Below, piece by piece: positions 1 to 64,000 of a stretch of 64,000 nucleotides of DNA; within the stretch, counting starts at the first letter, position 1, and each line of letters begins with the position of its first letter. Both the position numbers and the translations under genes were made by a program. This stretch comes from an uncultured Clostridia bacterium. Lineage in GTDB: Bacteria > Bacillota > Clostridia > Oscillospirales > Acutalibacteraceae. The notes under the pieces were generated by a model, which worked only from the letters and a program-made list of their open reading frames with translations, had not been told where the DNA came from and made no database searches. The DNA is taken from contig CALWUW010000025.1 in the NCBI GenBank assembly GCA_944384815.1, positions 1-64,000 on the forward strand, given 5' to 3'.

Positions 1-49
<49 letters not shown>

Positions 50-86
50 TTCTGTTTTCTCGCCGCATCTCTCGGCGACGTTGTAT

Positions 87-115
87 ATAATATCACATCA
101 AAATAGCTATGTCAA
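87..115 (-). promoter_or_regulatory. Consensus promoter for tRNA-Leu
   Basis: On the minus strand TTGACA (115-110) is followed after 17 bases by TATTAT (92-87), about 40 bases before the tRNA 5' end. This is close to the vegetative sigma consensus and suits a stable RNA gene. Confidence 0.75.
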
Positions 116-220
116 CACTTTTTCTCAATTTTTTTATTTTTTTCCTGAGAATAGGGAACGATTTTTTAGCCAACACTATTGCCGACCCTATTTTACAATC
201 ATGAAAGGAGATATTTCTCG

Positions 221-715
221 ATGAAAAAGTGGATTTCTTTTCTTCTGTGCGCCGTTTTGGCAGTTTTCTCCACAGCCTGCAACAGTGAAGACGGCAATAT
301 ATCCTCTTCCGGTTCTCCTCTTTCTTCCGGTAATTCCATGGCTTCTTCCGGAAGTCTTTCCTCCGGTTCTTCCATGGAAAGCAGTTCCAAAGCGGACAGT
401 TTTGATACTTCCGTATTTCAGTCCGTGGAAAACGGACTAAAGGATCTGGGGCTTTCCTATACCAAAAAAGACGCGGACGCCGGATTGGCGAAAGCTGAAA
501 AAGGGGTAACCTATACCTTTTCCGATGGAAAATCCATCGACGTCTATTTGTTTAATGACGCCAATCTTCTGGAGGAAATGGCCAATTCCGCTATGATCAC
601 CATTGAAGGTATAGGGGAAATGCCCGTGGAGATGAATAACAATTTGATTCTTCTGGCAGGAAACGCTCCCGAGGATGAAAAGCAGAAAATCATTGATATG
701 TTTAAAAAGCTGTAA
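221..715 (+). CDS. Putative lipoprotein of unknown function
   Basis: 164-residue secreted protein. It opens MKKWISFLLCAVLAVFSTAC, a short charged n-region and hydrophobic stretch ending in a lipobox with Cys20, so it is probably lipid-anchored on the outer face of the membrane. Residues 24-55 are a Ser/Gly-rich linker (repeats of SSGS type). The remaining globular part has no domain I recognise. The ATG at 221 is preferred because AAAGGAG lies at 204-210; an upstream in-frame ATG at 179 would destroy the signal peptide. It stands alone, diverging from the tRNA and converging on the arg operon. Confidence 0.75.
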   Translation: MKKWISFLLCAVLAVFSTACNSEDGNISSSGSPLSSGNSMASSGSLSSGSSMESSSKADSFDTSVFQSVENGLKDLGLSYTKKDADAGLAKAEKGVTYTFSDGKSIDVYLFNDANLLEEMANSAMITIEGIGEMPVEMNNNLILLAGNAPEDEKQKIIDMFKKL

Positions 716-835
716 ATCCTCACTTTAAAAAACTCACTCTTTCTATAAGATCGTTTCCCGAAAACGTTTTTTCCGTCTGACTTCTTTACAAAGCTGTCTA
801 TGCTGTTTTTTCATATACTTTCAAAGGGCAAGGCA

Positions 836-907
836 GTGAAACCATGAAACAGCGAAACCGTGTAACTGTAAAATCGTAAAACCATGAAATTATAAAACCG
901 TAAAGCA
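836..907. repeat. Degenerate 8-bp tandem repeat, 9 units
   Basis: Nine consecutive octamers in strict register: gtgaaacc, atgaaaca, gcgaaacc, gtgtaact, gtaaaatc, gtaaaacc, atgaaatt, ataaaacc, gtaaagca. The consensus is roughly GTAAAACC. On the minus strand the units read GGTTTTAC-like. A related octamer array occurs at 52221-52292. Confidence 0.75.
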
Positions 908-951
908 GGATACAAAAAACAACATCCTTCCGGGAGTATAACCGGAAGCAT

Positions 952-993
952 AAAAGGTACGGAAATGCTGCCACAGCATTTCCGTACCTTTTT
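952..993 (-). terminator. Bidirectional rho-independent terminator
   Basis: A perfect 15-bp stem (956-970 with 974-988) with a CCA loop is flanked by AAAA on the left and TTTTT on the right. It can end the arg operon from the right and the lipoprotein transcript from the left. Confidence 0.9.
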
Positions 994-1061
994 ATAGAAA
1001 ACCTGCAATTTTTTCTTCGAAAGGGGCTACATCCAGAAAAGCTATGCAGCCTCCAAAAAAA

Positions 1062-1964
1062 TCAGCCTAAAAGCTTCACCAATACAGCCTTCTGGGCGTG
1101 CAGGCGGTTTTCCGCTTCGTCAAAAATCTCCTTGGAATGCTTCTCGAAAATCTCCCCGGTGATTTCCTCTTCCCGGTGTGCCGGCAGACAATGGAGCACC
1201 ATGGCATCCGGTTTGGCAACGGACATCACCTGGCTGTTGATCTGATACCCGGCAAAAGCAGCTCTGCGCTTTGCTGCCTCCTCTTCCTGCCCCATGGAAG
1301 CCCATACGTCCGTGATCACCACGTCCGCTCCTTTAGCCGCTTCCATAGGATCCTCCGTCATGCTGAATGCCGGATGCTGCATGGCAAAGTCCAGAACCTC
1401 CGCTGCCGGACGGTAATCCTTCGGGCAGGCAACCGCCACTTCCATTTTGGACTTCAGGCCGCCTACGATCAAGGAGTTCATCATATTGTTTCCGTCTCCG
1501 ATAAAGCACATCTTCAGCCCGTCCAGGCTGCCCTTATACTCCCGGATGGTCATCAGATCCGCCAGAACCTGGCAGGGATGAGCAAAATCCGTCAAACCAT
1601 TGATGATGGGAATGCTGCCGTACTGGGCCAAGGCCTCTACCTCATCCTGCTTGAATGTCCGGATCATAATGCCGTCCAGATACCGGGAGAGCACCCGGGC
1701 TGTATCCTGCACCGGTTCGCCCCGTCCGATCTGCATATCCCCCGCGGAGAGGAACAGCGGCTGCCCGCCCAGCTGGTTCATGCCCACTTCAAAAGAGACG
1801 CGGGTCCGGGTGGAAGCCTTCTCAAAAATCATTCCCAGGGTTTTTCCCGCCAGGCGAGGGTGGGGGATGTGGTGCTTCTGCTCATATTTCAGCTGATCCG
1901 CAAGATTCAGCAGCTCGTTAATGTCCTCCCCGGAAAGATCCAGAAGTTTCAATAAATGTTTCAT
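1062..1964 (-). CDS. argF: Ornithine carbamoyltransferase
   Basis: Makes citrulline from ornithine and carbamoyl phosphate, the sixth step of arginine synthesis, in the cytoplasm. 300 residues, near the family norm. The carbamoyl phosphate site STRTR is at 51-55 and HPCQ at 129-132. The ornithine loop WASMG is at 221-225 and HCLPAHR at 258-264. AAAGGGG precedes the ATG. It is the last gene of the arg operon, 55 bases after argD, and is followed by the terminator at 952-993. A catabolic role is unlikely because no arcA or arcC is nearby and all neighbours are biosynthetic. Confidence 0.96.
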   Translation of the reverse strand: MKHLLKLLDLSGEDINELLNLADQLKYEQKHHIPHPRLAGKTLGMIFEKASTRTRVSFEVGMNQLGGQPLFLSAGDMQIGRGEPVQDTARVLSRYLDGIMIRTFKQDEVEALAQYGSIPIINGLTDFAHPCQVLADLMTIREYKGSLDGLKMCFIGDGNNMMNSLIVGGLKSKMEVAVACPKDYRPAAEVLDFAMQHPAFSMTEDPMEAAKGADVVITDVWASMGQEEEAAKRRAAFAGYQINSQVMSVAKPDAMVLHCLPAHREEEITGEIFEKHSKEIFDEAENRLHAQKAVLVKLLG

Positions 1965-2019
1965 AGAAAAGCCCCTTTCTGTCTGCTTTTATTTTTATTT
2001 CGGCAAAATAGCAGGTTCT

Positions 2020-3195
2020 TTACAGAGCCGCCAGAACTTCCTTCAAAATTTTCATACCCGCCTGAATTTCTTCCGGCGTAATGTTCAGCGGCGGCAGGAA
2101 ACGAAGAACGGATTTGGCGGTAAGCACCAAAAGACCTTTTTCCGCACAGGCGGTGGCCACTTGCGCTGCCGTGCCTTTCGTCAGCACTGCTCCCAGCATC
2201 AGCCCTTTTCCCCGAACCTGAGAAATCTCCGGGATCTGCTCCAGCTGCTCCCAGAACAGCTTCCCTGTCTTTTTCACTTGTTCCAGAAACTCCGGACGGT
2301 TTACCGTATCCAGCACATACTGGGCGCCGGCGCAAACCACAGGATTTCCTCCGAAGGTGGAGCCGTGCATGCTTTTCCCCAGCACACCGGCCAGTTCTTC
2401 CGAACACAAACAGGCGCCGATAGGAAGTCCGCCTCCCAGGCCTTTGGCGCTGGTGAGCACATCGGGTTTTACTCCATACTGCTCCCAACAATACAGCGTG
2501 CCGGTCCTTCCCACGCCGGTCTGCACTTCATCCGCCATCAGAAGGATCCCTTTTTCCCGGCAGAATTCGCCCAGCTCCCGGACGAACTCTTCTTCCAGGG
2601 GCAAAACTCCCCCTTCGCCCTGGACAAATTCCACCATAACGGCACAGGTACGTTCCGTTACTTGCGAGCGGACGCTTTCCATGTTAGGCTCCGCATAGGC
2701 AAACCCTTCCGTAAAGGGGGTAAAATACGTGTGGAACACATCCTGGCCGGTAGCTGCCAAAGTGGTCACTGTGCGTCCGTGAAAGGAATTGCAAAGGGTG
2801 ATGATCTGATCGTGGCCTTCTCCGTAGGTATCCGTTCCGTATTTTCTGGCCAGCTTAATGGCGCATTCATTGGCTTCCGCTCCGGAATTGCACAAAAACA
2901 CCTTGCTGTATCCCGCTGCCTGGCACAGAGTATGAGCCAGGTTCTCCGATGCAGGATTGTAATACAGATTGGAAATATGCTGCAGGGTGGAAGCCTGCTT
3001 ACATACGGCATCTACCCAGCCCTCATGGCAATATCCCAAACAATTCACACCAATGCCGCTGGTAAAATCAATATAGGTTTTCCCTTCCGTGTCCTGAGCT
3101 GTGGCGCCCTTTCCCGAAACAAGCGCAACAGGAAAACGTCCGTAAGTGGGCATAAAGGATTGTTCATCCATGGCCCGAATTTCCTGAAAATTCAT
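2020..3195 (-). CDS. argD: Acetylornithine aminotransferase
   Basis: PLP enzyme that moves an amino group from glutamate to N-acetylglutamate semialdehyde, giving N-acetylornithine. 391 residues, class III aminotransferase fold. NSGAEANE (103-110) binds the cofactor phosphate, DEVQTG (222-227) carries the aspartate that holds the pyridine nitrogen, and Lys251 in SAKGLGGG is the Schiff-base lysine. I chose the ATG at 3195, behind GGAAGG, over an upstream in-frame ATG at 3273 whose extra 26 residues (TKRCRKANSGG...) are not homologous to the family. It lies between argB and argF in the operon. Confidence 0.95.
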   Translation of the reverse strand: MNFQEIRAMDEQSFMPTYGRFPVALVSGKGATAQDTEGKTYIDFTSGIGVNCLGYCHEGWVDAVCKQASTLQHISNLYYNPASENLAHTLCQAAGYSKVFLCNSGAEANECAIKLARKYGTDTYGEGHDQIITLCNSFHGRTVTTLAATGQDVFHTYFTPFTEGFAYAEPNMESVRSQVTERTCAVMVEFVQGEGGVLPLEEEFVRELGEFCREKGILLMADEVQTGVGRTGTLYCWEQYGVKPDVLTSAKGLGGGLPIGACLCSEELAGVLGKSMHGSTFGGNPVVCAGAQYVLDTVNRPEFLEQVKKTGKLFWEQLEQIPEISQVRGKGLMLGAVLTKGTAAQVATACAEKGLLVLTAKSVLRFLPPLNITPEEIQAGMKILKEVLAAL

Positions 3196-3269
3196 GCTTT
3201 CATCGCCTTCCGTTTTAACCGGTTTAACCGGCGGCTGCCCGCCGGAGTTTGCCTTCCGGCACCGCTTCG

Positions 3270-4133
3270 TCAATAGAACATGGTGCCGATGCCTTCGTCT
3301 GTAAATAATTCAATCAGAATAGAATGGGGAATTCTGCCGTCGATAATATGAGCACGTCCCACGCCCCGGCGGACCGCTTCCACACAGCAGCGAATCTTGG
3401 GAATCATTCCGCCGCTGATGATCCCTTCCCGTTCCAAACGGGGAACATCGCTGACATTCACCACCGGGATCAGCGTGTTTTCATCTTCCTTGTCCCGCAG
3501 AAGGCCCCGGATATCCGTCATCAGGATCAGTTTTCTGGCGCCCAGCTCCGCGGCGATACGGGCCGCCGCAATGTCCGCATTGATGTTGTATACTTCCCCT
3601 TTTGCTCCTCCGGCTACAGTGGAGATAATAGGAATGTATCCTTTGGAGATGGCATCGTTTACGATCTCCGGGCAGACTTCCGTGATCTCCCCCACATACC
3701 CCAGATCTTCCGAAGCCAGCATTTTTTCCGCTCGGAGAAGTCCTCCGTCCAAACCGCAAAGGCCCAGCGCTTTTCCGCTGTGCAGTTGCAAAAGCTGAAC
3801 CAGATCTTTATTGACCTTACCGGCCAAAACCATCTGGACGATCTCCATGGTTTCTTCATCCGTATAACGCATGCCGTTGACAAATCGGCTCTCTTTTCCG
3901 ATTTTTTTCAGCATTCCGCTGATCTCAGGGCCGCCTCCATGCACCAGAACCACATGGATCCCCACCAGCTGCATCAAAACCATATCGCTGATCACGGCGC
4001 TTTTCAGCTGTTCGTTGATCATGGCATTGCCGCCGTATTTTACAACCACCGTTTGCCCGGCGTATTGCTGAATGTACGGCAGCGCCTGCACCAGAACCTG
4101 CGCCCGCTCTGTATTGGAAAGTTCCAAAGCCAT
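3270..4133 (-). CDS. argB: Acetylglutamate kinase
   Basis: Phosphorylates N-acetylglutamate, the second step and in many bacteria the arginine-feedback step. 287 residues, amino acid kinase fold. VVKYGGNAM with Lys32 near the N-terminus and the glycine-rich HGGGPEIS loop (about 63-71) bind ATP and substrate. The ATG at 4133 has AGGGAGG seven bases upstream; the longer reading from 4205 would run back into argJ. The gap to argJ is 20 bases and to argD 74 bases. Confidence 0.95.
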   Translation of the reverse strand: MALELSNTERAQVLVQALPYIQQYAGQTVVVKYGGNAMINEQLKSAVISDMVLMQLVGIHVVLVHGGGPEISGMLKKIGKESRFVNGMRYTDEETMEIVQMVLAGKVNKDLVQLLQLHSGKALGLCGLDGGLLRAEKMLASEDLGYVGEITEVCPEIVNDAISKGYIPIISTVAGGAKGEVYNINADIAAARIAAELGARKLILMTDIRGLLRDKEDENTLIPVVNVSDVPRLEREGIISGGMIPKIRCCVEAVRRGVGRAHIIDGRIPHSILIELFTDEGIGTMFY

Positions 4134-4153
4134 TTTGTTTTTCCTCCCTGCTC

Positions 4154-5368
4154 TCAGGTTCTGTAATCCCCGTTGATCTTCACATAGTCGTAGGTCAGAT
4201 CGCATCCGTAAGCCTGGGCGGCATATGTGCCGTCCCGCAGCGTTACCAGCACGTCGATCTCATCCTGGCAAAGGATCTCCTTTGCCTTTTCTTCGCTGAA
4301 ATCCACACCGGCACCCATCCGGCAAACCTCGATGCTCCCGGCGGAAGACGCAAAAGAAACATCCACTTTCTCAATATCCACCTGGGCTCCCGAATATCCG
4401 ATGGCGCACAGTACACGCCCCCAGTTGGCGTCCGCTCCAAACATCGCCGCTTTGAACAAAGTGGAGCAAATCACGCCTTTTGCAACTTTCCGTGCGTCTT
4501 CCCAGGTTTTTCCTCCGGAAACCTTGCACACCAAAAGCTTTGTAGCGCCCTCTCCGTCTTTGGCCAGCATTCTGGAAAGGCGGCAGCAAACATCCTTCAG
4601 TCCTTCCAAAAACACAGCGTATTCCGGGGTATCTTCCTGGATCTCCGGATTCTCCGCCAGGCCGTTTGCCAACACGGCAATGGTGTCATTGGTGGAAGTA
4701 TCCCCATCCACGCTGACCATATTAAAGGTGTCCTCAATAGCCGCATGCAGGGCCTTGTCCAACACCTTGGGAGAAATCACGGCATCCGTGGTGACAAAGC
4801 AAAGCATGGTGCACATATTGGGATGGATCATACCGGAACCCTTAGCAATGCCCCCCAAACGCACGGTTTTTCCTCCGATTTCCATTTCCACCGCGGCCTG
4901 CTTTTCTATGGTATCCGTGGTCATAATGGCTTTCGCAGCCATAGCAGAACCTTCCGGAGAAAGCCGCTTGGCCAGCTCCGGCGCCGCCTGGGCGATGGGC
5001 TCAATAGGCAGCACCTGACCGATCACACCGGTGGAGGCTACGATCACATCTTCCGGTTTTACCTGCAGGGCCTTCCCTGCGATCTCACACATCTGCCAGG
5101 CTTTTTCTTCGCCGTCCGCGTTGCAGGTATTGGCATTTCCCGAATTGACGATCACAGCCCGGGCTTTTCCGTCTGCCAGATTTTTCTTGCACACCAGGAT
5201 CGGCGCGCCCTTAACCAAATTGGATGTATAAGCAGCAGCGGCGCTGCAGTCTTTTTCCGAAAGGATCATTGCCAGATCCGGCTTGGATTTATTTTTCCGA
5301 ATGCCGCAGTACATTCCTCCGGCCACAAATCCCTTTGCCGCGGTTACACCGCCTTCGATCTGTTTCAT
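4154..5368 (-). CDS. argJ: Bifunctional ArgJ: glutamate N-acetyltransferase / amino-acid acetyltransferase
   Basis: Recycles the acetyl group from N-acetylornithine to glutamate, and in bifunctional members also uses acetyl-CoA, so no separate argA is needed. 404 residues. The oxyanion motif STGVIG is at 112-117 and KGSGMIHPNM leads into the self-cleavage site. The nucleophile would be Thr187, exposed by cleavage after residue 186. Most characterised ArgJ proteins have Ala before this Thr; here it is Cys186. The start at 5368 has AGGAGGG in front; an ATG seven codons earlier has none. The gene is followed after 20 bases by argB. Confidence 0.94.
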   Translation of the reverse strand: MKQIEGGVTAAKGFVAGGMYCGIRKNKSKPDLAMILSEKDCSAAAAYTSNLVKGAPILVCKKNLADGKARAVIVNSGNANTCNADGEEKAWQMCEIAGKALQVKPEDVIVASTGVIGQVLPIEPIAQAAPELAKRLSPEGSAMAAKAIMTTDTIEKQAAVEMEIGGKTVRLGGIAKGSGMIHPNMCTMLCFVTTDAVISPKVLDKALHAAIEDTFNMVSVDGDTSTNDTIAVLANGLAENPEIQEDTPEYAVFLEGLKDVCCRLSRMLAKDGEGATKLLVCKVSGGKTWEDARKVAKGVICSTLFKAAMFGADANWGRVLCAIGYSGAQVDIEKVDVSFASSAGSIEVCRMGAGVDFSEEKAKEILCQDEIDVLVTLRDGTYAAQAYGCDLTYDYVKINGDYRT

Positions 5369-5412
5369 TTTCGTTCCCTCCTGTATCAATAAAACAAGCC
5401 CGTACTTTTTTC

Positions 5413-6447
5413 TTAAAATGCCGGCGGAAACAGCTTCAATCCGACTGTTTCATCCAAACCAAACGCCAGATTCATATTTTGCACGGCCTGCCCTGCCGCG
5501 CCTTTGACCATATTGTCAATGGCAGATATAGCCACCAGCATCCCCGCCCGTGGATCCACATGCAGGGAAATATCACAGAAATTGGAAAAGCGCACATTGC
5601 GAATGTCCGCCACTCTTCCTTCCGGCAGCAAGCGAATGAAATATTCTTTTCCGTAGGCTTCCTGGTATGCCCCTTGGAGCATATCCTTGGTGACACCTTC
5701 TTTAAGATGCGCGTAGCAAGTGGCCAAGATTCCCCGGTTCACCGGCAGAAGGTGCGGAACAAACGTAAGCTTTACCGGCGTTTGCGCCACATGGGAAAGG
5801 GTCTGCTCCATTTCCGGCGTGTGCCGGTGAGAAGCTACCTTATACGCCGTAAAGCTTTCATTCAGCTCCGGATAGTGGCTGTTCTGGGTGGGTTTTCGCC
5901 CGGCACCGGTAACGCCGGACTTGCAGTCCGCAATGATGCCGTCCTTTTCTATGTATCCCTTAGCCAAAGCAGGCGCCAGCGCCAAAGGCACAGCCGTTGT
6001 GTAGCATCCCGGGTTGGCGATGATCTTTTTCCCGCGAATGTTTTCCCGGAACAATTCCGGCAATCCGTATACCGCCTGTTCATGGAGCTCCTTGTGAATG
6101 AACTCCCCGTTATACCATTCTTTGTATTCTTCTTCCGCTTCCAAACGGAAATCGGCTCCCAGGTCAATAAACACCTTCCCCTTGGCCGCACACTTTGCCG
6201 CCAATTCCTGGGAAAGACCATGGGGAAGCGCTGCAAAAATCACGTCGCAGGCTTCCACCACCTTTTCTTCGCTGGTGCATACCAAATCACACATATGGAA
6301 ATACGCCGGATACACTTCCGAAAGCGCTTTTCCTTCAAAACTTACGGAACTGATCGCCGTCAGCTCCGCTTGCGGATGCCCGCTTAAAATGCGGCACAGC
6401 TCCGCGCCTGCGTATCCTGTGGCTCCTACCACGCCGGCCTTGATCAT
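5413..6447 (-). CDS. argC: N-acetyl-gamma-glutamyl-phosphate reductase
   Basis: NADPH-dependent reduction of N-acetylglutamyl phosphate to the semialdehyde, the third arginine step. 344 residues. The Rossmann motif GATGYAGAEL is at 8-17 and the catalytic cysteine is Cys148 in NPGCYTT. The C-terminal part resembles the aspartate-semialdehyde dehydrogenase dimerisation domain. GGAGGAAAGAAGG precedes the ATG. It lies between argH and argJ. Confidence 0.95.
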   Translation of the reverse strand: MIKAGVVGATGYAGAELCRILSGHPQAELTAISSVSFEGKALSEVYPAYFHMCDLVCTSEEKVVEACDVIFAALPHGLSQELAAKCAAKGKVFIDLGADFRLEAEEEYKEWYNGEFIHKELHEQAVYGLPELFRENIRGKKIIANPGCYTTAVPLALAPALAKGYIEKDGIIADCKSGVTGAGRKPTQNSHYPELNESFTAYKVASHRHTPEMEQTLSHVAQTPVKLTFVPHLLPVNRGILATCYAHLKEGVTKDMLQGAYQEAYGKEYFIRLLPEGRVADIRNVRFSNFCDISLHVDPRAGMLVAISAIDNMVKGAAGQAVQNMNLAFGLDETVGLKLFPPAF

Positions 6448-6503
6448 GCTTGTTTCCTTCTTTCCTCCGCCCTGAGCGGATCGTCTAATCTTCCCTGTTT
6501 ATT

Positions 6504-7895
6504 TTAGTTATGGATGGAAGAATTGGCCTCCAATTCCTTTAAAAGCCGCTGCGCTTCCCCGGACACATTTTCCGGCGCCGGCCCTCCCAGAACCTTTCTT
6601 CCGTTAACACACCGTTCCAGAGAAATAGCCTCATATACATCCGAATCAAACAGCAGATGATGGGCCTGGTATTCCTCCAAAGAAAGGGTTTCCAGGGTCT
6701 TGGAGTGCTCCATGCAATACGCCACCAAAGAGCCTGTGATTTTATACGCATCCCGGAAGGGAAGACCTTTTCCCACCAGGTAATCCGCGCAGTCCGTGGC
6801 GTTGATAAATCCTTTTGCCGCCGCCTTACGCATATTTTCCGGAAGCACCCGCATGGTTTCCACCATGGGCACAAAGGCCGTAAGGCACATATGCAAAGTA
6901 TCGCAAGCGTCGAAAATCGCTTCCTTGTCTTCCTGCATATCCTTATTGTAGGCCAGGGGAAGTCCTTTCATCATGGTGAGAAGCGTCGTTAAATCCCCAA
7001 TGGCGCGTCCGGTTTTGCCCCGCACCAGTTCCGCGATATCCGGATTCTTTTTTTGCGGCATAATGCTGGAACCTGTGGAAAAGGCGTCGTCCAGCTCAAT
7101 AAACTTAAATTCCCAGCTGCACCAGAGAATGATCTCCTCGGAAAACCGGGAAAGATGCACCATGGCAATAGCAATATCCGACGCCAGTTCCATGCAGAAA
7201 TCCCGGTCAGAAACACCGTCCAGGCTGTTGTGGGTAGGGCCGGAAAAGCCCAAAAGCTCCGCTGTTCGGAACCGATTCAGGGGATATGTGGTTCCTGCCA
7301 AAGCTCCGCTGCCCAAAGGACAGACATTCATCCGGTTCCAGGCATCCTTCAAACGGGAGAGATCCCGGCTGAACATTTCACCGTAAGCCAGCAGATGATG
7401 GCCAAAGGTAATGGGCTGCGCCCGCTGAAGGTGGGTATAGCCCGGCATCACCGCGCCGCTATACTGCTGCGCTTTTTCACAAAGCACCTTTACCAGCCCA
7501 TGCAGCTGCCCGTACAGCGTTTCGCACTGCTTTTTCAGGTATAAGCGGACATCCAGCGCCACTTGATCGTTGCGGCTTCTGGCGGTATGCAGCCGTTTGC
7601 CGGCATCTCCCAAACGGGCCGTCAACTCTCCTTCCATGAAGGTGTGGATATCCTCGGCCTGCGGGTCAATCTCCAGCGTGCCGTCCTGAAGTTCTTTTCC
7701 GATCTGTTCCAACTCTTTGCAGATCTTTTCCGCCTCCGCAGGATCAATGATCCCGCATTCTCCCAACATGGTGGCATGGGCTATACTGCCTTCAATATCT
7801 TCCTGGGCCATACGGCTGTCAAAGGAAATGGAAGAATTGAAATCGTTGGTAACTTGATCCAGTTCTTTATGGAAACGCCCGGTCCAAAGCTTCAT
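6504..7895 (-). CDS. argH: Argininosuccinate lyase
   Basis: Splits argininosuccinate into arginine and fumarate, the last step. 463 residues, fumarase/aspartase superfamily. The signature GSSIMPQKKNPD is at 275-286, the flexible loop with its catalytic serine. PGYTHLQ at 151-157 carries the conserved histidine, and SRND lies at about 107-110. The ATG follows CAGGAGAG. It sits directly after argG. Confidence 0.96.
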   Translation of the reverse strand: MKLWTGRFHKELDQVTNDFNSSISFDSRMAQEDIEGSIAHATMLGECGIIDPAEAEKICKELEQIGKELQDGTLEIDPQAEDIHTFMEGELTARLGDAGKRLHTARSRNDQVALDVRLYLKKQCETLYGQLHGLVKVLCEKAQQYSGAVMPGYTHLQRAQPITFGHHLLAYGEMFSRDLSRLKDAWNRMNVCPLGSGALAGTTYPLNRFRTAELLGFSGPTHNSLDGVSDRDFCMELASDIAIAMVHLSRFSEEIILWCSWEFKFIELDDAFSTGSSIMPQKKNPDIAELVRGKTGRAIGDLTTLLTMMKGLPLAYNKDMQEDKEAIFDACDTLHMCLTAFVPMVETMRVLPENMRKAAAKGFINATDCADYLVGKGLPFRDAYKITGSLVAYCMEHSKTLETLSLEEYQAHHLLFDSDVYEAISLERCVNGRKVLGGPAPENVSGEAQRLLKELEANSSIHN

Positions 7896-7996
7896 GTATG
7901 TCTCTCCTGTCTATTATGGACTTCCGTATCGTCTTACTTTGAAAATAGGAAAACAGGGGTTCAAGAAGCCTGAACCCCTGAGAAACTCCGCAATTC

Positions 7997-9226
7997 TTAT
8001 TCCTTTTCGGACAGCTTTTGTTTCTTGAGAGCCTGCACCGTGATGGGCAAACCAAAGAGGTTGATAAATCCTGCGGAATCCGCCTGGTTGTATACTTCGT
8101 CTTCACTGAACGTGGCGATCTCCTCGTCGTACAGAGAATAGGGAGAAGAAACGCCTGCGTCAATAATATTTCCTTTATACAGCTTCAGTTTTACATCTCC
8201 CGTTACGGTCTGCTGCGTGCTGTCCACAAACGCTGTCAGCGCTTCCCGCAACGGTGTAAACCACAGTCCGTCGTATACCAGCTCGGCAAACTTATTGGCG
8301 ATCCCCTGCTTGAAATGGGACGTTTGCTTATCCAGGCAGATCTCTTCCAGTTTAGCGTGGGCATGATACAAAATGGTGCCGCCGGGAGTTTCATAAACAC
8401 CACGGGACTTCATTCCCACCAACCGGTTTTCCACAATATCCGCAATGCCGATTCCGTTGGCGCCGCCCAAAGCATTCAGTTTAGCCAGCATATCCACGCC
8501 GCAAAGCTTCTGGCCGTCCAGCGCTACCGGGATTCCCTTTTCAAAATGAAGGGTGATATATGTGGGGCAATCCGGCGCCTGCTCCGGAGAAACCCCCAGC
8601 TCCAGGAAACCTTCCTTATTGTACTGCGGCTCGTTATTGGGATCTTCCAGGTCCAGACCTTCGTGAGAAAGATGCCAAAGGTTCTTATCTTTGGAATAGT
8701 TGGTTTCCCGGGTGATCTTCAGAGGGATATTATGGGCCTCTGCGTAGTCGATCTCCTCATCCCGGGACTTAATATCCCAAATCCGCCAGGGAGCGATAAT
8801 TTTCATCTCCGGGGCAAAGGCCTTGATAGCCAATTCGAAACGAACTTGGTCGTTTCCTTTGCCGGTGCAGCCATGGCAAATAGCGTCCGCGCCCTCCGCC
8901 TTGGCAATCTCCACCAAGCGTTTCGCGATCAAGGGCCGGGCAAAGCTGGTTCCCAAGAGATACTTTCCTTCGTATACAGCGCCTGCCTGCAGGGTGGGCC
9001 AAATGTAATCTTCTACAAACGCTTTTTTCAGGTCTGCAATATACAGCTTGGAGGCGCCTGTCTTTTTCGCTTTTTCTTCCAATCCGCTGAGCTCGGAGCC
9101 TTGCCCTACATCTCCGGCTACGGCAATCACTTCACAGTTATTATAGTTTTCTTTCAGCCACGGAATGATAATAGAGGTGTCCAATCCGCCGGAATACGCC
9201 AGCACTACTTTTTTAATCTCTGCCAT
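7997..9226 (-). CDS. argG: Argininosuccinate synthase
   Basis: ATP-dependent joining of citrulline and aspartate. 409 residues, the family length. The PP-loop AYSGGLDTS at 10-18 binds ATP. The track of homology starts at MAEIKKVV, so the ATG at 9226 (AAGGATGA upstream) was chosen over an in-frame ATG at 9301, which lies upstream of the -10/-35 elements. It is the first gene of the operon, about 100 bases before argH. Confidence 0.95.
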
Positions 9227-9260
9227 ATCGTAATCATCCTTTTCGTCTTTGATGGTTTCT

Positions 9261-9288
9261 ATTATACACAGATTATGCAAAAAATCAA
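9261..9288 (-). promoter_or_regulatory. Promoter of the arg operon
   Basis: Minus strand TTGATT (9288-9283), 16 bases, then TATAAT (9266-9261) preceded by TGTG, an extended -10. It is 34 bases before the argG start codon. All seven arg genes downstream have short gaps and no internal terminator I could see. Confidence 0.7.
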
Positions 9289-9296
9289 GTGGTTTT

Positions 9297-9310
9297 TGCA
9301 TAAATATTCG
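9297..9310 (-). promoter_or_regulatory. ARG-box-like operator
   Basis: Minus-strand CGAATATTTATGCA sits just upstream of the -35 element. It matches the ArgR/AhrC box pattern TGAATWWWWATTCA at all but two informative positions. An arginine-responsive repressor binding here is inferred; no argR is in the window. Confidence 0.5.
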
Positions 9311-9519
9311 TTTTTAATTTATTTTTTGTTTTTTATACATTCAAATTTCTTTTTAAGCCACAATAAATCATTGAAAAAAGCCAGAATTCCCGTGCATTTT
9401 TTCTTTTCCCATGCTATACTAAGTATATATTCCGCAGTTCCCACGCAACCCATCATGGTTATGATCTGACGGGAAAACGGAAAATCGGCTTTTCGCCCGG
9501 TAGAAACGGAGGAATTGAT

Positions 9520-10026
9520 ATGTCAAACTGGAAAGAAATTCAGCCTGAAGCTTTGCAGGAAAATCCCTTTTCGCTGATCGGCGACCAATGGATGCTGATC
9601 ACCGCAGGAGATGCTTCCCGCTGCAACACCATGACGGCCAGCTGGGGCGGCGTGGGTATTTTATGGAACAAACCGGTTTCCTTCTGCTTTATCCGCCCCC
9701 AGCGGTATACCCTGGAGTTTGTAGAGCAGCAGGAGTATTATTCTTTAAGCTTCTTTGATCCGGAATACAAAGACGCCCTTCGTTTCTGCGGAAGCGCCAG
9801 CGGTCGGGACGGGGATAAATTCCAAAAAACCGGCCTTACGCCTGAATTCCAGCTGGCTCCGTATCCCAAAGAAGCCAAGCTGGTGCTGATCTGCAAAAAA
9901 CTGTATAAGCAGGATATGGCGCCGGAATGTTTTCTGGACTCTTCTCTCCTGGAGAAAAACTACCCCAAAGAAGACTATCACCGGGTATTTGTAGGAGAGA
10001 TCGTAAAAGTTCTTCAAAAAGCGTAA
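9520..10026 (+). CDS. Flavin reductase-like FMN-binding protein
   Basis: 168 residues, flavin reductase-like split-barrel domain. The TASWGGVGILWNKPVSFCFI segment and the later SFFDPEYKDALRFCG run match the family in which a bound FMN is reduced by NAD(P)H; many clostridial members have unknown partners. The ATG follows GGAGG. A TATACT with TG one base before it lies at 9412-9420. The gene is single and ends at a shared terminator (10051-10102). A specific substrate cannot be assigned. Confidence 0.8.
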   Translation: MSNWKEIQPEALQENPFSLIGDQWMLITAGDASRCNTMTASWGGVGILWNKPVSFCFIRPQRYTLEFVEQQEYYSLSFFDPEYKDALRFCGSASGRDGDKFQKTGLTPEFQLAPYPKEAKLVLICKKLYKQDMAPECFLDSSLLEKNYPKEDYHRVFVGEIVKVLQKA

Positions 10027-10050
10027 TCATTCAAACTTTTCCTTTTAAGC

Positions 10051-10102
10051 AAAACACACCCGTTTCCCTCCGCGAAGAGAGGAAAACGGGTGTGTTTTTT
10101 TT
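10051..10102. terminator. Bidirectional terminator
   Basis: Stem AACACACCCGTTT...AAACGGGTGTGTT (about 18 bp, one mismatch) with a loop near 10071-10078, AAAA before and eight T after. It separates the flavin reductase gene from the convergent PBP gene. Confidence 0.88.
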
Positions 10103-10112
10103 ATCTGAAATC

Positions 10113-11489
10113 TCACTTGTATAAGGCGGCTGCCTGCTGCATAACCGCTCCCGCTACAGGCACGGCGCTCTGGCTGCCATATCCTCCCTCTTCCACCACT
10201 ACGGCAAACGCCAAGGGAAGATCTGCCCGGGAAGAAAAGCCCACTACCCATCCTGTAGGCTGCTTTCCTTCGCCCACTTCGCCCGTTCCTGTTTTGGCGC
10301 AGACTTCCAAACCAGGGAACCAGGACTCGCCGTAATAATCTCTCACATTACTGCGCATATATTCCTGCAATCGATTAGCCGTAGATGCACTCATGTAAGA
10401 ATTTCCTTTGGAAGCCATGCCGGGAAGATTCAGCCCCAAGCCTCCGGAAACGGATTTTACAAAAGAAGGCTCCACAGATGTCCCCTGAGAGGCCACAGCG
10501 CACATAAGACTAAGCATATGCGCAGGGTTTACCTGATCCGTAAACTGGCCAATCCCGCTCCAGGCCAGCTCATCCGGGCTGGCTCCTTCTACATCGTAGT
10601 GGCTTTTAGCTGTGGAAATCCCGCTGATGCTCAGGCTGGAACCAAACCCCAAAGAGCGGGCCGTATTCATCATCGTATCGTTTCCCAACTCCACAGCCAG
10701 CTCTCCAAAAGCGATGTTGCAGGAATTTCCCAAGGCATCCTGAAAAGACTGGGTCCCATGCACTTGCGTGCAGGTGATGGGATTTCCGTTGATCAGCTGG
10801 CTGCCCTGACAGGTAAAGGTGCGGCTGTCCAGATCCGGGATGTTCTCAATGGCAGCCGTGGTGGTTACCAGTTTAAAAATGGATCCAGGAGTATAGGTCC
10901 CGGAAAGAGCGTTGTTCAGATACACCCCTTCGTATTTTCCCGTTTCGTCGGTGAACAGGTCTTCCGGCGGATTCTGGGGATCAAAGGACGGCGTGCTGAC
11001 CATGCAGAGAATTTCTCCCGTGGTATAGTCGCAAACCAACACAGCCCCTTTGCGCCCCGCCATGGCTTCATAAGCGGTTTTGCACAGGTCAGCGTCCAGC
11101 GTTAAGGTGACATTTCCCGCCGTACGGTCCCCCAAAGGAGTACCCAGGCCGGTAAAAAGGTTATACCCCGCCAGCTCCGCCCGGTAAGAGTACTGGACAG
11201 ACGTGGAAATATACCCGGCTGTATCCCCCACCGAATGGAGCATCGCTTTCCGGACGGAAGGATCCTCATGGTAAAAGCGCCCCTCTTCCGTAGAATAGGC
11301 TAAAACTTCTCCGTTTCGGTCCAAAACCTTCCCGGTGAGAGCGGTGCCCTGGGAAATATGCTTATTAAAAGGCTGCACGGCCCACTGCCCGCCGTTTATC
11401 ATATACTCCCCTAAAAAAAACAGAAGCCCTGCCGCAAAGGCCACAGAAAATACATAAACAATCAAAGAACGGGCGCCGGTTGTTTTCAT
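10113..11489 (-). CDS. Class B penicillin-binding protein (peptidoglycan transpeptidase)
   Basis: Cross-links peptidoglycan outside the membrane, likely the partner of the RodA-type polymerase encoded just before it. 458 residues: one N-terminal membrane segment (about 8-27), a short PBP dimer-like region, then the transpeptidase domain. The active-site motifs are Ser203 in SIFK, SCN at 256-258 and KTG at 399-401. It is shorter than FtsI/PBP2 and lacks PASTA repeats, matching the PbpA type found next to FtsW/RodA in Actinobacteria and Clostridia. Its ATG overlaps the upstream TGA (ATGA), so translation is probably coupled. Confidence 0.88.
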   Translation of the reverse strand: MKTTGARSLIVYVFSVAFAAGLLFFLGEYMINGGQWAVQPFNKHISQGTALTGKVLDRNGEVLAYSTEEGRFYHEDPSVRKAMLHSVGDTAGYISTSVQYSYRAELAGYNLFTGLGTPLGDRTAGNVTLTLDADLCKTAYEAMAGRKGAVLVCDYTTGEILCMVSTPSFDPQNPPEDLFTDETGKYEGVYLNNALSGTYTPGSIFKLVTTTAAIENIPDLDSRTFTCQGSQLINGNPITCTQVHGTQSFQDALGNSCNIAFGELAVELGNDTMMNTARSLGFGSSLSISGISTAKSHYDVEGASPDELAWSGIGQFTDQVNPAHMLSLMCAVASQGTSVEPSFVKSVSGGLGLNLPGMASKGNSYMSASTANRLQEYMRSNVRDYYGESWFPGLEVCAKTGTGEVGEGKQPTGWVVGFSSRADLPLAFAVVVEEGGYGSQSAVPVAGAVMQQAAALYK

Positions 11490-13261
11490 CGTCCGTATCC
11501 TCCTTTCCGGGCAGGCGCTTTCGCCTTGCTACGTCTGGCCGCATACGTTCGTTCATCGGCCGCCTTTAAAAAGGCCAGCATTCCCCAAACCGCCGCCATA
11601 CTGGAGCCGCCTGCGCTGATAAAAGGCAGCGTTACACCGGTGAGCGGAAGCACATCCGTAGAACCGAATACATTAAGACAAGCCTGAAACAGCAGCATGG
11701 AAGCTGCCGCACAGGAACAGATGGAATAAAACGTAGAGCGGCTTTTGGTGCTTTCCGAGCGGGCGTAAACTGCCAGCGCCGCCAGTAAGCACACACAGCA
11801 CACAGCCATGATCAGCCCCAGCTCTTCGCAGAGCATTCCGAAAACCAAATCGCTGTCTGCCGCAAAAACAGGGTTCCCGGAAGTACCCCCGCCTAATTTT
11901 CCGTTGCCGATCCCTAATCCAAACAAACCGCCGCTGGCGCTGTAACTTAAAACGCGAACCTGCTGGTACCCCTGGCTTTCATTTACATATTCCCACACAT
12001 GCCGCCAGCCTTCAAACCGGCTGAGAACATACGGGCGAAACTGCAGAATCAAAAACGCCCCCAAACCGGCGGCTGCCAGGGCCAGAAAAATAGTTCGGAT
12101 GCTTCCAGAACGCATAAAAGCGATCACAAGGAATGTGACGAAAAAAATGCAGGCGGTTCCAAAATCCCGCATCAGGAAAAGGAAAATCATGCACGCCGCA
12201 GAAAAGAAAATAAATCCCGAAAGGTTTCGGGCTGTTTGAAGCCTGTCCAACGTGGACGCGCCTACAAACACAAACGCGATCTTGATAAATTCCGAAGGCT
12301 GTATACTGATAAAACCCAGAGAGATCCAGTTCCGGGCGCCATTGCTTTCCTTGGCCAGCACCAAATTGGCAAGAAACAGCAGAATCGCTCCCACGGCGAT
12401 CCCCAAGCGCCAGCGCATCACCCGATCCAGATCGTTCATAAACCAAATCAAAAAGCAAAACAGCAGGATTCCCAGAAATACCGCCGCCAGCTGCACATAG
12501 GTCTCCTTCATGCTTCCATCCACCAACGCCAGCATATCAGGGAGCGCCTGTCCTTCCTGAGGTTTGGTGCGCATCCCGCTAAGCAGCAGGACACTGATCC
12601 CGGAAAGAAGAAACCCTAAAGTTTCCAGCTCAAAACTCACCCGATTCAAGTGATGGATGGAGTATACGTAAAGCCCCCATTCCAACACCAAAAGCCCCAC
12701 AAAAGGCAGAACCGGCAGCAAGGAAAACGCGCCGGAAGAAAAGCAGGCCTGCAGCAAAAGAAGCACCTGGATTACCGTGACCCACATCATCAGGGAAAAC
12801 GGAGATGCCGCATGAAGACGCCGCTGTTTCGGCACACGCATGGGGGCTTCCGTGGTTCTTTTCAACATAAGAGATGTGCTTCCCACTGTGATCACATCTC
12901 CGGGAAGGACGGCTTTCCCTTCCGGATCTACCTTTTTTCCGTTGACCCGAGTTCCGGACTTGGATTCCGTATCTTTTACGATCCATCCGCTTTCCCGGCG
13001 CATCAAAACCGCGTGGTCCCGGCTGGCTGTCATATCCGCCACTACCACATCGCAGCTTTTGCTCCGCCCGATGGAATTTTCCCAATATAAAACCGGGATC
13101 CTCTTTTTGGAAACCATATCTTCCAAAACCATTACCGGTTCTTCCCGCCGCCGCCCGGCTTTCATGGAATGAAAACATCCCACGGCAACCCCCACAGTCA
13201 GCACCGGAAGAAGAATCCGCAGGAAAAACAAACCTGCGTCCAACCAAGCTTTCCCGTCCAT
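11486..13261 (-). CDS. FHA domain fused to RodA/FtsW-type glycan polymerase
   Basis: 591 residues. An N-terminal membrane segment (about 12-30) is followed by an FHA phosphothreonine-binding domain (about 62-134; SIGRSKSC, SRDHAV, NG...G). The rest (about 155-570) is a multi-pass SEDS domain, the lipid II polymerase fold, with FIPFISAGGSS-like C-terminal sequence. The FHA domain suggests control by a Ser/Thr kinase such as PrkC, which is not in this window. The ATG at 13261 has AGGAGGAG five bases upstream; an ATG 15 bases earlier has none. It is co-transcribed with the PBP gene. Confidence 0.9.
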   Translation of the reverse strand: MDGKAWLDAGLFFLRILLPVLTVGVAVGCFHSMKAGRRREEPVMVLEDMVSKKRIPVLYWENSIGRSKSCDVVVADMTASRDHAVLMRRESGWIVKDTESKSGTRVNGKKVDPEGKAVLPGDVITVGSTSLMLKRTTEAPMRVPKQRRLHAASPFSLMMWVTVIQVLLLLQACFSSGAFSLLPVLPFVGLLVLEWGLYVYSIHHLNRVSFELETLGFLLSGISVLLLSGMRTKPQEGQALPDMLALVDGSMKETYVQLAAVFLGILLFCFLIWFMNDLDRVMRWRLGIAVGAILLFLANLVLAKESNGARNWISLGFISIQPSEFIKIAFVFVGASTLDRLQTARNLSGFIFFSAACMIFLFLMRDFGTACIFFVTFLVIAFMRSGSIRTIFLALAAAGLGAFLILQFRPYVLSRFEGWRHVWEYVNESQGYQQVRVLSYSASGGLFGLGIGNGKLGGGTSGNPVFAADSDLVFGMLCEELGLIMAVCCVCLLAALAVYARSESTKSRSTFYSICSCAAASMLLFQACLNVFGSTDVLPLTGVTLPFISAGGSSMAAVWGMLAFLKAADERTYAARRSKAKAPARKGGYGR

Positions 13262-13572
13262 ACTCTCCTCCTGCATTTATCACTACTATACGCCCGCAAG
13301 CAACATACCACCGGCAATCCCTGGAGGGCTTCCGTGGTTAAAACTTTCTTTCAGGTATCAACCGGTATCAATCGGCGCATTTTCTCATTATTGTAAGTAT
13401 ATTTCCCCGAAAAAGGAAGTTCAAGGCACAAACTGTAAACAAATTGTAATTCCATGGGGAGAAAACCCGCCGGAAATACGTAAGAGAAATAGCATAAAGC
13501 CGGCGGAAACATTGCAATTTGCTCCCACCGGCTTTTTCCATTTCTTTTATAACGCACTTGGTGCGGCCGCAA
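13262..13572. other. Intergenic region upstream of the RodA-PBP operon
   Basis: 311 bases between two minus-strand units. It contains an imperfect hairpin (13496-13541) after the pyridoxal kinase-like gene and AT-rich stretches that may hold the RodA promoter. No exact -35/-10 pair stood out and I see no ORF worth calling. Confidence 0.55.
13496..13541 (-). terminator. Probable terminator after the pdxY-like gene
   Basis: AAAGCCGGYGG pairs with CCGCCGGCTTT around a loop of about 20 bases. The T-run is short on the minus side (CTTTAT), so termination there is less certain than the pairing. Confidence 0.5.
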
Positions 13573-14463
13573 TCATTCTTCCCATGAAGAAACGTCTTTT
13601 CTTACGGCCTTCATCAATCGGGGAAGAGCATCTTCAAAGGCTACGCCGAATTTAGGATCCAAACCTCGTTCCAGCGTACGCCGTATGGAAAGGGCTGTAA
13701 GGTTTACGGCCAAATCCAAAGATTCCTCCAAGCTCTTTTCCTGAAGCCGCGCGCAAAGAAGAATGGAGGCAAAAAGATCTCCTGTCCCATGAAAAGAACC
13801 CGGCTCCCGGGGGGCAAAAGAAGCGTAAAACGCTCCTGTTTTTCCATCGTATATGGCAGCCCCCACTTTTTCCCCTTCTCGGACCCCTGTCAGAACACTC
13901 CATCGGGGGCCCATTTTGCAAAGGTCCACAGCCCATTTTTTGGCTTCTTCCACGCCCTGCTCCCCAGGATATTCCCGGTTCAGCAAAAAGGCCGCTTCCG
14001 TAAAATTGGGCGTGATCAGATCGGCCGATCGGCACAGACGCCGCATTTCTTCAATGGTTTCCTTACGGATCTTGCTGTAAAGCGTTCCTTTATCCCCCAT
14101 TACAGGGTCCACCATCACCCATGTGCCTTCACTTCGAAGGCGGGAAAAGGCCATTCCTGTTTCTTTTCCCTGCTCCGGAGAGCTTAGGTAACCGCTGTAT
14201 AAAGCGTCGAACCGAAGTCCCAGCATTTCCCACTGGGAAACAAACCCGGGGATTTCCTCTGTAAGATCCCGGCTGACGCATCCGAGCAGCCCCCCTGTAT
14301 GAGAACTGAGCACGGCTGTGGGAATAGAGCAGCATTCCACGCCTCCTGCGGAAAGAACCGGCAACACAATGCTTAAAGCGCATTTGCCGAAGCCTGCCAG
14401 ATCCTGGATCACCCCTGCCCGTTTCAGAGGATTCGCTGCATTTTCCTTCACTTTTTCTTCCAT
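13573..14463 (-). CDS. Pyridoxal/pyridoxamine kinase-like protein (ribokinase family)
   Basis: 296 residues. The ribokinase-type kinase of vitamin B6 vitamers is the closest match: GVIQDLAGFGKCALS near the N-terminus, VDPVMGDKGTLY in the middle, and the anion-hole motif FHGTGDLFAS with the catalytic Asp near the C-terminus. It would phosphorylate pyridoxal to make PLP, though related kinases act on hydroxymethylpyrimidine. The ATG at 14463 was chosen; an in-frame TTG at 14484 also lacks a clear ribosome site. It follows the beta-helix protein gene by 30 bases. Confidence 0.8.
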   Translation of the reverse strand: MEEKVKENAANPLKRAGVIQDLAGFGKCALSIVLPVLSAGGVECCSIPTAVLSSHTGGLLGCVSRDLTEEIPGFVSQWEMLGLRFDALYSGYLSSPEQGKETGMAFSRLRSEGTWVMVDPVMGDKGTLYSKIRKETIEEMRRLCRSADLITPNFTEAAFLLNREYPGEQGVEEAKKWAVDLCKMGPRWSVLTGVREGEKVGAAIYDGKTGAFYASFAPREPGSFHGTGDLFASILLCARLQEKSLEESLDLAVNLTALSIRRTLERGLDPKFGVAFEDALPRLMKAVRKDVSSWEE

Positions 14464-14493
14464 GGGTTTTTCTCTCTCTTTCAAAGCGAAAGC

Positions 14494-15159
14494 TCAGCGT
14501 TTTTCCGCCACTTCTCCCGCTTTCTTATAAATGCTGTTTCCCGGCACAAAGCCCCGCACCATGGAAAGAGGATATACCTGGCTGCCCCGGCCGATGACCG
14601 TTCCGGGATTCATTACGGAATTACATCCCACTTCCACGCCGTCTCCCAAAACAGCGCCCATTTTTTTCCGCCCCACGGCAATTTTTTCGCTTCCCACGGA
14701 AACTGTCACCAAGGATTTATTCGATTTTACGTTGGACGTAATGGATCCGGCTCCCATATGGGAACGGTAGCCTAAAATGGAATCCCCTACATAGTTGTAA
14801 TGGGGAACCTGCACGTTATCAAATAAGATCACGTTTTTCAGCTCCGTGGAATTTCCTACCACGCAGTTTTCCCCCACCAAGGCGCTTCCCCGGATAAACG
14901 CGCCATGACGGACCTCCGTTCCCGCGCCGATAATGGCCGGGCCGCCAATATACGCCGTAGGCGCCACCTGGGCCTTTTTGGAGATCCATACATCCTTTGC
15001 GGGATGATCAAATTCTTCCGCGGACAGAGTTTCTCCCAATTCCAAAATAAAAGGTGTGATCCATTCCAGCACTTGCCAAGGATATTCAAACCGGCGCAGC
15101 AAAGGCGCGGCTGCCGTATGGGTAAGATCCAGAAGATTTTTGATTTTCAGCTGTTCCAA
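14494..15159 (-). CDS. Left-handed beta-helix protein (GlmU C-terminal-like acyltransferase/nucleotidyltransferase family)
   Basis: 221 residues dominated by hexapeptide repeats (APTAYIGGPAIIGAGTEVRH, then VGENCVVGN and VEVGCNSVMNPG), the parallel beta-helix of GlmU- and LpxA-type acyltransferases. Clostridial homologues are often annotated as UDP-N-acetylglucosamine pyrophosphorylase-like, but there is no N-terminal nucleotidyltransferase domain here. I prefer a TTG start at 15159 (MEQLKIKNLLDL) because GGAGGG lies seven bases upstream. The ATG at 15174 has no ribosome site and contains that GGAGGG inside its own codons. Substrate unknown. Confidence 0.75.
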   Translation of the reverse strand: MEQLKIKNLLDLTHTAAAPLLRRFEYPWQVLEWITPFILELGETLSAEEFDHPAKDVWISKKAQVAPTAYIGGPAIIGAGTEVRHGAFIRGSALVGENCVVGNSTELKNVILFDNVQVPHYNYVGDSILGYRSHMGAGSITSNVKSNKSLVTVSVGSEKIAVGRKKMGAVLGDGVEVGCNSVMNPGTVIGRGSQVYPLSMVRGFVPGNSIYKKAGEVAEKR

Positions 15160-15483
15160 AGAAAATCCCTCCATATAAATTATGCCGATGAAGCATGCCG
15201 GTATACCGGGCTTTGTTTTTCCATCTTCCACCAGATTCGGCGATTTTGTTCCACTGAAAGTATACACGGTTTCCCAGGAAATGCAAGCCTTCCGCTTTTT
15301 ACAGAAGGCAGCATCCTGCCTGAATGTCCTTCCCAACCTGTTTTCTGACACAAATAAAGCAAAAACGGAAAAACGAAAAACCATCTTTGCGTTTTATCCA
15401 GTTTGTGCTACAATGAATTAAAATGAAGAAATGGCGTCTTTTGGATTCTTACCCATGCCGCCCCATAAAAGGAGGATCTTTTC
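15160..15483. other. Divergent promoter region
   Basis: 324 bases between divergent genes. It carries the plus-strand promoter at 15387-15414 and the ribosome site of the aminotransferase. Nothing else is evident. Confidence 0.6.
15387..15414 (+). promoter_or_regulatory. Promoter of the aminotransferase gene
   Basis: TTGCGT, 16 bases, TACAAT, with TG one base before the -10 (extended -10). The start codon is 69 bases further on, behind AAAGGAGGA. Confidence 0.6.
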
Positions 15484-16674
15484 ATGGAATACACCTTTTC
15501 CAAACGCGTTCAAACTCTCAAACCTTCCGCTATTCGGGAAATTTTCAAATATGCTGCGGATCCTACGGTGGTTTCCCTTTCTGCCGGAAACCCGGCTCCC
15601 GAAGCCTTCCCGGTAAAGGCCATAGAAGAAATTTCCGCCCGAATCTTCCGGGAAAACCCCATTGCCGCGCTGCAGTACAGCTTTACGGAAGGCTACCCGG
15701 CTCTGCGGGACACCTTGCGTACCTATATGAAAACCCGGCACAACGTGGGGCAGGACAGCGATGATATTCTCATCACCTCCGGCGCCCAGCAGGTGATGGA
15801 TCTTTTGACCAAATCCGTCTGCGATGAAGGAGACGTGGTCCTCTGCGAAGCCCCCAGCTTTATCGGCTCCCTGAATACCTTCCGCTCTTACAATGCACGC
15901 CTCCGGGGCATTCCCATGGATCCGGACGGCATGAATATGGAAGCTCTGGAAAAAGCTTTGCAGGAAGAACCCCGGGCACGCTTTATTTACACCATCCCCA
16001 ATTTCCAGAATCCCACCGGCATTACCATGAGCCTTGAAAAACGCCGCCGGCTGTATGAGCTTGCCAAGAAATATCAGGTTCTGATTTTGGAAGACAACCC
16101 CTACGGCGACCTTCGCTTTGCCGGAGAATCCATCCCCTCTGTGAAAAGTTTGGATCAGGATGGGCTTGTGGTATATTGCGGTTCTTTCTCCAAAGTCATT
16201 TCTCCGGGTATGCGGGTCGGCTACGCTATTGCCCCCAAACCCTTGTTCCAGAAAATGGTGGTTTGCAAGCAAGGCTCGGATGTGCACACCAACATCTGGA
16301 GCCAGATGGTTTGCCATACCTTCCTGACGGAATATGATTTTGACGCTCACCTGGCGGGCCTGCGGGAAATCTACAAGAAAAAATCCGCTTTGGCCGTTTC
16401 TCTTCTGGAAGAACATCTGGCGCCCTATATCAAGTGGGAGCCCATTGAAGGCGGCCTGTTCCTTTGGTGCACGTTGCCGGATGGGGTAAACATGCCGGAA
16501 TTCTGCAAAGAAGCCGTTCTCCGCAAAGTATGCGTGGTTCCCGGAAACGCTTTCCTTACAGATGAATCCCTCCCCTGCCAAAGCTTCCGGATCAATTTCT
16601 CTACGCCTACCGATGAACAGCTGACCAAAGGCATCCGGATCCTGGGGGATTTGATTCGGGAATGGATGGCTTGA
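15484..16674 (+). CDS. PLP-dependent class I/II aminotransferase (2-aminoadipate/aromatic type)
   Basis: 396 residues. The fold-type I signature is clear: TIPNFQNPTGITMS, the EDNPYGDLRF aspartate segment, and GSFSKVISPGMRVGY with the Schiff-base lysine. Sequence style matches LysN/ARO8-like transferases that act on aromatic or branched substrates with 2-oxoglutarate; the exact substrate is not readable. The DNA-binding domain of MocR regulators is absent. AAAGGAGGA precedes the ATG. Its stop codon lies inside the -35 element of the next promoter. Confidence 0.85.
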   Translation: MEYTFSKRVQTLKPSAIREIFKYAADPTVVSLSAGNPAPEAFPVKAIEEISARIFRENPIAALQYSFTEGYPALRDTLRTYMKTRHNVGQDSDDILITSGAQQVMDLLTKSVCDEGDVVLCEAPSFIGSLNTFRSYNARLRGIPMDPDGMNMEALEKALQEEPRARFIYTIPNFQNPTGITMSLEKRRRLYELAKKYQVLILEDNPYGDLRFAGESIPSVKSLDQDGLVVYCGSFSKVISPGMRVGYAIAPKPLFQKMVVCKQGSDVHTNIWSQMVCHTFLTEYDFDAHLAGLREIYKKKSALAVSLLEEHLAPYIKWEPIEGGLFLWCTLPDGVNMPEFCKEAVLRKVCVVPGNAFLTDESLPCQSFRINFSTPTDEQLTKGIRILGDLIREWMA

Positions 16675-16699
16675 CAAACCCGGCAGCTGCGGGTATACT
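16671..16699 (+). promoter_or_regulatory. trpS promoter overlapping the upstream stop codon
   Basis: TTGACA (16671-16676), 17 bases, TATACT (16694-16699): a near-perfect sigma-A promoter. The TGA of the aminotransferase gene (16672-16674) is part of the -35 box. Confidence 0.85.
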
Positions 16700-16710
16700 G
16701 GACACAATAT

Positions 16711-16991
16711 AGAAACCGAAGACCGGGAAAAGTACGCACATTCCCCCTTTCTGAAAGAGAGCCGCCGGGGCTGAAAAGGCGGTGAAAGGGCTGTGCCGAA
16801 TGGGCCCGGGAGGGCGGAGGCGAACCGCTTCACAGGATCGCAGTAGTCTCCGACGGGATCTTCACCCGTTACCAAGGAAGCGCAGGATTTCATGGATCCT
16901 GCGGAGATGAGCGGGCGTTTTCGCCAAACCGGGTGGTACCGCAGGAACTTTCAAGGCTCCTGTCCCAGTTATATGGGGCAGGGGCCTTTTT
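16711..16991 (+). promoter_or_regulatory. Tryptophan T-box leader
   Basis: tRNA-sensing leader of trpS. Stem I is closed by CCGGG/CCCGG and GCACA/TGTGC. The internal loop has AGTA on the 5' side (16731-16734) and GAATGG on the 3' side, placing the Trp specifier codon TGG at 16801-16803. The conserved T-box GGGTGGTACCGC is at 16931-16942. It is followed by the terminator at 16953-16991. Uncharged tRNA-Trp should favour the antiterminator and raise trpS expression. Confidence 0.92.
16953..16991 (+). terminator. T-box attenuator terminator
   Basis: GGCTCCTGTCCCA pairs with TGGGGCAGGGGCC, followed by TTTTT. It competes with the antiterminator formed by the T-box sequence just upstream. Confidence 0.88.
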
Positions 16992-17043
16992 GAATTCTCG
17001 GTTTGCGCCATGCCGTTTATGAAACAACAAGGAGGTCATCTCT

Positions 17044-18054
17044 ATGGAAAATGCAGAACAGCAAAAGAAAGTCATTTTCAGCGCCATTCAGCCCAGCGGA
17101 TCCATAACCTTGGGAAATTATCTGGGAGCTTTAAGAAACTGGGTCTCTTTGCAGGATGAATACCGGTGTATTTTTGCACTGGCGGATCTGCACACCATCA
17201 CAGTGCGCCAGGAGCCGGCAAAATTCCGGAAAAACACCTTGGAAGCCTATGCGCTTCTTTTGGCCTGTGGCATTGACCCGGAAAAAAGTCCCTTCTTCAT
17301 CCAGAGCCATGTTTCCGCCCATGCGGAATTGGGCTGGATCCTGGATTGCTACACGCAATTCGGCGAGCTTTCCCGCATGACGCAGTTCAAGGATAAATCT
17401 GCAAAACACGCGGACAACGTCAACGCCGGCCTGTTTACCTATCCCAGCCTGATGGCCGCGGACATTCTGCTGTATCAGGCGGATCTTGTGCCTGTGGGCG
17501 TGGATCAAAAACAGCATCTGGAGCTGGCGCGAAACATTGCGGACCGCTTTAACGGGCTTTACAGCCCCACCTTTACCGTGCCGGATCCGTACATTCCCAA
17601 AACCGGCGCCAAAATTATGAGCCTTCAGGATCCCACCAAGAAAATGAGTAAGTCCGATGAAAACATCAACGGCTGCGTCTACGTTTTGGATACTCCGGAT
17701 GACATCATGCGGAAATTCCGCAGAGCGGTAACAGACAGCCAGGCCTGCGTCCGTTATGAAGAAGGAAAAGACGGCGTAAATAACCTGATGGGAATCTACT
17801 CCTGCGTTACCGGAAAGGATTTCGCTTCCATCGAAGCCGAGTTCCAGGGCAAAGGATACGGGGACTTCAAAACCGCCGTGGGCGAAGCGGTGATCCAGCA
17901 TTTGCAGCCGGTGCAGGAACGTTTCCGCCAGTATATCGCCGACAAAGCGTATCTGGAGAAATGTTACCGGGAAGGCGCCGAAAAGGCGGAAGCCATTGCC
18001 CGGCGCACTCTTTCCAAAGTCATGCGGAAAATCGGCTTTGTGCCCAGAGGATAA
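17044..18054 (+). CDS. trpS: Tryptophan--tRNA ligase
   Basis: Charges tRNA-Trp with tryptophan at the cost of ATP. 336 residues, class Ic synthetase. The HIGH-type motif is PSGSITLGNYLG at 17-28 and KMSKS is at 200-204. AAGGAGG lies before the ATG. Expression is under the T-box above. The LUD gene follows after 22 bases and may share the transcript. Confidence 0.96.
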   Translation: MENAEQQKKVIFSAIQPSGSITLGNYLGALRNWVSLQDEYRCIFALADLHTITVRQEPAKFRKNTLEAYALLLACGIDPEKSPFFIQSHVSAHAELGWILDCYTQFGELSRMTQFKDKSAKHADNVNAGLFTYPSLMAADILLYQADLVPVGVDQKQHLELARNIADRFNGLYSPTFTVPDPYIPKTGAKIMSLQDPTKKMSKSDENINGCVYVLDTPDDIMRKFRRAVTDSQACVRYEEGKDGVNNLMGIYSCVTGKDFASIEAEFQGKGYGDFKTAVGEAVIQHLQPVQERFRQYIADKAYLEKCYREGAEKAEAIARRTLSKVMRKIGFVPRG

Positions 18055-18076
18055 AGCTGCAAAGGGGAATGATTGT

Positions 18077-18718
18077 ATGAAACCGGATCCTATCCGCTTA
18101 CGCAATGAAAAACTGGGGAAAACCGTTTGCCAGGCACTGGAAGCCAGAGGGTTTAAGGCCTGTTGGTGCCCTTCCAAAAAAGAGGCTTTGGAAAAAGCTC
18201 TGGAATGGATCCCTTCCCACGCCGCCGTCTCCTGGGGAGGCTGCGCTTCCGCGGAACAATGCGGCATTCTGGACGCCCTGCGGCAAGGCCCCTATACCCT
18301 TTGGGACCGGGATACCGCCCAAACTCCGGAAGAACGCACCGCCCTGATGCGGCAAGCTTTTTTCAGCGATTATTATATTACCGGAACCAACGCTCTCAGC
18401 GAAGACGGTCAGCTGTTTAATGTGGACGGCAACGGAAACCGGGTAGCCGCCATGGCTTTTGGCCCCGCCCACGTGCTGGTTGTGGTGGGGATCAACAAGG
18501 TCGTCAAAACAGAGCAGGACGCTTGGAACCGTGCCCGCACGGCAGCCGCTCCCATCAACGCCCAGCGATTCGGGTTAAACACCCCTTGCAGCGTAACCGG
18601 CTCCTGCGGGGATTGCCAGTCGCCGGACTGTATCTGCAATGTGCTGACAGTCACCCGGCGCTGCAAGCCTGCCGGCCGGATCCAGGTTCTTCTTGTAGGG
18701 GAACCACTGGGATTTTAA
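18077..18718 (+). CDS. LUD domain protein (LutC/YkgG-like)
   Basis: 213 residues, LUD (lactate utilisation, formerly DUF162) domain. The middle carries SWGGCAS and DYYITGTNALSEDGQLFNVD, and the tail carries a cysteine cluster GSCGDCQSPDCICN typical of stand-alone clostridial members. LutC proteins work with LutA and LutB in lactate oxidation, but neither is nearby, so the role is open. The ATG at 18077 follows AAAGGGGA. It ends at the terminator 18744-18782. Confidence 0.82.
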   Translation: MKPDPIRLRNEKLGKTVCQALEARGFKACWCPSKKEALEKALEWIPSHAAVSWGGCASAEQCGILDALRQGPYTLWDRDTAQTPEERTALMRQAFFSDYYITGTNALSEDGQLFNVDGNGNRVAAMAFGPAHVLVVVGINKVVKTEQDAWNRARTAAAPINAQRFGLNTPCSVTGSCGDCQSPDCICNVLTVTRRCKPAGRIQVLLVGEPLGF

Positions 18719-18743
18719 CCCCTCACTTTTCCATCTTTATGAC

Positions 18744-18782
18744 AAAAACGCCTTGCTGCCGTTTTGGCAGCAAGGCGTTTTT
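18744..18782. terminator. Bidirectional terminator
   Basis: A perfect 17-bp inverted repeat (AAAAACGCCTTGCTGCC and its complement) with loop GTTTT. It lies between the convergent LUD and alr genes. Confidence 0.92.
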
Positions 18783-18818
18783 CGATGCATTCTGAAAATT
18801 CAATTTTTAGTTTTTCGG

Positions 18819-20015
18819 TTATTCTTCGTTAAAATCGGAAAGATACCGGATCACCTTCACGGTTTCTCCTTTTTTCCGGTAGACCCTTGTTACCCGCCGG
18901 CTGATCCCGCATACCAATTCATAGGAAATGGTGTGCTCCTTTTCCGCCAGTTCTTCCACAGGAAGGCCTTCTCCAAACAAAAGCACTTCCTCTCCCACTT
19001 TTGCCTCCGGGATCTCCGTAACATCCACCATCATCTGATCCATGCAGATCCGCCCAACCACCGGCGCCGGTTTTCCGCAGATCTTCACATAGGCGCCTTC
19101 CGCGGAAAAGCCCCGGCGGTAACCATCCGCATAGCCTGCCGGAACAGTGGCGATCCGCAAAGCCTTTTCCGCCCGGAAATAACGGCCATAGCTGATATTC
19201 GTCCCTGGTTCTACAGTTTTGATCATGGAGATGACGCTTTTCAGAGACATCACCGGGCGCAGCTCCATGGTGTGCATCACTTGAGCAGACGGCGTCAGCC
19301 CATACTGGATGATCCCGCAGCGGACCATATCCAGCTGAAACTCAGGATATTCCTCCACGGCAGCCGAATTGGCGCAATGCCGCAAGGAAAAATGAATCCC
19401 CCGCTTAGACAGATTCTGAATGGCATCCATAAGGTTCTCAAACTGACGCAAGGTATACGCCCGCCCGTCGTCTCCTCCATCCGCCACGGCAAAGTGGGTA
19501 AAGATTCCTTCCGGCTCCAATCCAGGCAGGCGGCAAGCACGCTCCATGGCGTCCAGAGATTCCTGATCCCGAGAAGGGGACTGATAGAAAAAGCCGATAC
19601 GGCTCATTCCTGTATCCACTTTGATATGAATACGCACACAAACTCCGGCCTCTACAGCGGCCTCAGACAGCTCCCGGGCATACTCCTCAGAAAAAACAGT
19701 CTGGGAAATATTTTGCCTTGCCAACCGGGACGCACACCCCGCCGGGGTATACCCTAAAATCAAAATCGGGCGAGTAATGCCGCTGTGGCGCAGCTCTTCC
19801 GCTTCTTCCAAATTGGAAACCGCAAACCAATCCGCTCCCAATCGTTCATATTCGTGGCCGATCGTCACAGCGCCGTGGCCGTATCCATCCGCTTTGATGA
19901 CGCAGCAGGTTTTCACTCCCGGCCGCAAACGGGAACGGATCTCCGCAAAATTATGAGCCAGAGCATCCAGATCGATCTCCACCCAGGTTCTTTTGGTTTT
20001 CTCCCAATTCTCCAT
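18819..20015 (-). CDS. alr: Alanine racemase
   Basis: PLP enzyme that interconverts L- and D-alanine for peptidoglycan. 398 residues. The cofactor lysine is Lys41 in VIKADGYGHG. Other family segments are HIKVDTGMSRIGF, YGLTPSAQV and SYGRYF. The C-terminal beta domain holds RICMDQMMVDVTEIPEAKVG. The ATG at 20015 has AGAGG seven bases upstream; the reading from 20060 adds residues outside the family. The PurL terminator lies between this gene and purL, so alr is its own unit. Confidence 0.94.
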   Translation of the reverse strand: MENWEKTKRTWVEIDLDALAHNFAEIRSRLRPGVKTCCVIKADGYGHGAVTIGHEYERLGADWFAVSNLEEAEELRHSGITRPILILGYTPAGCASRLARQNISQTVFSEEYARELSEAAVEAGVCVRIHIKVDTGMSRIGFFYQSPSRDQESLDAMERACRLPGLEPEGIFTHFAVADGGDDGRAYTLRQFENLMDAIQNLSKRGIHFSLRHCANSAAVEEYPEFQLDMVRCGIIQYGLTPSAQVMHTMELRPVMSLKSVISMIKTVEPGTNISYGRYFRAEKALRIATVPAGYADGYRRGFSAEGAYVKICGKPAPVVGRICMDQMMVDVTEIPEAKVGEEVLLFGEGLPVEELAEKEHTISYELVCGISRRVTRVYRKKGETVKVIRYLSDFNEE

Positions 20016-20075
20016 ACCAACGCCTCTGTTCTCTCTTGATTCTTGCATAAACCCAGCCATACGGAAGCTCTACGG

Positions 20076-20107
20076 AAAAAACAGCAGGGAAATCCCCTGC
20101 CGTTTTT
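20076..20107 (-). terminator. Terminator after purL
   Basis: On the minus strand GGCAGGGGATTTCCCTGCTG is followed by TTTTTT. The stem is about 7-8 bp and G+C rich. Confidence 0.75.
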
Positions 20108-20165
20108 CCTTATCTTTGCACTTCCGCTTTGTATTTCCGCTGTACTACAAATAAAGGAACGTCCT

Positions 20166-23100
20166 TTATTTAAAATACGCCACACCGGATTCAAAAATTC
20201 TCTGGTCTTTTTCACCGGGAACATTCCGGTACGCGTTTTCGCTCTTCCGCTCCGAATGCCCCATTTTGCCCAGCACCCGGCCGTCCGGGCTGGTGATGCC
20301 TTCCACCGCGCAAACCGAGCCGTTGGGGTTCCACTGCACGTTTCCGCTGGGAGCACCGGAAAGATCCACATACTGGGTAGCGATCTGTCCGTTGGCCACC
20401 AGCTGCGCCATTGTGGCGTCATCCGCCACAAAGCGGCCTTCTCCGTGGGAAAGGGGAACCGCAAACACGTCTCCGGCTTCCACTCCGGCAAACCAGGGAG
20501 ATTTTACGCTGGTCACGCGGGTATATCCCATCTTGGAAATATGGCGGCCCAGGGTGTTAAAGGTGAGGGTGGGCGCATTCTCCGAAGGCTCCACGATTTT
20601 GCCGTAAGGCACAAGACCCAACTTGATCAGCGCCTGGAATCCGTTGCAGATTCCCAGCATCAGGCCGTCCCGATTTTCCAGCAGATCCGCCACGGCTTCC
20701 GCGATGCGAGGATTCCGGAAGGTGGTGGCAATGAACTTTCCGGAGCCGTCCGGCTCATCGCCGCCGGAGAAGCCGCCGGGGAACATTACGATCTGGGACT
20801 GACGGATCCTCTTATCCATCTCTACGATGGTCTCTTCAATATCCGCCGCTGTAAGGTTTTTCACCACCAGGATCTCCGGCTTGGCGCCGGCCTTTTCAAA
20901 GGCCCGGGCGGTATCATATTCGCAGTTGGTTCCGGGGAATACCGGGATAAACACCTGGGGACGAGCCGTGTGGATAGCAGGGGCTTTGCCGCTGCGCTCT
21001 GTCCACAAAGGCACATCTACGGAAAGGGGAACTTCCGGCGCTTCATTGGGGAAGATCTTCTCCAAGCGGGAATTCCAGACTTTCGTCAGCTCCTCCACCG
21101 GCATGGAAACACCGCCCAGCACAATGGAAGCCTCTTCCGTCACGTTGCCCACTTTTCTGGCGGACGCAGGGAATTCTGCGCCTTCCCGCAATTCCGCCAC
21201 AATGGAACCGCTGGCGGGCGCAAACAACGTGGCTGCGTCTTCCATATTCCGATCCATGGAAATGCCCAAACGGTTGCCGAATGCCATCTTCGCCGCGGCA
21301 GCCGCTACGCCGCCTTCTTTTACAACGGAAGCGGAAAGGATATCTCCGTTTTCCATCCGGGAAAGGATCTCTTTATAGTAACCGGGGATCTTCTCCCAGT
21401 CCGGCAGCATGCTGCCCTCTGTTTCCGGCAGAGGGAACCAAACCAAAGCGGAACCTGCCTTTTGCAGCGCAGCAGACTTGGTTTTGCTGGCCTTGGTCAT
21501 GGCTACCGCGAAGCTTACCAAAGTAGGCGGCACATCCAGGTTTTCAAAGCTGCCGCTCATGCTGTCCTTACCGCCGATAGCCGGAAGCCCCAGCTTCAGC
21601 TGCGCGGTCAACGCGCCCAACAAAGCCGCCGTAGGCTTGCCCCAACGGCTGGGAACATCCTTCAGCCTCTCAAAATATTCCTGGAAGGTCAGACGGGCCT
21701 TCATGGGGTCCGCTCCTACTACCGCCAGTTTGGAAAGGCTTTCCACCACGGCGTATGCCGCTCCGTGGAAGGGGGAGAACCGGGCGATCCCCGGGATATA
21801 GCCGTAGCTCATAGCCGTGGCGTCATCGGTTTCACCATGATCCACCGGCAGTTTCGCCACCATGGCGTCTTCCGGCGTCATCTGGTATTTTCCTGCAAAG
21901 GGCATCAGAACGGTAGCGGCACCGATGGAGGAGTCAAAGCGCTCCGCCAAACCTCTCTGGCCGCAAACTTCCAAGCGGGCCAGGTTTTCCCGGAAAGCTT
22001 CTGCCAGGGGTTTCCCGGCCAGGCATTCCGGAACCAGCTTTCTATAGTTCAAGTCGCCGTCCGGCGCTTCGATGTATACCTGAGCGTTCTGGGTCACACC
22101 ATTGGTGTTCAGGAAGGAACGGGCAATATCCACGATCCGGTCTCCACGCCATTCCATACGCAGCCGGGGCTCTTCCGTTACAAAAGCTACAATCTTCGCG
22201 TTCAGGTTTTCCCGGGCAGCTGCCTCACAGAAAGCCTGCACATCGGCGGAATCCAACACCACCGCCATACGCTCCTGGCTTTCGGAAATGGCCAGTTCCG
22301 TTCCGTCCAAGCCCTCATACTTTCTGGGTACATGGTCCAGATTCACTGTCAGGCCGTCCGCCAATTCTCCGATAGCCACGCACACGCCGCCGGCACCGAA
22401 ATCGTTTCAGCGCTTGATCAGCCGGGAAACTTGCGGATCCCGGAACAAACGCTGGATCTTCCGCTCTGTGGGCGGGTTTCCTTTCTGCACTTCCGCTCCG
22501 CAAACCTCTACGGATTTTTCCGTATGCGCCTTGCTGGAACCTGTGGCACCGCCGATTCCGTCACGGCCGGTGCTGCCGCCCAAAAGCACGATCACATCTC
22601 CCGGAGCAGGAACTTCCCGCACCACATTGGATTTGGGGGAGGCGCCGATCACCGCGCCGATCTCCATGCGTTTGGCAACATAACCGCTGTCGTACAATTC
22701 CGTTACCTGTCCGGTAGCAAGGCCAATCTGGTTGCCATAGGAGCTATAGCCCTGGGCCGCTCCCGTGGTGATCTTCCGGCTGGGAAGCTTGCCTTTTAAC
22801 GTCTTTTCAAAGGGCACCGTGGGATCTCCGGAACCGGTGACGCGCATGGCCTGGTATACATAAGCCCGCCCGGAAAGGGGATCCCGGATCGCGCCGCCAA
22901 GGCATGTGGCCGCGCCGCCGAAAGGCTCGATCTCCGTGGGGTGGTTATGGGTCTCGTTCTTAAACTGAACCAGCCAGGGCTCCGTTTTTCCGTCCACAGT
23001 AACCGGGACCTCAATGGAGCAGGCATTGATCTCATCGCTGATATCCAGATCCTGCACCAATCCTTTTTTCCGCAGAGATTTAGCGCCGATCACCGCCATG

Positions 23101-23939
23101 TCCATCAAAGACACCGGTTTCTCCGTGGAAGCGCCGTAAAGCTCTTCCCGGGTGGCAAAATACAGCTTGAGTGCATCTTCGATGGCATCCGTTACGGCCT
23201 TCTGCTTTCCTTCTTCAATCCGGATCTCCGTCAGCCGGGTAGAGAAGGTAGTGTGGCGGCAATGATCGCTCCAATAGGTATCGATCACCCGCAGCTCCGT
23301 CACGCTGGGATCCCGATTTTCCTCATCCCGGAAATAATCCCGGCAGAATTCCAGATCCTCCAGGCTCATGGCAAAGCCCATGGACGCATAGTAGGACTCC
23401 AGCCGCTGCCGATCCCAGCGAATAAAGCCTTCCACCCGCTGCACGTTGCCGGGAACCTCCGCCTGCACATCCAGGCTCTCCGGCTTTTCCAGAGAAGCCA
23501 GGCGGCTTTCCACAGGGTTTACCAGATAGGTCTGGATCTTTTCCATTTCCTCCTGGGAAATCTTCCCGGATACGGCGATCACTTTAGCCGTCAGCACCTG
23601 GGGACGCTCCCCCTGGGTCAACAGCTGGACGCACTGCGCCGCGGAATCCGCCCGCTGGTCGTACTGCCCGGGAAGGTACTCCATAGCAAACACCTGGTAC
23701 CCCTCCGGCGCATTATATGTTTCATGGTATACATTGTCCACATTGGGTTCGGAGAAAACCATGGTCAGGGCTTTCTCAAAATCCTGACGGCTCAGCCCGG
23801 AAACATCATACCGGTTCAGAAGCTTCAGATCCGTCAAGCTGCGGATCCCCAGATTTTCCACCAAATCGGCCTTTATGTGCTGCGCTTCCACATCAAAGCC
23901 CGGCTTTTTCTCCACAAATACACGAATGACGTCAGACAT
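20166..23939 (-). CDS. purL: Phosphoribosylformylglycinamidine synthase, single chain, interrupted by an in-frame TGA
   Basis: Converts FGAR to FGAM with glutamine and ATP in purine synthesis. Full reading 1257 residues, the length of the one-chain clostridial/Bacteroides type: a PurS-like N-terminus, two AIR synthase-like halves, and a glutaminase domain at the C-terminus (FPGTNCEYD, nucleophile Cys in GICNGFQ, PLSHGEGRF). The sole defect is TGA at 22407-22409, codon 511, between LIKR and NDFGAGGV. The frame is the same on both sides and both sides are well conserved. From family memory this position is Cys in IKRCNDFGAGG. The ATG at 23939 follows GGGGGA. Splitting it into two proteins would remove the NDFGAGG ATP-site motif. 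Confidence 0.85.
22407..22409 (-). other. In-frame TGA at an expected Cys codon of purL
   Basis: Minus-strand order is CGC TGA AAC GAT TTC GGT. A single base change from TGC or TGT would restore cysteine. After the TGA only a weak hairpin (GAT/ATC and GCC/GGC pairs) can be drawn, so a bacterial SECIS element is not convincing by eye. No selA, selB, selC or selD is in the window. Confidence 0.9.
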
Positions 23940-24250
23940 ATGTTCCCCCATTTCCGGAGCCCGAAGCCCCATTCCCTCTTCCAATCCGGAAGATTTCTTT
24001 ATCACAGAAACATTTTACCATATCCTTTGCCATGAATAAAGGGACAACTCCTACAATTCCAATAAAAATTCCTTTGAGAATTCATAAAAACAGGCAAAAT
24101 CCGGCGCTTTTTTCTTTCAATTTTCCAAGATATAAAAACAGGGATCCCTTTTCCTTCGGCAAAGAGGGCCGGAGGAAAAGAGAGATCCCTTGTTTCTTTT
24201 TCTTATGTCTTGTTTTATGTTCCCTGTTTCCTGTTTCCTGTTTCCTTGAT
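23940..24250. other. Intergenic region between purL and the metal transporter operon
   Basis: 311 bases. Next to purL is TGG-TAAAAT (minus, 24020-24012), a possible extended -10. Further on is the long hairpin at 24136-24194 and a three-copy heptamer CCTGTTT at 24223-24245 just beyond the permease stop. No gene is seen. Confidence 0.55.
24136..24194 (-). terminator. Probable terminator after the metal ABC operon
   Basis: AACAGGGATC and CTTTTCCT pair with AGGAAAAG and GATCCCTTGTT, giving a long imperfect hairpin. It is about 55 bases beyond the permease stop. The T-run after it is short. Confidence 0.5.
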
Positions 24251-25093
24251 TTAACTTTTTCGCAGGCGGGCCGCCGCAAAGGTTACAAAGAAAAATGCCG
24301 CCGCCGTTAAAACGATGGTCCCTCCCGCCGCGGTTCCCAAGTAATAGGAAAGAATCAGACCCGTGACGCCGGAAATCATAGAGATCCCCACGCTGTAAAC
24401 ATGATAGGCACGCATGGAACGGGCTATATTTCGAGCGGCGGCCGCCGGGAGCACCAAAAGGGAATTGATGATCAGGATTCCCACCCATTTGATGGAGATG
24501 GTCACCAATACAGCGACGATCACCACAAAAAGCTTTTCCGTAAGCCGCACCGAAATACCTTTGCTGGCCGCCAGATCCGGATTCATCCCGGTGAGAAACA
24601 TCCGGTTGAACAGCAGCACCCAAAGAAGAATCACCAATACCAGAACCCCGGCCAGCAGCAGGATCTCTTCCGTCCCTACCGTTAAAATATCCCCCACCAG
24701 GTATCCGGAATATTTGGCGAACCCTCCCTGAGATGAAAGCAGCACAATCCCCAAAGCCAGTCCCGTGCTGGAAAACACCCCGATAATCGTATCGGCGGAA
24801 GAAAGGCCCGATCCCATAACGCCGGACATCAAAAGTGCAAACAGAAGGGAAAATCCCAGCATGGACAGCAAATAGTTGTCCACACCCATCAGCACACCCA
24901 GCGCAATGCCTGTAAGCGCCGAATGCCCCAAAGCGTCGGAAAAAAAGCTCATCCGGTTGTTTACCACCATGGTTCCCACCAAACCAAACAAAGGGGTCAC
25001 CAACAAAACAGCCAGGAGCGCATGCTTCATGAAAGTAAATTCCGCCCACTCAAAAGGAAGGAGCCAGTCCATCCAATTATAAATGATTTCCAT
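24251..25093 (-). CDS. znuB: Metal ABC transporter permease (ZnuB/MntB type)
   Basis: 280 residues, ABC-3 family integral membrane protein with about eight hydrophobic segments. DALGHSALTGIALG is the typical coupling and early-helix segment, and LLVLPAAAARNIARSM is typical of the C-terminal half. It forms the channel for zinc or manganese imported with the ATPase and binding lipoprotein encoded upstream. The ATG has AGAGGGAG in front and lies 17 bases inside the ATPase gene. Zinc is favoured by the His-rich binding protein and the operator type; the symbol is therefore inferred. Confidence 0.85.
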   Translation of the reverse strand: MEIIYNWMDWLLPFEWAEFTFMKHALLAVLLVTPLFGLVGTMVVNNRMSFFSDALGHSALTGIALGVLMGVDNYLLSMLGFSLLFALLMSGVMGSGLSSADTIIGVFSSTGLALGIVLLSSQGGFAKYSGYLVGDILTVGTEEILLLAGVLVLVILLWVLLFNRMFLTGMNPDLAASKGISVRLTEKLFVVIVAVLVTISIKWVGILIINSLLVLPAAAARNIARSMRAYHVYSVGISMISGVTGLILSYYLGTAAGGTIVLTAAAFFFVTFAAARLRKS

Positions 25094-25904
25094 TTTGCTC
25101 CCTCTTTCTCTTTGGAATGCCGAATACCTCTTCCACCAACGGGGAAGACATTACCGTTTCTACCGGGCCGGAAAGCAGAACCGTCTGATCCAGAAGGGCC
25201 GCGGAAGTGGCAAACTGCTCCACATGGGCCAGATCATGGGAAACCAACAGCACCGGCATATGGTATTCTTTTCGCAGGGAAGTGACCAGATCATAGAACA
25301 CTTCCGTTCCTTTCCGGTCCATAGCGGAAACCGGTTCGTCCAGCAGCAGCAGATCCGGCAAAGGTTCCAGCGCAAACGCCAGGAGCACCCGCTGCAGTTC
25401 TCCTCCGGACAAGGTCCCCATCCGCTTTTTCAAAAGTCCGCAGGAAGCTCCTACTTTTCCAAGGATCGCGCCGGCTTTTTCCAGCGCTTCCTTCCGATGC
25501 CCTAAAAAAACAGGGAACCGGGAAAGATTGGGGCAGAGAAAATCCGCCACCGTCACAGGGGACGTACGGTCAAATACCAAATTTTGCGGAACGTACCCGA
25601 TCTTGGGCCTCACGATCGGCTCACCCTTATGGCTGGTATAAGAGATCGTTCCCGTATAAGGGATTCGGCCTAAGATTGCTTTTAAAAGCGTGGATTTTCC
25701 CGCGCCGTTGCGGCCGATGATGGCCAAAATCTCCCCATGGGTTACTTCCAGGGAAACATCTTTCAAAATGTACCCGTCTTTTTTTTCAACGGTTAACCCC
25801 TGAATCTTCATACTGCACTTACAATCCACGCAATTGCAGCCTGCCCGGGCACAGCTGGTGCAGTCCCCGTAAGGGGAGAAGCTGGCCTTTTCCTGGTTAT
25901 GCAT
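25077..25904 (-). CDS. znuC: Metal ABC transporter ATPase with Cys-rich N-terminus (ZnuC type)
   Basis: 275 residues. Walker A GRNGAGKST, signature LSGGELQR and Walker B LLLLDEPVSAMD mark a complete ABC ATPase that powers the permease. Before the domain there are about 32 extra residues with seven cysteines among GDCTSCARAGCNCVDCKC. Clostridial ZnuC proteins often have a few cysteines here, but this cluster is dense and could bind metal on the cytoplasmic side. The ATG follows GGCAGGA. It is the middle gene of the operon. Confidence 0.86.
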   Translation of the reverse strand: MHNQEKASFSPYGDCTSCARAGCNCVDCKCSMKIQGLTVEKKDGYILKDVSLEVTHGEILAIIGRNGAGKSTLLKAILGRIPYTGTISYTSHKGEPIVRPKIGYVPQNLVFDRTSPVTVADFLCPNLSRFPVFLGHRKEALEKAGAILGKVGASCGLLKKRMGTLSGGELQRVLLAFALEPLPDLLLLDEPVSAMDRKGTEVFYDLVTSLRKEYHMPVLLVSHDLAHVEQFATSAALLDQTVLLSGPVETVMSSPLVEEVFGIPKRKREQNGNHL

Positions 25905-26007
25905 TTTTTAATTCCTGCCTTTCCAAAAAGAAAGCATCGCTTTCCACATCAAACAGCGGATGGCTGGTCCGTATTTTTTCCACTATCTGCAGATCAACTG
26001 TTGAAAA

Positions 26008-27009
26008 TCATCCCGCCAAAGCCGTCTTCAGAACCTCCATATTCTTTCGCATAGCATTCAGATATGCATCCGGAGATTCTTCCCCTGTGGTGCAGGGATC
26101 TAAGAAGTACATTCCCGCGCCGCTTTCTTCCGCCACAATGTTGGCAGCGCTTTCCGGGTATTGCGGCTCGGCAAACACCGCTTTTACGCCGGTTTCCCGG
26201 ATCTCCCGAATGGTCTCCGCCAGTTCTTTGGCACTGGGCTGGCTTTCCGGTTCCCGGTTGATCACTTTCACAATTTCCAAACCAAATTCCTGGGCAAAAT
26301 ACGGAAATGCCTCGTGAAACGTGATGATCCTTTTGTCTTCCAGGCCATCCAGCGCCTGATGCATTTCTTCCCGGAGCGTTTCCAGCTTTTCGATATAGAT
26401 CTCTGCGTTTTTCCGGTACTGCTCCCCATGGATGGGGTCCGCTTCCGTCAAGCCCTCCGAAAAATTTTCCACCTGAAGAATAGCGTCGCTGATGCTGACC
26501 CAGACATGAGGATTCACTTCTCCGTGTTCATGCCCCTCATGGGATCCCTGCTCTTCCCCGTGTTCACTTTCTTCTTCATGGGAATGGTCCTCCTCTTCCA
26601 AAAGGGGAATGCCTTGGCTGGTAACCAAAATAGGAAGGGAAGGAAGCTGCTGTTTCACATCTTCCAAAAAACTTTCCATACCAGCTCCGTTGATCACAAA
26701 CAAGTCGGCTTTTTGAAGATTCTGCATATCTTTGCTCTGCAGCTGGTAATCGTGCAAGCAGCCGGCCTGCTGACCCGCCATGTTCTCCACTTGCACTCCC
26801 GGCACTCCTTGGGTCAAATTCAGCGCCATAATATACATGGGATAAAAGGAAGTAACAATACGGAAAGAATCTTCCTCCTTTTCTCTGACGCCGCAGCCAG
26901 ACAACAAAAGGCAAAGAGAAAGGATAAAGGAAAGCATGGTTTTAAACGCAGGCAAATGAACGGATCTAAAACCAGCCGGTTTTGAAGATCGTATCTTAAA
27001 TGTAATCAA
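26008..27009 (-). CDS. znuA: Zinc-type metal-binding lipoprotein (ZnuA/AdcA family)
   Basis: 333 residues, cluster A-I substrate-binding protein. A hydrophobic segment ends in the lipobox LLSGC (Cys about 39), so the protein is anchored outside. FYPMYIMALNL begins the mature fold. The acidic His-rich loop (DHSHEEESEHGEEQGSHEGH) before NPHVWVS is typical of zinc rather than manganese binders. FHEAFPYFAQEFGL and FAEPQYPESAANIVAEESG hold other ligands. The start is TTG at 27009 with GGAGGA six bases upstream. It is the first gene of the operon. Confidence 0.9.
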   Translation of the reverse strand: MITFKIRSSKPAGFRSVHLPAFKTMLSFILSLCLLLSGCGVREKEEDSFRIVTSFYPMYIMALNLTQGVPGVQVENMAGQQAGCLHDYQLQSKDMQNLQKADLFVINGAGMESFLEDVKQQLPSLPILVTSQGIPLLEEEDHSHEEESEHGEEQGSHEGHEHGEVNPHVWVSISDAILQVENFSEGLTEADPIHGEQYRKNAEIYIEKLETLREEMHQALDGLEDKRIITFHEAFPYFAQEFGLEIVKVINREPESQPSAKELAETIREIRETGVKAVFAEPQYPESAANIVAEESGAGMYFLDPCTTGEESPDAYLNAMRKNMEVLKTALAG

Positions 27010-27040
27010 AATGGATCCTCCGATTTCTATAAACGGCTTC

Positions 27041-27063
27041 TAAATGCAAATGATTTGCATTTA
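27041..27063 (-). promoter_or_regulatory. Zur/Fur-type palindromic operator
   Basis: A perfect 11-1-11 inverted repeat, taaatgcaaat-g-atttgcattta. It lies directly downstream of the -10 element of the znuA promoter, so a bound repressor would block transcription start. The inner 7-1-7 layout fits Fur-family regulators; Zur is inferred from the target genes. Confidence 0.75.
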
Positions 27064-27065
27064 GA

Positions 27066-27094
27066 ATTGTATCGCAGGAACCGGCAGCTGTCAA
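27066..27094 (-). promoter_or_regulatory. Promoter of the znuACB operon
   Basis: Minus strand TTGACA (27094-27089), 17 bases, TACAAT (27071-27066). It is a near-consensus promoter immediately before the palindrome. Confidence 0.82.
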
Positions 27095-27124
27095 GAGGCT
27101 GCTTATGGAAGAAAAAGGAACGGA

Positions 27125-27153
27125 TTGATTCTTTTCCCATTGTGTGCTAGTAT
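27125..27153 (+). promoter_or_regulatory. Promoter of the two-component operon
   Basis: TTGATT, 17 bases, TAGTAT with TG one base before the -10. It lies 49 bases before the regulator ATG and faces away from the znu promoter. Confidence 0.62.
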
Positions 27154-27201
27154 GCTCATGGAAAAAGGCCACAGCCTGACGCAGCAGGAAAGGAGATTCC
27201 C

Positions 27202-27861
27202 ATGATTCGAATTTGTATTGTTGAGGACGAAGAAAACATTGCTCGGATGATTTCCGCCTCCCTTTCCATGGTGGGATATGAAGCAATTATATGCCAGGAC
27301 GGCCAGAATGCGGTAAACACCATTCTTTCCCAGGAATTTGACCTTGTTCTTTTAGACGTTATGCTTCCGGGAATGGACGGCTTTTCCGTTCTTCAGCACA
27401 TTCGAAATAAAGGAATCCCTGTTGTTTTTCTTACGGCTCGGCAGAATATAGACGATAAGGTCCGAGGGCTGCGGATGGGTGCGGGAGATTATATCGTAAA
27501 GCCTTTTGAAGTCGCAGAACTTCTGGCGCGGATCGAAGTGGTGCTCCGACGGAACCGAAAGACTAAATCCGTTTTGGAATATGAGGAAATTTCCGTGGAT
27601 CTGGAGCGGCATATCGTCCGGAAATCCGGGGCTCCCATTTCTCTGACGCCAAAAGAATTCGATATGCTGGTGCTTTTTATTCAGAATCCGGATATGGCTC
27701 TTACCCGGGAGCATCTTTTGGCCAACGTTTGGGGATACGCCTTTCAGGGAGAGACCCGCACGGTGGATACCCATATCCAGCAACTTCGGAAAAAGCTGGG
27801 GCTGCAGAACCGACTGATCACAATACCAAAGCTGGGATACCGGCTAGAAAGCAGGCCGTAA
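27202..27861 (+). CDS. OmpR-family response regulator
   Basis: 219 residues. The receiver domain covers about 1-115, with phospho-acceptor Asp52 in LVLLDVMLPGMDG and conserved Lys in IVKPF. The C-terminal winged helix (about 128-217) shows LTPKEFDMLVLF and RTVDTHIQQLRKKL. It is a DNA-binding output protein for the kinase that starts right after its stop codon (TAA then ATG). AAAGGAG precedes the ATG. Target genes unknown; the third gene of the operon is a candidate partner. Confidence 0.92.
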   Translation: MIRICIVEDEENIARMISASLSMVGYEAIICQDGQNAVNTILSQEFDLVLLDVMLPGMDGFSVLQHIRNKGIPVVFLTARQNIDDKVRGLRMGAGDYIVKPFEVAELLARIEVVLRRNRKTKSVLEYEEISVDLERHIVRKSGAPISLTPKEFDMLVLFIQNPDMALTREHLLANVWGYAFQGETRTVDTHIQQLRKKLGLQNRLITIPKLGYRLESRP

Positions 27862-29310
27862 ATGAAACTTTGGCAAAAAGTGTTTCTCTGCACGCTGGCA
27901 TTGGTCACAGCCGCTGTAAACCTCATTGCCTTTATTCTTTTGCAAGAGAATCATCAAACTTTATTAAACGGTGAAATGAACCGGGCTTTATCCCAACACC
28001 GCAGCCTGTCCGCCTCTCTTTCCAACGAGGTGATCTATACCCGTTTGAAAAACAATAAGGTGCTTCTGGAGGAACAGGAAGCGGAGGACGTAGCCCAGGC
28101 CCGCATTCGTGCGCAAACGGGAAACGGTCTGGGCGTGGCTTTGATCACTTCCCAGGGAAGGATCGTTATTAACCGCAACGCGGCAGCGTTAAATCTTTAT
28201 CCGGAATTTCCCCAGGCTGTCCTTGAAAAGCAGCAGCAGGGCACGAAAATTTTCCAAGAAGGAGATCGTGTCTATTTAACCGTGGGAACGCCTATCCGGC
28301 TGGAGGGAAATTTTTATGCTTTACTGACCTTGCAGGATATTTCCTCTGTTTTTGCGCTGGCAGATCAGCAATCCCATTTCGTACAAGTTATGAGCCTGGT
28401 GTTTGCCGGGATCACTTCTCTTCTTCTGCTGGCCATCTCTCTGGGCCTTCTGCGACCTTTGCGCCGGGTAAATCTTTCCCTGCGTGTAATCGCCGCCGGA
28501 AAATATTCCAAACGGCTTCCCGAAACCGGAAGCCGGGAATTTCGGGAACTGGCCTTCAACATCAACCGTATGGCTGCTTCCGTAGAAGAACATGTGGAAT
28601 CCCTGCGCACCGCCGCAGAGGACCGTAAGCGCTTCATTGACAATCTGGCGCACGAAATGAAAACGCCGCTGACCTCTATTTTAGGATTTGCGGATCTTCT
28701 GCGGGTAAAAAAAGAAGTGTCCGAAGCTGAACGAAGGGAATACGCCGGGGTGATCGTGGAAGAAACGCATCGCCTTCAAAATCTTTCCGGAAAGCTTATG
28801 GAACTGATCACTGCCGGAAGCACTCGTCTGGAAATTTCAAATATTTCCGTATCTGCCCTTTTTCAGGAGATTCAAACTGTTTTTCTTCCCCTTTTAGAAA
28901 AGCAGCAGCTTTCCCTGCACTGCATCCTTTCTTCTCAGGGGTTATCCCTACAAGCCGATCCTGAACTCTTGAAATCTCTCCTTTATAACCTTTTGGACAA
29001 TGCTCGAAAAGCTTCCTCACCCGGGCAGGAAATCACCCTTTCCTGCAAAAAAAGCCCCCGAGGAGAAACGATATTCACTGTTTTGGATTTCGGTGTGGGC
29101 ATGCCTGAGGAAAGCATTCGGAAAGTTACACAGCCGTTTTATATGGTGGATAAATCCCGTTCCCGAAAAGCGGGAGGCGTGGGACTGGGGCTTTCCCTTT
29201 GCGCGGAAATCGTCCGGTGCCATAGGGGAATGCTGGATATCCGCAGCCAGCTGGGAAAAGGAACTTGCGTAACCGTCATTTTCCCGGAAAAGAAGGAGGA
29301 GTCCCTATGA
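27862..29310 (+). CDS. Membrane sensor histidine kinase
   Basis: 482 residues: membrane segment about 8-27, an extracellular sensor of about 145 residues, second segment about 175-197, HAMP linker, then HisKA with His264 in NLAHEMKTPLTS. The HATPase domain has N-box LLYNLLDNARKA and G boxes DFGVGM and GGVGLGLSL. It senses an unknown external signal and phosphorylates the adjacent regulator. Its TGA overlaps the ATG of the next gene. Confidence 0.92.
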   Translation: MKLWQKVFLCTLALVTAAVNLIAFILLQENHQTLLNGEMNRALSQHRSLSASLSNEVIYTRLKNNKVLLEEQEAEDVAQARIRAQTGNGLGVALITSQGRIVINRNAAALNLYPEFPQAVLEKQQQGTKIFQEGDRVYLTVGTPIRLEGNFYALLTLQDISSVFALADQQSHFVQVMSLVFAGITSLLLLAISLGLLRPLRRVNLSLRVIAAGKYSKRLPETGSREFRELAFNINRMAASVEEHVESLRTAAEDRKRFIDNLAHEMKTPLTSILGFADLLRVKKEVSEAERREYAGVIVEETHRLQNLSGKLMELITAGSTRLEISNISVSALFQEIQTVFLPLLEKQQLSLHCILSSQGLSLQADPELLKSLLYNLLDNARKASSPGQEITLSCKKSPRGETIFTVLDFGVGMPEESIRKVTQPFYMVDKSRSRKAGGVGLGLSLCAEIVRCHRGMLDIRSQLGKGTCVTVIFPEKKEESL

Positions 29311-30308
29311 AGAATTCACCTTTTTTCTGGAAATTTCTGAAACGATCGCCGGCAAAAAATGGGAAACGGCATTTTTACTTTTCCCAGACTATCCTTCCTT
29401 TGCTTCTGACCATTGCTGTTTTGGCGGCGGGATTGGGAGGCGGAGAATGGATGCGGCGAACCTTTCTTTCTCCCCAGCAAGAAGTCACTTACTGGGAACC
29501 GCTGCCTTCTCAGGATCCCTTCCTTTTTGCCGACGGAAATTCCATCACGTTTTTCCCCTGGAGCCAATTCAGAGAAGAAGATTGCACCCCGTATATAGAC
29601 AGTTTTGTAAAGGATCCGGAAGAAACAGATGAAGGAAATCCACTTTCCTCATTCCTGCCTATGGGGCTGACTTCCTTTCTCTTCACCTGGTTTGACGCCA
29701 ACGGTTTGGAAGACAGTTTTTCCCAGGAAGCTCTGGATATGATCTGCAAAGAGCTTTTACTTGACCCAACCACCGGAAGATATTACCTTCCAGAGATACA
29801 GGTCACCAGCCGGAAAAATAAAACGTTTACCCTCTCTTTGGCTTTTGCGTATACTCCGGAAACCTATTTTTTTAATCTTTGTTATTTTCACTGCTACCCC
29901 CAGGAGCAAACTTCTTTATCGGAGGAAGAAATCACAGAAGGAAAAGAAAAGCTGGCAAAATGGTTTCAGATTGCTCTGAAAACACAGGAAAACGGCCTGA
30001 ACTTTCTTTCGGACGGTATAAACGCGGATATGCTGGAACAGGCCAGAGAATCCGGGGATCGAATCTGGATGAACCTGCTGCTTCTGCGCGCGTCCACCGC
30101 AGAATACGATTCCGCCTACCCCTTCTCCCTCTATGAATGCTACCCTTTGCTGGATGCTTTCAGCAGCGATTATAGCTTCCTGCCTTATGAAAAGGAACTG
30201 CTTCTGGTATTCCCAGAGTTTTATTATGCCGGCATTTATGATCTTTCTTCTTTCGCCTTGTTTTACGACCCTGTTTCCGATCTTTTCACCGGCTTCGGTA
30301 TGATTTAA
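29307..30308 (+). CDS. Membrane-anchored protein of unknown function in the two-component operon
   Basis: 333 residues. A basic N-terminus and one hydrophobic segment (about 26-45) suggest a single-pass protein with most of the chain outside. The exterior part is rich in Phe, Tyr, Leu and acidic residues with no domain I recognise. The ATG at 29307 overlaps the kinase stop (ATGA) with AAGGAGG before it, so it is translationally coupled to the kinase. It could be an accessory sensor or the output of the system; both are guesses. Confidence 0.7.
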   Translation: MKNSPFFWKFLKRSPAKNGKRHFYFSQTILPLLLTIAVLAAGLGGGEWMRRTFLSPQQEVTYWEPLPSQDPFLFADGNSITFFPWSQFREEDCTPYIDSFVKDPEETDEGNPLSSFLPMGLTSFLFTWFDANGLEDSFSQEALDMICKELLLDPTTGRYYLPEIQVTSRKNKTFTLSLAFAYTPETYFFNLCYFHCYPQEQTSLSEEEITEGKEKLAKWFQIALKTQENGLNFLSDGINADMLEQARESGDRIWMNLLLLRASTAEYDSAYPFSLYECYPLLDAFSSDYSFLPYEKELLLVFPEFYYAGIYDLSSFALFYDPVSDLFTGFGMI

Positions 30309-30340
30309 AAACATAAAAATTTCAGAGATTTATTTTTAAA

Positions 30341-30386
30341 CAGAGCGCGTCTCCGTATGGCAAATACGAAGGCGCGCTCTGCTTTT
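30341..30386 (+). terminator. Terminator of the two-component operon
   Basis: CAGAGCGCG pairs with CGCGCTCTG around an inner CCGTAT/ATACG hairpin, then CTTTTAT. It lies 33 bases after the operon's last stop. Confidence 0.75.
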
Positions 30387-30547
30387 ATGGCTCTGAAGGT
30401 AATTTTCAGCAAAAAAATCTCGTTTTTACATTTTCCTGACATTTTCCGGAAGACTTCCTGTATCCACCGGAGGTTTACTGAAAAAGGCAGCCGTTTTCCT
30501 TGCATTCCACTTTCTACAAACTGCCGGCTGCTCGAGGAGGTCTTTTT

Positions 30548-31588
30548 TTGGAAATTTTGAACGCTTCTGACCCTCAAGCTCTGCAGGAATACGAATCTTT
30601 TGTTGGATCCCATCCTCTGGGAAGTTTTCTGCAGTCTCCCGGCTGGTGCCGTGTTAAAAAAAATTGGCGGCATGCATTTTTGGTTTCCAGAGATGCCTGT
30701 GGCCAAATTTGCGGATCCATGCTGGTTTTGATCAAAAAATTCCCCTTTCCTCTCCCGTCCTTTCTCTATTCCCCCTGGGGACCTGTGTGCGACTTGCAAA
30801 ATCCCGATGTTTTAAAAGATCTGATTCAGGGGGTAACCGTTTTGGCAAAAAAATACCGAGCCTGGATCTTTAAGGCCTGTCCCCTTGTGGAAAAATGGGA
30901 TAAGGAGACCATACAGGCTTTGTGCCGGGCCGGCCTTTCCTACACACCGGGGCTTCCCGATAAAAAAGTGATTCAGTGCCGCCACAACTATATTCTTCCC
31001 TTAAAAGGACGCACCCCGGAGGATGTTTTTTCTTCTTTCAAAAGCAAATGGCGATATAACATTCGGCTGGCTGAAAGAAAAGGAGTGGTGTGCCGCATGT
31101 ACGGCAAAGAAAAGCTGCCAGAATTTTATAAGCTTCTTTCTGAAACAGCGCAGCGGGACAAATTCACCATTCGTTCGCCGGAATATTTCGCCTCCATGAT
31201 GGACAATCTAGGAGAAAACTGCCGGCTATATCTTTGCCATTATCAGGGGATCCCTTTATCCGGAGCCATTACCGTACAATACGGCAGCCGAACCTGCTAC
31301 GTATACGGCGCTTCCACTTCCCTTCATCGGGAAGTAATGCCCAACTACCTGATGCAGTGGACGATGATTCAGTGGGCGTTGGAAAATCACTGCCACACCT
31401 ATGATTTTATGGGGATTCCTTTTTGGTTTGACCCTTCTCATCCCAACTACGGGGTGTATCGCTTTAAACAGGGATTTAACGGAAAAGTCGCCGTCTACGC
31501 AGGCGAATTTCAAATGGTTTTTTCCCCGGGATATAAAAAATTTCTGGATAAAGTTTTAGGCCGTATAGGATATGAAAAATTTTCCTAA
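30548..31588 (+). CDS. FemAB/FemX-like aminoacyltransferase
   Basis: 346 residues with the double GNAT fold of FemABX proteins: LGSFLQSPGW near the start, FSSFKSKWRYNIRLAERKG in the middle, and YDFMGIPFWFDPSHPNYGVY toward the end. These enzymes add amino acids from aminoacyl-tRNA to lipid II, building peptidoglycan cross-bridges. The start is TTG at 30548, seven bases after AGGAGG. It is next to a VanY-like carboxypeptidase, which fits cell-wall work. The amino acid used cannot be told. Confidence 0.85.
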   Translation: MEILNASDPQALQEYESFVGSHPLGSFLQSPGWCRVKKNWRHAFLVSRDACGQICGSMLVLIKKFPFPLPSFLYSPWGPVCDLQNPDVLKDLIQGVTVLAKKYRAWIFKACPLVEKWDKETIQALCRAGLSYTPGLPDKKVIQCRHNYILPLKGRTPEDVFSSFKSKWRYNIRLAERKGVVCRMYGKEKLPEFYKLLSETAQRDKFTIRSPEYFASMMDNLGENCRLYLCHYQGIPLSGAITVQYGSRTCYVYGASTSLHREVMPNYLMQWTMIQWALENHCHTYDFMGIPFWFDPSHPNYGVYRFKQGFNGKVAVYAGEFQMVFSPGYKKFLDKVLGRIGYEKFS

Positions 31589-31612
31589 AAAAACGACCAT
31601 TCTGCCCTTTTT

Positions 31613-31643
31613 TTGCATATCCCATAAGGTATGCTGATACAAT
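31613..31643 (+). promoter_or_regulatory. Possible promoter of the vanY-like gene
   Basis: TTGCAT, 19 bases, TACAAT with TG one base before the -10. The spacing is long, so the extended -10 probably matters. Confidence 0.45.
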
Positions 31644-31708
31644 CCGCTTCTAAAGTTCCCTGATCCGCCATGAAATCTTAAAAAATTCGAAAGAAAGGAA
31701 AACAGCCC

Positions 31709-32689
31709 ATGGAAAAGAGACATCCCCCCGGAAAGAAAAGAAACAATGGTCCTTTATTTTTTTATTTTTTTTCTCTTTTTTTGACATTTGGTCTTTTCTA
31801 CCTGGCTTTCCATTTCTCTTCCTGGGAAGGAGAAACAAAATCTGCCCAAAGCCAGGAAAACTCCTTGCAAATGGAAAACTCAACCGCCCCTGCTCAGGGA
31901 TCCGCTGGAAACTGGGTGGAGTTTGTATCCCTTCCTGAGGACGCTTTCTATCAAGGGCCGCTGATTTTAGTAAATCAACGTTACGGCTGTTACCAAGAGG
32001 AAATCCCGGATCTTCTTTCGGTCTACGAAAATAAAAACAGCTCTTATATGGTTTCGGATAAAAATGTCCTCCTCCATAAGGATACCATCCAAGCTCTGAA
32101 TGAAATGCTTTTAGGCTTTCAGCAGAGCCAAGGCTCTCAGGACCTGCTGGTATGCAGTGGATATCGAACTCTAGACTACCAAGATGATCTTCTTTCCCGG
32201 GAAGAACAGGAAAAAGGATCCCAGGCGGCGGCGGCTTGGGTGGCTTCCCCAGGGCACAGCGAACATCACACGGGATATGCTCTGGATTTTAACATTTTTC
32301 ATCCCTCCGACGGTACGTCAGAGTCCTATACGGGAACGGGCGTCTACCGTTGGATCAACGAGAACGCCCCCCGTTTTGGATTCATTGTACGATATCCGGA
32401 GGAAAAATATGCCTATACCGGAATTCAGTACGAGCCCTGGCATTTTCGTTATGTAGGCCTCCCTCATTCTCTCATCATCCAGGAACACGAGTTTTGCTTA
32501 GAGGAATATATTTCCTATTTGGACTCTTTTACAGCCCAGGGCGAGCATTTATTTTATACGGACCCCCAAGGGAAACAATATGAGATCTATACGGTAAACA
32601 ACACAGAAAATATTCCCATCGGTTCCAATAAAAGCTACACCATTTCCGGAGATAACACCGGCCGCTGTATCGTCACCTTGTTCCAATAA
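31709..32689 (+). CDS. D-alanyl-D-alanine carboxypeptidase, VanY/DacB (M15B) type
   Basis: 326 residues: a basic N-terminus and one membrane segment (about 17-35), a Ser/Gln-rich linker, then the M15 zinc peptidase domain. The motif SGYRT is followed by SEHHTGYALDF (zinc His and Asp) and EPWHFRYVG (catalytic Glu and zinc His). It trims the terminal D-Ala from peptidoglycan stem peptides outside the cell. A tail of about 60 residues after the domain is unassigned. No vanA/H/X genes are nearby, so a resistance role is not implied. Confidence 0.88.
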   Translation: MEKRHPPGKKRNNGPLFFYFFSLFLTFGLFYLAFHFSSWEGETKSAQSQENSLQMENSTAPAQGSAGNWVEFVSLPEDAFYQGPLILVNQRYGCYQEEIPDLLSVYENKNSSYMVSDKNVLLHKDTIQALNEMLLGFQQSQGSQDLLVCSGYRTLDYQDDLLSREEQEKGSQAAAAWVASPGHSEHHTGYALDFNIFHPSDGTSESYTGTGVYRWINENAPRFGFIVRYPEEKYAYTGIQYEPWHFRYVGLPHSLIIQEHEFCLEEYISYLDSFTAQGEHLFYTDPQGKQYEIYTVNNTENIPIGSNKSYTISGDNTGRCIVTLFQ

Positions 32690-32720
32690 AACTCCTTCCC
32701 TTTCCTCCCTCTTTTCTTCC

Positions 32721-32750
32721 TTGACAGAAGCTTTTTGTTTTTTATATACT
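32721..32750 (+). promoter_or_regulatory. Promoter of the enzyme I gene
   Basis: TTGACA, 18 bases, TATACT. It is 55 bases before the ATG at 32805. Confidence 0.75.
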
Positions 32751-32804
32751 GGAGACAATCCCAGTAAAAAACGAAAAATCTATGGGAAAGGGAGGAATTC
32801 ATCA

Positions 32805-34430
32805 ATGCTTCAGCTGCATGGAGAAGGGATTTCCCCAGGGATGGCTCTGGGAACATTTTGGTACTGTCCTTCTCAGGAAGATCTCCTGCATTTGTACGCC
32901 CAGCGGCCTTCCCAGGATCCTCAAAAGGAATTTCTTCGCTTTCAGGAAGCCTGCACCCAAGCCGGCAAAGATCTGAACACGTTATACGAAAGAGTCGCTC
33001 AGGAACTGGGAGAAGAAAACGCCCAGCTTTTTGAGGTGCATCGCATGATGCTGGAGGACACAGACTATTTGCAGGCCATAAAGGAAGCTGTTCTGCAAAA
33101 CCTTACGGCGGAATCCGCGGTTTGCGCCGCTTTCCGGCAATTTTCCTTGCTTTTTTCTTCCATGGAAGACCCCTATATGCAGCAGCGTGCCGCAGACGTA
33201 AAAGATATTTCTTTGCGTTTGCTGGAGCTTCTTTCCGGAGAAAAAACCGCTCTTCCTTCCGGCGATTCTCCGTTTATTCTGGCGGCGGAAGAGCTTACTC
33301 CCAGCCAAACCGCCCGTTTGGATCCCGCAAAAATCGCGGGGATCCTCACCCGAAAAGGTTCTCCTCTTTCTCACGGGGCGCTATTTGCCCGCACCATGGG
33401 CATTCCCGCCGTTTCCGGTCTGGGAGAGGATGTGGGGCCCCGGCAAAACGGAACAAAAGCCTTTCTCAACGGGGAGACCGGCGAAGTGCTTCTCAGCCTT
33501 TCTCCGGAACAGGAAACTTCCCTGAAGGTTTGCCTTTCCCGGCAGCGGCATTTAAAAAATTCGGAAAAATCTCAAGCAAGTTCTTCCCAATCACAAATTG
33601 CTTCTCCCATTGCTTTATATGCCAATCTGGGCTCTCTGGCAGACCTTCCTTCCGTCCTCCAGGCGGGGGCTCAGGGAATCGGTTTGTTCCGGAGCGAATT
33701 TTTATTTTTAGAAAAACCTTTTCCGCCTACGGAAGAAGAACAATTTCAGGCATACCGATCCGTGGCAGAAGCCATGAACGGCAAACCGGTGGTGATCCGC
33801 ACACTGGACGCAGGAGGGGATAAGCCTCTTTCGTATCTTAAATCCCCGCCGGAAAGCAACCCGGCTTTGGGCATGCGGGGCATTCGCTTTGGGTTCCTCC
33901 ATGAACCTCTGCTAAAAAAACAGCTTAGGGCATTGTACCGGGCTTCCGCTTTTGGAAATCTCTCCATCTTATTCCCCATGATCTCCAACCTTTGGGAGGT
34001 CCGAAAAATACGGGAACTTGCCTGCCAGGTGCAGGATGAATTGCGGCAGGAAGGATTTCCGCTGGGAACATCCGTTAAACTAGGGATCATGGTGGAAACA
34101 CCGGCCGCGGCTCTTCTCAGCCATGAGCTGGCAAAGCTTTCGGATTTTTTCAGCATCGGCACCAACGACCTGATGCAGTATACACTGGCGGTGGACCGGC
34201 AGGACGCTGCTTTGGAGCCTTACCGAGACCCTCATTCTCCTGCTGTTTTGGAGCTGATTCGTATCACGGCGGAAAACGCCCATAAAAACGGGATCCCCGT
34301 CAGCATTTGTGGCGCTTTGGCTTCCCACACTTCTTTCCTGCCGTATTTCCTGCAAGCAAAAATTGACGCATTATCCGTTCCAGCAGGGGATCTCCCTCTT
34401 CTCCGGCAGGCAATTTCCGCTCTGCAATGA
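32805..34430 (+). CDS. ptsI: PTS enzyme I (PEP-protein phosphotransferase)
   Basis: Passes phosphate from PEP to HPr. 541 residues, slightly short of the usual 570. His190 in KGSPLSHGALFART is the phospho-acceptor, DFFSIGTNDLMQYTLAVDRQ is the PEP-enzyme signature, and Cys502 in ICGALASH matches the catalytic cysteine. The residue after CG is Ala where most enzymes have Glu, and the His motif is GSPLSH rather than GGRTSH. The ATG follows GGGAGGA. No ptsH or EII gene is adjacent, so the housekeeping HPr must be elsewhere, or this is an enzyme I paralogue. Confidence 0.85.
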   Translation: MLQLHGEGISPGMALGTFWYCPSQEDLLHLYAQRPSQDPQKEFLRFQEACTQAGKDLNTLYERVAQELGEENAQLFEVHRMMLEDTDYLQAIKEAVLQNLTAESAVCAAFRQFSLLFSSMEDPYMQQRAADVKDISLRLLELLSGEKTALPSGDSPFILAAEELTPSQTARLDPAKIAGILTRKGSPLSHGALFARTMGIPAVSGLGEDVGPRQNGTKAFLNGETGEVLLSLSPEQETSLKVCLSRQRHLKNSEKSQASSSQSQIASPIALYANLGSLADLPSVLQAGAQGIGLFRSEFLFLEKPFPPTEEEQFQAYRSVAEAMNGKPVVIRTLDAGGDKPLSYLKSPPESNPALGMRGIRFGFLHEPLLKKQLRALYRASAFGNLSILFPMISNLWEVRKIRELACQVQDELRQEGFPLGTSVKLGIMVETPAAALLSHELAKLSDFFSIGTNDLMQYTLAVDRQDAALEPYRDPHSPAVLELIRITAENAHKNGIPVSICGALASHTSFLPYFLQAKIDALSVPAGDLPLLRQAISALQ

Positions 34431-34492
34431 CAAACTAAACTTTTTCCTGCTTTTCTGCACTTTTTATATTTCCGACATTGTTTTGTCACACG

Positions 34493-34532
34493 AAAAACAG
34501 CCTTGCTGCTTTCAGGAGGCAAGGCTGTTTCA
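34493..34532. terminator. Bidirectional terminator
   Basis: AAACAGCCTTGC pairs with GCAAGGCTGTTT around a 12-base loop, with A-run before and TTT after. It separates ptsI from the convergent symporter gene. Confidence 0.85.
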
Positions 34533-34560
34533 TATTCTTTTCGTTTTTCTTTCAAAGCCC

Positions 34561-35916
34561 TTAAACCAGCTTAAACACAGAGCTAATCAAAATCGCTACA
34601 ATGCAAATCGGCGCAATATAGCGGATGATCACTTCAAACATTTTCTTTCTCTTAAAGGGAGAAGAGATCTCGATTTCATCGGAAAGAGTCTTGGGCTTAA
34701 TAACCCAACCGACGAACACGCAGGTAAAGAAAGCTACAATGGGCATCAATACGCTGTTGCTGATGAAATCAAAGAAAGTGAGGAAATCCATGCCAAACAG
34801 TACGCTGGAGCTCCATTCCTTCCAAATTCCGTTCCCCAAAGAACTGGGAATACCCACCAGGAAAGCTCCCGCTGCTACCAGGAGGCAAATGGTCTTTCTA
34901 TTCCACTTAAGTTTATCCTGAAGGATGGAAACAACGGTTTCCATCAGAGAAATAGAAGATGTCAGCGCCGCAAACAAAACCAGCAGGAAGAAAAGAGTGC
35001 CTAAAACGCCGCCTACTACACCGTTCATGCTTCCAAACACCTGGGGCAGCATTTCAAACATCAGCCCGGGGCCTGTCTGCAATTTAGAAAGGTCTCCGCT
35101 GGAAAACACAAAGACCGCCGGAACGACCATTAAGCCGGCAAAAATAGCGATTCCCGTATCGAAAATTTCAATCTGCTTTACGGATTTCTCCAAGTCCACA
35201 TCTTTTTTCATGTAGGAGCCATAGGTAATCATAATACCCATCGCCAAAGACATGGAATAAAACAGCTGCCCCAAGGCTGCCAATACCGTGCCGGAACTAA
35301 AATGTGAAAAGTTCGGTGTGAAATAGTAAACGATACCGTCCCACGCGCCGGGCTGACAGGCGACAAATATCGCAACGCAAACAGTAAGCACCACCAAAAG
35401 GGGCATCATAAACTTGCTGGCTTTTTCGATGCCTTTTTCCACGCCTAAAAGAACGATCACCGCCGTTACTCCTACAAAAAGAGCGAACCAGCCCAAGGGC
35501 TGCCAGACCTGACCGATAAAGCTGGAAAAATAAGTTTCCTGTGCCGCGTCCTGCGCTTGACCCGTAAGAAACACGGTAAAATATTTCGTTACCCAGCCGC
35601 CGATCACACAATAATACGGAAAAATCACAATGGGAACGATGGACGTCAGAATGCCCAGAAATTTGAATTTTTTATTTAATTTCTGGAACGCTCCAATGGC
35701 GCTGAGGCCTGTTTTTCTGCCCAGCGCAATCTCCGCCGCCATTAAAGCAAAGCCGAAGGTAACCACAAGGATAATGTATACCAGAAGAAAAATTCCCCCG
35801 CCGTATTGCGCTACCAGATAGGGGAATCTCCAAATATTTCCCAGACCCACCGCTGAACCGGCCGCTGCCAAAACAAAACCCAGCCTGCCTGTAAAGCTGC
35901 TTCTTTCCTTTTCCAT
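34561..35916 (-). CDS. Sodium-dependent transporter, NSS (LeuT) family
   Basis: 451 residues with about eleven or twelve membrane helices. The first helix has AAAGSAVGLGNIWRFPYL, the substrate- and sodium-binding unwound segment of NSS proteins. It imports an amino acid or amine with Na+; many bacterial members carry tryptophan, tyrosine or branched amino acids. The substrate is not readable here. It is a single gene whose terminator is shared with ptsI. Confidence 0.9.
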   Translation of the reverse strand: MEKERSSFTGRLGFVLAAAGSAVGLGNIWRFPYLVAQYGGGIFLLVYIILVVTFGFALMAAEIALGRKTGLSAIGAFQKLNKKFKFLGILTSIVPIVIFPYYCVIGGWVTKYFTVFLTGQAQDAAQETYFSSFIGQVWQPLGWFALFVGVTAVIVLLGVEKGIEKASKFMMPLLVVLTVCVAIFVACQPGAWDGIVYYFTPNFSHFSSGTVLAALGQLFYSMSLAMGIMITYGSYMKKDVDLEKSVKQIEIFDTGIAIFAGLMVVPAVFVFSSGDLSKLQTGPGLMFEMLPQVFGSMNGVVGGVLGTLFFLLVLFAALTSSISLMETVVSILQDKLKWNRKTICLLVAAGAFLVGIPSSLGNGIWKEWSSSVLFGMDFLTFFDFISNSVLMPIVAFFTCVFVGWVIKPKTLSDEIEISSPFKRKKMFEVIIRYIAPICIVAILISSVFKLV

Positions 35917-36265
35917 CTTTCACCCTCCTGTGTATGTACAGGCTGTAGGGCTAAAACCGCAAGCTTCCGCCACATGCCTGTTTGTAAATGTCCTACCATT
36001 ATCGCACGTGAACTTTCGATTTGCAAGACAGGGCGTGGATCATTTTCTATTTCTCCGATTTTTCAGCAACTGCGACAGATTACCTAAACGATTTATGTAT
36101 ACTATGACACATCCTTTCCACGGTAAATCTTCCCACATAAAGTTTTACCCGTGGGGCAAAAATATCTCGGTTTGCATTTATCCTGGGAAATATGGTATAC
36201 TTGCTAAAATAAACTTTTAATCTCAATTCCTCCCTGCCGCACTTGATCTTAAAGGAGATGCTTTT
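35917..36265. other. Divergent intergenic region
   Basis: 349 bases between the symporter gene and the MntR-like gene. It holds an imperfect inverted repeat at 36117-36153 (CCACGGTAAA with TTTTACCCGTGG) and the promoter at 36172-36201. No ORF is credible. Confidence 0.55.
36172..36201 (+). promoter_or_regulatory. Promoter of the MntR-like gene
   Basis: TTGCAT, 18 bases, TATACT, with TG one base before the -10 (extended -10). Confidence 0.55.
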
Positions 36266-36664
36266 TTGAAAATACTGGAATCTGCGGAAAATTATCTGGA
36301 AACCATTCTGGTTCTAAAGAAGAAGTTGGGATATGTACGGTCTGTGGATATTGCCAATGAACTAAATTTTTCCAAGCCCAGCGTCAGCGTTGCTATGCGT
36401 AACTTGCGGGAAAACGAATACATCCGGGTCAGCGAAACCGGAGCCATTGAGCTTACCGCCAAGGGAAGGGACGTGGCCGAAAAAATTTATGAACGCCATA
36501 CGTTTATTTCCCAGTGGCTGATGCGGCTGGGGGTAGATGAAAAAACGGCATTGGAGGATGCCTGCCGTATTGAGCATGTCATCAGTTCCCAAAGCTTTGA
36601 AGCCATTCGCCGGCACGCGCAAGGGGCTTTGGGGGAAAAGGACCCCACCGCTCTTTCCCGCTAA
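36266..36664 (+). CDS. DtxR/MntR-family metal-dependent regulator
   Basis: 132 residues. An N-terminal winged helix (SAENYLETILVLKKK, then DIANELNFSKPSVSVAMRNL) is followed by the metal-binding dimer domain with CRIEHVIS. It lacks the SH3-like third domain of DtxR, as in MntR. It probably represses metal uptake genes when Mn2+ or a related metal is plentiful; the targets are not adjacent. The start is TTG at 36266, eight bases after AAAGGAG; an ATG within that gap hits a stop after three codons. Confidence 0.85.
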   Translation: MKILESAENYLETILVLKKKLGYVRSVDIANELNFSKPSVSVAMRNLRENEYIRVSETGAIELTAKGRDVAEKIYERHTFISQWLMRLGVDEKTALEDACRIEHVISSQSFEAIRRHAQGALGEKDPTALSR

Positions 36665-36750
36665 TACAAGGGCTTTCCCCTTTTCCGTATGACGAAACCC
36701 TCTTCCATAAAATTTCCGTTTCATGGAAGAGGGTTTTTCTTCGCCGTTTC

Positions 36751-37461
36751 CTATGGCAGCAAGGAAAGCCAATCCACTTGTGCCCACAAAGAAATATACA
36801 GATTTCCTTCCTTGGCACGGATCTCGGACCAATGCAGGGTAACCGGCTCCGTACCTTCCCAAAGAGAAAACGAAAAGCTTTCCGGAAGAGTAAGCGTCTG
36901 ATTGCCCGGACAATATTCTTCCGTAAGCGCCTCCTTTATCCATTCATAAGCCCAGGAAGATGGAATAGGTAATTTCCCAAGTTTGGCTTCCTCCAGCCGC
37001 AGTGTATTTGTTCCCGGAAAAAGAGCCCACCGAAAGGAAAGCAAAAATTCTCTTCCAAATTTCTCCACCAAAACCCGGGCATACAGGCAATTTTCTCCGG
37101 GAGCTTCCAAAGAAAAGCCCGTTAGCCGCAGTTCCCGGGGCAGTTTCTCTTGGAGCAGCGGGTATAAAAGAGCGGAAACCTCTCCGGCGGAAAGTTCCGC
37201 TTCCTTTCCGGTCAGCAGCGCCTCTCCCAGTTTTAACACGCCGCTTTCTTCCCCGGAGGGGTTTTGGGGAGCGTCTTCGCAAGAAAAGGCCAAAGCCGTA
37301 ACGACGGAAACCACCACCAAAAGCAATACCGGGATCCAAAAGATCAACACCCATCGACGGCTGGTTTTCTCCGCCTGCCTTTGCAGATCAAGCGCTTCTT
37401 TTTCTCCGTCGTGCTTTTTTGATAAAAGAAAACCAGGTCCTTCCCGGCTTACATTCGGCAT
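36751..37461 (-). CDS. YpmS-like membrane-anchored protein (DUF2140-type), function unknown
   Basis: 236 residues. A basic N-terminus and one membrane segment (about 37-58) are followed by an extracellular domain. LGKLPIPSSWAYEWI and the pattern around it recall the YpmS/DUF2140 family of Firmicutes, whose role is not known. The match is by eye and tentative. The ATG at 37461 has GGGGGAG eight bases upstream; a GTG two codons earlier is too close to it. It stands alone upstream of mutS2 on the same strand. Confidence 0.6.
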   Translation of the reverse strand: MPNVSREGPGFLLSKKHDGEKEALDLQRQAEKTSRRWVLIFWIPVLLLVVVSVVTALAFSCEDAPQNPSGEESGVLKLGEALLTGKEAELSAGEVSALLYPLLQEKLPRELRLTGFSLEAPGENCLYARVLVEKFGREFLLSFRWALFPGTNTLRLEEAKLGKLPIPSSWAYEWIKEALTEEYCPGNQTLTLPESFSFSLWEGTEPVTLHWSEIRAKEGNLYISLWAQVDWLSLLP

Positions 37462-37538
37462 ACACACTCCCCCTCATAGGAGTATATGCAGAAAACAGCC
37501 GTTTCAGACCTGGCTTTTCGGCTGGTAAACAGCCGATC

Positions 37539-39920
37539 TTACTTTAATTCTACAATGGTAACGCCGCTTTCCCCTTCTCCGAACGTCCCCAAACGATAAC
37601 TCTTTACCGACGGATGGGTTTTCAGATGAGCCTGCACCGCTGCCCGCAAAGCTCCCGTTCCCTTACCATGGATAACCGTCACCTGATGCAGACCCGCCAG
37701 CAAAGCACTGTCCAGGAAAAGATCCACATGGGCAATGGCTTCCTCCGTGGTTTCTCCCCGGAGATCCAGCTCCATGGAAGCGGATGCCCGGGAAAGGCCC
37801 TGGCTTCCGGAGGTTCTGGGGATATTTCTCCCTTTCGGCGCTTTGACTTTCTCTTCTTTTAAAAGCCGCAAATTAGAAACCGGCACCCGGGTCTGCAAAA
37901 TGCCTGCCTGCACCAGCACGTTCTTTCCGTTTTCCGGAACTTCCAGCACTACAGCTTTTTTATCAATATCGTAAATCAAAACAGAGTCCCCGGGCTTCAA
38001 GGGCCTGGGCAAGGTATACTCTTCCGCCGCTTTGGAATGAACAGGGTCCGCCTCGTTTTCCAGCCGGCGAAGATTGCCCCGCAACCGGGCTTTCTGCTCC
38101 GCAGTAAGAGCTTTGTTCTGCTGGCGGCGAAGCTCCTCTATTTCGTTGAGCATAGCATCCAGCTGCCCTCTGGTGCGGGCTACCAGTTCCAGCGCTTTCC
38201 GCCGGGCTTCTTCCATCTCCCGCTCGGCGCCTGCTTCCAGCTTTTCTTTTTTCTCTTCCGCCTGTGCCAATGCCTCCTGAGCGGAAACCAATGCCTTTCG
38301 CGCCTCCTCCCGCTCCTCTTCCAGCTTTTGACGGCTGGATTCCAGACGATCCACCACATCCTCAAAACGGGTATTTTCGCTGGAAACCAACTCCTTGGCT
38401 CTTTCCACAATGGAAGGTTCCATTCCTAAACGAAGGGAAATGGCAAACGCGTTGGAACGCCCGGGAACTCCAATCAGCAACCGGTAGGTGGGGCGCAAAG
38501 TCGCCACATCAAACTCACAGCAAGCGTTTTCCACACCCGATGTTTGCAAAGCGTAGGCTTTCAGCTCCGCATAGTGGGTGGTGGCGGCGATCCGGCTTCC
38601 CCGCAGACGGAGCGCTTCCAGCAAAGCCATGGCCAAAGCCGCTCCCTCTACCGGATCCGTTCCGGCGCCCAGCTCATCCAGAAGCACCAGGCTCTGGGAA
38701 TCCGCCTGCTCCACAATACCGATGATATTGGTCATATGAGCGGAAAACGTGGAAAGGGATTGCTCAATGCTTTGCTCATCCCCTATATCGGACAGCACCT
38801 TATCAAACACGGAAACACGGCTTTCATCCCCTACAGGAAGCATCAGGCCGCACATGGCCATCAGCGTCATCAGACCAATGGTTTTCAGGGAAACCGTTTT
38901 GCCGCCGGTATTAGGGCCTGTGATCACCAAAGTATCAAAATCCCCTCCCAAACGAATTTCCGTGGGCACTACCTTGTCTTTAGAAATCAAAGGATGCCGG
39001 GCTTTTTTCAGCTGAATGATCCCCTGATCGTTTACCTGGGGAACAGAAGCCCGCATTTTATACCCCAGATTGGCTTTGGCAAAAATAAGGTTCAGCTCTA
39101 CGGCCACGTGATAGCTGTCAATAATAGAAGAGGCAAAGCTTCCCGCTTCCATGGAAAGTTCCTGAAGGATCCTCTCGATCTCCGCCTGCTCTCTGGAAAG
39201 CAGAACCCGGATCTCGTTATTGGCCTCCACTACAGCCATGGGCTCCACAAACACCGTAGCGCCGCTGGAAGAAGTATCGTGCACCAATCCGGCCACTTCC
39301 CCACGGCATTCCGCTTTCACCGGCACCACAAACCGCCCGGAACGCATGGTGACGATGGGGTCCTGCAAATATTTCTGATAAAAAGGAGAACGAATGATTT
39401 TATCCAGCTGCTCCCTGGCTCTAAGAGAAGCATTGCGGATTTTTCTTCGAATGGAGGCCAGTTCCGCAGAAGCGGTGTCCGCCATTTCTTCTTCCGAAAG
39501 GATAGATGTCCCGATGCGATCCTCCAAATATTTATTGGCGCAAACCGCCTGGAACCGATCGTCCAGAATGCTCTGCACGCCTTCGCTGCGGCTTCTCCAT
39601 TCCACGATGCCCCGCAGGGTCCGCAAAACCTGCGCCACCCGCAGCAGCTCGCCCATTGTCAGAAGGCCGCCGGCTTCCGCCCGGCGAAGGGAACCGGAAA
39701 CATCTTTCAGCCCCCCAAAAGACGGGGCTCCAAACCGGGCCATAAGCGAATGGGCTTCCTGGGTCTCCGCCAAAAGGCGTTTTACCTGGGAAAGAGAGGA
39801 AGACGGCTCCAAATTTTCCGCCAACCGGGCGGCCTCCTCACAAGCGGTTTCTTCCGCCAGCAATTTTAAAATTTTATCCAATTCCAGCACATGTATGCTG
39901 CGTTTCATATGTTGATCCAT
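37539..39920 (-). CDS. mutS2: Endonuclease MutS2
   Basis: 793 residues. MutS core and clamp, then the ATPase domain with Walker A GPNTGGKT at 335-342 and LVLLDELGAGTDP, a long Glu/Arg-rich coiled coil, a KOW-like segment, and a C-terminal Smr nuclease domain (about 715-793; LDLRGETTEEA, VIHGKGTGALR). MutS2 acts on branched DNA and, in Bacillus, on collided ribosomes. It lacks the mismatch-reading N-terminal domain of MutS. The ATG at 39920 has GGAGGGG eight bases upstream. It follows recO by 30 bases. Confidence 0.95.
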   Translation of the reverse strand: MDQHMKRSIHVLELDKILKLLAEETACEEAARLAENLEPSSSLSQVKRLLAETQEAHSLMARFGAPSFGGLKDVSGSLRRAEAGGLLTMGELLRVAQVLRTLRGIVEWRSRSEGVQSILDDRFQAVCANKYLEDRIGTSILSEEEMADTASAELASIRRKIRNASLRAREQLDKIIRSPFYQKYLQDPIVTMRSGRFVVPVKAECRGEVAGLVHDTSSSGATVFVEPMAVVEANNEIRVLLSREQAEIERILQELSMEAGSFASSIIDSYHVAVELNLIFAKANLGYKMRASVPQVNDQGIIQLKKARHPLISKDKVVPTEIRLGGDFDTLVITGPNTGGKTVSLKTIGLMTLMAMCGLMLPVGDESRVSVFDKVLSDIGDEQSIEQSLSTFSAHMTNIIGIVEQADSQSLVLLDELGAGTDPVEGAALAMALLEALRLRGSRIAATTHYAELKAYALQTSGVENACCEFDVATLRPTYRLLIGVPGRSNAFAISLRLGMEPSIVERAKELVSSENTRFEDVVDRLESSRQKLEEEREEARKALVSAQEALAQAEEKKEKLEAGAEREMEEARRKALELVARTRGQLDAMLNEIEELRRQQNKALTAEQKARLRGNLRRLENEADPVHSKAAEEYTLPRPLKPGDSVLIYDIDKKAVVLEVPENGKNVLVQAGILQTRVPVSNLRLLKEEKVKAPKGRNIPRTSGSQGLSRASASMELDLRGETTEEAIAHVDLFLDSALLAGLHQVTVIHGKGTGALRAAVQAHLKTHPSVKSYRLGTFGEGESGVTIVELK

Positions 39921-39950
39921 AAGGCAGCCCCTCCAATGTGGCCACATTTT

Positions 39951-40799
39951 TTACTTTTGGTTCTGGTTTTCTGCTGTTTCTGCTATTTCTGCTTCTTCAC
40001 GATTTTTCTCCCGGCCTAAGGGTTTTGGGCCGGTTTCTCCGGTATTTCCTTCCTGCATCTGCAGCTGGTGATAAAAATCCAACGTGCGGAATCCACGGTC
40101 CAGCGTTGCCAGCACATAGGCTTCCGTTATCTTTTGAAGGGTCTGCTGCCCCGGGGCAGAAAGGGTAAACTGAAAAAGCTTTTCAAAATCCGCGTACACC
40201 GTATGCCGCAACGCCATCAAAACGCCGGGGGAAAGCAGGAACGAGCCTGCCTCCTTGCCCTGGCAGCATTCCTGGCAATACAGTTCCCCCCGAACAGGAT
40301 AAAACCGCATTCCGGGCGCTTCATAGCAGCCGCACTGTCTGCACCCTACCAAATCGGGCATATATCCCGCCAGAGAAAGCGCCCGCATTTCCACGGCGGC
40401 TTTCAGCAGCGGCAGCGGACGGGTCCCCTTGCTCAAATAATGCAAGGCATTCAAAAACAGACGGAGAAAATCCCCGGCCGGGGCTTGCTGGGGCGCAACA
40501 GACGCCGCCAGCTGGCAAAAATACTGTGCCAGGGAAAGCCGCAGTATATCCAGCCGCAGATCGAAAAAAAGTTCCACCGGCTGGGCTTCGTCGATAATAT
40601 ATGTATCCCGCCCTTTGAAGATTTGAAAGCGGGAATAACAAAGAAGCTGTGTGCCGGCGAATCGGCGGCTTTTATACCGGCTGGCTTGCCGGGCAAACCC
40701 CCGCACGATTCCTTCTTCCCGGGTCAGCACCGTTACCAGACGGTCACTTTCCCCCATATTCCGCTCCCCAATCACCAAGCCGTCCGTTTTGATCAGCAT
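39951..40799 (-). CDS. recO: DNA repair protein RecO
   Basis: 282 residues. An OB-fold N-terminal domain (KTDGLVIGERNMGESDRLVTV) and a C-terminal helical domain with a zinc finger, GCRQC...YCQECC. It loads RecA on SSB-coated DNA with RecR. The last 30 or so residues are a charged Glu/Lys-rich tail. GGAGGTG lies before the ATG, inside the coding end of the small upstream gene. It shares the transcript with mutS2. Confidence 0.92.
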   Translation of the reverse strand: MLIKTDGLVIGERNMGESDRLVTVLTREEGIVRGFARQASRYKSRRFAGTQLLCYSRFQIFKGRDTYIIDEAQPVELFFDLRLDILRLSLAQYFCQLAASVAPQQAPAGDFLRLFLNALHYLSKGTRPLPLLKAAVEMRALSLAGYMPDLVGCRQCGCYEAPGMRFYPVRGELYCQECCQGKEAGSFLLSPGVLMALRHTVYADFEKLFQFTLSAPGQQTLQKITEAYVLATLDRGFRTLDFYHQLQMQEGNTGETGPKPLGREKNREEAEIAETAENQNQK

Positions 40800-40929
40800 C
40801 CGGCACCTCCACCGATTCCCACTGGCCGGAAACTGCTTCTTCCGCCTGCCGGTGAAGCTGGCTGTAAATCAGATAATCCTCCACACGTCCGCTGTGCAAA
40901 AAGCAATTCCAGGCTTCTCGTTCATCCAT
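40744..40929 (-). CDS. YqzL-like small protein
   Basis: 61 residues, MDEREAWNCFLHSGRVEDYL and onward. The spacing of Trp, Phe, Gly and Tyr recalls YqzL (Trp-x3-Phe-x2-(S/T)G-x-(I/V)-x2-Y-L), a short protein encoded between era and recO in Bacillus. The position here is the same. GGGGAAG precedes the ATG. Its 3' end overlaps the first 56 bases of recO in another frame, a larger overlap than usual, and the tail beyond residue 40 may not be constrained. Function unknown. Confidence 0.65.
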   Translation of the reverse strand: MDEREAWNCFLHSGRVEDYLIYSQLHRQAEEAVSGQWESVEVPDADQNGRLGDWGAEYGGK

Positions 40930-41082
40930 TTTTGCTTCCCCTTTCCGTCACTTTGCTTCCGGTATTCCAGTATATGCGTGTACAGCATGAGCTGCTCTGA
41001 GGCTGCTCTGAAAATCAGTATTCGCAGCCTGCGCAAAGGTATGAAAGGGAATATTTTCAAATCTTCGGAATCTATTGGAATG

Positions 41083-41117
41083 AAAAAGGGAAAATGCCCG
41101 AAGGACGGACATTTTCC
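41083..41117 (-). terminator. Terminator after era
   Basis: Minus strand GGAAAATG-CCG pairs with CGG-CATTTTCC around loop TCCTT, followed by CTTTTTC. It separates the phoH-ybeY-dgkA-era unit from yqzL-recO-mutS2. Confidence 0.8.
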
Positions 41118-41159
41118 AAAATTCATTTCCACAAATTCCCTGAAAAGTAAATGTTGCCG

Positions 41160-42086
41160 TCAGTTTCCGAAATCCGAATTGTCGTAACCCAAGCTCCGCA
41201 AAAGCCCCTGGCGGTTCCGCCAGTCCTCCCGGACTTTCACCCAAAGCTGCAGGTTGATTTTGCAGCCGAAAAAGGCTTCCATATCCTGCCGGGCGTACAT
41301 GCCCACCTTTTTCAGCATGGCGCCGCCCTTGCCGATAATGATTCCCTTATGGCTGTCTTTCTCACAATAAATGGTGGCGTCGATATCCGTAATATCCCCG
41401 GTTTCCCGCTCCCGCATCCGTTCCACAAACACAGCCGTGCCGTGGGGAATTTCTCCTTCCAAAAGCCGCAGAAGCTTTTCCCGGATCATTTCCGCCGCCA
41501 GCACACGCTCAGGCTGATCCGTCAGGGTATCCTCCGGGAACAAATGCCCTCCAGGCTGGCACAGCTTTTTCAGTTCCGGCAGCAAAGCTTCTTCCACGCC
41601 GCTTCCGTTTTCCGCCGAAACCGGCACCACCGCCTCAAAGGGATACAGCTGGGAAAACTCCCGGATCTGCTCCATAAGCACGGTTTTATCCGCCAAAAGG
41701 TCAATTTTGTTGATCGCCAAAATCACCGGCAGGGAAAGCGCCTTACACCGCTCCAAAAGCTCCCGATCCGCCTGGGAAACCGGCTTATGTGCTTCCGCTA
41801 CCAATAAGCAGGCGTCCACCCCGGCTACAGATTCCGCCACCGATCGGACCATATATTCCCCCAAACGGCTTCGGGGGCGGTGCAGCCCGGGCGTATCAAT
41901 AAAGACCAGCTGCTCTTTCCCCTGGGTTAAAACCCCCATGATCCGGGTGCGTGTAGTTTGGGGTTTCCGGCTGACAATAGCCACTTTTTGCCCCAACATC
42001 CGGTTCAGCAGGGAAGATTTTCCCACATTGGGCCTTCCCACAATGGCCACAAAAGCCGAACTTTCCTGGGCATCCCCTTTATACAT
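41160..42086 (-). CDS. era: GTPase Era
   Basis: 308 residues. G1 GRPNVGKS, G3 DTPG and G4 NKID mark the GTPase domain; the C-terminal KH domain carries GIIIGKGGAMLKKVG. Era binds the 3' end of 16S rRNA and is needed for 30S assembly. The ATG at 42086 has AAGGAGA upstream; a TTG at 42155 has no ribosome site. It follows dgkA after 74 bases. Confidence 0.96.
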   Translation of the reverse strand: MYKGDAQESSAFVAIVGRPNVGKSSLLNRMLGQKVAIVSRKPQTTRTRIMGVLTQGKEQLVFIDTPGLHRPRSRLGEYMVRSVAESVAGVDACLLVAEAHKPVSQADRELLERCKALSLPVILAINKIDLLADKTVLMEQIREFSQLYPFEAVVPVSAENGSGVEEALLPELKKLCQPGGHLFPEDTLTDQPERVLAAEMIREKLLRLLEGEIPHGTAVFVERMRERETGDITDIDATIYCEKDSHKGIIIGKGGAMLKKVGMYARQDMEAFFGCKINLQLWVKVREDWRNRQGLLRSLGYDNSDFGN

Positions 42087-42160
42087 CAATTCTCCTTGCT
42101 CTGTATGTTTATTTTCCAAACCATCAACCTCAAACTTTCCTGTAGTTTCATCCAAATCCG

Positions 42161-42631
42161 TTACTTTTTAGGGTTTGCCTTTCTTGTTTCAAACGCACGA
42201 AACACATACCACCAAGCCAAAGGCAGGCTGCAAAGCAGCCCTATCCATGCCCAGGGCCTGTCCATAAACCACATCCAGGCAAACTGAAAGCCCTCCGGCT
42301 TCCAAAACAGGCAAACTCCCACACAAACCGCAAAAACAGCGCACACCAGCACGCCTCCCGCCGCGGCGTCCTTACAGGCGCCGATCAAAGGCGAATACCC
42401 GGGGCTTACCTGGTCGCAAAGGCGTTCCAGCGCCGTATTCAGGCATTCTGCGGCCATCACCAATGCCAGCGTTAAAAACAGCACGGCATATTCCACCGCA
42501 GAAAAGGAAAAAAAGCAGGAGAAAAGCAGCACATATACGGCTGCCGCCGTGTGGAACCGCATATTTCGCTCCTGCCGGATGCACAGCCCGATTCCCCGAA
42601 AGGCATACAAAAACCCTTTTAAAAATCTCAC
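42161..42631 (-). CDS. dgkA: Diacylglycerol/undecaprenol kinase
   Basis: 156 residues, three main hydrophobic helices plus extra hydrophobic C-terminal segments. The signature AECLNTALERLCD...ACKDAAAGGVLV matches the DgkA family, which in Gram-positives phosphorylates undecaprenol. The start is GTG at 42631 and overlaps the ybeY TGA by four bases (GTGA). The C-terminal 45 residues, with several Trp, are longer than in the shortest members. Confidence 0.9.
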   Translation of the reverse strand: MRFLKGFLYAFRGIGLCIRQERNMRFHTAAAVYVLLFSCFFSFSAVEYAVLFLTLALVMAAECLNTALERLCDQVSPGYSPLIGACKDAAAGGVLVCAVFAVCVGVCLFWKPEGFQFAWMWFMDRPWAWIGLLCSLPLAWWYVFRAFETRKANPKK

Positions 42632-43143
42632 AAAGATTCCTCTTCTTCCATCAGGTAACCGCTGACAGAAGCCGGCAGCCCCAGCTGCGTCATAACATGC
42701 TCTTCTTTTTCCCGCATATGAACTTTATCCAAAGGAGAGGTCTCGTGGTCATAACCCAAAAGATGCAGCATGGAGTGCGCTGTCAGATACCCGACTTCCC
42801 GTTCCAGGCTGTGCCCGTACCGCTCGGCCTGCTCCACGGCTTTTTCCATGGAAATTACAATATCCCCCAGAATCCGGGCTCCCGTAGCGGGATTTTCATC
42901 GTATTTTCCGTTTTCCCCCATAGGGAAGGAAAGCACGTCCGTAGGCATATCTTTATCCCGGTATTGCCGGTTCAGCTCGTGGATCTGCTTATTATTTACA
43001 AACGTCACGCTGATCTCCGCAGGATACGGGAATTTTTCCATCCGTAAAACCGCGTTGCAGCAGCGGCGCACCAACATTCTAAGCCCTGTGGGGATCTTTA
43101 CTTCTTTCTGCGTATTGTCGATAATTACGCGAATCTTTTCCAT
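42628..43143 (-). CDS. ybeY: Endoribonuclease YbeY (rRNA maturation factor)
   Basis: 171 residues. The zinc motif HSMLHLLGYDH (H-x3-H-x5-H) is complete, and PTDVLSFPM is the family's other strong block. YbeY processes the 3' end of 16S rRNA and takes part in ribosome quality control, which suits its place next to era. The ATG at 43143 follows AGGTGAGG. It overlaps dgkA by four bases. Confidence 0.95.
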   Translation of the reverse strand: MEKIRVIIDNTQKEVKIPTGLRMLVRRCCNAVLRMEKFPYPAEISVTFVNNKQIHELNRQYRDKDMPTDVLSFPMGENGKYDENPATGARILGDIVISMEKAVEQAERYGHSLEREVGYLTAHSMLHLLGYDHETSPLDKVHMREKEEHVMTQLGLPASVSGYLMEEEESL

Positions 43144-43204
43144 ATCTACATACCTCACCTTTCCGCCGCTCGTGCGGCTTCTTTTTATACTTGTCTCCGG
43201 CTTT

Positions 43205-44173
43205 TCAGCGCCGGGAAGCTTCTGCCCGGGCATAGGCGCGGATAATATCCTGCACCAATCTGTGCCGCACTACGTCCCGTTCGTCAAAACGAACCTGTGC
43301 GATATCCTCAATATCCCGGAGGATCCGCATGATCTCCCGAAGGCCGGAACGCTTACGATCCGGAAGGTCGATCTGGGTAATGTCTCCGGTAATCACCATT
43401 TTGGAATTGAACCCCAACCGGGTAAGGAACATTTTCATCTGCTCCTGGGTGGTATTCTGGGCTTCATCCAGAATAATGAAGCTGTCATCCAGTGTACGTC
43501 CCCGCATATAGGCAAGAGGCGCCACTTCGATATTTCCCCGTTCCACGTATTTCTGGTAGGTCTCCGCCCCCAGCATATCAAACAGCGCGTCATACAGCGG
43601 CCGCAGATACGGGTCCACCTTCTGCTGGAGATCTCCGGGCAAAAAGCCCAGGCTTTCCCCGGCTTCCACCGCCGGACGTGTGAGAATGATCCGGTTTACC
43701 TGCTGGGCCCGAAAAGCCGTCACCGCCATAGCCACCGCCAAATAGGTTTTGCCGGTTCCCGCCGGCCCTACGCCGATGGTAATGGTGTTTTTCCGGATGG
43801 CCTCGCAATACCGTTTCTGCCCCAGCGTCTTGGGTTTCACTGGCTTTCCCCGGCTGGTGATGCAGATGCAGTCCCCCGCCAGAGATTCCATGGATTCCAG
43901 CTTTTCCCCTCCCTCTTCCTGGGCCAGGGACATACAATACCGGATATTTTGTTCGTTCAGGGCCTCTCCTCTGTCGATGAGACGAAGAAGGCTTTCCACC
44001 ACCTGGGCCGCCTTCGCCACGTTTTCCGGCTCTCCCGTGATGCGGATTTCCTCTCCTCTGCCAATGATGGACACATCGTACTCTTTGCAGATCCACTTGA
44101 CGTTTTCATCCAGATTGCCAAAAAGAGCAGCCGCCTGTTCCGTTCCTCGTATATTGATTTTTTGTTCCGCCAT
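43205..44173 (-). CDS. phoH: PhoH-like ATPase
   Basis: 322 residues. A KH-like N-terminal part is followed by a helicase-like ATPase domain with GPAGTGKT, DEAQN and the SKMVITGD motif. PhoH proteins are linked to RNA metabolism, often next to ybeY, as here. The ATG at 44173 begins the family sequence; the reading from 44287 adds unrelated residues. An extended -10 TGG-TATAAT lies at 44338-44333 on the minus strand. In Bacillus yqfF lies between phoH and ybeY; it is absent here. Confidence 0.93.
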   Translation of the reverse strand: MAEQKINIRGTEQAAALFGNLDENVKWICKEYDVSIIGRGEEIRITGEPENVAKAAQVVESLLRLIDRGEALNEQNIRYCMSLAQEEGGEKLESMESLAGDCICITSRGKPVKPKTLGQKRYCEAIRKNTITIGVGPAGTGKTYLAVAMAVTAFRAQQVNRIILTRPAVEAGESLGFLPGDLQQKVDPYLRPLYDALFDMLGAETYQKYVERGNIEVAPLAYMRGRTLDDSFIILDEAQNTTQEQMKMFLTRLGFNSKMVITGDITQIDLPDRKRSGLREIMRILRDIEDIAQVRFDERDVVRHRLVQDIIRAYARAEASRR

Positions 44174-44332
44174 TCTTTTTCGATGATCCTTTCCGTTTTT
44201 CAAGCAAGATGGATTTGGAGAAATTTTCCCTGCCTGCTTCTTTATACCAGAAACAGCGCACCTGCAAATATTGTGCAGGATTGCCAATCTCGTGCAAAAC
44301 TATTATTCATCTTGTTCTAAATTTTATTATTT

Positions 44333-44341
44333 ATTATACCA
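44333..44341 (-). promoter_or_regulatory. Extended -10 promoter before phoH
   Basis: Minus strand TGGTATAAT. No good -35 is present at the right distance. It would drive phoH-ybeY-dgkA-era apart from yqfCD. Confidence 0.45.
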
Positions 44342-44397
44342 CATTTTTAACGCTCCGTCATCCGTCCTCCTTTGAAAAAATAAACAAAAATCTTCTT

Positions 44398-45555
44398 TTA
44401 TTTTATTAGAATTTCCGACTGTATCGCTATATTCTCCCTGCATTTTACTTGCACGGTGCAGGTCAAAACCCCTTGAGAAAGAGAAAACGTTTCTGTTTGC
44501 TCCAACACCTGAAATTCGCTGAGTTCTTCCTGCTGGGTAAGGATCTGCCTGCGAAGCTCCGCTTCCGCCTGCTGCCGTGTCAGTTCCTTTTCCCCCACCA
44601 ATACCTCCTCCCATAGTTCTTCTACCCAAAGCACAGGGAGGGTATTGCCGTTAATCCGAAGCCAGGTGGCTTTTTGCGTAGGCTCCCAAGTGCCTTCCAG
44701 AGGGACCGTGGAAAACGTGAGAGGAATAGGGATCCCAAAAATCCGTATACTGCGCCGGAGGACCTGCTTCCCGGAAAGGGTCCTGGTTTCCTGTTTTAAA
44801 GGGATGGATGCTGTAAACGTCCGATTGGTTACGGCGATCACTTTGCCGTCCGCATGCACCAAGGGCGAAGCTCCGGATTCCACCGTGCCGGTTACCAAAA
44901 GCTGCCCCGGCAGTACCACATCTCCCGGCTGCACCACGGCCTCCCCGGCAAACACTTCCACACGAACCACCTGCCCCGCCACAGCCGCCTGTAAATTCCC
45001 CGGGGCTTCATTTTCCGGCATTTCCGGTTTTTGCACGCCTTGTGTATACCGGATCTCCGCCGTGCTTCCTCTGGTATTTACCGTCATCCAGGAAATTTCC
45101 GGAAACTCCTGCATCAAACGCTGCTGCACGCGATGCGGCTGCAGCTGGCCCTTTCCGATTCCTTCCCAAAGCCCGGCTTCTCCGCAAGCCGCCCGAATCG
45201 CCTCCTGAGGGATACCCGTCCCCTCTATTTCAATATTCCAGACCCGTGAGGACAAAAAAGCCAGCAAAAAAACCCCCAGAACAAAACCCACAGGAACCCC
45301 TTTTCTTCGCTTCATCCAGGCCGTCCGAAAGGGAAGCCCTGTTTTTTGCAGAAGCTTCACCCGGCACCCGGCCCTTCGCGCGCATTCCCGCAAAGCTCTG
45401 TACTGCCCGGCTTCTATCCACGCCGAGGGAGATTCTCCCGCCTGGATCCCCCAAAGTATGACACCTCTTTTTGCGCATTGGGTGTACAGGCGCTCAGGCG
45501 TGCCCTTTATACCAAACCGGACGCTGCCCAGTACCCATCTGAAAAAACCTACCAT
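44398..45555 (-). CDS. yqfD: Sporulation protein YqfD
   Basis: 385 residues. A cytoplasmic N-terminal region, one membrane segment (about 98-115; GVPVGFVLGVFLLAFL), then a large outer domain that begins with the VWNIEIEGTGIPQEAI block typical of YqfD. In Bacillus it is made in the mother cell under sigma E and is needed for efficient sporulation. The ATG at 45555 follows AGGGGAGAAGG. Its start is one base after the end of yqfC. Confidence 0.88.
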   Translation of the reverse strand: MVGFFRWVLGSVRFGIKGTPERLYTQCAKRGVILWGIQAGESPSAWIEAGQYRALRECARRAGCRVKLLQKTGLPFRTAWMKRRKGVPVGFVLGVFLLAFLSSRVWNIEIEGTGIPQEAIRAACGEAGLWEGIGKGQLQPHRVQQRLMQEFPEISWMTVNTRGSTAEIRYTQGVQKPEMPENEAPGNLQAAVAGQVVRVEVFAGEAVVQPGDVVLPGQLLVTGTVESGASPLVHADGKVIAVTNRTFTASIPLKQETRTLSGKQVLRRSIRIFGIPIPLTFSTVPLEGTWEPTQKATWLRINGNTLPVLWVEELWEEVLVGEKELTRQQAEAELRRQILTQQEELSEFQVLEQTETFSLSQGVLTCTVQVKCRENIAIQSEILIK

Positions 45556-45556
45556 T

Positions 45557-45853
45557 TTACCTTCTCCCCTGCCGCATAAATTCAACACCGGAAATAAACC
45601 CTGTGATCACCAGGGAATCTGATGTCATACAGTGAATTTCCAGATTTCTTCCTGTAAACCGCACAATGTGTTTCCCCGTCCGTACCCGAACCACATCCGT
45701 ATCGTATTCCAAAATGCCCCGGCAGTCTTCCAGGACGGCTTCCCGGTTTCCCCGAAACTCCATCCGTGCACCTTCCAGAGCATTGCACAGCATGGATTCT
45801 CCGGAAAATCCCGAGGATTTTTTCCCTTTCTTCTCCCTAAGATCCAACCCCAT
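45557..45853 (-). CDS. yqfC: Sporulation protein YqfC
   Basis: 98 residues, cytoplasmic, with the compact repeated beta pattern of the YqfC/YabP family (LEIHCMTSDSLVITGFISGV). It is the partner gene of yqfD in spore formers. The ATG at 45853 follows AAGGAGGA; the reading back to 46108 runs through the promoter region. AT-rich elements at 45917-45950 (ATATATT and CATAC on the minus strand) faintly resemble a sigma E promoter, but the spacing is not ideal. Confidence 0.85.
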   Translation of the reverse strand: MGLDLREKKGKKSSGFSGESMLCNALEGARMEFRGNREAVLEDCRGILEYDTDVVRVRTGKHIVRFTGRNLEIHCMTSDSLVITGFISGVEFMRQGRR

Positions 45854-46038
45854 TTTTCTCCTCCTTTTCCAAAGGTCCGCACCTGCGGCAATTTTCATCC
45901 GATATCCAGGCGCTTCCTCGTATGTATACGAAAGGAAAAGAATATATATGCGATACACCATAGCCGCATACCGGCTGAATTTCCGGAAGGATTCCACCTT
46001 AAATTCACCTGAAATCTTTGGAAATGGAGGGAAGGCAT

Positions 46039-47220
46039 ATGAATATGAATAAAAAAACCTTATGCCGTTCTTTTTCTTCGGAGAATCCCGCAATACGCCT
46101 GAAAGCAAAACCAGTTTTTTCCCTTTTCACGGCACTGTTTCTGTTTTCTTTAGGGGGCGCGTTTTGCTTTTTCCCTGAAATCTGCGCTTCCGGAGCCAAA
46201 AACGGTTTGGAAACCTGCCTGCAAATTCTCATTCCTTCTTTGTTCCCCTTTATGGTGCTGGGCAGCCTTATTGCCCGTTCGGGAGCGGCCTCCTGCCTGG
46301 GGCGTCTGGTGGAGAAACCGTTCCGTCTACTGTTTGGACTTCCCGGAAGCGCGGCCTCGGCCTTATTTCTCAGCATGGTGGGCGGTTATCCGGTAGGGGC
46401 CAGAAGTGTGGACGCGTTAGTGGAATCCGGCGCTCTTACAGAGGCAGAGGGAAAACGCATGCTTTGCTTCTGCGTAAACGCAGGGCCGGCCTTCCTGATC
46501 AGCGTAGTAGGGGCCGCTTACTTAGGCAGCCCCCAGGCCGGCATTCTTTTGCTTACAGGGCAGCTTTCAGCCTGTCTGCTTCTGGGGCTGCTTTCCCGAA
46601 AAAAGCCGGCTGTTTCCAGGCTTTCTGCTCCTTCCTCTTCCCAAAGAGCTTCCACCCCTATAGGGGACGCCCTGGTTCTTTCCGTATGGGACGCCATTCG
46701 TTCCATGGCCGGCACCTGCGGATTCGTGGTCCTTATGGCCACCCTTTCGGAATTTATGTTTTCCTTCCTTCCGGAAGGGGACTTGTCCCTTTGGGCCGCC
46801 GCTTTGGGAGAAGTGACACAAGGCTGCCGGTTATTGGCGGAAAACGGCGTTCCTCTTTGGTGCTTGTCCTTTGTGATCGGTTGGGGCGGGTTCAGTGTTC
46901 ATTTTCAGATTTTTTCCCAGCTCCGTCACGTTTCCCTTAACCGAAAAAAATTCTTCCTGTTTCGGGGGCTGCACGGTGTGCTTTCCGCAGCCATCACCTT
47001 CCTTTTGGAGCAAAGCGGATGGTTTCCCGGGGAGATTTCGGAGGTTTTTTCTTCTTTTACGCCTTCTTCGCCTTCCGCCTTTTCTTCCGTGCCCTCCCTG
47101 GCAGGCTCTGCCGCTTTGATTTTCACCTGCGTTCTTTTCCTCATTGGGCTTTTCCAACCGGCTATTCCCACCAAACCCGGCTTTTTTCGTCAGATGGGTT
47201 GGGGAAGGAGAAACCGGTAG
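46039..47220 (+). CDS. ylbJ: Sporulation integral membrane protein YlbJ
   Basis: 393 residues with about eight hydrophobic segments. NGLETCLQILIPSLFPFMVL and GGYPVGARSVDALVESG are typical of YlbJ and the related SpoVM-independent cortex proteins with a nucleoside-recognition (Gate) domain. In Bacillus it is a mother-cell protein required for heat-resistant spores. The ATG at 46039 follows GGAGGGAAGG. A tail after residue 370 is unconserved. It diverges from yqfC. Confidence 0.85.
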   Translation: MNMNKKTLCRSFSSENPAIRLKAKPVFSLFTALFLFSLGGAFCFFPEICASGAKNGLETCLQILIPSLFPFMVLGSLIARSGAASCLGRLVEKPFRLLFGLPGSAASALFLSMVGGYPVGARSVDALVESGALTEAEGKRMLCFCVNAGPAFLISVVGAAYLGSPQAGILLLTGQLSACLLLGLLSRKKPAVSRLSAPSSSQRASTPIGDALVLSVWDAIRSMAGTCGFVVLMATLSEFMFSFLPEGDLSLWAAALGEVTQGCRLLAENGVPLWCLSFVIGWGGFSVHFQIFSQLRHVSLNRKKFFLFRGLHGVLSAAITFLLEQSGWFPGEISEVFSSFTPSSPSAFSSVPSLAGSAALIFTCVLFLIGLFQPAIPTKPGFFRQMGWGRRNR

Positions 47221-47347
47221 ATTTTCACCTTAAAAAATGATATACTGATCCGTAATGATATTTCTGCCGTTTTAGGGTTTTCGTTTCAGCGCCGTGCCGG
47301 ATGATTCGCCTGCGGGCCGCTGTATGTTTTGGAAAGGATACTGCAAT

Positions 47348-47575
47348 ATGAAACGATTTTCAGGGCATCGCCCCGCTTTTTTTCGATCCGATATCCCCGT
47401 GCGTTGTGAACACTGCGCCAGAAGCCTCTCCGGGGAAGAAGGCACTGTCTGTTCCTTGGGCCGCAGCCTTTCCGAAACCGGAAAATGCCGAAAATTCCAC
47501 TACGACCCTTTGAAACGCACCCCTCAAAATCTTCCTCCCCTTCGGAAATACAATCCGGAGGATTTTCAGCTGTAA
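47348..47575 (+). CDS. Small Cys-rich protein of conserved clostridial type
   Basis: 75 residues. CEHC near residue 20, then single cysteines at about 34 and 46, suggest a zinc-ribbon-like fold. The ending YDPLKRTPQNLPPLRKYNPE followed by DFQL matches a short clostridial family ending in YDPLKR...EDF, known to me only as hypothetical. The ATG at 47348 has GGAAAGGA upstream. Function unknown. Confidence 0.65.
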   Translation: MKRFSGHRPAFFRSDIPVRCEHCARSLSGEEGTVCSLGRSLSETGKCRKFHYDPLKRTPQNLPPLRKYNPEDFQL

Positions 47576-47596
47576 ACAAATCTGCAGGCGAAAGCG

Positions 47597-47989
47597 TCAC
47601 CTAAAAGAGGCTTCCCGCACCCGTCTTCCGTAAACAGGGAACTCCCCTAAAGGTGTCCGCAATCTTCCCTGCAGCACATTGCCGCCGTCTTTAACGGAAA
47701 GCCAAATAGTATAGGGGATCCCGAAGCTTCCCAGAACGCCCGAACAAGAAAACCGTTTCTGTTCATCCAGGGGCGCAAAAAACGGTATTCGCAGAGATTC
47801 CCATAAAAACTCCCCATGCGCCTTGTTGTTTTCAAACATGACAAACAGCTTTGCCCGTATGGGATTTCCCGGCGTCTGAAGGGTCAAGGCATATTCATCC
47901 CTTCCGCCGCGCTTTTCTTTGTTTCCGGTTTGCCCGCCGGAATCGCCGGAAGAAGCTCTTTGGGCGTGACCGTTCCGATTTTCTTTCAT
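47597..47989 (-). CDS. Hypothetical protein
   Basis: 130 residues, no signal or membrane segment. The first 35 residues are polar and Gly/Arg-rich; the rest is a compact, probably beta-rich domain (AKLFVMFENNKAHGEFLWES). I do not recognise it. The ATG at 47989 is seven bases from GGGAGGTG, which supports a real gene. It converges with the small Cys-rich gene and diverges from the MATE gene. Confidence 0.6.
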   Translation of the reverse strand: MKENRNGHAQRASSGDSGGQTGNKEKRGGRDEYALTLQTPGNPIRAKLFVMFENNKAHGEFLWESLRIPFFAPLDEQKRFSCSGVLGSFGIPYTIWLSVKDGGNVLQGRLRTPLGEFPVYGRRVREASFR

Positions 47990-48118
47990 CGTTCTGCACC
48001 TCCCTGGATCCGATCTATTTCTTTTCTCTAGCAGTATATGCGTTTCCCCAAAAAAGGTTCTTACCCAAATCTTTCGTTGTCTGATTTTCAAAGGGATTTT
48101 TCAGAAAGGCCGATTGAT

Positions 48119-49552
48119 ATGCACTCTTCTTTTTCTCTTTCCGGTTACCTGCAGCCGGGGCATACGCCCTCTCGAAAGCAGGAAATTTCCGCCGTTCTCC
48201 GGCTTTCCTGGCCGGCTATTTTGGAACAACTGATGCTGACAATGATCCAATATATTGACACGGCCATGGTGGGCTCCCTGGGCCCCCAGGCTACCGCCTC
48301 CATCGGCGTAACTTCTTCCACCATCTGGCTTCTCAACAGTCTTTTAGGCGCTACCGCCATTGGATTTTCCGTGCAGGTAGCGCAGTATATAGGCGCCGGA
48401 AATTACCAGCAAGCCAAAAACGTTACCCGGCAGTCTCTGGCCTTTACTCTTCTGGCCGGTATTTTCATGGCCGTCGCCGCCACGGCGCTTTCTTTTCCCC
48501 TTCCCGGCCTTTTGGGAGCGGAGCCGGCCATTCAGCAGGACGCTTCCCTCTATTTCCGGATCGTAGGGCTGGCTATGCCCTTCACGCAAATCTCCGTTCT
48601 TCTTTCCTCTCTGTTTCGCAGTGCGGGAGATACCCGGACGCCCATGCTGTTCAACATTCTGATCAACTGCTGCAATGTGGTCCTGAACTTCCTTTTCATC
48701 TATCCCTCCCGGACCATAGAGCTTTTGGGGCGGCAATGGTGGATCCCCGGTGTGGGCATGGGGGTTCCCGGTGCAGCCGTAGGTTCCGCTATTTCCGTAG
48801 CCTTTGTCAGCGTCCTATTTTTGATTGTGCTATACCGGCGGAAATGGAACTTACAGATCCATCTGCGGGAATCGTACAGAATGACAAAAAGCTGCCTGCG
48901 CGCCATGGCGCGCATCGCCGCGCCCCAGGCCACGGCTCGCTCCGCTTTAAACCTGGCGCAAATCGTGGTTACGTTTATGGTTACTTCTTTGGGAACTCAG
49001 GCAGTAGCGGCCAATTCCCTGGCTGTTACGGCAGAAGCGCTTTGTTACCAGCCCGGATTTGGTATTGCCGCCGCGGCCACAGCGTTGGTGGGACAAGCGG
49101 TAGGCGCTTCCCGAAAGGATCTGGCCCTTCGCTTTTCCAAAGTCTGCTGCTGGCTGGGCATGGGAATCATGACCGGCTGCGGCGTATTGATGTTTATTTT
49201 TGCGGAGCCGCTGATGAGCCTTTTTACACCGGACGGGAACGTGATCGCTTTGGGCGCCCATGTTTTGCGGATCGAAGCCTTTGCCGAACCTCTTTTCGCA
49301 GCTTCCATCGTGGTGACCGGCGCCTTTTCCGGAGCAGGGGATACAAAATGGATTTTCTACATCAATCTCATCAGCATGTGGGGAATCCGCCTTACGTTGG
49401 CAGCTTTGCTTCTTCCCGTGCTGGGGCTGAGCGGCGTATGGGTGGCTATGGCTTGTGAGCTGTGCGTCCGCGGGCTTTTATGCATTTTCCGGATGAACCG
49501 GGGAAAATGGCTGCACACCGGCGTGATCGTCACCGACCAAAGTTCCGGCTGA
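48119..49552 (+). CDS. MATE family efflux transporter
   Basis: 477 residues, about twelve membrane helices in two MatE repeats (QYIDTAMVGSLGPQATASIG and NLAQIVVTFMVTSLGTQAVA). These antiporters export drugs or metabolites using Na+ or H+. The ATG at 48119 follows AAAGG; the reading from 48038 adds a non-family leader. The substrate is unknown. Confidence 0.9.
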   Translation: MHSSFSLSGYLQPGHTPSRKQEISAVLRLSWPAILEQLMLTMIQYIDTAMVGSLGPQATASIGVTSSTIWLLNSLLGATAIGFSVQVAQYIGAGNYQQAKNVTRQSLAFTLLAGIFMAVAATALSFPLPGLLGAEPAIQQDASLYFRIVGLAMPFTQISVLLSSLFRSAGDTRTPMLFNILINCCNVVLNFLFIYPSRTIELLGRQWWIPGVGMGVPGAAVGSAISVAFVSVLFLIVLYRRKWNLQIHLRESYRMTKSCLRAMARIAAPQATARSALNLAQIVVTFMVTSLGTQAVAANSLAVTAEALCYQPGFGIAAAATALVGQAVGASRKDLALRFSKVCCWLGMGIMTGCGVLMFIFAEPLMSLFTPDGNVIALGAHVLRIEAFAEPLFAASIVVTGAFSGAGDTKWIFYINLISMWGIRLTLAALLLPVLGLSGVWVAMACELCVRGLLCIFRMNRGKWLHTGVIVTDQSSG

Positions 49553-49608
49553 TTGCTTTTTCTTCCGGACTTTCCGCGGATTTTTCGGAAAATCCATGAG
49601 CCTTTTCG

Positions 49609-49637
49609 TTGTGTTTCCCCAGGAACTGGTTTATAAT
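49609..49637 (+). promoter_or_regulatory. Promoter of the xpaC-telA pair
   Basis: TTGTGT, 17 bases, TATAAT. The start codon is 48 bases further, behind AGGAGGAA. Confidence 0.65.
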
Positions 49638-49684
49638 AGAAGGGAAATCCATTCAGACGGAGTTTTTTGTTCAGGAGGAACCGT

Positions 49685-50911
49685 ATGAATCGTCATCAAG
49701 ATCCGTTTTCCACTTCTCCTTCCTCCGGCCACAGGAAAAAAGACGCTGTGGAAAACGTCCTTAAAAACGCCATAAAAGGCGTGGCCTTTTCCAGAAATCT
49801 GGAGCAGCTGCGTACCAATGTGGACATTACGATCCGAGAGGTTTCAGAAATCGCCAAAGCCGGCGATCCTTTCCGTGAAGAAGCCCCCCGGGATGTTTCC
49901 AGTGAAACACCCGGTTCCAAAAAAGCCGGCAGGCCTGAAACCCGGGAGAATGTTCCGTCTTCTTCCGCTGCTTCAGCTGCTTCACAGGAGCATTTTCGGA
50001 AGCCTTCTTATCTTTCCAGCACAGTAATGGTGGTGCTGGGCACCTTCCTCACTGTAGTGCTTTGGGGAGCGGCGCTGGTCTGCTCTCTGCTGCATGCCTT
50101 TGTAATTTCCTTTCCTCTGCTGGCTGCCTTAGGCGTTGTGTGCGGAGTTTTAGGGATTCTCCCTTTGATTCTGGCAATCTCCGGAGGCAAAACGCAAAGA
50201 AAAATCAAGCGCTTTAATCGGTACTGTTCCTTTCTGGGAGAAGCCTCTTTCTGCTCCCTGGAGCAACTGGCTTCCCACTGCAGGCAAAGCCTCTCTTTTA
50301 CCCGAAAGGACGTTTCTTCCATGATCGCCGCAGGCTGGTTCCCTAACGGCCATTTGGATCTGCAGGAAACCACCCTGATGCTGGACGAAGAGACCTACCG
50401 GCAGTATCTTCTGGCGGAAGAAGCCCGGAAACAGCGGGAGCGGGAAGAAGCCGCCGTTCCTTCTTCCGGAAACCAGGCTTTGGATGAAGCCATCCGGGAA
50501 GGAAGGGTGTATATTCGGGAGATCCGGAAAACCAACGATAAAATCGCCGGGGAGGAAATGTCCCGAAAAATTTCCGATTTGGAAGAAATCACGGTTAAAA
50601 TCTTCGCCTGCGTGGAGCGCCATCCGGAAAAACTTCCGGAAATCCGCCGCTTTATGAGCTATTATTTGCCCACCACCCTGAAGCTGCTGAACGCTTACGC
50701 GGAATTTGACGCCCAGCCCGTCCGTGAACCGGGAATCACACATGCCAAGGAAGAAATCTCCCAGGCTTTGGACACTATCCGGCAGGCCTTTTCTTCTCTG
50801 CTGGGCAGCCTTTATGAAAACGATATTCTGGATATTTCCTCGGATATTTCCGTCCTGCGCGCTATGTTTGCCCAGGAAGGGCTGACGGACTCTTCGAATT
50901 TTCCGTCCTGA
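49685..50911 (+). CDS. XpaC-like 5-bromo-4-chloroindolyl phosphate hydrolysis family protein
   Basis: 408 residues. A polar N-terminal third is followed by two membrane segments (about 115-140 and 145-165), then a helical cytoplasmic domain with SRKISDLEEITVKIFACVER and RRFMSYYLPTTLKLLNAYAE, the XpaC signature. XpaC and TelA are usually encoded together; their joint role, perhaps in envelope stress or toxic anion response, is not settled. The ATG at 49685 follows AGGAGGAA. telA starts 102 bases on. Confidence 0.82.
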   Translation: MNRHQDPFSTSPSSGHRKKDAVENVLKNAIKGVAFSRNLEQLRTNVDITIREVSEIAKAGDPFREEAPRDVSSETPGSKKAGRPETRENVPSSSAASAASQEHFRKPSYLSSTVMVVLGTFLTVVLWGAALVCSLLHAFVISFPLLAALGVVCGVLGILPLILAISGGKTQRKIKRFNRYCSFLGEASFCSLEQLASHCRQSLSFTRKDVSSMIAAGWFPNGHLDLQETTLMLDEETYRQYLLAEEARKQREREEAAVPSSGNQALDEAIREGRVYIREIRKTNDKIAGEEMSRKISDLEEITVKIFACVERHPEKLPEIRRFMSYYLPTTLKLLNAYAEFDAQPVREPGITHAKEEISQALDTIRQAFSSLLGSLYENDILDISSDISVLRAMFAQEGLTDSSNFPS

Positions 50912-51013
50912 CCGTTCAGGCCCTTCTGATTTCCCTGACTTCTGCCTATGTTTTTATTTGAAAGAAGCCCATTGCGTTTTTAAACATAATTGAATGAACT
51001 GAGGTGCTTTTCC

Positions 51014-52177
51014 ATGAACAAACCTGCATACGATCCCACTGAAAAAATTGTCCCGGAACTGACGCTGGAGCCCATGGATACGGAAATCCGGCTGGAGATC
51101 CCCGGCGAAGAAGAAAAAGCTTTGCAGCCGGAAGTGCCTGTGGAAGATCAGGCGGAAGCCATGCTCAGTGACGAAGAAAAAAAGCAAGTTGAGGAGTTCA
51201 GCAGCCGCATTGAACTGACCAACAGCACGCTGATCCTGCAGTATGGAGCCGGCGCGCAGAAAAAGATCGCGGAATTTTCGGAAACCGCGCTGAACAATGT
51301 GCGGACGAAGGATTTAGGCGAAGTGGGGAACTTGCTCAGCGGTGTGGTCACCGAGCTGAAAGATTTCGACGTAGAGGAATCCGAAAAGGGCTTCTTTGGA
51401 TTCTTTAAGCGCACTTCCAACAAACTGAACGCCATGCGGGCAAAGTATGCCAAAGCCGAAGCCAATATTGACAAAATCGTGGAAGCCCTGGAGCAGCACC
51501 AGATCACGCTGATGAAAGACGTGGCCATGCTGGATAAAATGTATGACGTAAACAAGGTATATTTCCGGGAACTTTCCATGTACATTCTGGCTGGGCGCAA
51601 GAAACTGGAAGAAGTACGCAGCCGCGATCTGCCGGAGCTTCGGGAAAAGGCACAGCGCACCGGTCTTCCGGAAGACGCCCAGGCCGCCAACGATCTGGCT
51701 GCTCTTTGCGACCGGTTTGAGAAAAAAATCCACGATCTGGAACTGACTCGGATGATCTCCGTACAAATGGCGCCCCAGATCCGTTTGGTGCAAAACAACG
51801 ACACCCTTATGTCCGAAAAAATCCAGTCCACATTGGTCAACACCATTCCTCTGTGGAAAAGCCAAATGGTGCTGGCATTAGGGGTGACCCATTCTCAGCA
51901 GGCTATGGAGGCCCAGAGAGAAGTAACGGATATGACCAACGAGCTTTTGCGCAAAAACGCGGAAACGCTGAAAGTGGCCACCGTAGAAACCGCCAAGGAA
52001 TCCGAGCGGGGCATTGTGGATATTGAAACACTGAAATCCACAAACGAAACTTTGATCTCTACGTTGGACGAAGTGATGCGGATTCAGTCCGAAGGACGGC
52101 AGAAACGCCAGGAAGCGGAGAAAGAGCTGGGACGCATCGAGGTGCAGCTGAAAGAGAAATTGTTGGAGCTGCGCTGA
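51014..52177 (+). CDS. Toxic anion resistance protein TelA
   Basis: 387 residues, soluble and largely helical with coiled-coil stretches. The central block (FGFFKRTSNKLNAMRAKYAK, then LMKDVAMLDKMYDVN) and TIPLWKSQMVLALGVTHSQQ mark the TelA/KlaA family, first linked to tellurite resistance, later to envelope stress. The ATG at 51014 has TGAGGTG upstream. It works with the XpaC-like neighbour by gene association. Confidence 0.88.
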   Translation: MNKPAYDPTEKIVPELTLEPMDTEIRLEIPGEEEKALQPEVPVEDQAEAMLSDEEKKQVEEFSSRIELTNSTLILQYGAGAQKKIAEFSETALNNVRTKDLGEVGNLLSGVVTELKDFDVEESEKGFFGFFKRTSNKLNAMRAKYAKAEANIDKIVEALEQHQITLMKDVAMLDKMYDVNKVYFRELSMYILAGRKKLEEVRSRDLPELREKAQRTGLPEDAQAANDLAALCDRFEKKIHDLELTRMISVQMAPQIRLVQNNDTLMSEKIQSTLVNTIPLWKSQMVLALGVTHSQQAMEAQREVTDMTNELLRKNAETLKVATVETAKESERGIVDIETLKSTNETLISTLDEVMRIQSEGRQKRQEAEKELGRIEVQLKEKLLELR

Positions 52178-52220
52178 GCCCCTTGCTCCGTTTTGCTGGG
52201 ACAAATGTCCGGCACTGCCT

Positions 52221-52292
52221 GTTGATCTGTTGACTTGTTAGCTTGTTGGCTTGTTGGTTTGTTATTTTGTTAGCCTGTTAGGCTGTTTGTAA
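52221..52292. repeat. Degenerate 8-bp tandem repeat, 8-9 units
   Basis: In strict register: gttgatct, gttgactt, gttagctt, gttggctt, gttggttt, gttatttt, gttagcct, gttaggct, then gtttgtaa. The consensus is GTTrGCTT. Located between telA and its likely terminator. It is the same period as the array at 836-907. Confidence 0.8.
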
Positions 52293-52307
52293 GACGCAGA
52301 TGCAGCA

Positions 52308-52350
52308 AAAACCGCCTGCGGGCTCTGTGTGGGGCTCACAGGCGGTTTTG
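52308..52350 (+). terminator. Probable terminator after telA
   Basis: AAAACCGCCTG pairs exactly with CAGGCGGTTTT around a 20-base loop; only four T end the stem. Confidence 0.65.
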
Positions 52351-52400
52351 ATGTGTAGTTCCCATTCATCCACGCGCAAAGAGAAGAAAAGAGGTTATTT

Positions 52401-53621
52401 ATGGAAAGAGCTTACCCTAAATTTACCGTTACGGAAAAAGCCCAGCGCAATATTCGCGGCGGGCACCCCTGGGTTTATTACACCGAAATTACAGCTGCCT
52501 CCCCCTGTGAAGACGGAGAGCTGGCGGATGTTTTCAGCGAAAAAGGAAAATATCTGGGAACCGGCTTTTTCAACAGCCACTCCAAGATCCGGATCCGAAT
52601 CTTTTCCCGCAACGCAAACGATCGATTTGACGAAGCTTTTTTCCGGCGGCGCTTACAGCACGCTGTGGACTACCGGCGGACGGTTATGGGAAAAGACTTT
52701 TCCTGCTGCCGCCTGATTTTTGGCGAAGCGGATCTGTTCCCCGGATGGACGGTGGACCGTTTCGGAAGCATTCTGGTTTCCCAAACCCTTTCCCTGGGAA
52801 TCGAAAAGCGGAAAGGGATGCTGTTCCCCATGCTGGTTTCCCTGCTGCGGGAGTACGGAGAGGAAATCGATGGCATTTACGAACGAAATGACGTTGCCAT
52901 TCGGGAATTGGAAGGAATGGAGCAGGGAACCGGAACCTACATCATGCCTCATTGCCCCTCTCCCCTTTCCGGAACAACGGAAATCACGGAAAACGGCATC
53001 CACTATTTTGTGGACTACGCCCACGGCCAGAAAACCGGATTTTTCCTGGATCAAAAATACAATCGGGTGGCCGCAGGAAAAATCGCCCCGGGGAAAAAGG
53101 TTCTGGACTGCTTCACCCATACCGGCGCTTTCGCTTTAAACGCCGCCAAAGCCGGAGCCCAGCATGTCTGCGCTGTGGACATTTCCCAGGACGCTGTGGA
53201 CATGGCCGCCCGAAACGCCCAGGCTAACGGGTTGGAAAACTGTATGTCCTTCCGGCAAGCCAATGTATTTGATCTGCTTACAGAACTTTCCGCTTCCGGG
53301 GACAAATCCTTTGACTACATTATCCTGGATCCCCCGGCATTTACCAAATCTCACAGCACCGTGCATAACGCGATTCGCGGTTACAAAGAAATCAACATGA
53401 AGGCCATGAAGCTTCTTCCCAGGGGAGGCTACCTTGCCACCTGCTCCTGCTCCCACTTTATGACGGACGATTTATTCCGGAAGATGCTCCATGACGCCGC
53501 CGGAGACGCCAGTGTTTCCCTGCGGCAAATCGAAGCGCGGCAGCAATCACCGGATCACCCCATCCTTTGGAATGTGCCGGAAACAGAATACCTGAAATTC
53601 TATATTTTCCAGGTAGTCTAA
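52401..53621 (+). CDS. Class I rRNA methyltransferase, RlmI-like (PUA + SAM domain)
   Basis: 406 residues. An N-terminal PUA domain (FTVTEKAQRNIRGGHPWVYY), a linker domain, then a Rossmann SAM domain with VLDCFTHTGAFALNAAKAGA and the catalytic-type motif DYIILDPPAFTKS. RlmI methylates C1962 of 23S rRNA; this homologue probably makes a similar m5C. Cysteines in TCSCSHFM match the family. A GAAAAGAGG sequence precedes the ATG. Confidence 0.9.
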   Translation: MERAYPKFTVTEKAQRNIRGGHPWVYYTEITAASPCEDGELADVFSEKGKYLGTGFFNSHSKIRIRIFSRNANDRFDEAFFRRRLQHAVDYRRTVMGKDFSCCRLIFGEADLFPGWTVDRFGSILVSQTLSLGIEKRKGMLFPMLVSLLREYGEEIDGIYERNDVAIRELEGMEQGTGTYIMPHCPSPLSGTTEITENGIHYFVDYAHGQKTGFFLDQKYNRVAAGKIAPGKKVLDCFTHTGAFALNAAKAGAQHVCAVDISQDAVDMAARNAQANGLENCMSFRQANVFDLLTELSASGDKSFDYIILDPPAFTKSHSTVHNAIRGYKEINMKAMKLLPRGGYLATCSCSHFMTDDLFRKMLHDAAGDASVSLRQIEARQQSPDHPILWNVPETEYLKFYIFQVV

Positions 53622-53668
53622 GCCGGACGCACCAGCATCACTGCCGGATACAAAGAGGAGGATTCAAT

Positions 53669-54100
53669 TTGGAATTTCATTTTGCCAAAGGGCTGAAACA
53701 TATGCCGGACGCACGATTTATCCGGCAGCAAGTTTTTATCCAGGAACAAGGATTTTCTCCGGAAAATGAGTTTGACGAAACCGACGCTTTTGCCTGGCAC
53801 GGAATCCTTGTTATTGGAGAAAAAGCCATTGCCACCGCCCGTTTGTTCCCCGGAGAAGGAAAGACTTACAAAATCGGCAGACTTGCGGTGCTTCCGGAAT
53901 ACCGAAAGTGTGGTGCCGGCCGATGCATGATGGAACATCTGCTGGAAGAAGCCCGGAAATTAGGTGCTGAAAAGGTCCGTCTCAGCGCACAGGTCCAGGC
54001 GGAGGGCTTTTACAGAAAATTGGGGTTTTCTAAAACCAACGAGCCTCCTACAGAGGATGAAGGCGTGCCTCACGTATATATGGAAAAGCGGGTGCTGTGA
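53669..54100 (+). CDS. GNAT family N-acetyltransferase
   Basis: 143 residues. RLFPGEGKTYKIGRLAVLPE then YRKCGAGRCMMEHLLEEARK is the acetyl-CoA binding motif of ElaA/YjcF-like GNAT proteins. The start is TTG at 53669 behind GAGGAGGA; longer readings run into the methyltransferase gene. Five bases after its stop begins the orphan ABC fragment, so it sits at the edge of the duplicated region. Substrate unknown. Confidence 0.85.
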   Translation: MEFHFAKGLKHMPDARFIRQQVFIQEQGFSPENEFDETDAFAWHGILVIGEKAIATARLFPGEGKTYKIGRLAVLPEYRKCGAGRCMMEHLLEEARKLGAEKVRLSAQVQAEGFYRKLGFSKTNEPPTEDEGVPHVYMEKRVL

Positions 54101-54106
54101 AAGTTT

Positions 54107-54253
54107 TCCTCCTGCCGGTTCTGCGATACCATCGCCGTATTTGATCACGGCCAGATCGTGCAGAAAGGCAGCCATGAAGCGCTCCTTTCCGATGAAACCG
54201 GCAAATACCATGAGCTTTGGCACGCGCAGGCGCAGTATTACGTACACTCCTGA
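54107..54253 (+). pseudogene. Orphan 3' end of an ABC transporter gene
   Basis: An open frame of 48 codons ending in TGA with no start or upstream part. It encodes SSCRFCDTIAVFDHGQIVQK, then GSHEALLSDETGKYHELWHA and QAQYYVHS. This is the same C-terminus as the complete transporter ending at 59602, with two changes (H for N, Q for R). It is a leftover of duplication or replacement. Confidence 0.88.
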
Positions 54254-54265
54254 TTCTATCTTTGA

Positions 54266-54306
54266 TTTTCCGCCGTACCGATATTTGGTACGGCGGAATT
54301 TCTTTT
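54266..54306 (+). terminator. Terminator, copy A
   Basis: TTCCGCCGTACC pairs with GGTACGGCGGAA, then a T-rich tract. It follows the ABC fragment and is repeated at 59615-59655. Confidence 0.85.
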
Positions 54307-54358
54307 GCCTTTTTCCCCTACTAACTTACACTCCCCTTTTTACATTTTCCTTTTCAGC

Positions 54359-54388
54359 ATTGTGAGATAGAAAATTGTGTGGTATCCT
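54359..54388 (+). promoter_or_regulatory. Possible promoter of regulator 1
   Basis: TTGTGA, 18 bases, TATCCT with TG one base before the -10. A short inverted repeat CCTGTAT-ttt-ATACAGG (54386-54402) overlaps the -10. The same layout is present in copy B. The match to consensus is modest. Confidence 0.35.
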
Positions 54389-54429
54389 GTATTTTATACA
54401 GGACTTTATCCACTCAAGGAGGGATCCTT

Positions 54430-55128
54430 TTGACCTATCAAATCGCTGTCTGCGATGATCAGCAAGAGTCTCTGGAATACATTTCCGCTCTGGTGCAAAG
54501 CTGGGCGGAGCAGCTGGGAATCTCTGTGCGGCTCTCCTGCTTTCAAAGCGGCGAATCCTTTTTATTCACCTATGCCGAACAGAAAAATTTTGACATTCTG
54601 CTTTTGGACATTGAAATGAATGCCATAAACGGCGTGGAACTGGCCAAAACTATCCGAAAGGAAAACGACGGCGCACAAATTATTTTCATTACCGGCTTTC
54701 CCGATTACATCGCCGAAGGCTATGAAGTAGCTGCTTTGCATTACCTGATGAAGCCGGTTTCCTCTGAAAAGCTTCAGCAGGTTTTGAATCGGGCACTGGG
54801 AAAAATCAAAAAAAACGAAAAGTCTCTGTTCCTTTCTTTATCGGGAGAAACGGTGCGTATTCCGGTCTACGAGATCAAATATCTTGAGGTACAGCAAAAC
54901 TATGTAACCATTCACGCTCGGAGGGATTACACCGTTAAAAAGACTCTGGGCGAATTTGAACAGGAACTGGATGAGCGATTTTACAGAATGGGACGTTCTT
55001 ATCTTGTAAACCTTTCTTACATTGACAAAATCACCAAAACCAATGTGTTTCTTTCCGATGGATCCATTCTCCCCCTTCCCCGGGGGCACTATGAATCCTT
55101 AAACCGGGCATTCATTACCCATACATAA
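54430..55128 (+). CDS. LytTR response regulator, cassette 1
   Basis: 232 residues. The receiver domain has acidic pair DD at 9-10, phospho-acceptor Asp60 in ILLLDIEM and Lys108. The LytTR DNA-binding domain (about 135-230) carries IKYLEVQQNYVTIHARRDY and FYRMGRSYLVNLSYIDKI. It likely binds the 21-base repeats before the transporter genes of its own cassette. The start is TTG, five bases after AAGGAGGGA. Residues 1-128 are nearly the same as in the cassette 2 regulator; the rest is not. Confidence 0.92.
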   Translation: MTYQIAVCDDQQESLEYISALVQSWAEQLGISVRLSCFQSGESFLFTYAEQKNFDILLLDIEMNAINGVELAKTIRKENDGAQIIFITGFPDYIAEGYEVAALHYLMKPVSSEKLQQVLNRALGKIKKNEKSLFLSLSGETVRIPVYEIKYLEVQQNYVTIHARRDYTVKKTLGEFEQELDERFYRMGRSYLVNLSYIDKITKTNVFLSDGSILPLPRGHYESLNRAFITHT

Positions 55129-55140
55129 GCGGAGGCGGAT

Positions 55141-55803
55141 ATGAAACTTTTTTCCAAACAGATTGACAGGCGAATCGCTGCTTATCAGCGAGAACTGATT
55201 GAAACCCACTATGAAGAAGTGGAAAATATGTATAAACAAATCCGCGGTTGGCGCCATGATTACCGAAATCACATCCAAGTGATGAAAGCGTATGCGGCGA
55301 ACGGAGATCTGCATGCCATTCAAAAATATTTGGACGAACTGGAAACAGATTTATCTACGGTGGATACGGTGATCAAAACCGGAAACCCCATGGCGGACGC
55401 TATTTTAAACAGCAAAATTTCTCTTGCCAAATCCAGGCACGTCCCGGTGAAAGCGGATGTTTTTATTCCTCTTGCTTTAAAAACTTCCGAGATTGATCTA
55501 TGCGTCATCATCGGCAATCTTTTTGATAATGCCATTGAAGCCAGTATGGCGCTTCCCGAGGAAAAACGTCTGATCCGTATTTACATGGATATGAAAAATA
55601 CACAGCTCTATATTTCCTTTACTAATTTTACCGCCACCAAAAAACAGCAAAAGAAAAACGGAAAGTTTCAAACTACAAAGGGTAAAGGGCATGGTTTTGG
55701 TTTGGTCCGAATGGATACGATTATTGAACGTCTGGACGGATACATCAACCGAAACAGCGAGGACGGCGCATTTACCACAGAAATATTGATTCCGCAAAAA
55801 TAA
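55141..55803 (+). CDS. Soluble GHKL histidine kinase, cassette 1
   Basis: 220 residues. The H-box is GWRHDYRNHI (His39), the N-box NLFDNAIEA and the G-box GHGFGLVRM, as in AgrC/CitA-like kinases of the GHKL type that pair with LytTR regulators. Unlike AgrC it has no membrane helices: only about 30 polar residues precede the H-box, probably a coiled coil. Its input must come from a partner protein or the cytoplasm. It starts 12 bases after the regulator with GGAGG before the ATG. Confidence 0.9.
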   Translation: MKLFSKQIDRRIAAYQRELIETHYEEVENMYKQIRGWRHDYRNHIQVMKAYAANGDLHAIQKYLDELETDLSTVDTVIKTGNPMADAILNSKISLAKSRHVPVKADVFIPLALKTSEIDLCVIIGNLFDNAIEASMALPEEKRLIRIYMDMKNTQLYISFTNFTATKKQQKKNGKFQTTKGKGHGFGLVRMDTIIERLDGYINRNSEDGAFTTEILIPQK

Positions 55804-55805
55804 TG

Positions 55806-55868
55806 CAGTTCGTCCCCCAAAAACAACAATTCATCCCCAAATCCACACAGTTGGTAAAGAATGCAGTA
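55806..55868 (+). promoter_or_regulatory. Three 21-bp-spaced LytTR-type repeats, cassette 1
   Basis: CAGTTCGTCCCC at 55806, CAATTCATCCCC at 55827 and CAGTTGGTAAAG at 55848: the same core at exact 21-base steps, two helical turns. A TACACT -10 candidate follows at 55867 without a -35. This fits an activator-dependent promoter for the ABC pair. Confidence 0.72.
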
Positions 55869-55896
55869 CACTGCCATATAGAAAGGGGTGGAAATT

Positions 55897-57738
55897 TTGA
55901 AAAGTAAAAAAGAAAAAAAAGAGAAACCCAAGTATAATATGTGGCAGTGTTCCGCTTATATGATTGCACTTGCCTGGCGCGAAAAAGAGAAAAAAGTCCT
56001 GTTTTTGTGCTTACTACAGGTTTTTCTTGCCGTGGCAAGCAACCTGGTAAACCTTTATGTATCCCCAGCTATTTTATCAGTTGTGGAACGGCAAGCTTCG
56101 ATTACAGAATTGCTGACAACTGTTTTGATTTTCGTACTGCTGATTATGTTTTGCTCTGCTTCAACTTCCTATGTAAATTCCAATACCATACACGGAAGAA
56201 TTTCTGTCCGCTTGGCTATAATTTCCGATGTGAACAAAAAAGCTTGTACTACATCCTACCCTAACCTGACAGACGAAAAATTTATGAAGCTGGGTGGCAA
56301 ATGTGCACAAGCAACAAGCAATAATCGGGAAGCCACCGAAGCTGTCTGGGATACTCTTACATCGTTGGCCAAAAACAGTATAGGATTCGTTATCTATCTA
56401 TTTTTGTTGGTGTCGGTGGATATTTGGCTGATGTTCTTGATCTTACTGACCTCCCTGATCGGTTATTTTGTAAACAAGAAACTGACAGGTTACGGATACC
56501 GACATCGGGAGGAAGAGGGTAAGATTTCGGGAAAACTCTGGTACTCAATGATTTGGCAGGCTCGAAATAACACCGGGGCAAAAGATATTCGAATTTTCGG
56601 GATGAAGCCGTGGATGCAAGAAATCACCGACAAAGCAATGACGGCGTATACCGCCTTTCACCGCCGCGCGCAGAATGTCTACATCTGGGGCAGCATATTG
56701 GATTTGGTGCTAACGTTTCTGCGAAATGGGCTTGCTTATTTTGTTTTGATTCATCTGGTGCTATCAGGGAATTTAAGCGTTTCCGCCTTTCTGCTTTACT
56801 TTTCCGCGGTAGGGGGCTTTACGACATGGGTAACCGGAATTTTAGAAAGCATGACGACTTTGTACCGGCAAAGTCTTGATATTTCCACAATAAGAGAATT
56901 TCTGGAATACCCTGAGCCTTTTCGGTTTCAAGACGGGGAAAATCTTCCGGATTCTGCTGGTGTTCAGCACGAATTAAAGCTGGAACAGGTATCTTTCAAA
57001 TATCCGGGAGCGGAAAATTATACGCTAGAGAATATCAATCTCACCATTCACCCCGGAGAAAAACTTGCGGTTGTCGGACTTAACGGCGCAGGAAAAACTA
57101 CCCTTGTGAAGCTAATCTGCGGATTTTTCGATCCCACAGACGGAAGAGTTCTTCTTGACGGCAAAGATATCCGCAATTATAATCGGCGGGACTACTATGC
57201 GATGTTTGCAGCGGTATTTCAAAATTTCTCTCTGCTTGCGGGAACGGTGGCCGCCAATGTGGCACAGACAGATGAAAATTACGATATGGACCGGATAGAA
57301 GATTGCGTGAAAAAAGCAGGACTAACAGATAAAATTCATTCTTTAAAAGACGGCTATCAGACCAATTTAAACCGCACTGTTTATGAAGACGGCGCGGAGC
57401 TGTCCGGCGGGGAAACGCAGAAGCTGATGCTCGCACGTGCCCTTTATAAAAAGGCTTCTTTTATCATTTTGGATGAGCCGACCGCAGCCCTTGATCCAAT
57501 TGCGGAAGCAGATATGTACAACAAGTATAACGAAATGACAAAAGGCTGTACTTCCGTTTATATTTCCCATCGCTTGGCATCTACACGCTTCTGCGACCGA
57601 ATTCTCCTAATCAGTAATCACAAAATAGCGGAAGAAGGAACCCACGAGGAATTGCTGAAGTTATCCGGTGAATACGCACGATTATTTGAAGTCCAGAGTA
57701 AATATTACCGGGAGGAGGGTATTTATGAAAAAGGATAA
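55897..57738 (+). CDS. ABC exporter half-transporter, cassette 1, first subunit
   Basis: 613 residues: six-helix membrane domain (about 35-330), then an ATPase domain with Walker A GLNGAGKTT near residue 394, Q-loop FQNFSLLAG, signature LSGGETQK, ILDEPTAALDP and SHRLAS. All catalytic residues are present. No C39 peptidase domain, so it does not cut leader peptides. The TTG at 55897 is chosen behind AAAGGGGTGG; a GTG three codons earlier is too close to it. It pairs with the next gene (14-base overlap). Codon use looks more AT-rich than in the housekeeping genes. Confidence 0.9.
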   Translation: MKSKKEKKEKPKYNMWQCSAYMIALAWREKEKKVLFLCLLQVFLAVASNLVNLYVSPAILSVVERQASITELLTTVLIFVLLIMFCSASTSYVNSNTIHGRISVRLAIISDVNKKACTTSYPNLTDEKFMKLGGKCAQATSNNREATEAVWDTLTSLAKNSIGFVIYLFLLVSVDIWLMFLILLTSLIGYFVNKKLTGYGYRHREEEGKISGKLWYSMIWQARNNTGAKDIRIFGMKPWMQEITDKAMTAYTAFHRRAQNVYIWGSILDLVLTFLRNGLAYFVLIHLVLSGNLSVSAFLLYFSAVGGFTTWVTGILESMTTLYRQSLDISTIREFLEYPEPFRFQDGENLPDSAGVQHELKLEQVSFKYPGAENYTLENINLTIHPGEKLAVVGLNGAGKTTLVKLICGFFDPTDGRVLLDGKDIRNYNRRDYYAMFAAVFQNFSLLAGTVAANVAQTDENYDMDRIEDCVKKAGLTDKIHSLKDGYQTNLNRTVYEDGAELSGGETQKLMLARALYKKASFIILDEPTAALDPIAEADMYNKYNEMTKGCTSVYISHRLASTRFCDRILLISNHKIAEEGTHEELLKLSGEYARLFEVQSKYYREEGIYEKG

Positions 57739-59602
57739 AAAGCTGTTAACATGGCGTGAAGCATGGAAGTTAAACAGGCGAGCTTTTGCTCTAATTTATA
57801 AGCGATGCCCTCAGATGATTGTATCTCGGCTTATTTGTGTCGCATGGGACGCACTGACGCCTTATATCAGCATTTATCTTTCCGCTTTGCTGATTACTGA
57901 ACTGACTGAAACCCGAAATTCCACTGTACTGACCAGACTTGTCCTCGTTATTCTGATTTCGGCGGCACTGATTTCTCTTGCCGCGGCTTTTCTGCATAAA
58001 TGGCGCGATGTTGCATGTGCCGGACTGTATTATAAGGTGCAGCAGATATTTTTCGAAAAAATGATGAGTATGGACTACCCGGATGCGGATAATCCCAAAA
58101 CACATGAGATGTATAATACTATCGAGCAAAACCGCAACGGTGGCGGATGGGGACTTAATCAGGTATATGGTCACATTGAAAGGATTCTTTCGGCACTCCT
58201 TTCCTTGCTTGGCGGTGTTGCTTTAACAGTATCGCTTTTTACAAGCCGTGTGCCGGACTCCTCCGGTGGATATACCGTACTGAACCATCCGTTGTTTGTG
58301 CTGCTGATTATCGCGATTATGCTGATGATCACCTGCGTTGCACCTATGCTTGCCAATAAAGCGGGAAGCTATTATGCATTGAATTCTGATTCTCATAATT
58401 TAGGAAATCGTTTGTTTGGATATTTTGGTTTTTTAGGCTTCCAAAAAAACTTGTCAGAAGACATACGCATTTACCGGCAGGATTTACTTTGTGACAAATT
58501 TAGTAAAGACAAAACAGGAGCATTTTCCTCGAAAGGAATATTTTCAAAACTTGCAAGAGGGCCAATGGGTTTCTACTATGCAGCTTCATCGGCTATATCC
58601 GTTCTATTTACGGGAGTTGTCTATGTTTTTGTATGCCTAAAAGCGTTAGGTGGCGCTTTTGGAATCGGCGCCGTTACACAATACGTATCGGCTATCACGC
58701 GTGTTGCGGAAAGCATCGGCTCCTCCATAGGAATTATGGGGGATATGCGGAACAACGCTTCCTTCCTAAAGTTAATTTTTGAATTTCTGGATATTCCCAA
58801 CCGGATGTATCAGGGGAGCCTGACGGTAGAAAAGAGAATAGACCGGGATTATGAAATTGAGTTTTGCAATGTTTCGTTTCAATATCCCGGAAGCGAAACG
58901 TATGCGCTGCGAAATATTTCGATGAAATTCCGTGTAGGCGAACGACTTGCTGTCGTAGGGATGAACGGAAGCGGGAAAACCACCTTTATTAAGCTGCTTT
59001 GCCGTTTGTATGACCCAACGGAAGGTGAAATATTGCTAAATGGCATCAATATTAAGAAATACAACTACAATGAATATATGTCTGTTTTTTCCATTGTCTT
59101 TCAGGATTTCAAATTGTTTGCTTATCCGCTTGGTGAAAATGTAGCGGCAAAAACTAACTATGTGGAATCAAAAGCAAGACAGTGCTTACTGGATGCCGGA
59201 TTTAAAGAGCGACTACAGGAAATGCCCAATGGACTAAACACGTATTTATACAAAGATTTCGAAGAAAACGGCGTAGAGATCTCCGGCGGCGAAGCTCAAA
59301 AGATCGCTCTTGCCCGAGCGCTTTACAAGGACGCTCCTTTTATCATTCTGGACGAACCCACCGCCGCTTTGGACCCCATTGCGGAAGCGGAAGTTTACGA
59401 AAACTTTAATAAGATCGTAGGAAACAAAACCGCCATTTACATCAGCCACCGGCTTTCCTCCTGCCGGTTCTGCGACACTATCGCTGTATTTGATAACGGC
59501 CGGATCGTGCAGAAAGGCAGCCACGAAGCGCTCCTTTCCGATGAAACCGGCAAATACCATGAGCTTTGGCACGCACAGGCGCAGTATTATGTACACTCCT
59601 GA
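57725..59602 (+). CDS. ABC exporter half-transporter, cassette 1, second subunit
   Basis: 625 residues, membrane domain then ATPase (GMNGSGKTT, FQDFKLFAYPLG, ISGGEAQK, ILDEPTAALDP, SHRLSS). It likely forms a heterodimer with the first subunit for export or for peptide sensing. From about 59275 on the codons turn G+C richer (gcccgagcg, gaacccaccgcc), unlike the preceding part, so the gene may be a recombinant. Its last 49 codons recur as the fragment at 54107-54253. GGGAGGAGGG precedes the ATG. Confidence 0.9.
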   Translation: MKKDKKLLTWREAWKLNRRAFALIYKRCPQMIVSRLICVAWDALTPYISIYLSALLITELTETRNSTVLTRLVLVILISAALISLAAAFLHKWRDVACAGLYYKVQQIFFEKMMSMDYPDADNPKTHEMYNTIEQNRNGGGWGLNQVYGHIERILSALLSLLGGVALTVSLFTSRVPDSSGGYTVLNHPLFVLLIIAIMLMITCVAPMLANKAGSYYALNSDSHNLGNRLFGYFGFLGFQKNLSEDIRIYRQDLLCDKFSKDKTGAFSSKGIFSKLARGPMGFYYAASSAISVLFTGVVYVFVCLKALGGAFGIGAVTQYVSAITRVAESIGSSIGIMGDMRNNASFLKLIFEFLDIPNRMYQGSLTVEKRIDRDYEIEFCNVSFQYPGSETYALRNISMKFRVGERLAVVGMNGSGKTTFIKLLCRLYDPTEGEILLNGINIKKYNYNEYMSVFSIVFQDFKLFAYPLGENVAAKTNYVESKARQCLLDAGFKERLQEMPNGLNTYLYKDFEENGVEISGGEAQKIALARALYKDAPFIILDEPTAALDPIAEAEVYENFNKIVGNKTAIYISHRLSSCRFCDTIAVFDNGRIVQKGSHEALLSDETGKYHELWHAQAQYYVHS

Positions 59603-60163
59603 CCCTATCTTTGATTTTCCGCCGTACCGAATATCGGTACGGCGGAATTTCTTTTGCCTTTTTCCCCTACTAACTTGCACTCCCCTTTTTACATTTTCCT
59701 TTTCAGCATTGTGAGATAGAAATTTGTGTGGTATCCTGTATTTTATACGGAACTTTATCCATTAAAGGAGGGATCCTTTTGACCTATCAAATCGCTATCT
59801 GCGATGATCAGCAAGAGTCTCTGGAATACATTTCCGCTCTGGTGCAAAGCTGGGCGGAGCAGCAGGGAATCTCCGTGCGTATCTCCTGCTTTCAAAGCGG
59901 CGAATCCTTTTTATTCACCTATGCCGAACAGAAAAATTTTGACATTCTGCTTTTGGACATTGAAATGAACGCCATAAACGGCGTGGAACTGGCCAAGACT
60001 ATCCGAAAGGAAAACGACGGCGTACAAATTATTTTCATCACCGGCTTTCCCGATTACATCGCCGAAGGCTATGAAGTAGCCGCCTTGCATTACCTGATGA
60101 AGCCGGTTTCCTCTGAAAAGCTTCAGCAGGTTTTGAATCGGGCACTGGGAAAAATCAAAAAAG
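59454..60163 (+). repeat. Direct repeat copy B (about 710 bp)
   Basis: Counterpart of 54105-54814. It spans the 3' end of the second transporter gene, its terminator, the promoter region and the receiver domain of regulator 2. Confidence 0.9.
59615..59655 (+). terminator. Terminator, copy B
   Basis: TTCCGCCGTACCG pairs with CGGTACGGCGGAA, then TTTCTTTT. It ends cassette 1 before regulator 2. The loop differs from copy A but the stem is kept. Confidence 0.85.
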
Positions 60164-60516
60164 AGAAAAAATTTTTATGTTTCTCCGCAAACGGAGAAAC
60201 GGTGAGGATTGCCGCCGACGAAATTCTATTTGTGGAAGCCTTTGCACATTCTTGTACCATCACAACGGAAAATGGACGTATAGAAGTAAACGCCAGCATT
60301 ACTGCTGTAGAGAAAAATCTTCTGGAAACCTCTTCCCAAAACTTTATACGCTGCCATCGTTCTTACATTGTGGGTGTTAAATTTATTAAAAGCATTGGAA
60401 AAGCAGAACTCACCTTGGATAACGGCGCAAAAATTCCTCTTTCCAGAGGAAAATACGCGCCTGTAAACCAAGCCTTTATCCGTTATTTCAAAGGAGAATC
60501 GTCATGGGACTCATGA
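59779..60516 (+). CDS. LytTR response regulator, cassette 2
   Basis: 245 residues. The receiver (1-128) differs from regulator 1 at only about five residues, with Asp60 and Lys108 kept. The LytTR domain shares perhaps a third of its residues: ILFVEAFAHSCTITTENGRI and FIRCHRSYIVGVKFIKSI. The start is TTG behind AAAGGAGGGA, as in copy A. It overlaps the kinase gene by 13 bases. Confidence 0.92.
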   Translation: MTYQIAICDDQQESLEYISALVQSWAEQQGISVRISCFQSGESFLFTYAEQKNFDILLLDIEMNAINGVELAKTIRKENDGVQIIFITGFPDYIAEGYEVAALHYLMKPVSSEKLQQVLNRALGKIKKEKKFLCFSANGETVRIAADEILFVEAFAHSCTITTENGRIEVNASITAVEKNLLETSSQNFIRCHRSYIVGVKFIKSIGKAELTLDNGAKIPLSRGKYAPVNQAFIRYFKGESSWDS

Positions 60517-61172
60517 ATCTGTTATTTGGGAAAATGATTGATCGCAGAATTGCAGAATACCAAAATGACTTGATTACAAAACACTGCGACGAGGTTCAGA
60601 ACATTTACAGAACCATGCGCGGTTGGCGGCATGATTATCACAACCATATTCAAACTTTGCTGGCTCTCTCCGGGGATGAAAGCAAAACAAAAGAATATTT
60701 GCTGAAACTCAATGACGACCTGAGCAAAGTGGATACTGTTCTGAAAACCGGAAACGTTATGGTGGACGCCATCTTAAATTCCAAACTTTCCCTTATTTAT
60801 TCTAAAAACATCCGAACCAATGCGAAAGCCGTTGTTCCGGAAAATTTAAAAATATCGGAAATTGATCTATGCGTGATCATTGGAAATCTGTTGGACAACG
60901 CCATGGAAGCCTGCCTTCGGCAGACGGAAAAAGATGACCGTTTCATCCGGGTATTTATTGGTGTTATGAAAGACCAGCTTTATATTTCCGTTTCTAACTC
61001 TGTAGGCGGAGAAATTCACAAATCCGGGAAAACATATGTATCCAGCAAAAACAGCGCAACCCACGGTTTTGGTCTTATGCGCATCGATCGTTTAGCCGGA
61101 AAATATAACGGTTATGTAAACCGCCAAAACGAGGACGGTGTCTTCGCCACCGAGGTATTGCTGCCTCTTTGA
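60504..61172 (+). CDS. Soluble GHKL histidine kinase, cassette 2
   Basis: 222 residues. H-box GWRHDYHNHI (His43), N-box NLLDNAMEA, G-box THGFGLMRID. As in cassette 1 there is no membrane sensor domain. It shares roughly half its residues with the cassette 1 kinase, far less than the receivers share. AAAGGAG precedes the ATG at 60504, inside the end of the regulator gene. Confidence 0.9.
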   Translation: MGLMNLLFGKMIDRRIAEYQNDLITKHCDEVQNIYRTMRGWRHDYHNHIQTLLALSGDESKTKEYLLKLNDDLSKVDTVLKTGNVMVDAILNSKLSLIYSKNIRTNAKAVVPENLKISEIDLCVIIGNLLDNAMEACLRQTEKDDRFIRVFIGVMKDQLYISVSNSVGGEIHKSGKTYVSSKNSATHGFGLMRIDRLAGKYNGYVNRQNEDGVFATEVLLPL

Positions 61173-61206
61173 TACCATTGGTGCAAAAATTCATACCATT
61201 CGTGCA
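61172..61206 (+). promoter_or_regulatory. Two 21-bp-spaced LytTR-type repeats, cassette 2
   Basis: ATACCATTGGTGCA at 61172 and ATACCATTCGTGCA at 61193, 13 of 14 bases the same and exactly 21 apart. They begin on the last base of the kinase stop. A TATGCT -10 candidate is at 61231. The repeat differs from that of cassette 1 apart from a TT-S-G-T core. Confidence 0.75.
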
Positions 61207-61261
61207 GAAATCGCCCAAACTGCGCCGCAGTATGCTAACATAACGGCAGGAGGTGGGGAAT

Positions 61262-63082
61262 GTGAAAAAGAAAAAAGCATCCTACCCTTTTTTATCCAAC
61301 ATGAAATATTTGTTTGCCGGTATATGGCACGTGCAAAAGAGAGCTACTGTAATTATTTTGCTGCGAGCTCCTCTTCTCGTTGTCATATCCTTCTTGGGAA
61401 TTTATCTTTCCAAAGAAGTTGTGGCAGCCGTCTCTGCCGAGAAAACAGTGGAAGAACTTTTGTGGACAATCGCCATTATCAGCGGCGGAATTCTGTTTTG
61501 CAGCGTTTGTGAAAAAATCTTCTACGCCATAATGTACAAACTGCTGATGGCTGCAGACCTTCACTGGCAAATGATTTTGTTTGAAAAAACGGTTTCCATG
61601 GATTACGAAAATTTGGAAAATCCGGACGGCCTTACAAAACTTTCCAAGGCAATGGGCAATTGCGGAAGCGAAGACAGCGTTACCCGCATAGCCGCGGAGG
61701 TTTTTTCTTCTCTTTTTTCCAACGTGATCGGAATTATAACCTATTCCGCAACCTTGTCTGTACTGAGCCCATGGATCACGTTGGTTGTAACCGTCAGCAC
61801 ACTTTCCGGTTTTTTCTTGCTGAAGCAAATTGGAAAATGGAGCTATAAAAACCGAGATCAATGGGCTGTTTACGATCGAAAGCTGACCTACCTGAAAGTC
61901 AATTCCGGGGATTTTCAGCGCGCCAAAGATATACGGCTTTACAAAATGACCCATTGGTTTATGAATGTTTTTGCAGACACTTTGAAAAAACGTATTGTTT
62001 GGTATAAAAAGGAACAAGCTTTTGGATTTAAAGTGGACCTGGGCATGGCTGCGCTTAACTTTCTGCGAGAAGGGTTTGCGTATGGGTTTCTGGTTTTCTT
62101 AATTTTTAATCAGGGCATGTCTGTTTCTGATTTTGTGTTGTATTTTGGCTTAATCGGTGGTTTCGCTACGTGGCTGCTGGGATTTGTCCGTAATATCGAA
62201 GCTTTGAACCGAAGTCATTTAGGCGTCTGCGAAATCCGGGAATTTCTGGATATTCCCGATCATCAAAATCACAGAAAGGGTATACCTTTGCCTAGCGAAA
62301 CGTTTAGTATTGAATTTAAAAACGTATCCTTCCGATATCCCAAAAACAATACAGACACTATACAGAATCTCAGCTTTAAAATTGAAAAAGGGGAAAAGAT
62401 CGCCATTGTGGGCCTGAATGGAGCCGGTAAAACAACTTTGGTAAAGCTTATGTGCGGGCTTTATACCCCCACAAGCGGCGTCATCTTAATCAACGGAGCT
62501 CCTGTTTCAAGCTATAACATTATAGATTACTACTCTTTATTCTCTGTTGTATTTCAGGAAATTTTCATGCTCCCTATGAGCATCGCAAGAAACGTATCCG
62601 CATCCAAAGAAGAAAACACCGATAAAGACAAGGTTATGAAAGCTATACAGCTTGCAGGATTGGCCGAAAAAATAAATTCTCTGCCTAAGGGAATCGAGAC
62701 AAATTTAGTGAAAAGTGTATACGACGACGCTATAGATCTTTCCGGAGGAGAACTTCAGAAACTTGCTTTGGCCAGGGCTCTTTATAAAGGCGGTAAAGCC
62801 TTGATTTTGGATGAACCTACTGCAGCATTGGATCCCATTGCCGAAAGCCGAATATACCGTGAATACGATCATATGTCCCAGGGCCATACTTCCGTGTTTA
62901 TCTCACACCGCCTTGCCAGCACACGATTCTGTGATAAAATTTTTCTTTTAGAGAACGGACGTATTGTTGAATCGGGAACACATCAGGAACTTTTGGATTT
63001 TGGAGGCAAATATTCTGAATTGTTTGAAATCCAAAGCCGGTATTACAGAGAGGATGTGTCTGCAAGTGAAATGGACGGATAA
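61262..63082 (+). CDS. ABC exporter half-transporter, cassette 2, first subunit
   Basis: 606 residues: six-helix membrane domain, then ATPase with GLNGAGKTT, FQEIFMLPMS, LSGGELQK, ILDEPTAALDP and SHRLAS. Complete catalytic set, no peptidase domain. Homologous to the first subunit of cassette 1 but clearly divergent. The GTG at 61262 is eight bases from AGGAGG; a GTG three codons earlier overlaps that site. The next transporter gene starts before its end. Confidence 0.9.
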   Translation: MKKKKASYPFLSNMKYLFAGIWHVQKRATVIILLRAPLLVVISFLGIYLSKEVVAAVSAEKTVEELLWTIAIISGGILFCSVCEKIFYAIMYKLLMAADLHWQMILFEKTVSMDYENLENPDGLTKLSKAMGNCGSEDSVTRIAAEVFSSLFSNVIGIITYSATLSVLSPWITLVVTVSTLSGFFLLKQIGKWSYKNRDQWAVYDRKLTYLKVNSGDFQRAKDIRLYKMTHWFMNVFADTLKKRIVWYKKEQAFGFKVDLGMAALNFLREGFAYGFLVFLIFNQGMSVSDFVLYFGLIGGFATWLLGFVRNIEALNRSHLGVCEIREFLDIPDHQNHRKGIPLPSETFSIEFKNVSFRYPKNNTDTIQNLSFKIEKGEKIAIVGLNGAGKTTLVKLMCGLYTPTSGVILINGAPVSSYNIIDYYSLFSVVFQEIFMLPMSIARNVSASKEENTDKDKVMKAIQLAGLAEKINSLPKGIETNLVKSVYDDAIDLSGGELQKLALARALYKGGKALILDEPTAALDPIAESRIYREYDHMSQGHTSVFISHRLASTRFCDKIFLLENGRIVESGTHQELLDFGGKYSELFEIQSRYYREDVSASEMDG

Positions 63083-64000
63083 GATTCGTATTACCATACG
63101 AGGATTTAAAACCCTGAACCAACTGCTTCCGGGCTATTTGCTCTGTAGCGGTTTGAAAGCGATGTTTGAAGCGCTGCTGCCCTTTATTAACATTTATATG
63201 TCCGGTCAGGTGATTACGGCAATTGCCAACCAAAGCAGTTTGCAGGATCTGGGGATTTTAGTGCTCATTACGGTATCTTTAAATTTTATTACAACCTTGC
63301 TGATCAATACTTTAACGAGAATTACCAATGCAAAAGGAGACGCCTTTTGGCATGTGGAAAAGCTTCCGTTGGATCAAAAAATTCAGACCATGGATTATGA
63401 ATACGTAGAGGACAGCAACGTCCACGCCATGCGGGAAATGATCGATGTGAAAGCTCGTTCTGTAGGGCGCGGATTTCCTAGACTGTACTGGTTGTATTTT
63501 GGCCCAGGGATCAAAAGTCTTTTTCAGCTTTTATTTTCCGTAGCCTTGGTAGCCAGTGCGTTTATAGCAAAACCTGTGGGCGGAGATGGAATCTGGCGCA
63601 TGGTTTTTTCTCCATGGGGAACGATCCTCCTGATCCTTCTGTTTATTCTAAGCCTTGTATGGGATACCTGCAATAACGCAGCACGGGCAAAAAAAGAATC
63701 TCGGATCTTTGAAGTTTTTTCATCTGCTAACAGAGTTTACAGTTATTATGAGGTTTTATTCATAGGATATAAGGGAGGAAAAGATTTAAAGCTATGCAAT
63801 TTGAAAGACTCTGTCCTGCATGAACTAAATTCAGCCGACAACGCTATCATTCAGGTAATGGGAAAATGGCAGAAGATGTCCGCAGGTTATGCATCCCTAT
63901 CCGCCATAAACACTACCGTAATGAATGCCATTATTTACGCTTATGTTGCCGTAAAAGCATTATTTGGTGCCTTTGCGGTGGGAAATATCGTGCAATATGT
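63066..64000 (+). CDS. ABC exporter half-transporter, cassette 2, second subunit (cut by window end)
   Basis: Open to the last base: about 311 residues of membrane domain only (MKWTDKIRITIRGFKTLNQL, LPFINIYMSGQVITAI, then FAVGNIVQYV at the edge, matching FGIGAVTQYV in the cassette 1 partner). The ATPase domain lies outside. The start is either GTG at 63066 or ATG at 63054; AGAGAGG touches the ATG, so I prefer the GTG. It overlaps the first subunit gene, as in cassette 1. Confidence 0.85.
   Translation, partial: MKWTDKIRITIRGFKTLNQLLPGYLLCSGLKAMFEALLPFINIYMSGQVITAIANQSSLQDLGILVLITVSLNFITTLLINTLTRITNAKGDAFWHVEKLPLDQKIQTMDYEYVEDSNVHAMREMIDVKARSVGRGFPRLYWLYFGPGIKSLFQLLFSVALVASAFIAKPVGGDGIWRMVFSPWGTILLILLFILSLVWDTCNNAARAKKESRIFEVFSSANRVYSYYEVLFIGYKGGKDLKLCNLKDSVLHELNSADNAIIQVMGKWQKMSAGYASLSAINTTVMNAIIYAYVAVKALFGAFAVGNIVQY

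Follow-up and report, generated by a model that had tools for sequence, protein, structure and literature searches.

Tandem regulator–kinase–exporter cassettes in a Clostridia genome as candidate substrate-inducible pumps

Which signal could drive a LytTR regulator and its kinase when the kinase lacks transmembrane (TM) helices and its gene is followed by those of two ABC half-exporters? The question is raised by two cassettes in a 64,000-nucleotide stretch of DNA (the window) from an uncultured Clostridia bacterium. Our tentative answer, which we consider plausible, is that each cassette works as a self-contained exporter unit induced by its substrate, with the state of the transporter relayed to the kinase. 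The computed support covers gene order, the operator, an exporter-only regulon, the reduction of the kinases, the exchange of TMDs and the mosaic structure of the array.

Open reading frames and Pfam matches bear out the order of response regulator (RR), kinase (HK) and two half-exporters (ABCa, ABCb), twice in tandem and all on the forward strand. In cassette 1, RR1 (54430..55128, with a TTG start) combines a receiver and a LytTR domain, HK1 (55141..55803) is a 220-aa GHKL kinase, ABCa1 (55888..57738) is a type IV half-exporter and ABCb1 (57725..59602) is its partner, with an ATG at 57725 in an ORF that is open from a GTG at 57668. A terminator-like hairpin follows at 59617..59647. Cassette 2 consists of RR2 (59779..60516), the 222-aa GHKL kinase HK2 (60504..61172) and the half-exporters ABCa2 (61253..63082) and ABCb2 (62964..64000), the latter running beyond the window to 64937 (L010:964-2937). 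Each cassette has the full signalling pair reported in the preliminary description, with Response_reg (63.5 and 67.2 bits in RR1 and RR2; cut-off 30.2), LytTR (64.0 and 68.1 bits; cut-off 22.6), HATPase_c_5 above the Pfam cut-off in both kinases, and SPOB_a, of which the match in HK2 (23.4 bits) is below the cut-off of 28.1. As also reported, the half-transporters are without peptidase: ABC_tran was found in the three whole ones and a C39 peptidase domain in none (Pfam). The offset of 5349 bases given for the two cassettes holds exactly for the starts of RR1 (54430) and RR2 (59779) and for a 300-bp repeat around them (94% identity between cassettes), but amounts to 5363 for HK and 5365 for ABCa.

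Likewise as described, reading the ORFs from contig position 48000 to 82000 revealed neither a precursor nor a modification enzyme nor a membrane sensor; in particular, a lantibiotic or bacteriocin precursor, its modification enzymes and a C39 peptidase were absent from these ORFs, with Pfam applied to the cassette proteins. A quorum or lantibiotic locus was rejected as the default, because no precursor or enzyme was seen nearby. Anti-phage defence was rejected as well: PADLOC gave ATPase-type matches to the exporters only, and none to RR or HK.

Conservation of the gene order outside this genome had been proposed as a check. The order RR-HK-ABC-ABC was found at 68 of the 80 named homologous loci, a count that tolerates ABC genes broken into several ORFs (e.g. 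L104, L119, L145), and at seven further loci it was interrupted by contig ends. It is present at the Treponema-labelled loci L132, L139 and L156. Faecalibacterium sp. An122 (L093) is among the carriers. The open-access literature searched yielded no characterised locus with this layout, which agrees with the preliminary description.

The gap between the kinase and exporter genes contains, at the putative target promoter, LytTR-type half-sites of 9 bp in tandem with a period of 21 bp. Operator 1 (55809..55838) reads TTCGTCCCC-12 bp-TTCATCCCC and precedes a candidate -10 box, TACACT (55867..55872); operator 2 (61174..61206) contains ACCATTGGTGCA and ACCATTCGTGCA with a 21-bp period and precedes the candidate box TATGCT (61231..61236). 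Direct repeats of 21 bp with a match of at least 9/10 occurred in 29 of 62 such gaps (0.3 expected), and with at least 8/10 in 45 of 62 (2.4 expected). Upstream of RR, repeats of at least 9/10 were found at 2/80 loci (0.6 expected). In a larger gap set only 47 of 66 had repeats of at least 8/10, which we count against our explanation. Over 47 cassettes, 46 -10-like boxes were found 28-33 nt beyond the second half-site, compared with 7.3 expected. The layout is consistent with the 9-12-9 arrangement of known LytTR operators, as given in the available part of PMC6193735. Such an operator with a -10 box at a fixed distance, placed between kinase and exporter genes, is new, as read from sequence.

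RR1 and RR2 have receivers that are 95% identical and LytTR domains that are 36% identical. Operator similarity tracked LytTR identity when the receiver was accounted for (partial rho 0.38; 0/1000 permutations), whereas the receiver added nothing given LytTR (partial rho 0.02; 407/1000 permutations); in raw correlations LytTR reached 0.46 and the remaining domains also 0.28-0.40, a point against our explanation. By this measure, operator sequence goes with the LytTR domain and not with the receiver. Each of the two operators has one perfect match in its own 2.0-Mb genome. In six other, hand-chosen genomes, all seven perfect matches of one operator type precede exporter pairs of the same family, four of them in cassettes and three before two exporter pairs unlinked to RR-HK. 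In one genome (G281), RR-HK and the exporter are on separate contigs and the exporter retains a perfect match to the other operator type, 76 nt 5' of the ABCa ORF. Against our explanation, a single RR would serve two exporter pairs in G124 and in G215. A closed circuit from the signalling pair to its own exporter is well supported by these predicted sites.

What feeds this circuit depends on the kinase. Neither HK1 (H-box RHDYRNH, N- and G-box intact) nor HK2 has a TM helix that we could find, in agreement with the earlier description of soluble kinases. However, they form the reduced end of a family in which relatives from loci of the same order carry a single TM helix (25/79) or several (5/79). 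Homologues with a known sensor had been named as a finding that would count against novelty; multi-TM kinases are indeed present at L142, L143, L144, L146 and L154, but the match to known sensors is in kind only. This apparent gradation from multi-TM through single-TM to TM-less kinases is also new. The kinase tree shows at least three switches between forms with and without the TM part; it was built by a quick method with 31/79 inner branches open and omits L123 (1/80 kinases) and L040 (1/4 outgroup rows), both unmatched by the H-box pattern. Rooting was rejected, because the outgroup branches are too long (4.5-7.2) and one row is misplaced, and the switches may be losses or gains. Pfam detected no ligand domain in the kinases; the predicted kinase structure has a pLDDT of 77.8 and underlies none of our claims.

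The repeated change of the TM part would also suit a kinase that has lost its input and has basal phosphorylation only, with RR driven by cross-talk or small phosphodonors and the exporter nearly constitutive. Two exporter loci with RR and no kinase in the examined DNA (L208, L209) point the same way. In contrast, the residues of the H-, N- and G-boxes vary little or not at all across 25 aligned kinases, 40-90% identical to HK1, which suggests selection for catalysis, and the operators and their spacing to the -10 box are conserved. Hence, we give this reading little credence.

A kinase that senses by itself is also unlikely in our judgement, though less so. Such a kinase would attach peripherally to the membrane and monitor its stress or packing through a short N-terminal helix, with the exporter as output only. 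Many of the TM-less kinases have a short hydrophobic N-terminal stretch, e.g. MGLMNLLFGKMI or MLFDKLI; relatives with an N-terminal TM anchor have hardly any residues outside, and exporters without a kinase occur. Against it stand the lack of a ligand domain and the exchange of the membrane part that the kinase controls. Between cassette 2 and L067, L069 and L114, HK is 82-85% and the ABCb NBD 80-85% identical, whereas both TMDs are only 26-28% identical, about the level of unrelated pairs. With a constant kinase and exchanged TMDs, a single generic cue would therefore need to suit all exporters. In control exporter pairs with an NBD identity of at least 76% (13/27), TMD identity stays at 49-93%. 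The break in identity within ABCb is sharp, at residues 361-400. The ABCa NBD (45-52%) is no more similar than in unrelated pairs (median 50%), and the constant NBD is therefore that of ABCb only. That kinase and ABCb NBD can persist while both TMDs are apparently exchanged is a further new observation.

As the signalling parts remain constant while the membrane part of the pump is swapped, the pump may be the sensor. In this transporter-relay mechanism, RR and HK would be expressed from their own promoter and the exporter pair from a second promoter 3' of the kinase gene. The trigger would be an encounter of the exporter with the compound it transports, most likely a peptide natural product, for instance a competitor's radical-SAM RiPP. 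The working state of the transporter would then act on the sensorless kinase, causing autophosphorylation and phosphorylation of RR, and phosphorylated RR, bound to the tandem half-sites of its own operator with their 21-bp period, would increase exporter transcription. Here we infer the phosphorelay, the binding by RR, the peptide substrate and the transporter as sensor. New specificities would arise by exchange of the exporter block and of the LytTR/operator block between cassettes, with the kinase core, and often the receiver and the ABCb NBD, retained. The guess in the preliminary description that the signal comes from the transporter or an internal cue fits a circuit closed by the operator as well as the exchange of TMDs next to a constant kinase. 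In a more specific form, which is possible but somewhat more doubtful, the exporter pair is the receptor of the two-component system: its TMDs would bind substrate, the ABCb NBD side would contact the soluble kinase, swaps of the exporter block would re-target the circuit, and matched LytTR/operator exchange would insulate parallel circuits.

The exporters have the features of type IV exporters, namely a fused TMD-NBD and invariant catalytic motif columns, with a predicted exporter fold for ABCa1. The predicted structure of ABCa1 (pLDDT 88) matches MsbA (Foldseek E 3.7e-32), PCAT1 and TM287/288, and PF00664 did not match the half-exporters of the window at E <= 0.001. A C-terminal QxxYY tail is present in 75/80 ABCa and 79/80 ABCb proteins but in 1/44 control sequences, some of which are one protein counted at two loci. 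The tail was rejected as a kinase-docking motif and kept as a family mark only, because exporters without RR-HK carry it too.

A search for exporters scored at most four candidates per genome, so that the numbers it gave are lower bounds. Among 20 exporter places that lack a close relative of HK1, 15 (one on a 3.6-kb contig) had neither RR nor kinase in the examined DNA and two (L208, L209) had RR without a kinase. These two counts used all ORFs, as choosing the longest ORF hid genes behind antisense ORFs. The exporter therefore functions without the signalling pair, which counts against a transporter relay. Two of the 20 places lie in radical-SAM peptide clusters, one (L206) with radical-SAM genes, a PqqD-like protein and a candidate precursor of 38 aa that is rich in Cys, and the other (L212) with radical-SAM genes, an S8 peptidase and an ACP-like ORF. 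The pump of these gut-bacterial cassettes is probably a peptide pump. These clusters, and AgrA/AgrC-type proteins, which are typical of peptide circuits, would also favour the cassettes providing the export step for a peptide signalling or bacteriocin circuit, with precursor and enzymes encoded at another site in the genome. We think this improbable. A radical-SAM-like ORF, judged by motif alone, lies within 6 kb of only 5/80 cassettes, and no small-ORF family was found at more than 5/80, although short precursors may evade such a test; the short-ORF clusters at up to five loci were regarded as frames that arise by chance where gap or antisense DNA is conserved. Moreover, the TM-less kinases have no extracellular receptor, and the perfect operator matches found precede exporters only.

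Similar combinations are known. In Bce modules, BceAB is an FtsX/MacB-like transporter, BceS a two-TM kinase and BceR an OmpR-like regulator. As in BceRS-BceAB, the two-component system of the cassettes adjoins the ABC transporter that it would induce, without a dedicated sensing domain. Unlike Bce modules, the cassettes have a type IV half-exporter pair, a LytTR regulator and a GHKL/HATPase_c_5 kinase without a TM helix; Pfam, TM reading and fold search revealed no BceAB-type transporter, two-TM kinase or OmpR-type regulator in the window cassettes. Flux-sensing has been proposed for Bce modules, according to the accessible text of PMC10314905. The nearest described case, going by the portion available of PMC12070737, is AtcSR of Treponema denticola, which has a LytTR regulator, a kinase without a sensing domain and an ABC transporter nearby; its authors suggest BceS-like sensing for AtcS, and many genes were altered in an atcS mutant. 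However, AtcS is membrane-bound and the gene order differs, with HK TDE0032 5' of RR TDE0033 and the transporter TDE0028-0029 adjacent; the likeness is by description only. LytTR Regulatory Systems (HdrRM, BrsRM, kin) share the LytTR protein and 9-12-9 direct repeats just 5' of the -35, and two of their types are linked to ABC genes, as stated in the available part of PMC6193735. Their regulator is paired with a membrane inhibitor and their operators lie 5' of the regulator operon, whereas in the cassettes a kinase gene follows the regulator and the operators lie 5' of the exporter genes. Agr has the same kinase and regulator families, with NCBIfam AgrC/AgrA matches far below cut-off, but no precursor gene was seen beside the cassettes and the window kinases lack the multi-TM receptor of AgrC. 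Exporters of clostridial radical-SAM clusters (Clo7bot/TIGR04066-like, weak NCBIfam matches) belong to the same half-exporter family and have the QxxYY tail (L206, L212); those clusters have no RR-HK pair, and the cassettes have no adjoining biosynthesis genes by a motif test only.

If the transporter-relay reading is correct, transporter-as-sensor signalling would extend from Bce modules to the large class of type IV exporters and to soluble kinases, and the kinases would offer a natural series (multi-TM, single-TM and TM-less) with the same target. The dozens of LytTR domain/operator pairs form a data set for the LytTR DNA code, and the cassettes list likely peptide pumps of gut Clostridia together with probable inducible promoters.

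The array itself consists of mosaics with near-identical ends and has displaced half a host gene, which is new as well. In 100-base blocks, DNA identity between the copies is 92-98% over 54101 to 54800 and 92-95% over 59301 to 59600, compared with only 44-80% in the centres. Upstream lies a GNAT gene (53669..54100, forward strand) that is truncated by comparison with congeners, which have an intact 459-461 aa fusion of GNAT and an apparent alpha/beta hydrolase; the cassette array has replaced the hydrolase half. A serine recombinase was found in the examined flanks of 1/80 cassettes (L044, by motif; none with a narrower motif) and of 2/20 exporter loci (L205, L219). A plasmid-borne trait was rejected, with one plasmid record only at E <= 1e-20 (29.5% identity); phage-collection records gave 48 matches at E <= 1e-8, the best at 46%. 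Upstream of cassette 1, a piece absent from the preliminary description (54105-54298) comprises an orphan 3' remnant of an ABCb gene (54105..54253, forward strand), possibly left by another cassette that once lay upstream, and a terminator-like hairpin with a 14 bp stem (54268..54298, forward strand), of which the hairpin at 59617-59647 is a near-copy.

The two tandem cassettes each consist of a LytTR response regulator (RR), a soluble GHKL kinase (HK) and two half-exporters (ABCa, ABCb). Cassette 1 comprises RR1 (54430-55128), HK1 (55141-55803), ABCa1 (55888-57738) and ABCb1 (ending at 59602), and cassette 2 comprises RR2 (59779-60516), HK2 (60504-61172), ABCa2 (61253-63082) and ABCb2 (62964-64937, with its 3' end outside the window). 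In Pfam, the regulators matched receiver and LytTR domains, the kinases HATPase_c_5 with SPOB_a, and the three half-transporters submitted full-length ABC_tran; ABCb2 as far as the window end gave no match. PF00664 did not recognise the transmembrane domains (TMDs), although the predicted structure of ABCa1 (pLDDT 88) resembles the type IV exporters MsbA, PCAT1, TM287/288 and TmrAB. By ORF reading, cassette 2 is followed on its 3' side by phosphate propanoyltransferase, uracil-DNA glycosylase, Sir2 and MoxR genes.

By hand count, close relatives of HK1 occurred at 33 places in 26 of the 300 family genomes; their E values ran up to 2.2e-50, and the following match lay at 6e-29. For the scan of named genomes, the best 80 of 305 relatives were used as loci; they came from Oscillospiraceae, Lachnospiraceae, Clostridium oryzae, Enterococcus phoeniculicola, Treponema, Fusibacter and others. 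Among these best 80, the order RR-HK-ABC-ABC was found in 68, seven were cut by a contig end (including L095, with no RR in view), one had a short ABC part (L106), and four lacked a same-strand downstream ABC pair. L096 has its ABC pair on the opposite strand, and L137 has its exporters upstream. Pooling family loci, named loci and the window gave 83 cassettes, reduced to 80 non-redundant complete ones. At L085 (8001-16297), two exporter pairs of this family follow one RR-HK pair. LytTR regulators were also present in L132, L139 and L156, loci labelled Treponema in which binning errors are possible, whereas PMC12070737 describes AtcR, of the T. denticola AtcS-AtcR system, as the sole LytTR protein of spirochetes.

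The DNA of cassettes 1 and 2 is 92-98% identical at 54101-54800 (ABCb scar, terminator, RR promoter and receiver) and 92-95% identical at 59301-59600 (ABCb 3' end), but only 44-80% identical between these ends. At the protein level, identity was 95% for the receivers, 36% for LytTR, 47-60% for the kinases depending on the part, 29% and 27% for the ABCa and ABCb TMDs, and 94% for the last 54 residues of ABCb. The window pair ranked highest in both receiver and ABCb nucleotide-binding domain (NBD) identity of the 1382 cassette pairs whose kinases are 48-56% identical. Moreover, L044, from another genus, resembles cassette 1 in HK (90%), ABCa (85-89%) and LytTR (81%), but its receiver is 66% identical. 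These patterns argue that a LytTR-HK-ABCa-ABCb payload sits between shared ends. Behind ABCb in L044, whose cassette is the one closest to cassette 1, an ORF reading as a large serine recombinase begins at the cassette end, which hints at mobility.

Two congeners (G001, G002) carry an uninterrupted 459-461 aa GNAT-hydrolase fusion at the array site (hydrolase by reading), with no cassette between the fusion and the next gene. In the window, the GNAT gene (53669-54100) is truncated relative to the congeners and misses the alpha/beta-hydrolase-like half, and the array begins directly after its stop. The first ~150 bp of the array are a piece of an ABCb gene, which together with its terminator we take as a probable remnant of a further cassette.

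Cassette 2 shared 82-85% identity in the kinase and 80-85% in the ABCb NBD with L067, L069 and L114, but 26-28% in both TMDs. Because the ABCa NBD was only 45-52% identical, the exchanged block comprises ABCa plus the ABCb TMD. For comparison, pairs with 40-60% kinase identity had median identities of 24-25% in the TMDs and 50% in the ABCa NBD. Similarly, L061 and L115 shared 97% in the kinase, 94% in the ABCb NBD, 70% in the ABCa NBD and 37-41% in the TMDs. Other exporters of four genomes, matched as 27 reciprocal-best pairs, served as controls; in the 13 with NBD identity of at least 76% (counted by hand), TMD identity was 49-93%. Together with an identity jump at ABCb residues 361-400, the domain identities and controls indicate that the substrate path was swapped while kinase and ABCb NBD stayed constant.

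Period-21 direct repeats of at least 9/10 were present in 29 of 62 HK-ABC gaps, against 0.3 expected by shuffling, while every other period from 12 to 39 reached at most five gaps. At 8/10 or better, the counts were 45 of 62 versus 2.4 expected. No period-21 peak was seen upstream of RR in the 80 regions analysed (2 versus 0.6 expected). Predicted half-site types include TTCRTCCCC, CCATTSGTGCA and TTGRCATCAAA, and TANNNT boxes peak 28-33 nt past the second half-site (46 versus 7.3 expected). This layout of half-sites and box is that of the LytTR operators described in PMC6193735. Operator similarity correlated with LytTR identity at 0.46 and with other domains at 0.28-0.40. With LytTR held fixed, the correlation with the receiver disappeared, but that with the kinase persisted more weakly (partial 0.19, versus 0.33 for LytTR given kinase). 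In the gaps of L079, L081, L083 and L090, an inverted copy of the second half-site and then a T-run lie behind the second half-site, and the operator may therefore overlap a terminator-like hairpin.

In its own 2.0-Mb genome, operator 1 (cassette 1) had one perfect match and two further sites at 2 mismatches (control, 1), and operator 2 (cassette 2) had one match and no second site up to 3 mismatches. Across six hand-picked other genomes (G001, G002, G124, G189, G215, G281), the CCRTTCRTGC type had seven perfect matches (reversed control, 0). Four were the cassette gaps of G001, G002, G124 and G215; the other three precede unlinked exporter pairs of the same family, one pair each in G124 (one operator) and G215 (two operators), which belong to the same genus. 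The type was absent from G189, and G281 had a single site, at 2 mismatches. G281 carries RR-HK (L052) and an exporter pair (L204) on separate contigs, and a perfect TTCGTCCCC operator lies 76 nt upstream of the ABCa ORF of L204. Neither operator type was found in the other 12 of the 13 loci scanned, namely 10 exporter loci without RR-HK and the exporter-less L052 and L063 (RR-HK or kinase). A closed circuit of regulator and exporter is very probable.

ABCb relatives (E <= 1e-100) occurred in at least 56 of the 300 family genomes. At 20 exporter places, hand-picked as having no close HK1 relative nearby, neither RR nor kinase was present in the fetched DNA of 15. L207, L210 and L219 have an RR and a multi-TM kinase. 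L208 (5289-10216) and L209 (5331-10226), both in reverse complement, have a LytTR-type regulator, a small three-TM ORF (85-87 aa) and the exporter pair, the kinase being absent from the fetched DNA; 21-bp repeats lie between regulator and exporter (9/10 and 8/10, respectively). Radical-SAM peptide clusters were present at two of the 20 places. L206 (246-10562, minus strand of G195:C19) encodes three radical-SAM proteins, including B12 and SPASM types, PqqD, an ACP, a nucleotidyltransferase, the exporter pair and a Cys-rich 38-aa ORF without a family match, which is a candidate precursor. L212 (2924-11249) encodes a radical-SAM protein, an ACP-like ORF (by reading), the exporter pair and an S8 peptidase, part of which resembles TIGR04066 at a score below cut-off. 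Because relatives sit in these clusters, the exporter class appears to act at least partly on modified peptides, and the cassettes resemble members of this class that have come under regulation. We consider a peptide the rather probable substrate.

In the open-access papers searched, we found no description of the RR-HK-ABC-ABC module. That the transporter itself is the sensor is a tentative reading, slightly short of an even chance. Of the 79 kinases in the tree, 49 were TM-less, 25 had one TM near the N-terminus and five had several. The TM-less state requires four changes on the tree (losses or gains), at least three by the starred branches, and HK1 and HK2 fall in separate TM-less groups. 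L075-L078 form a second class, in which a short GHKL kinase (~240 aa) and an RR are followed by two ABC ATPases and, by ORF reading, two ABC-2-type permeases.
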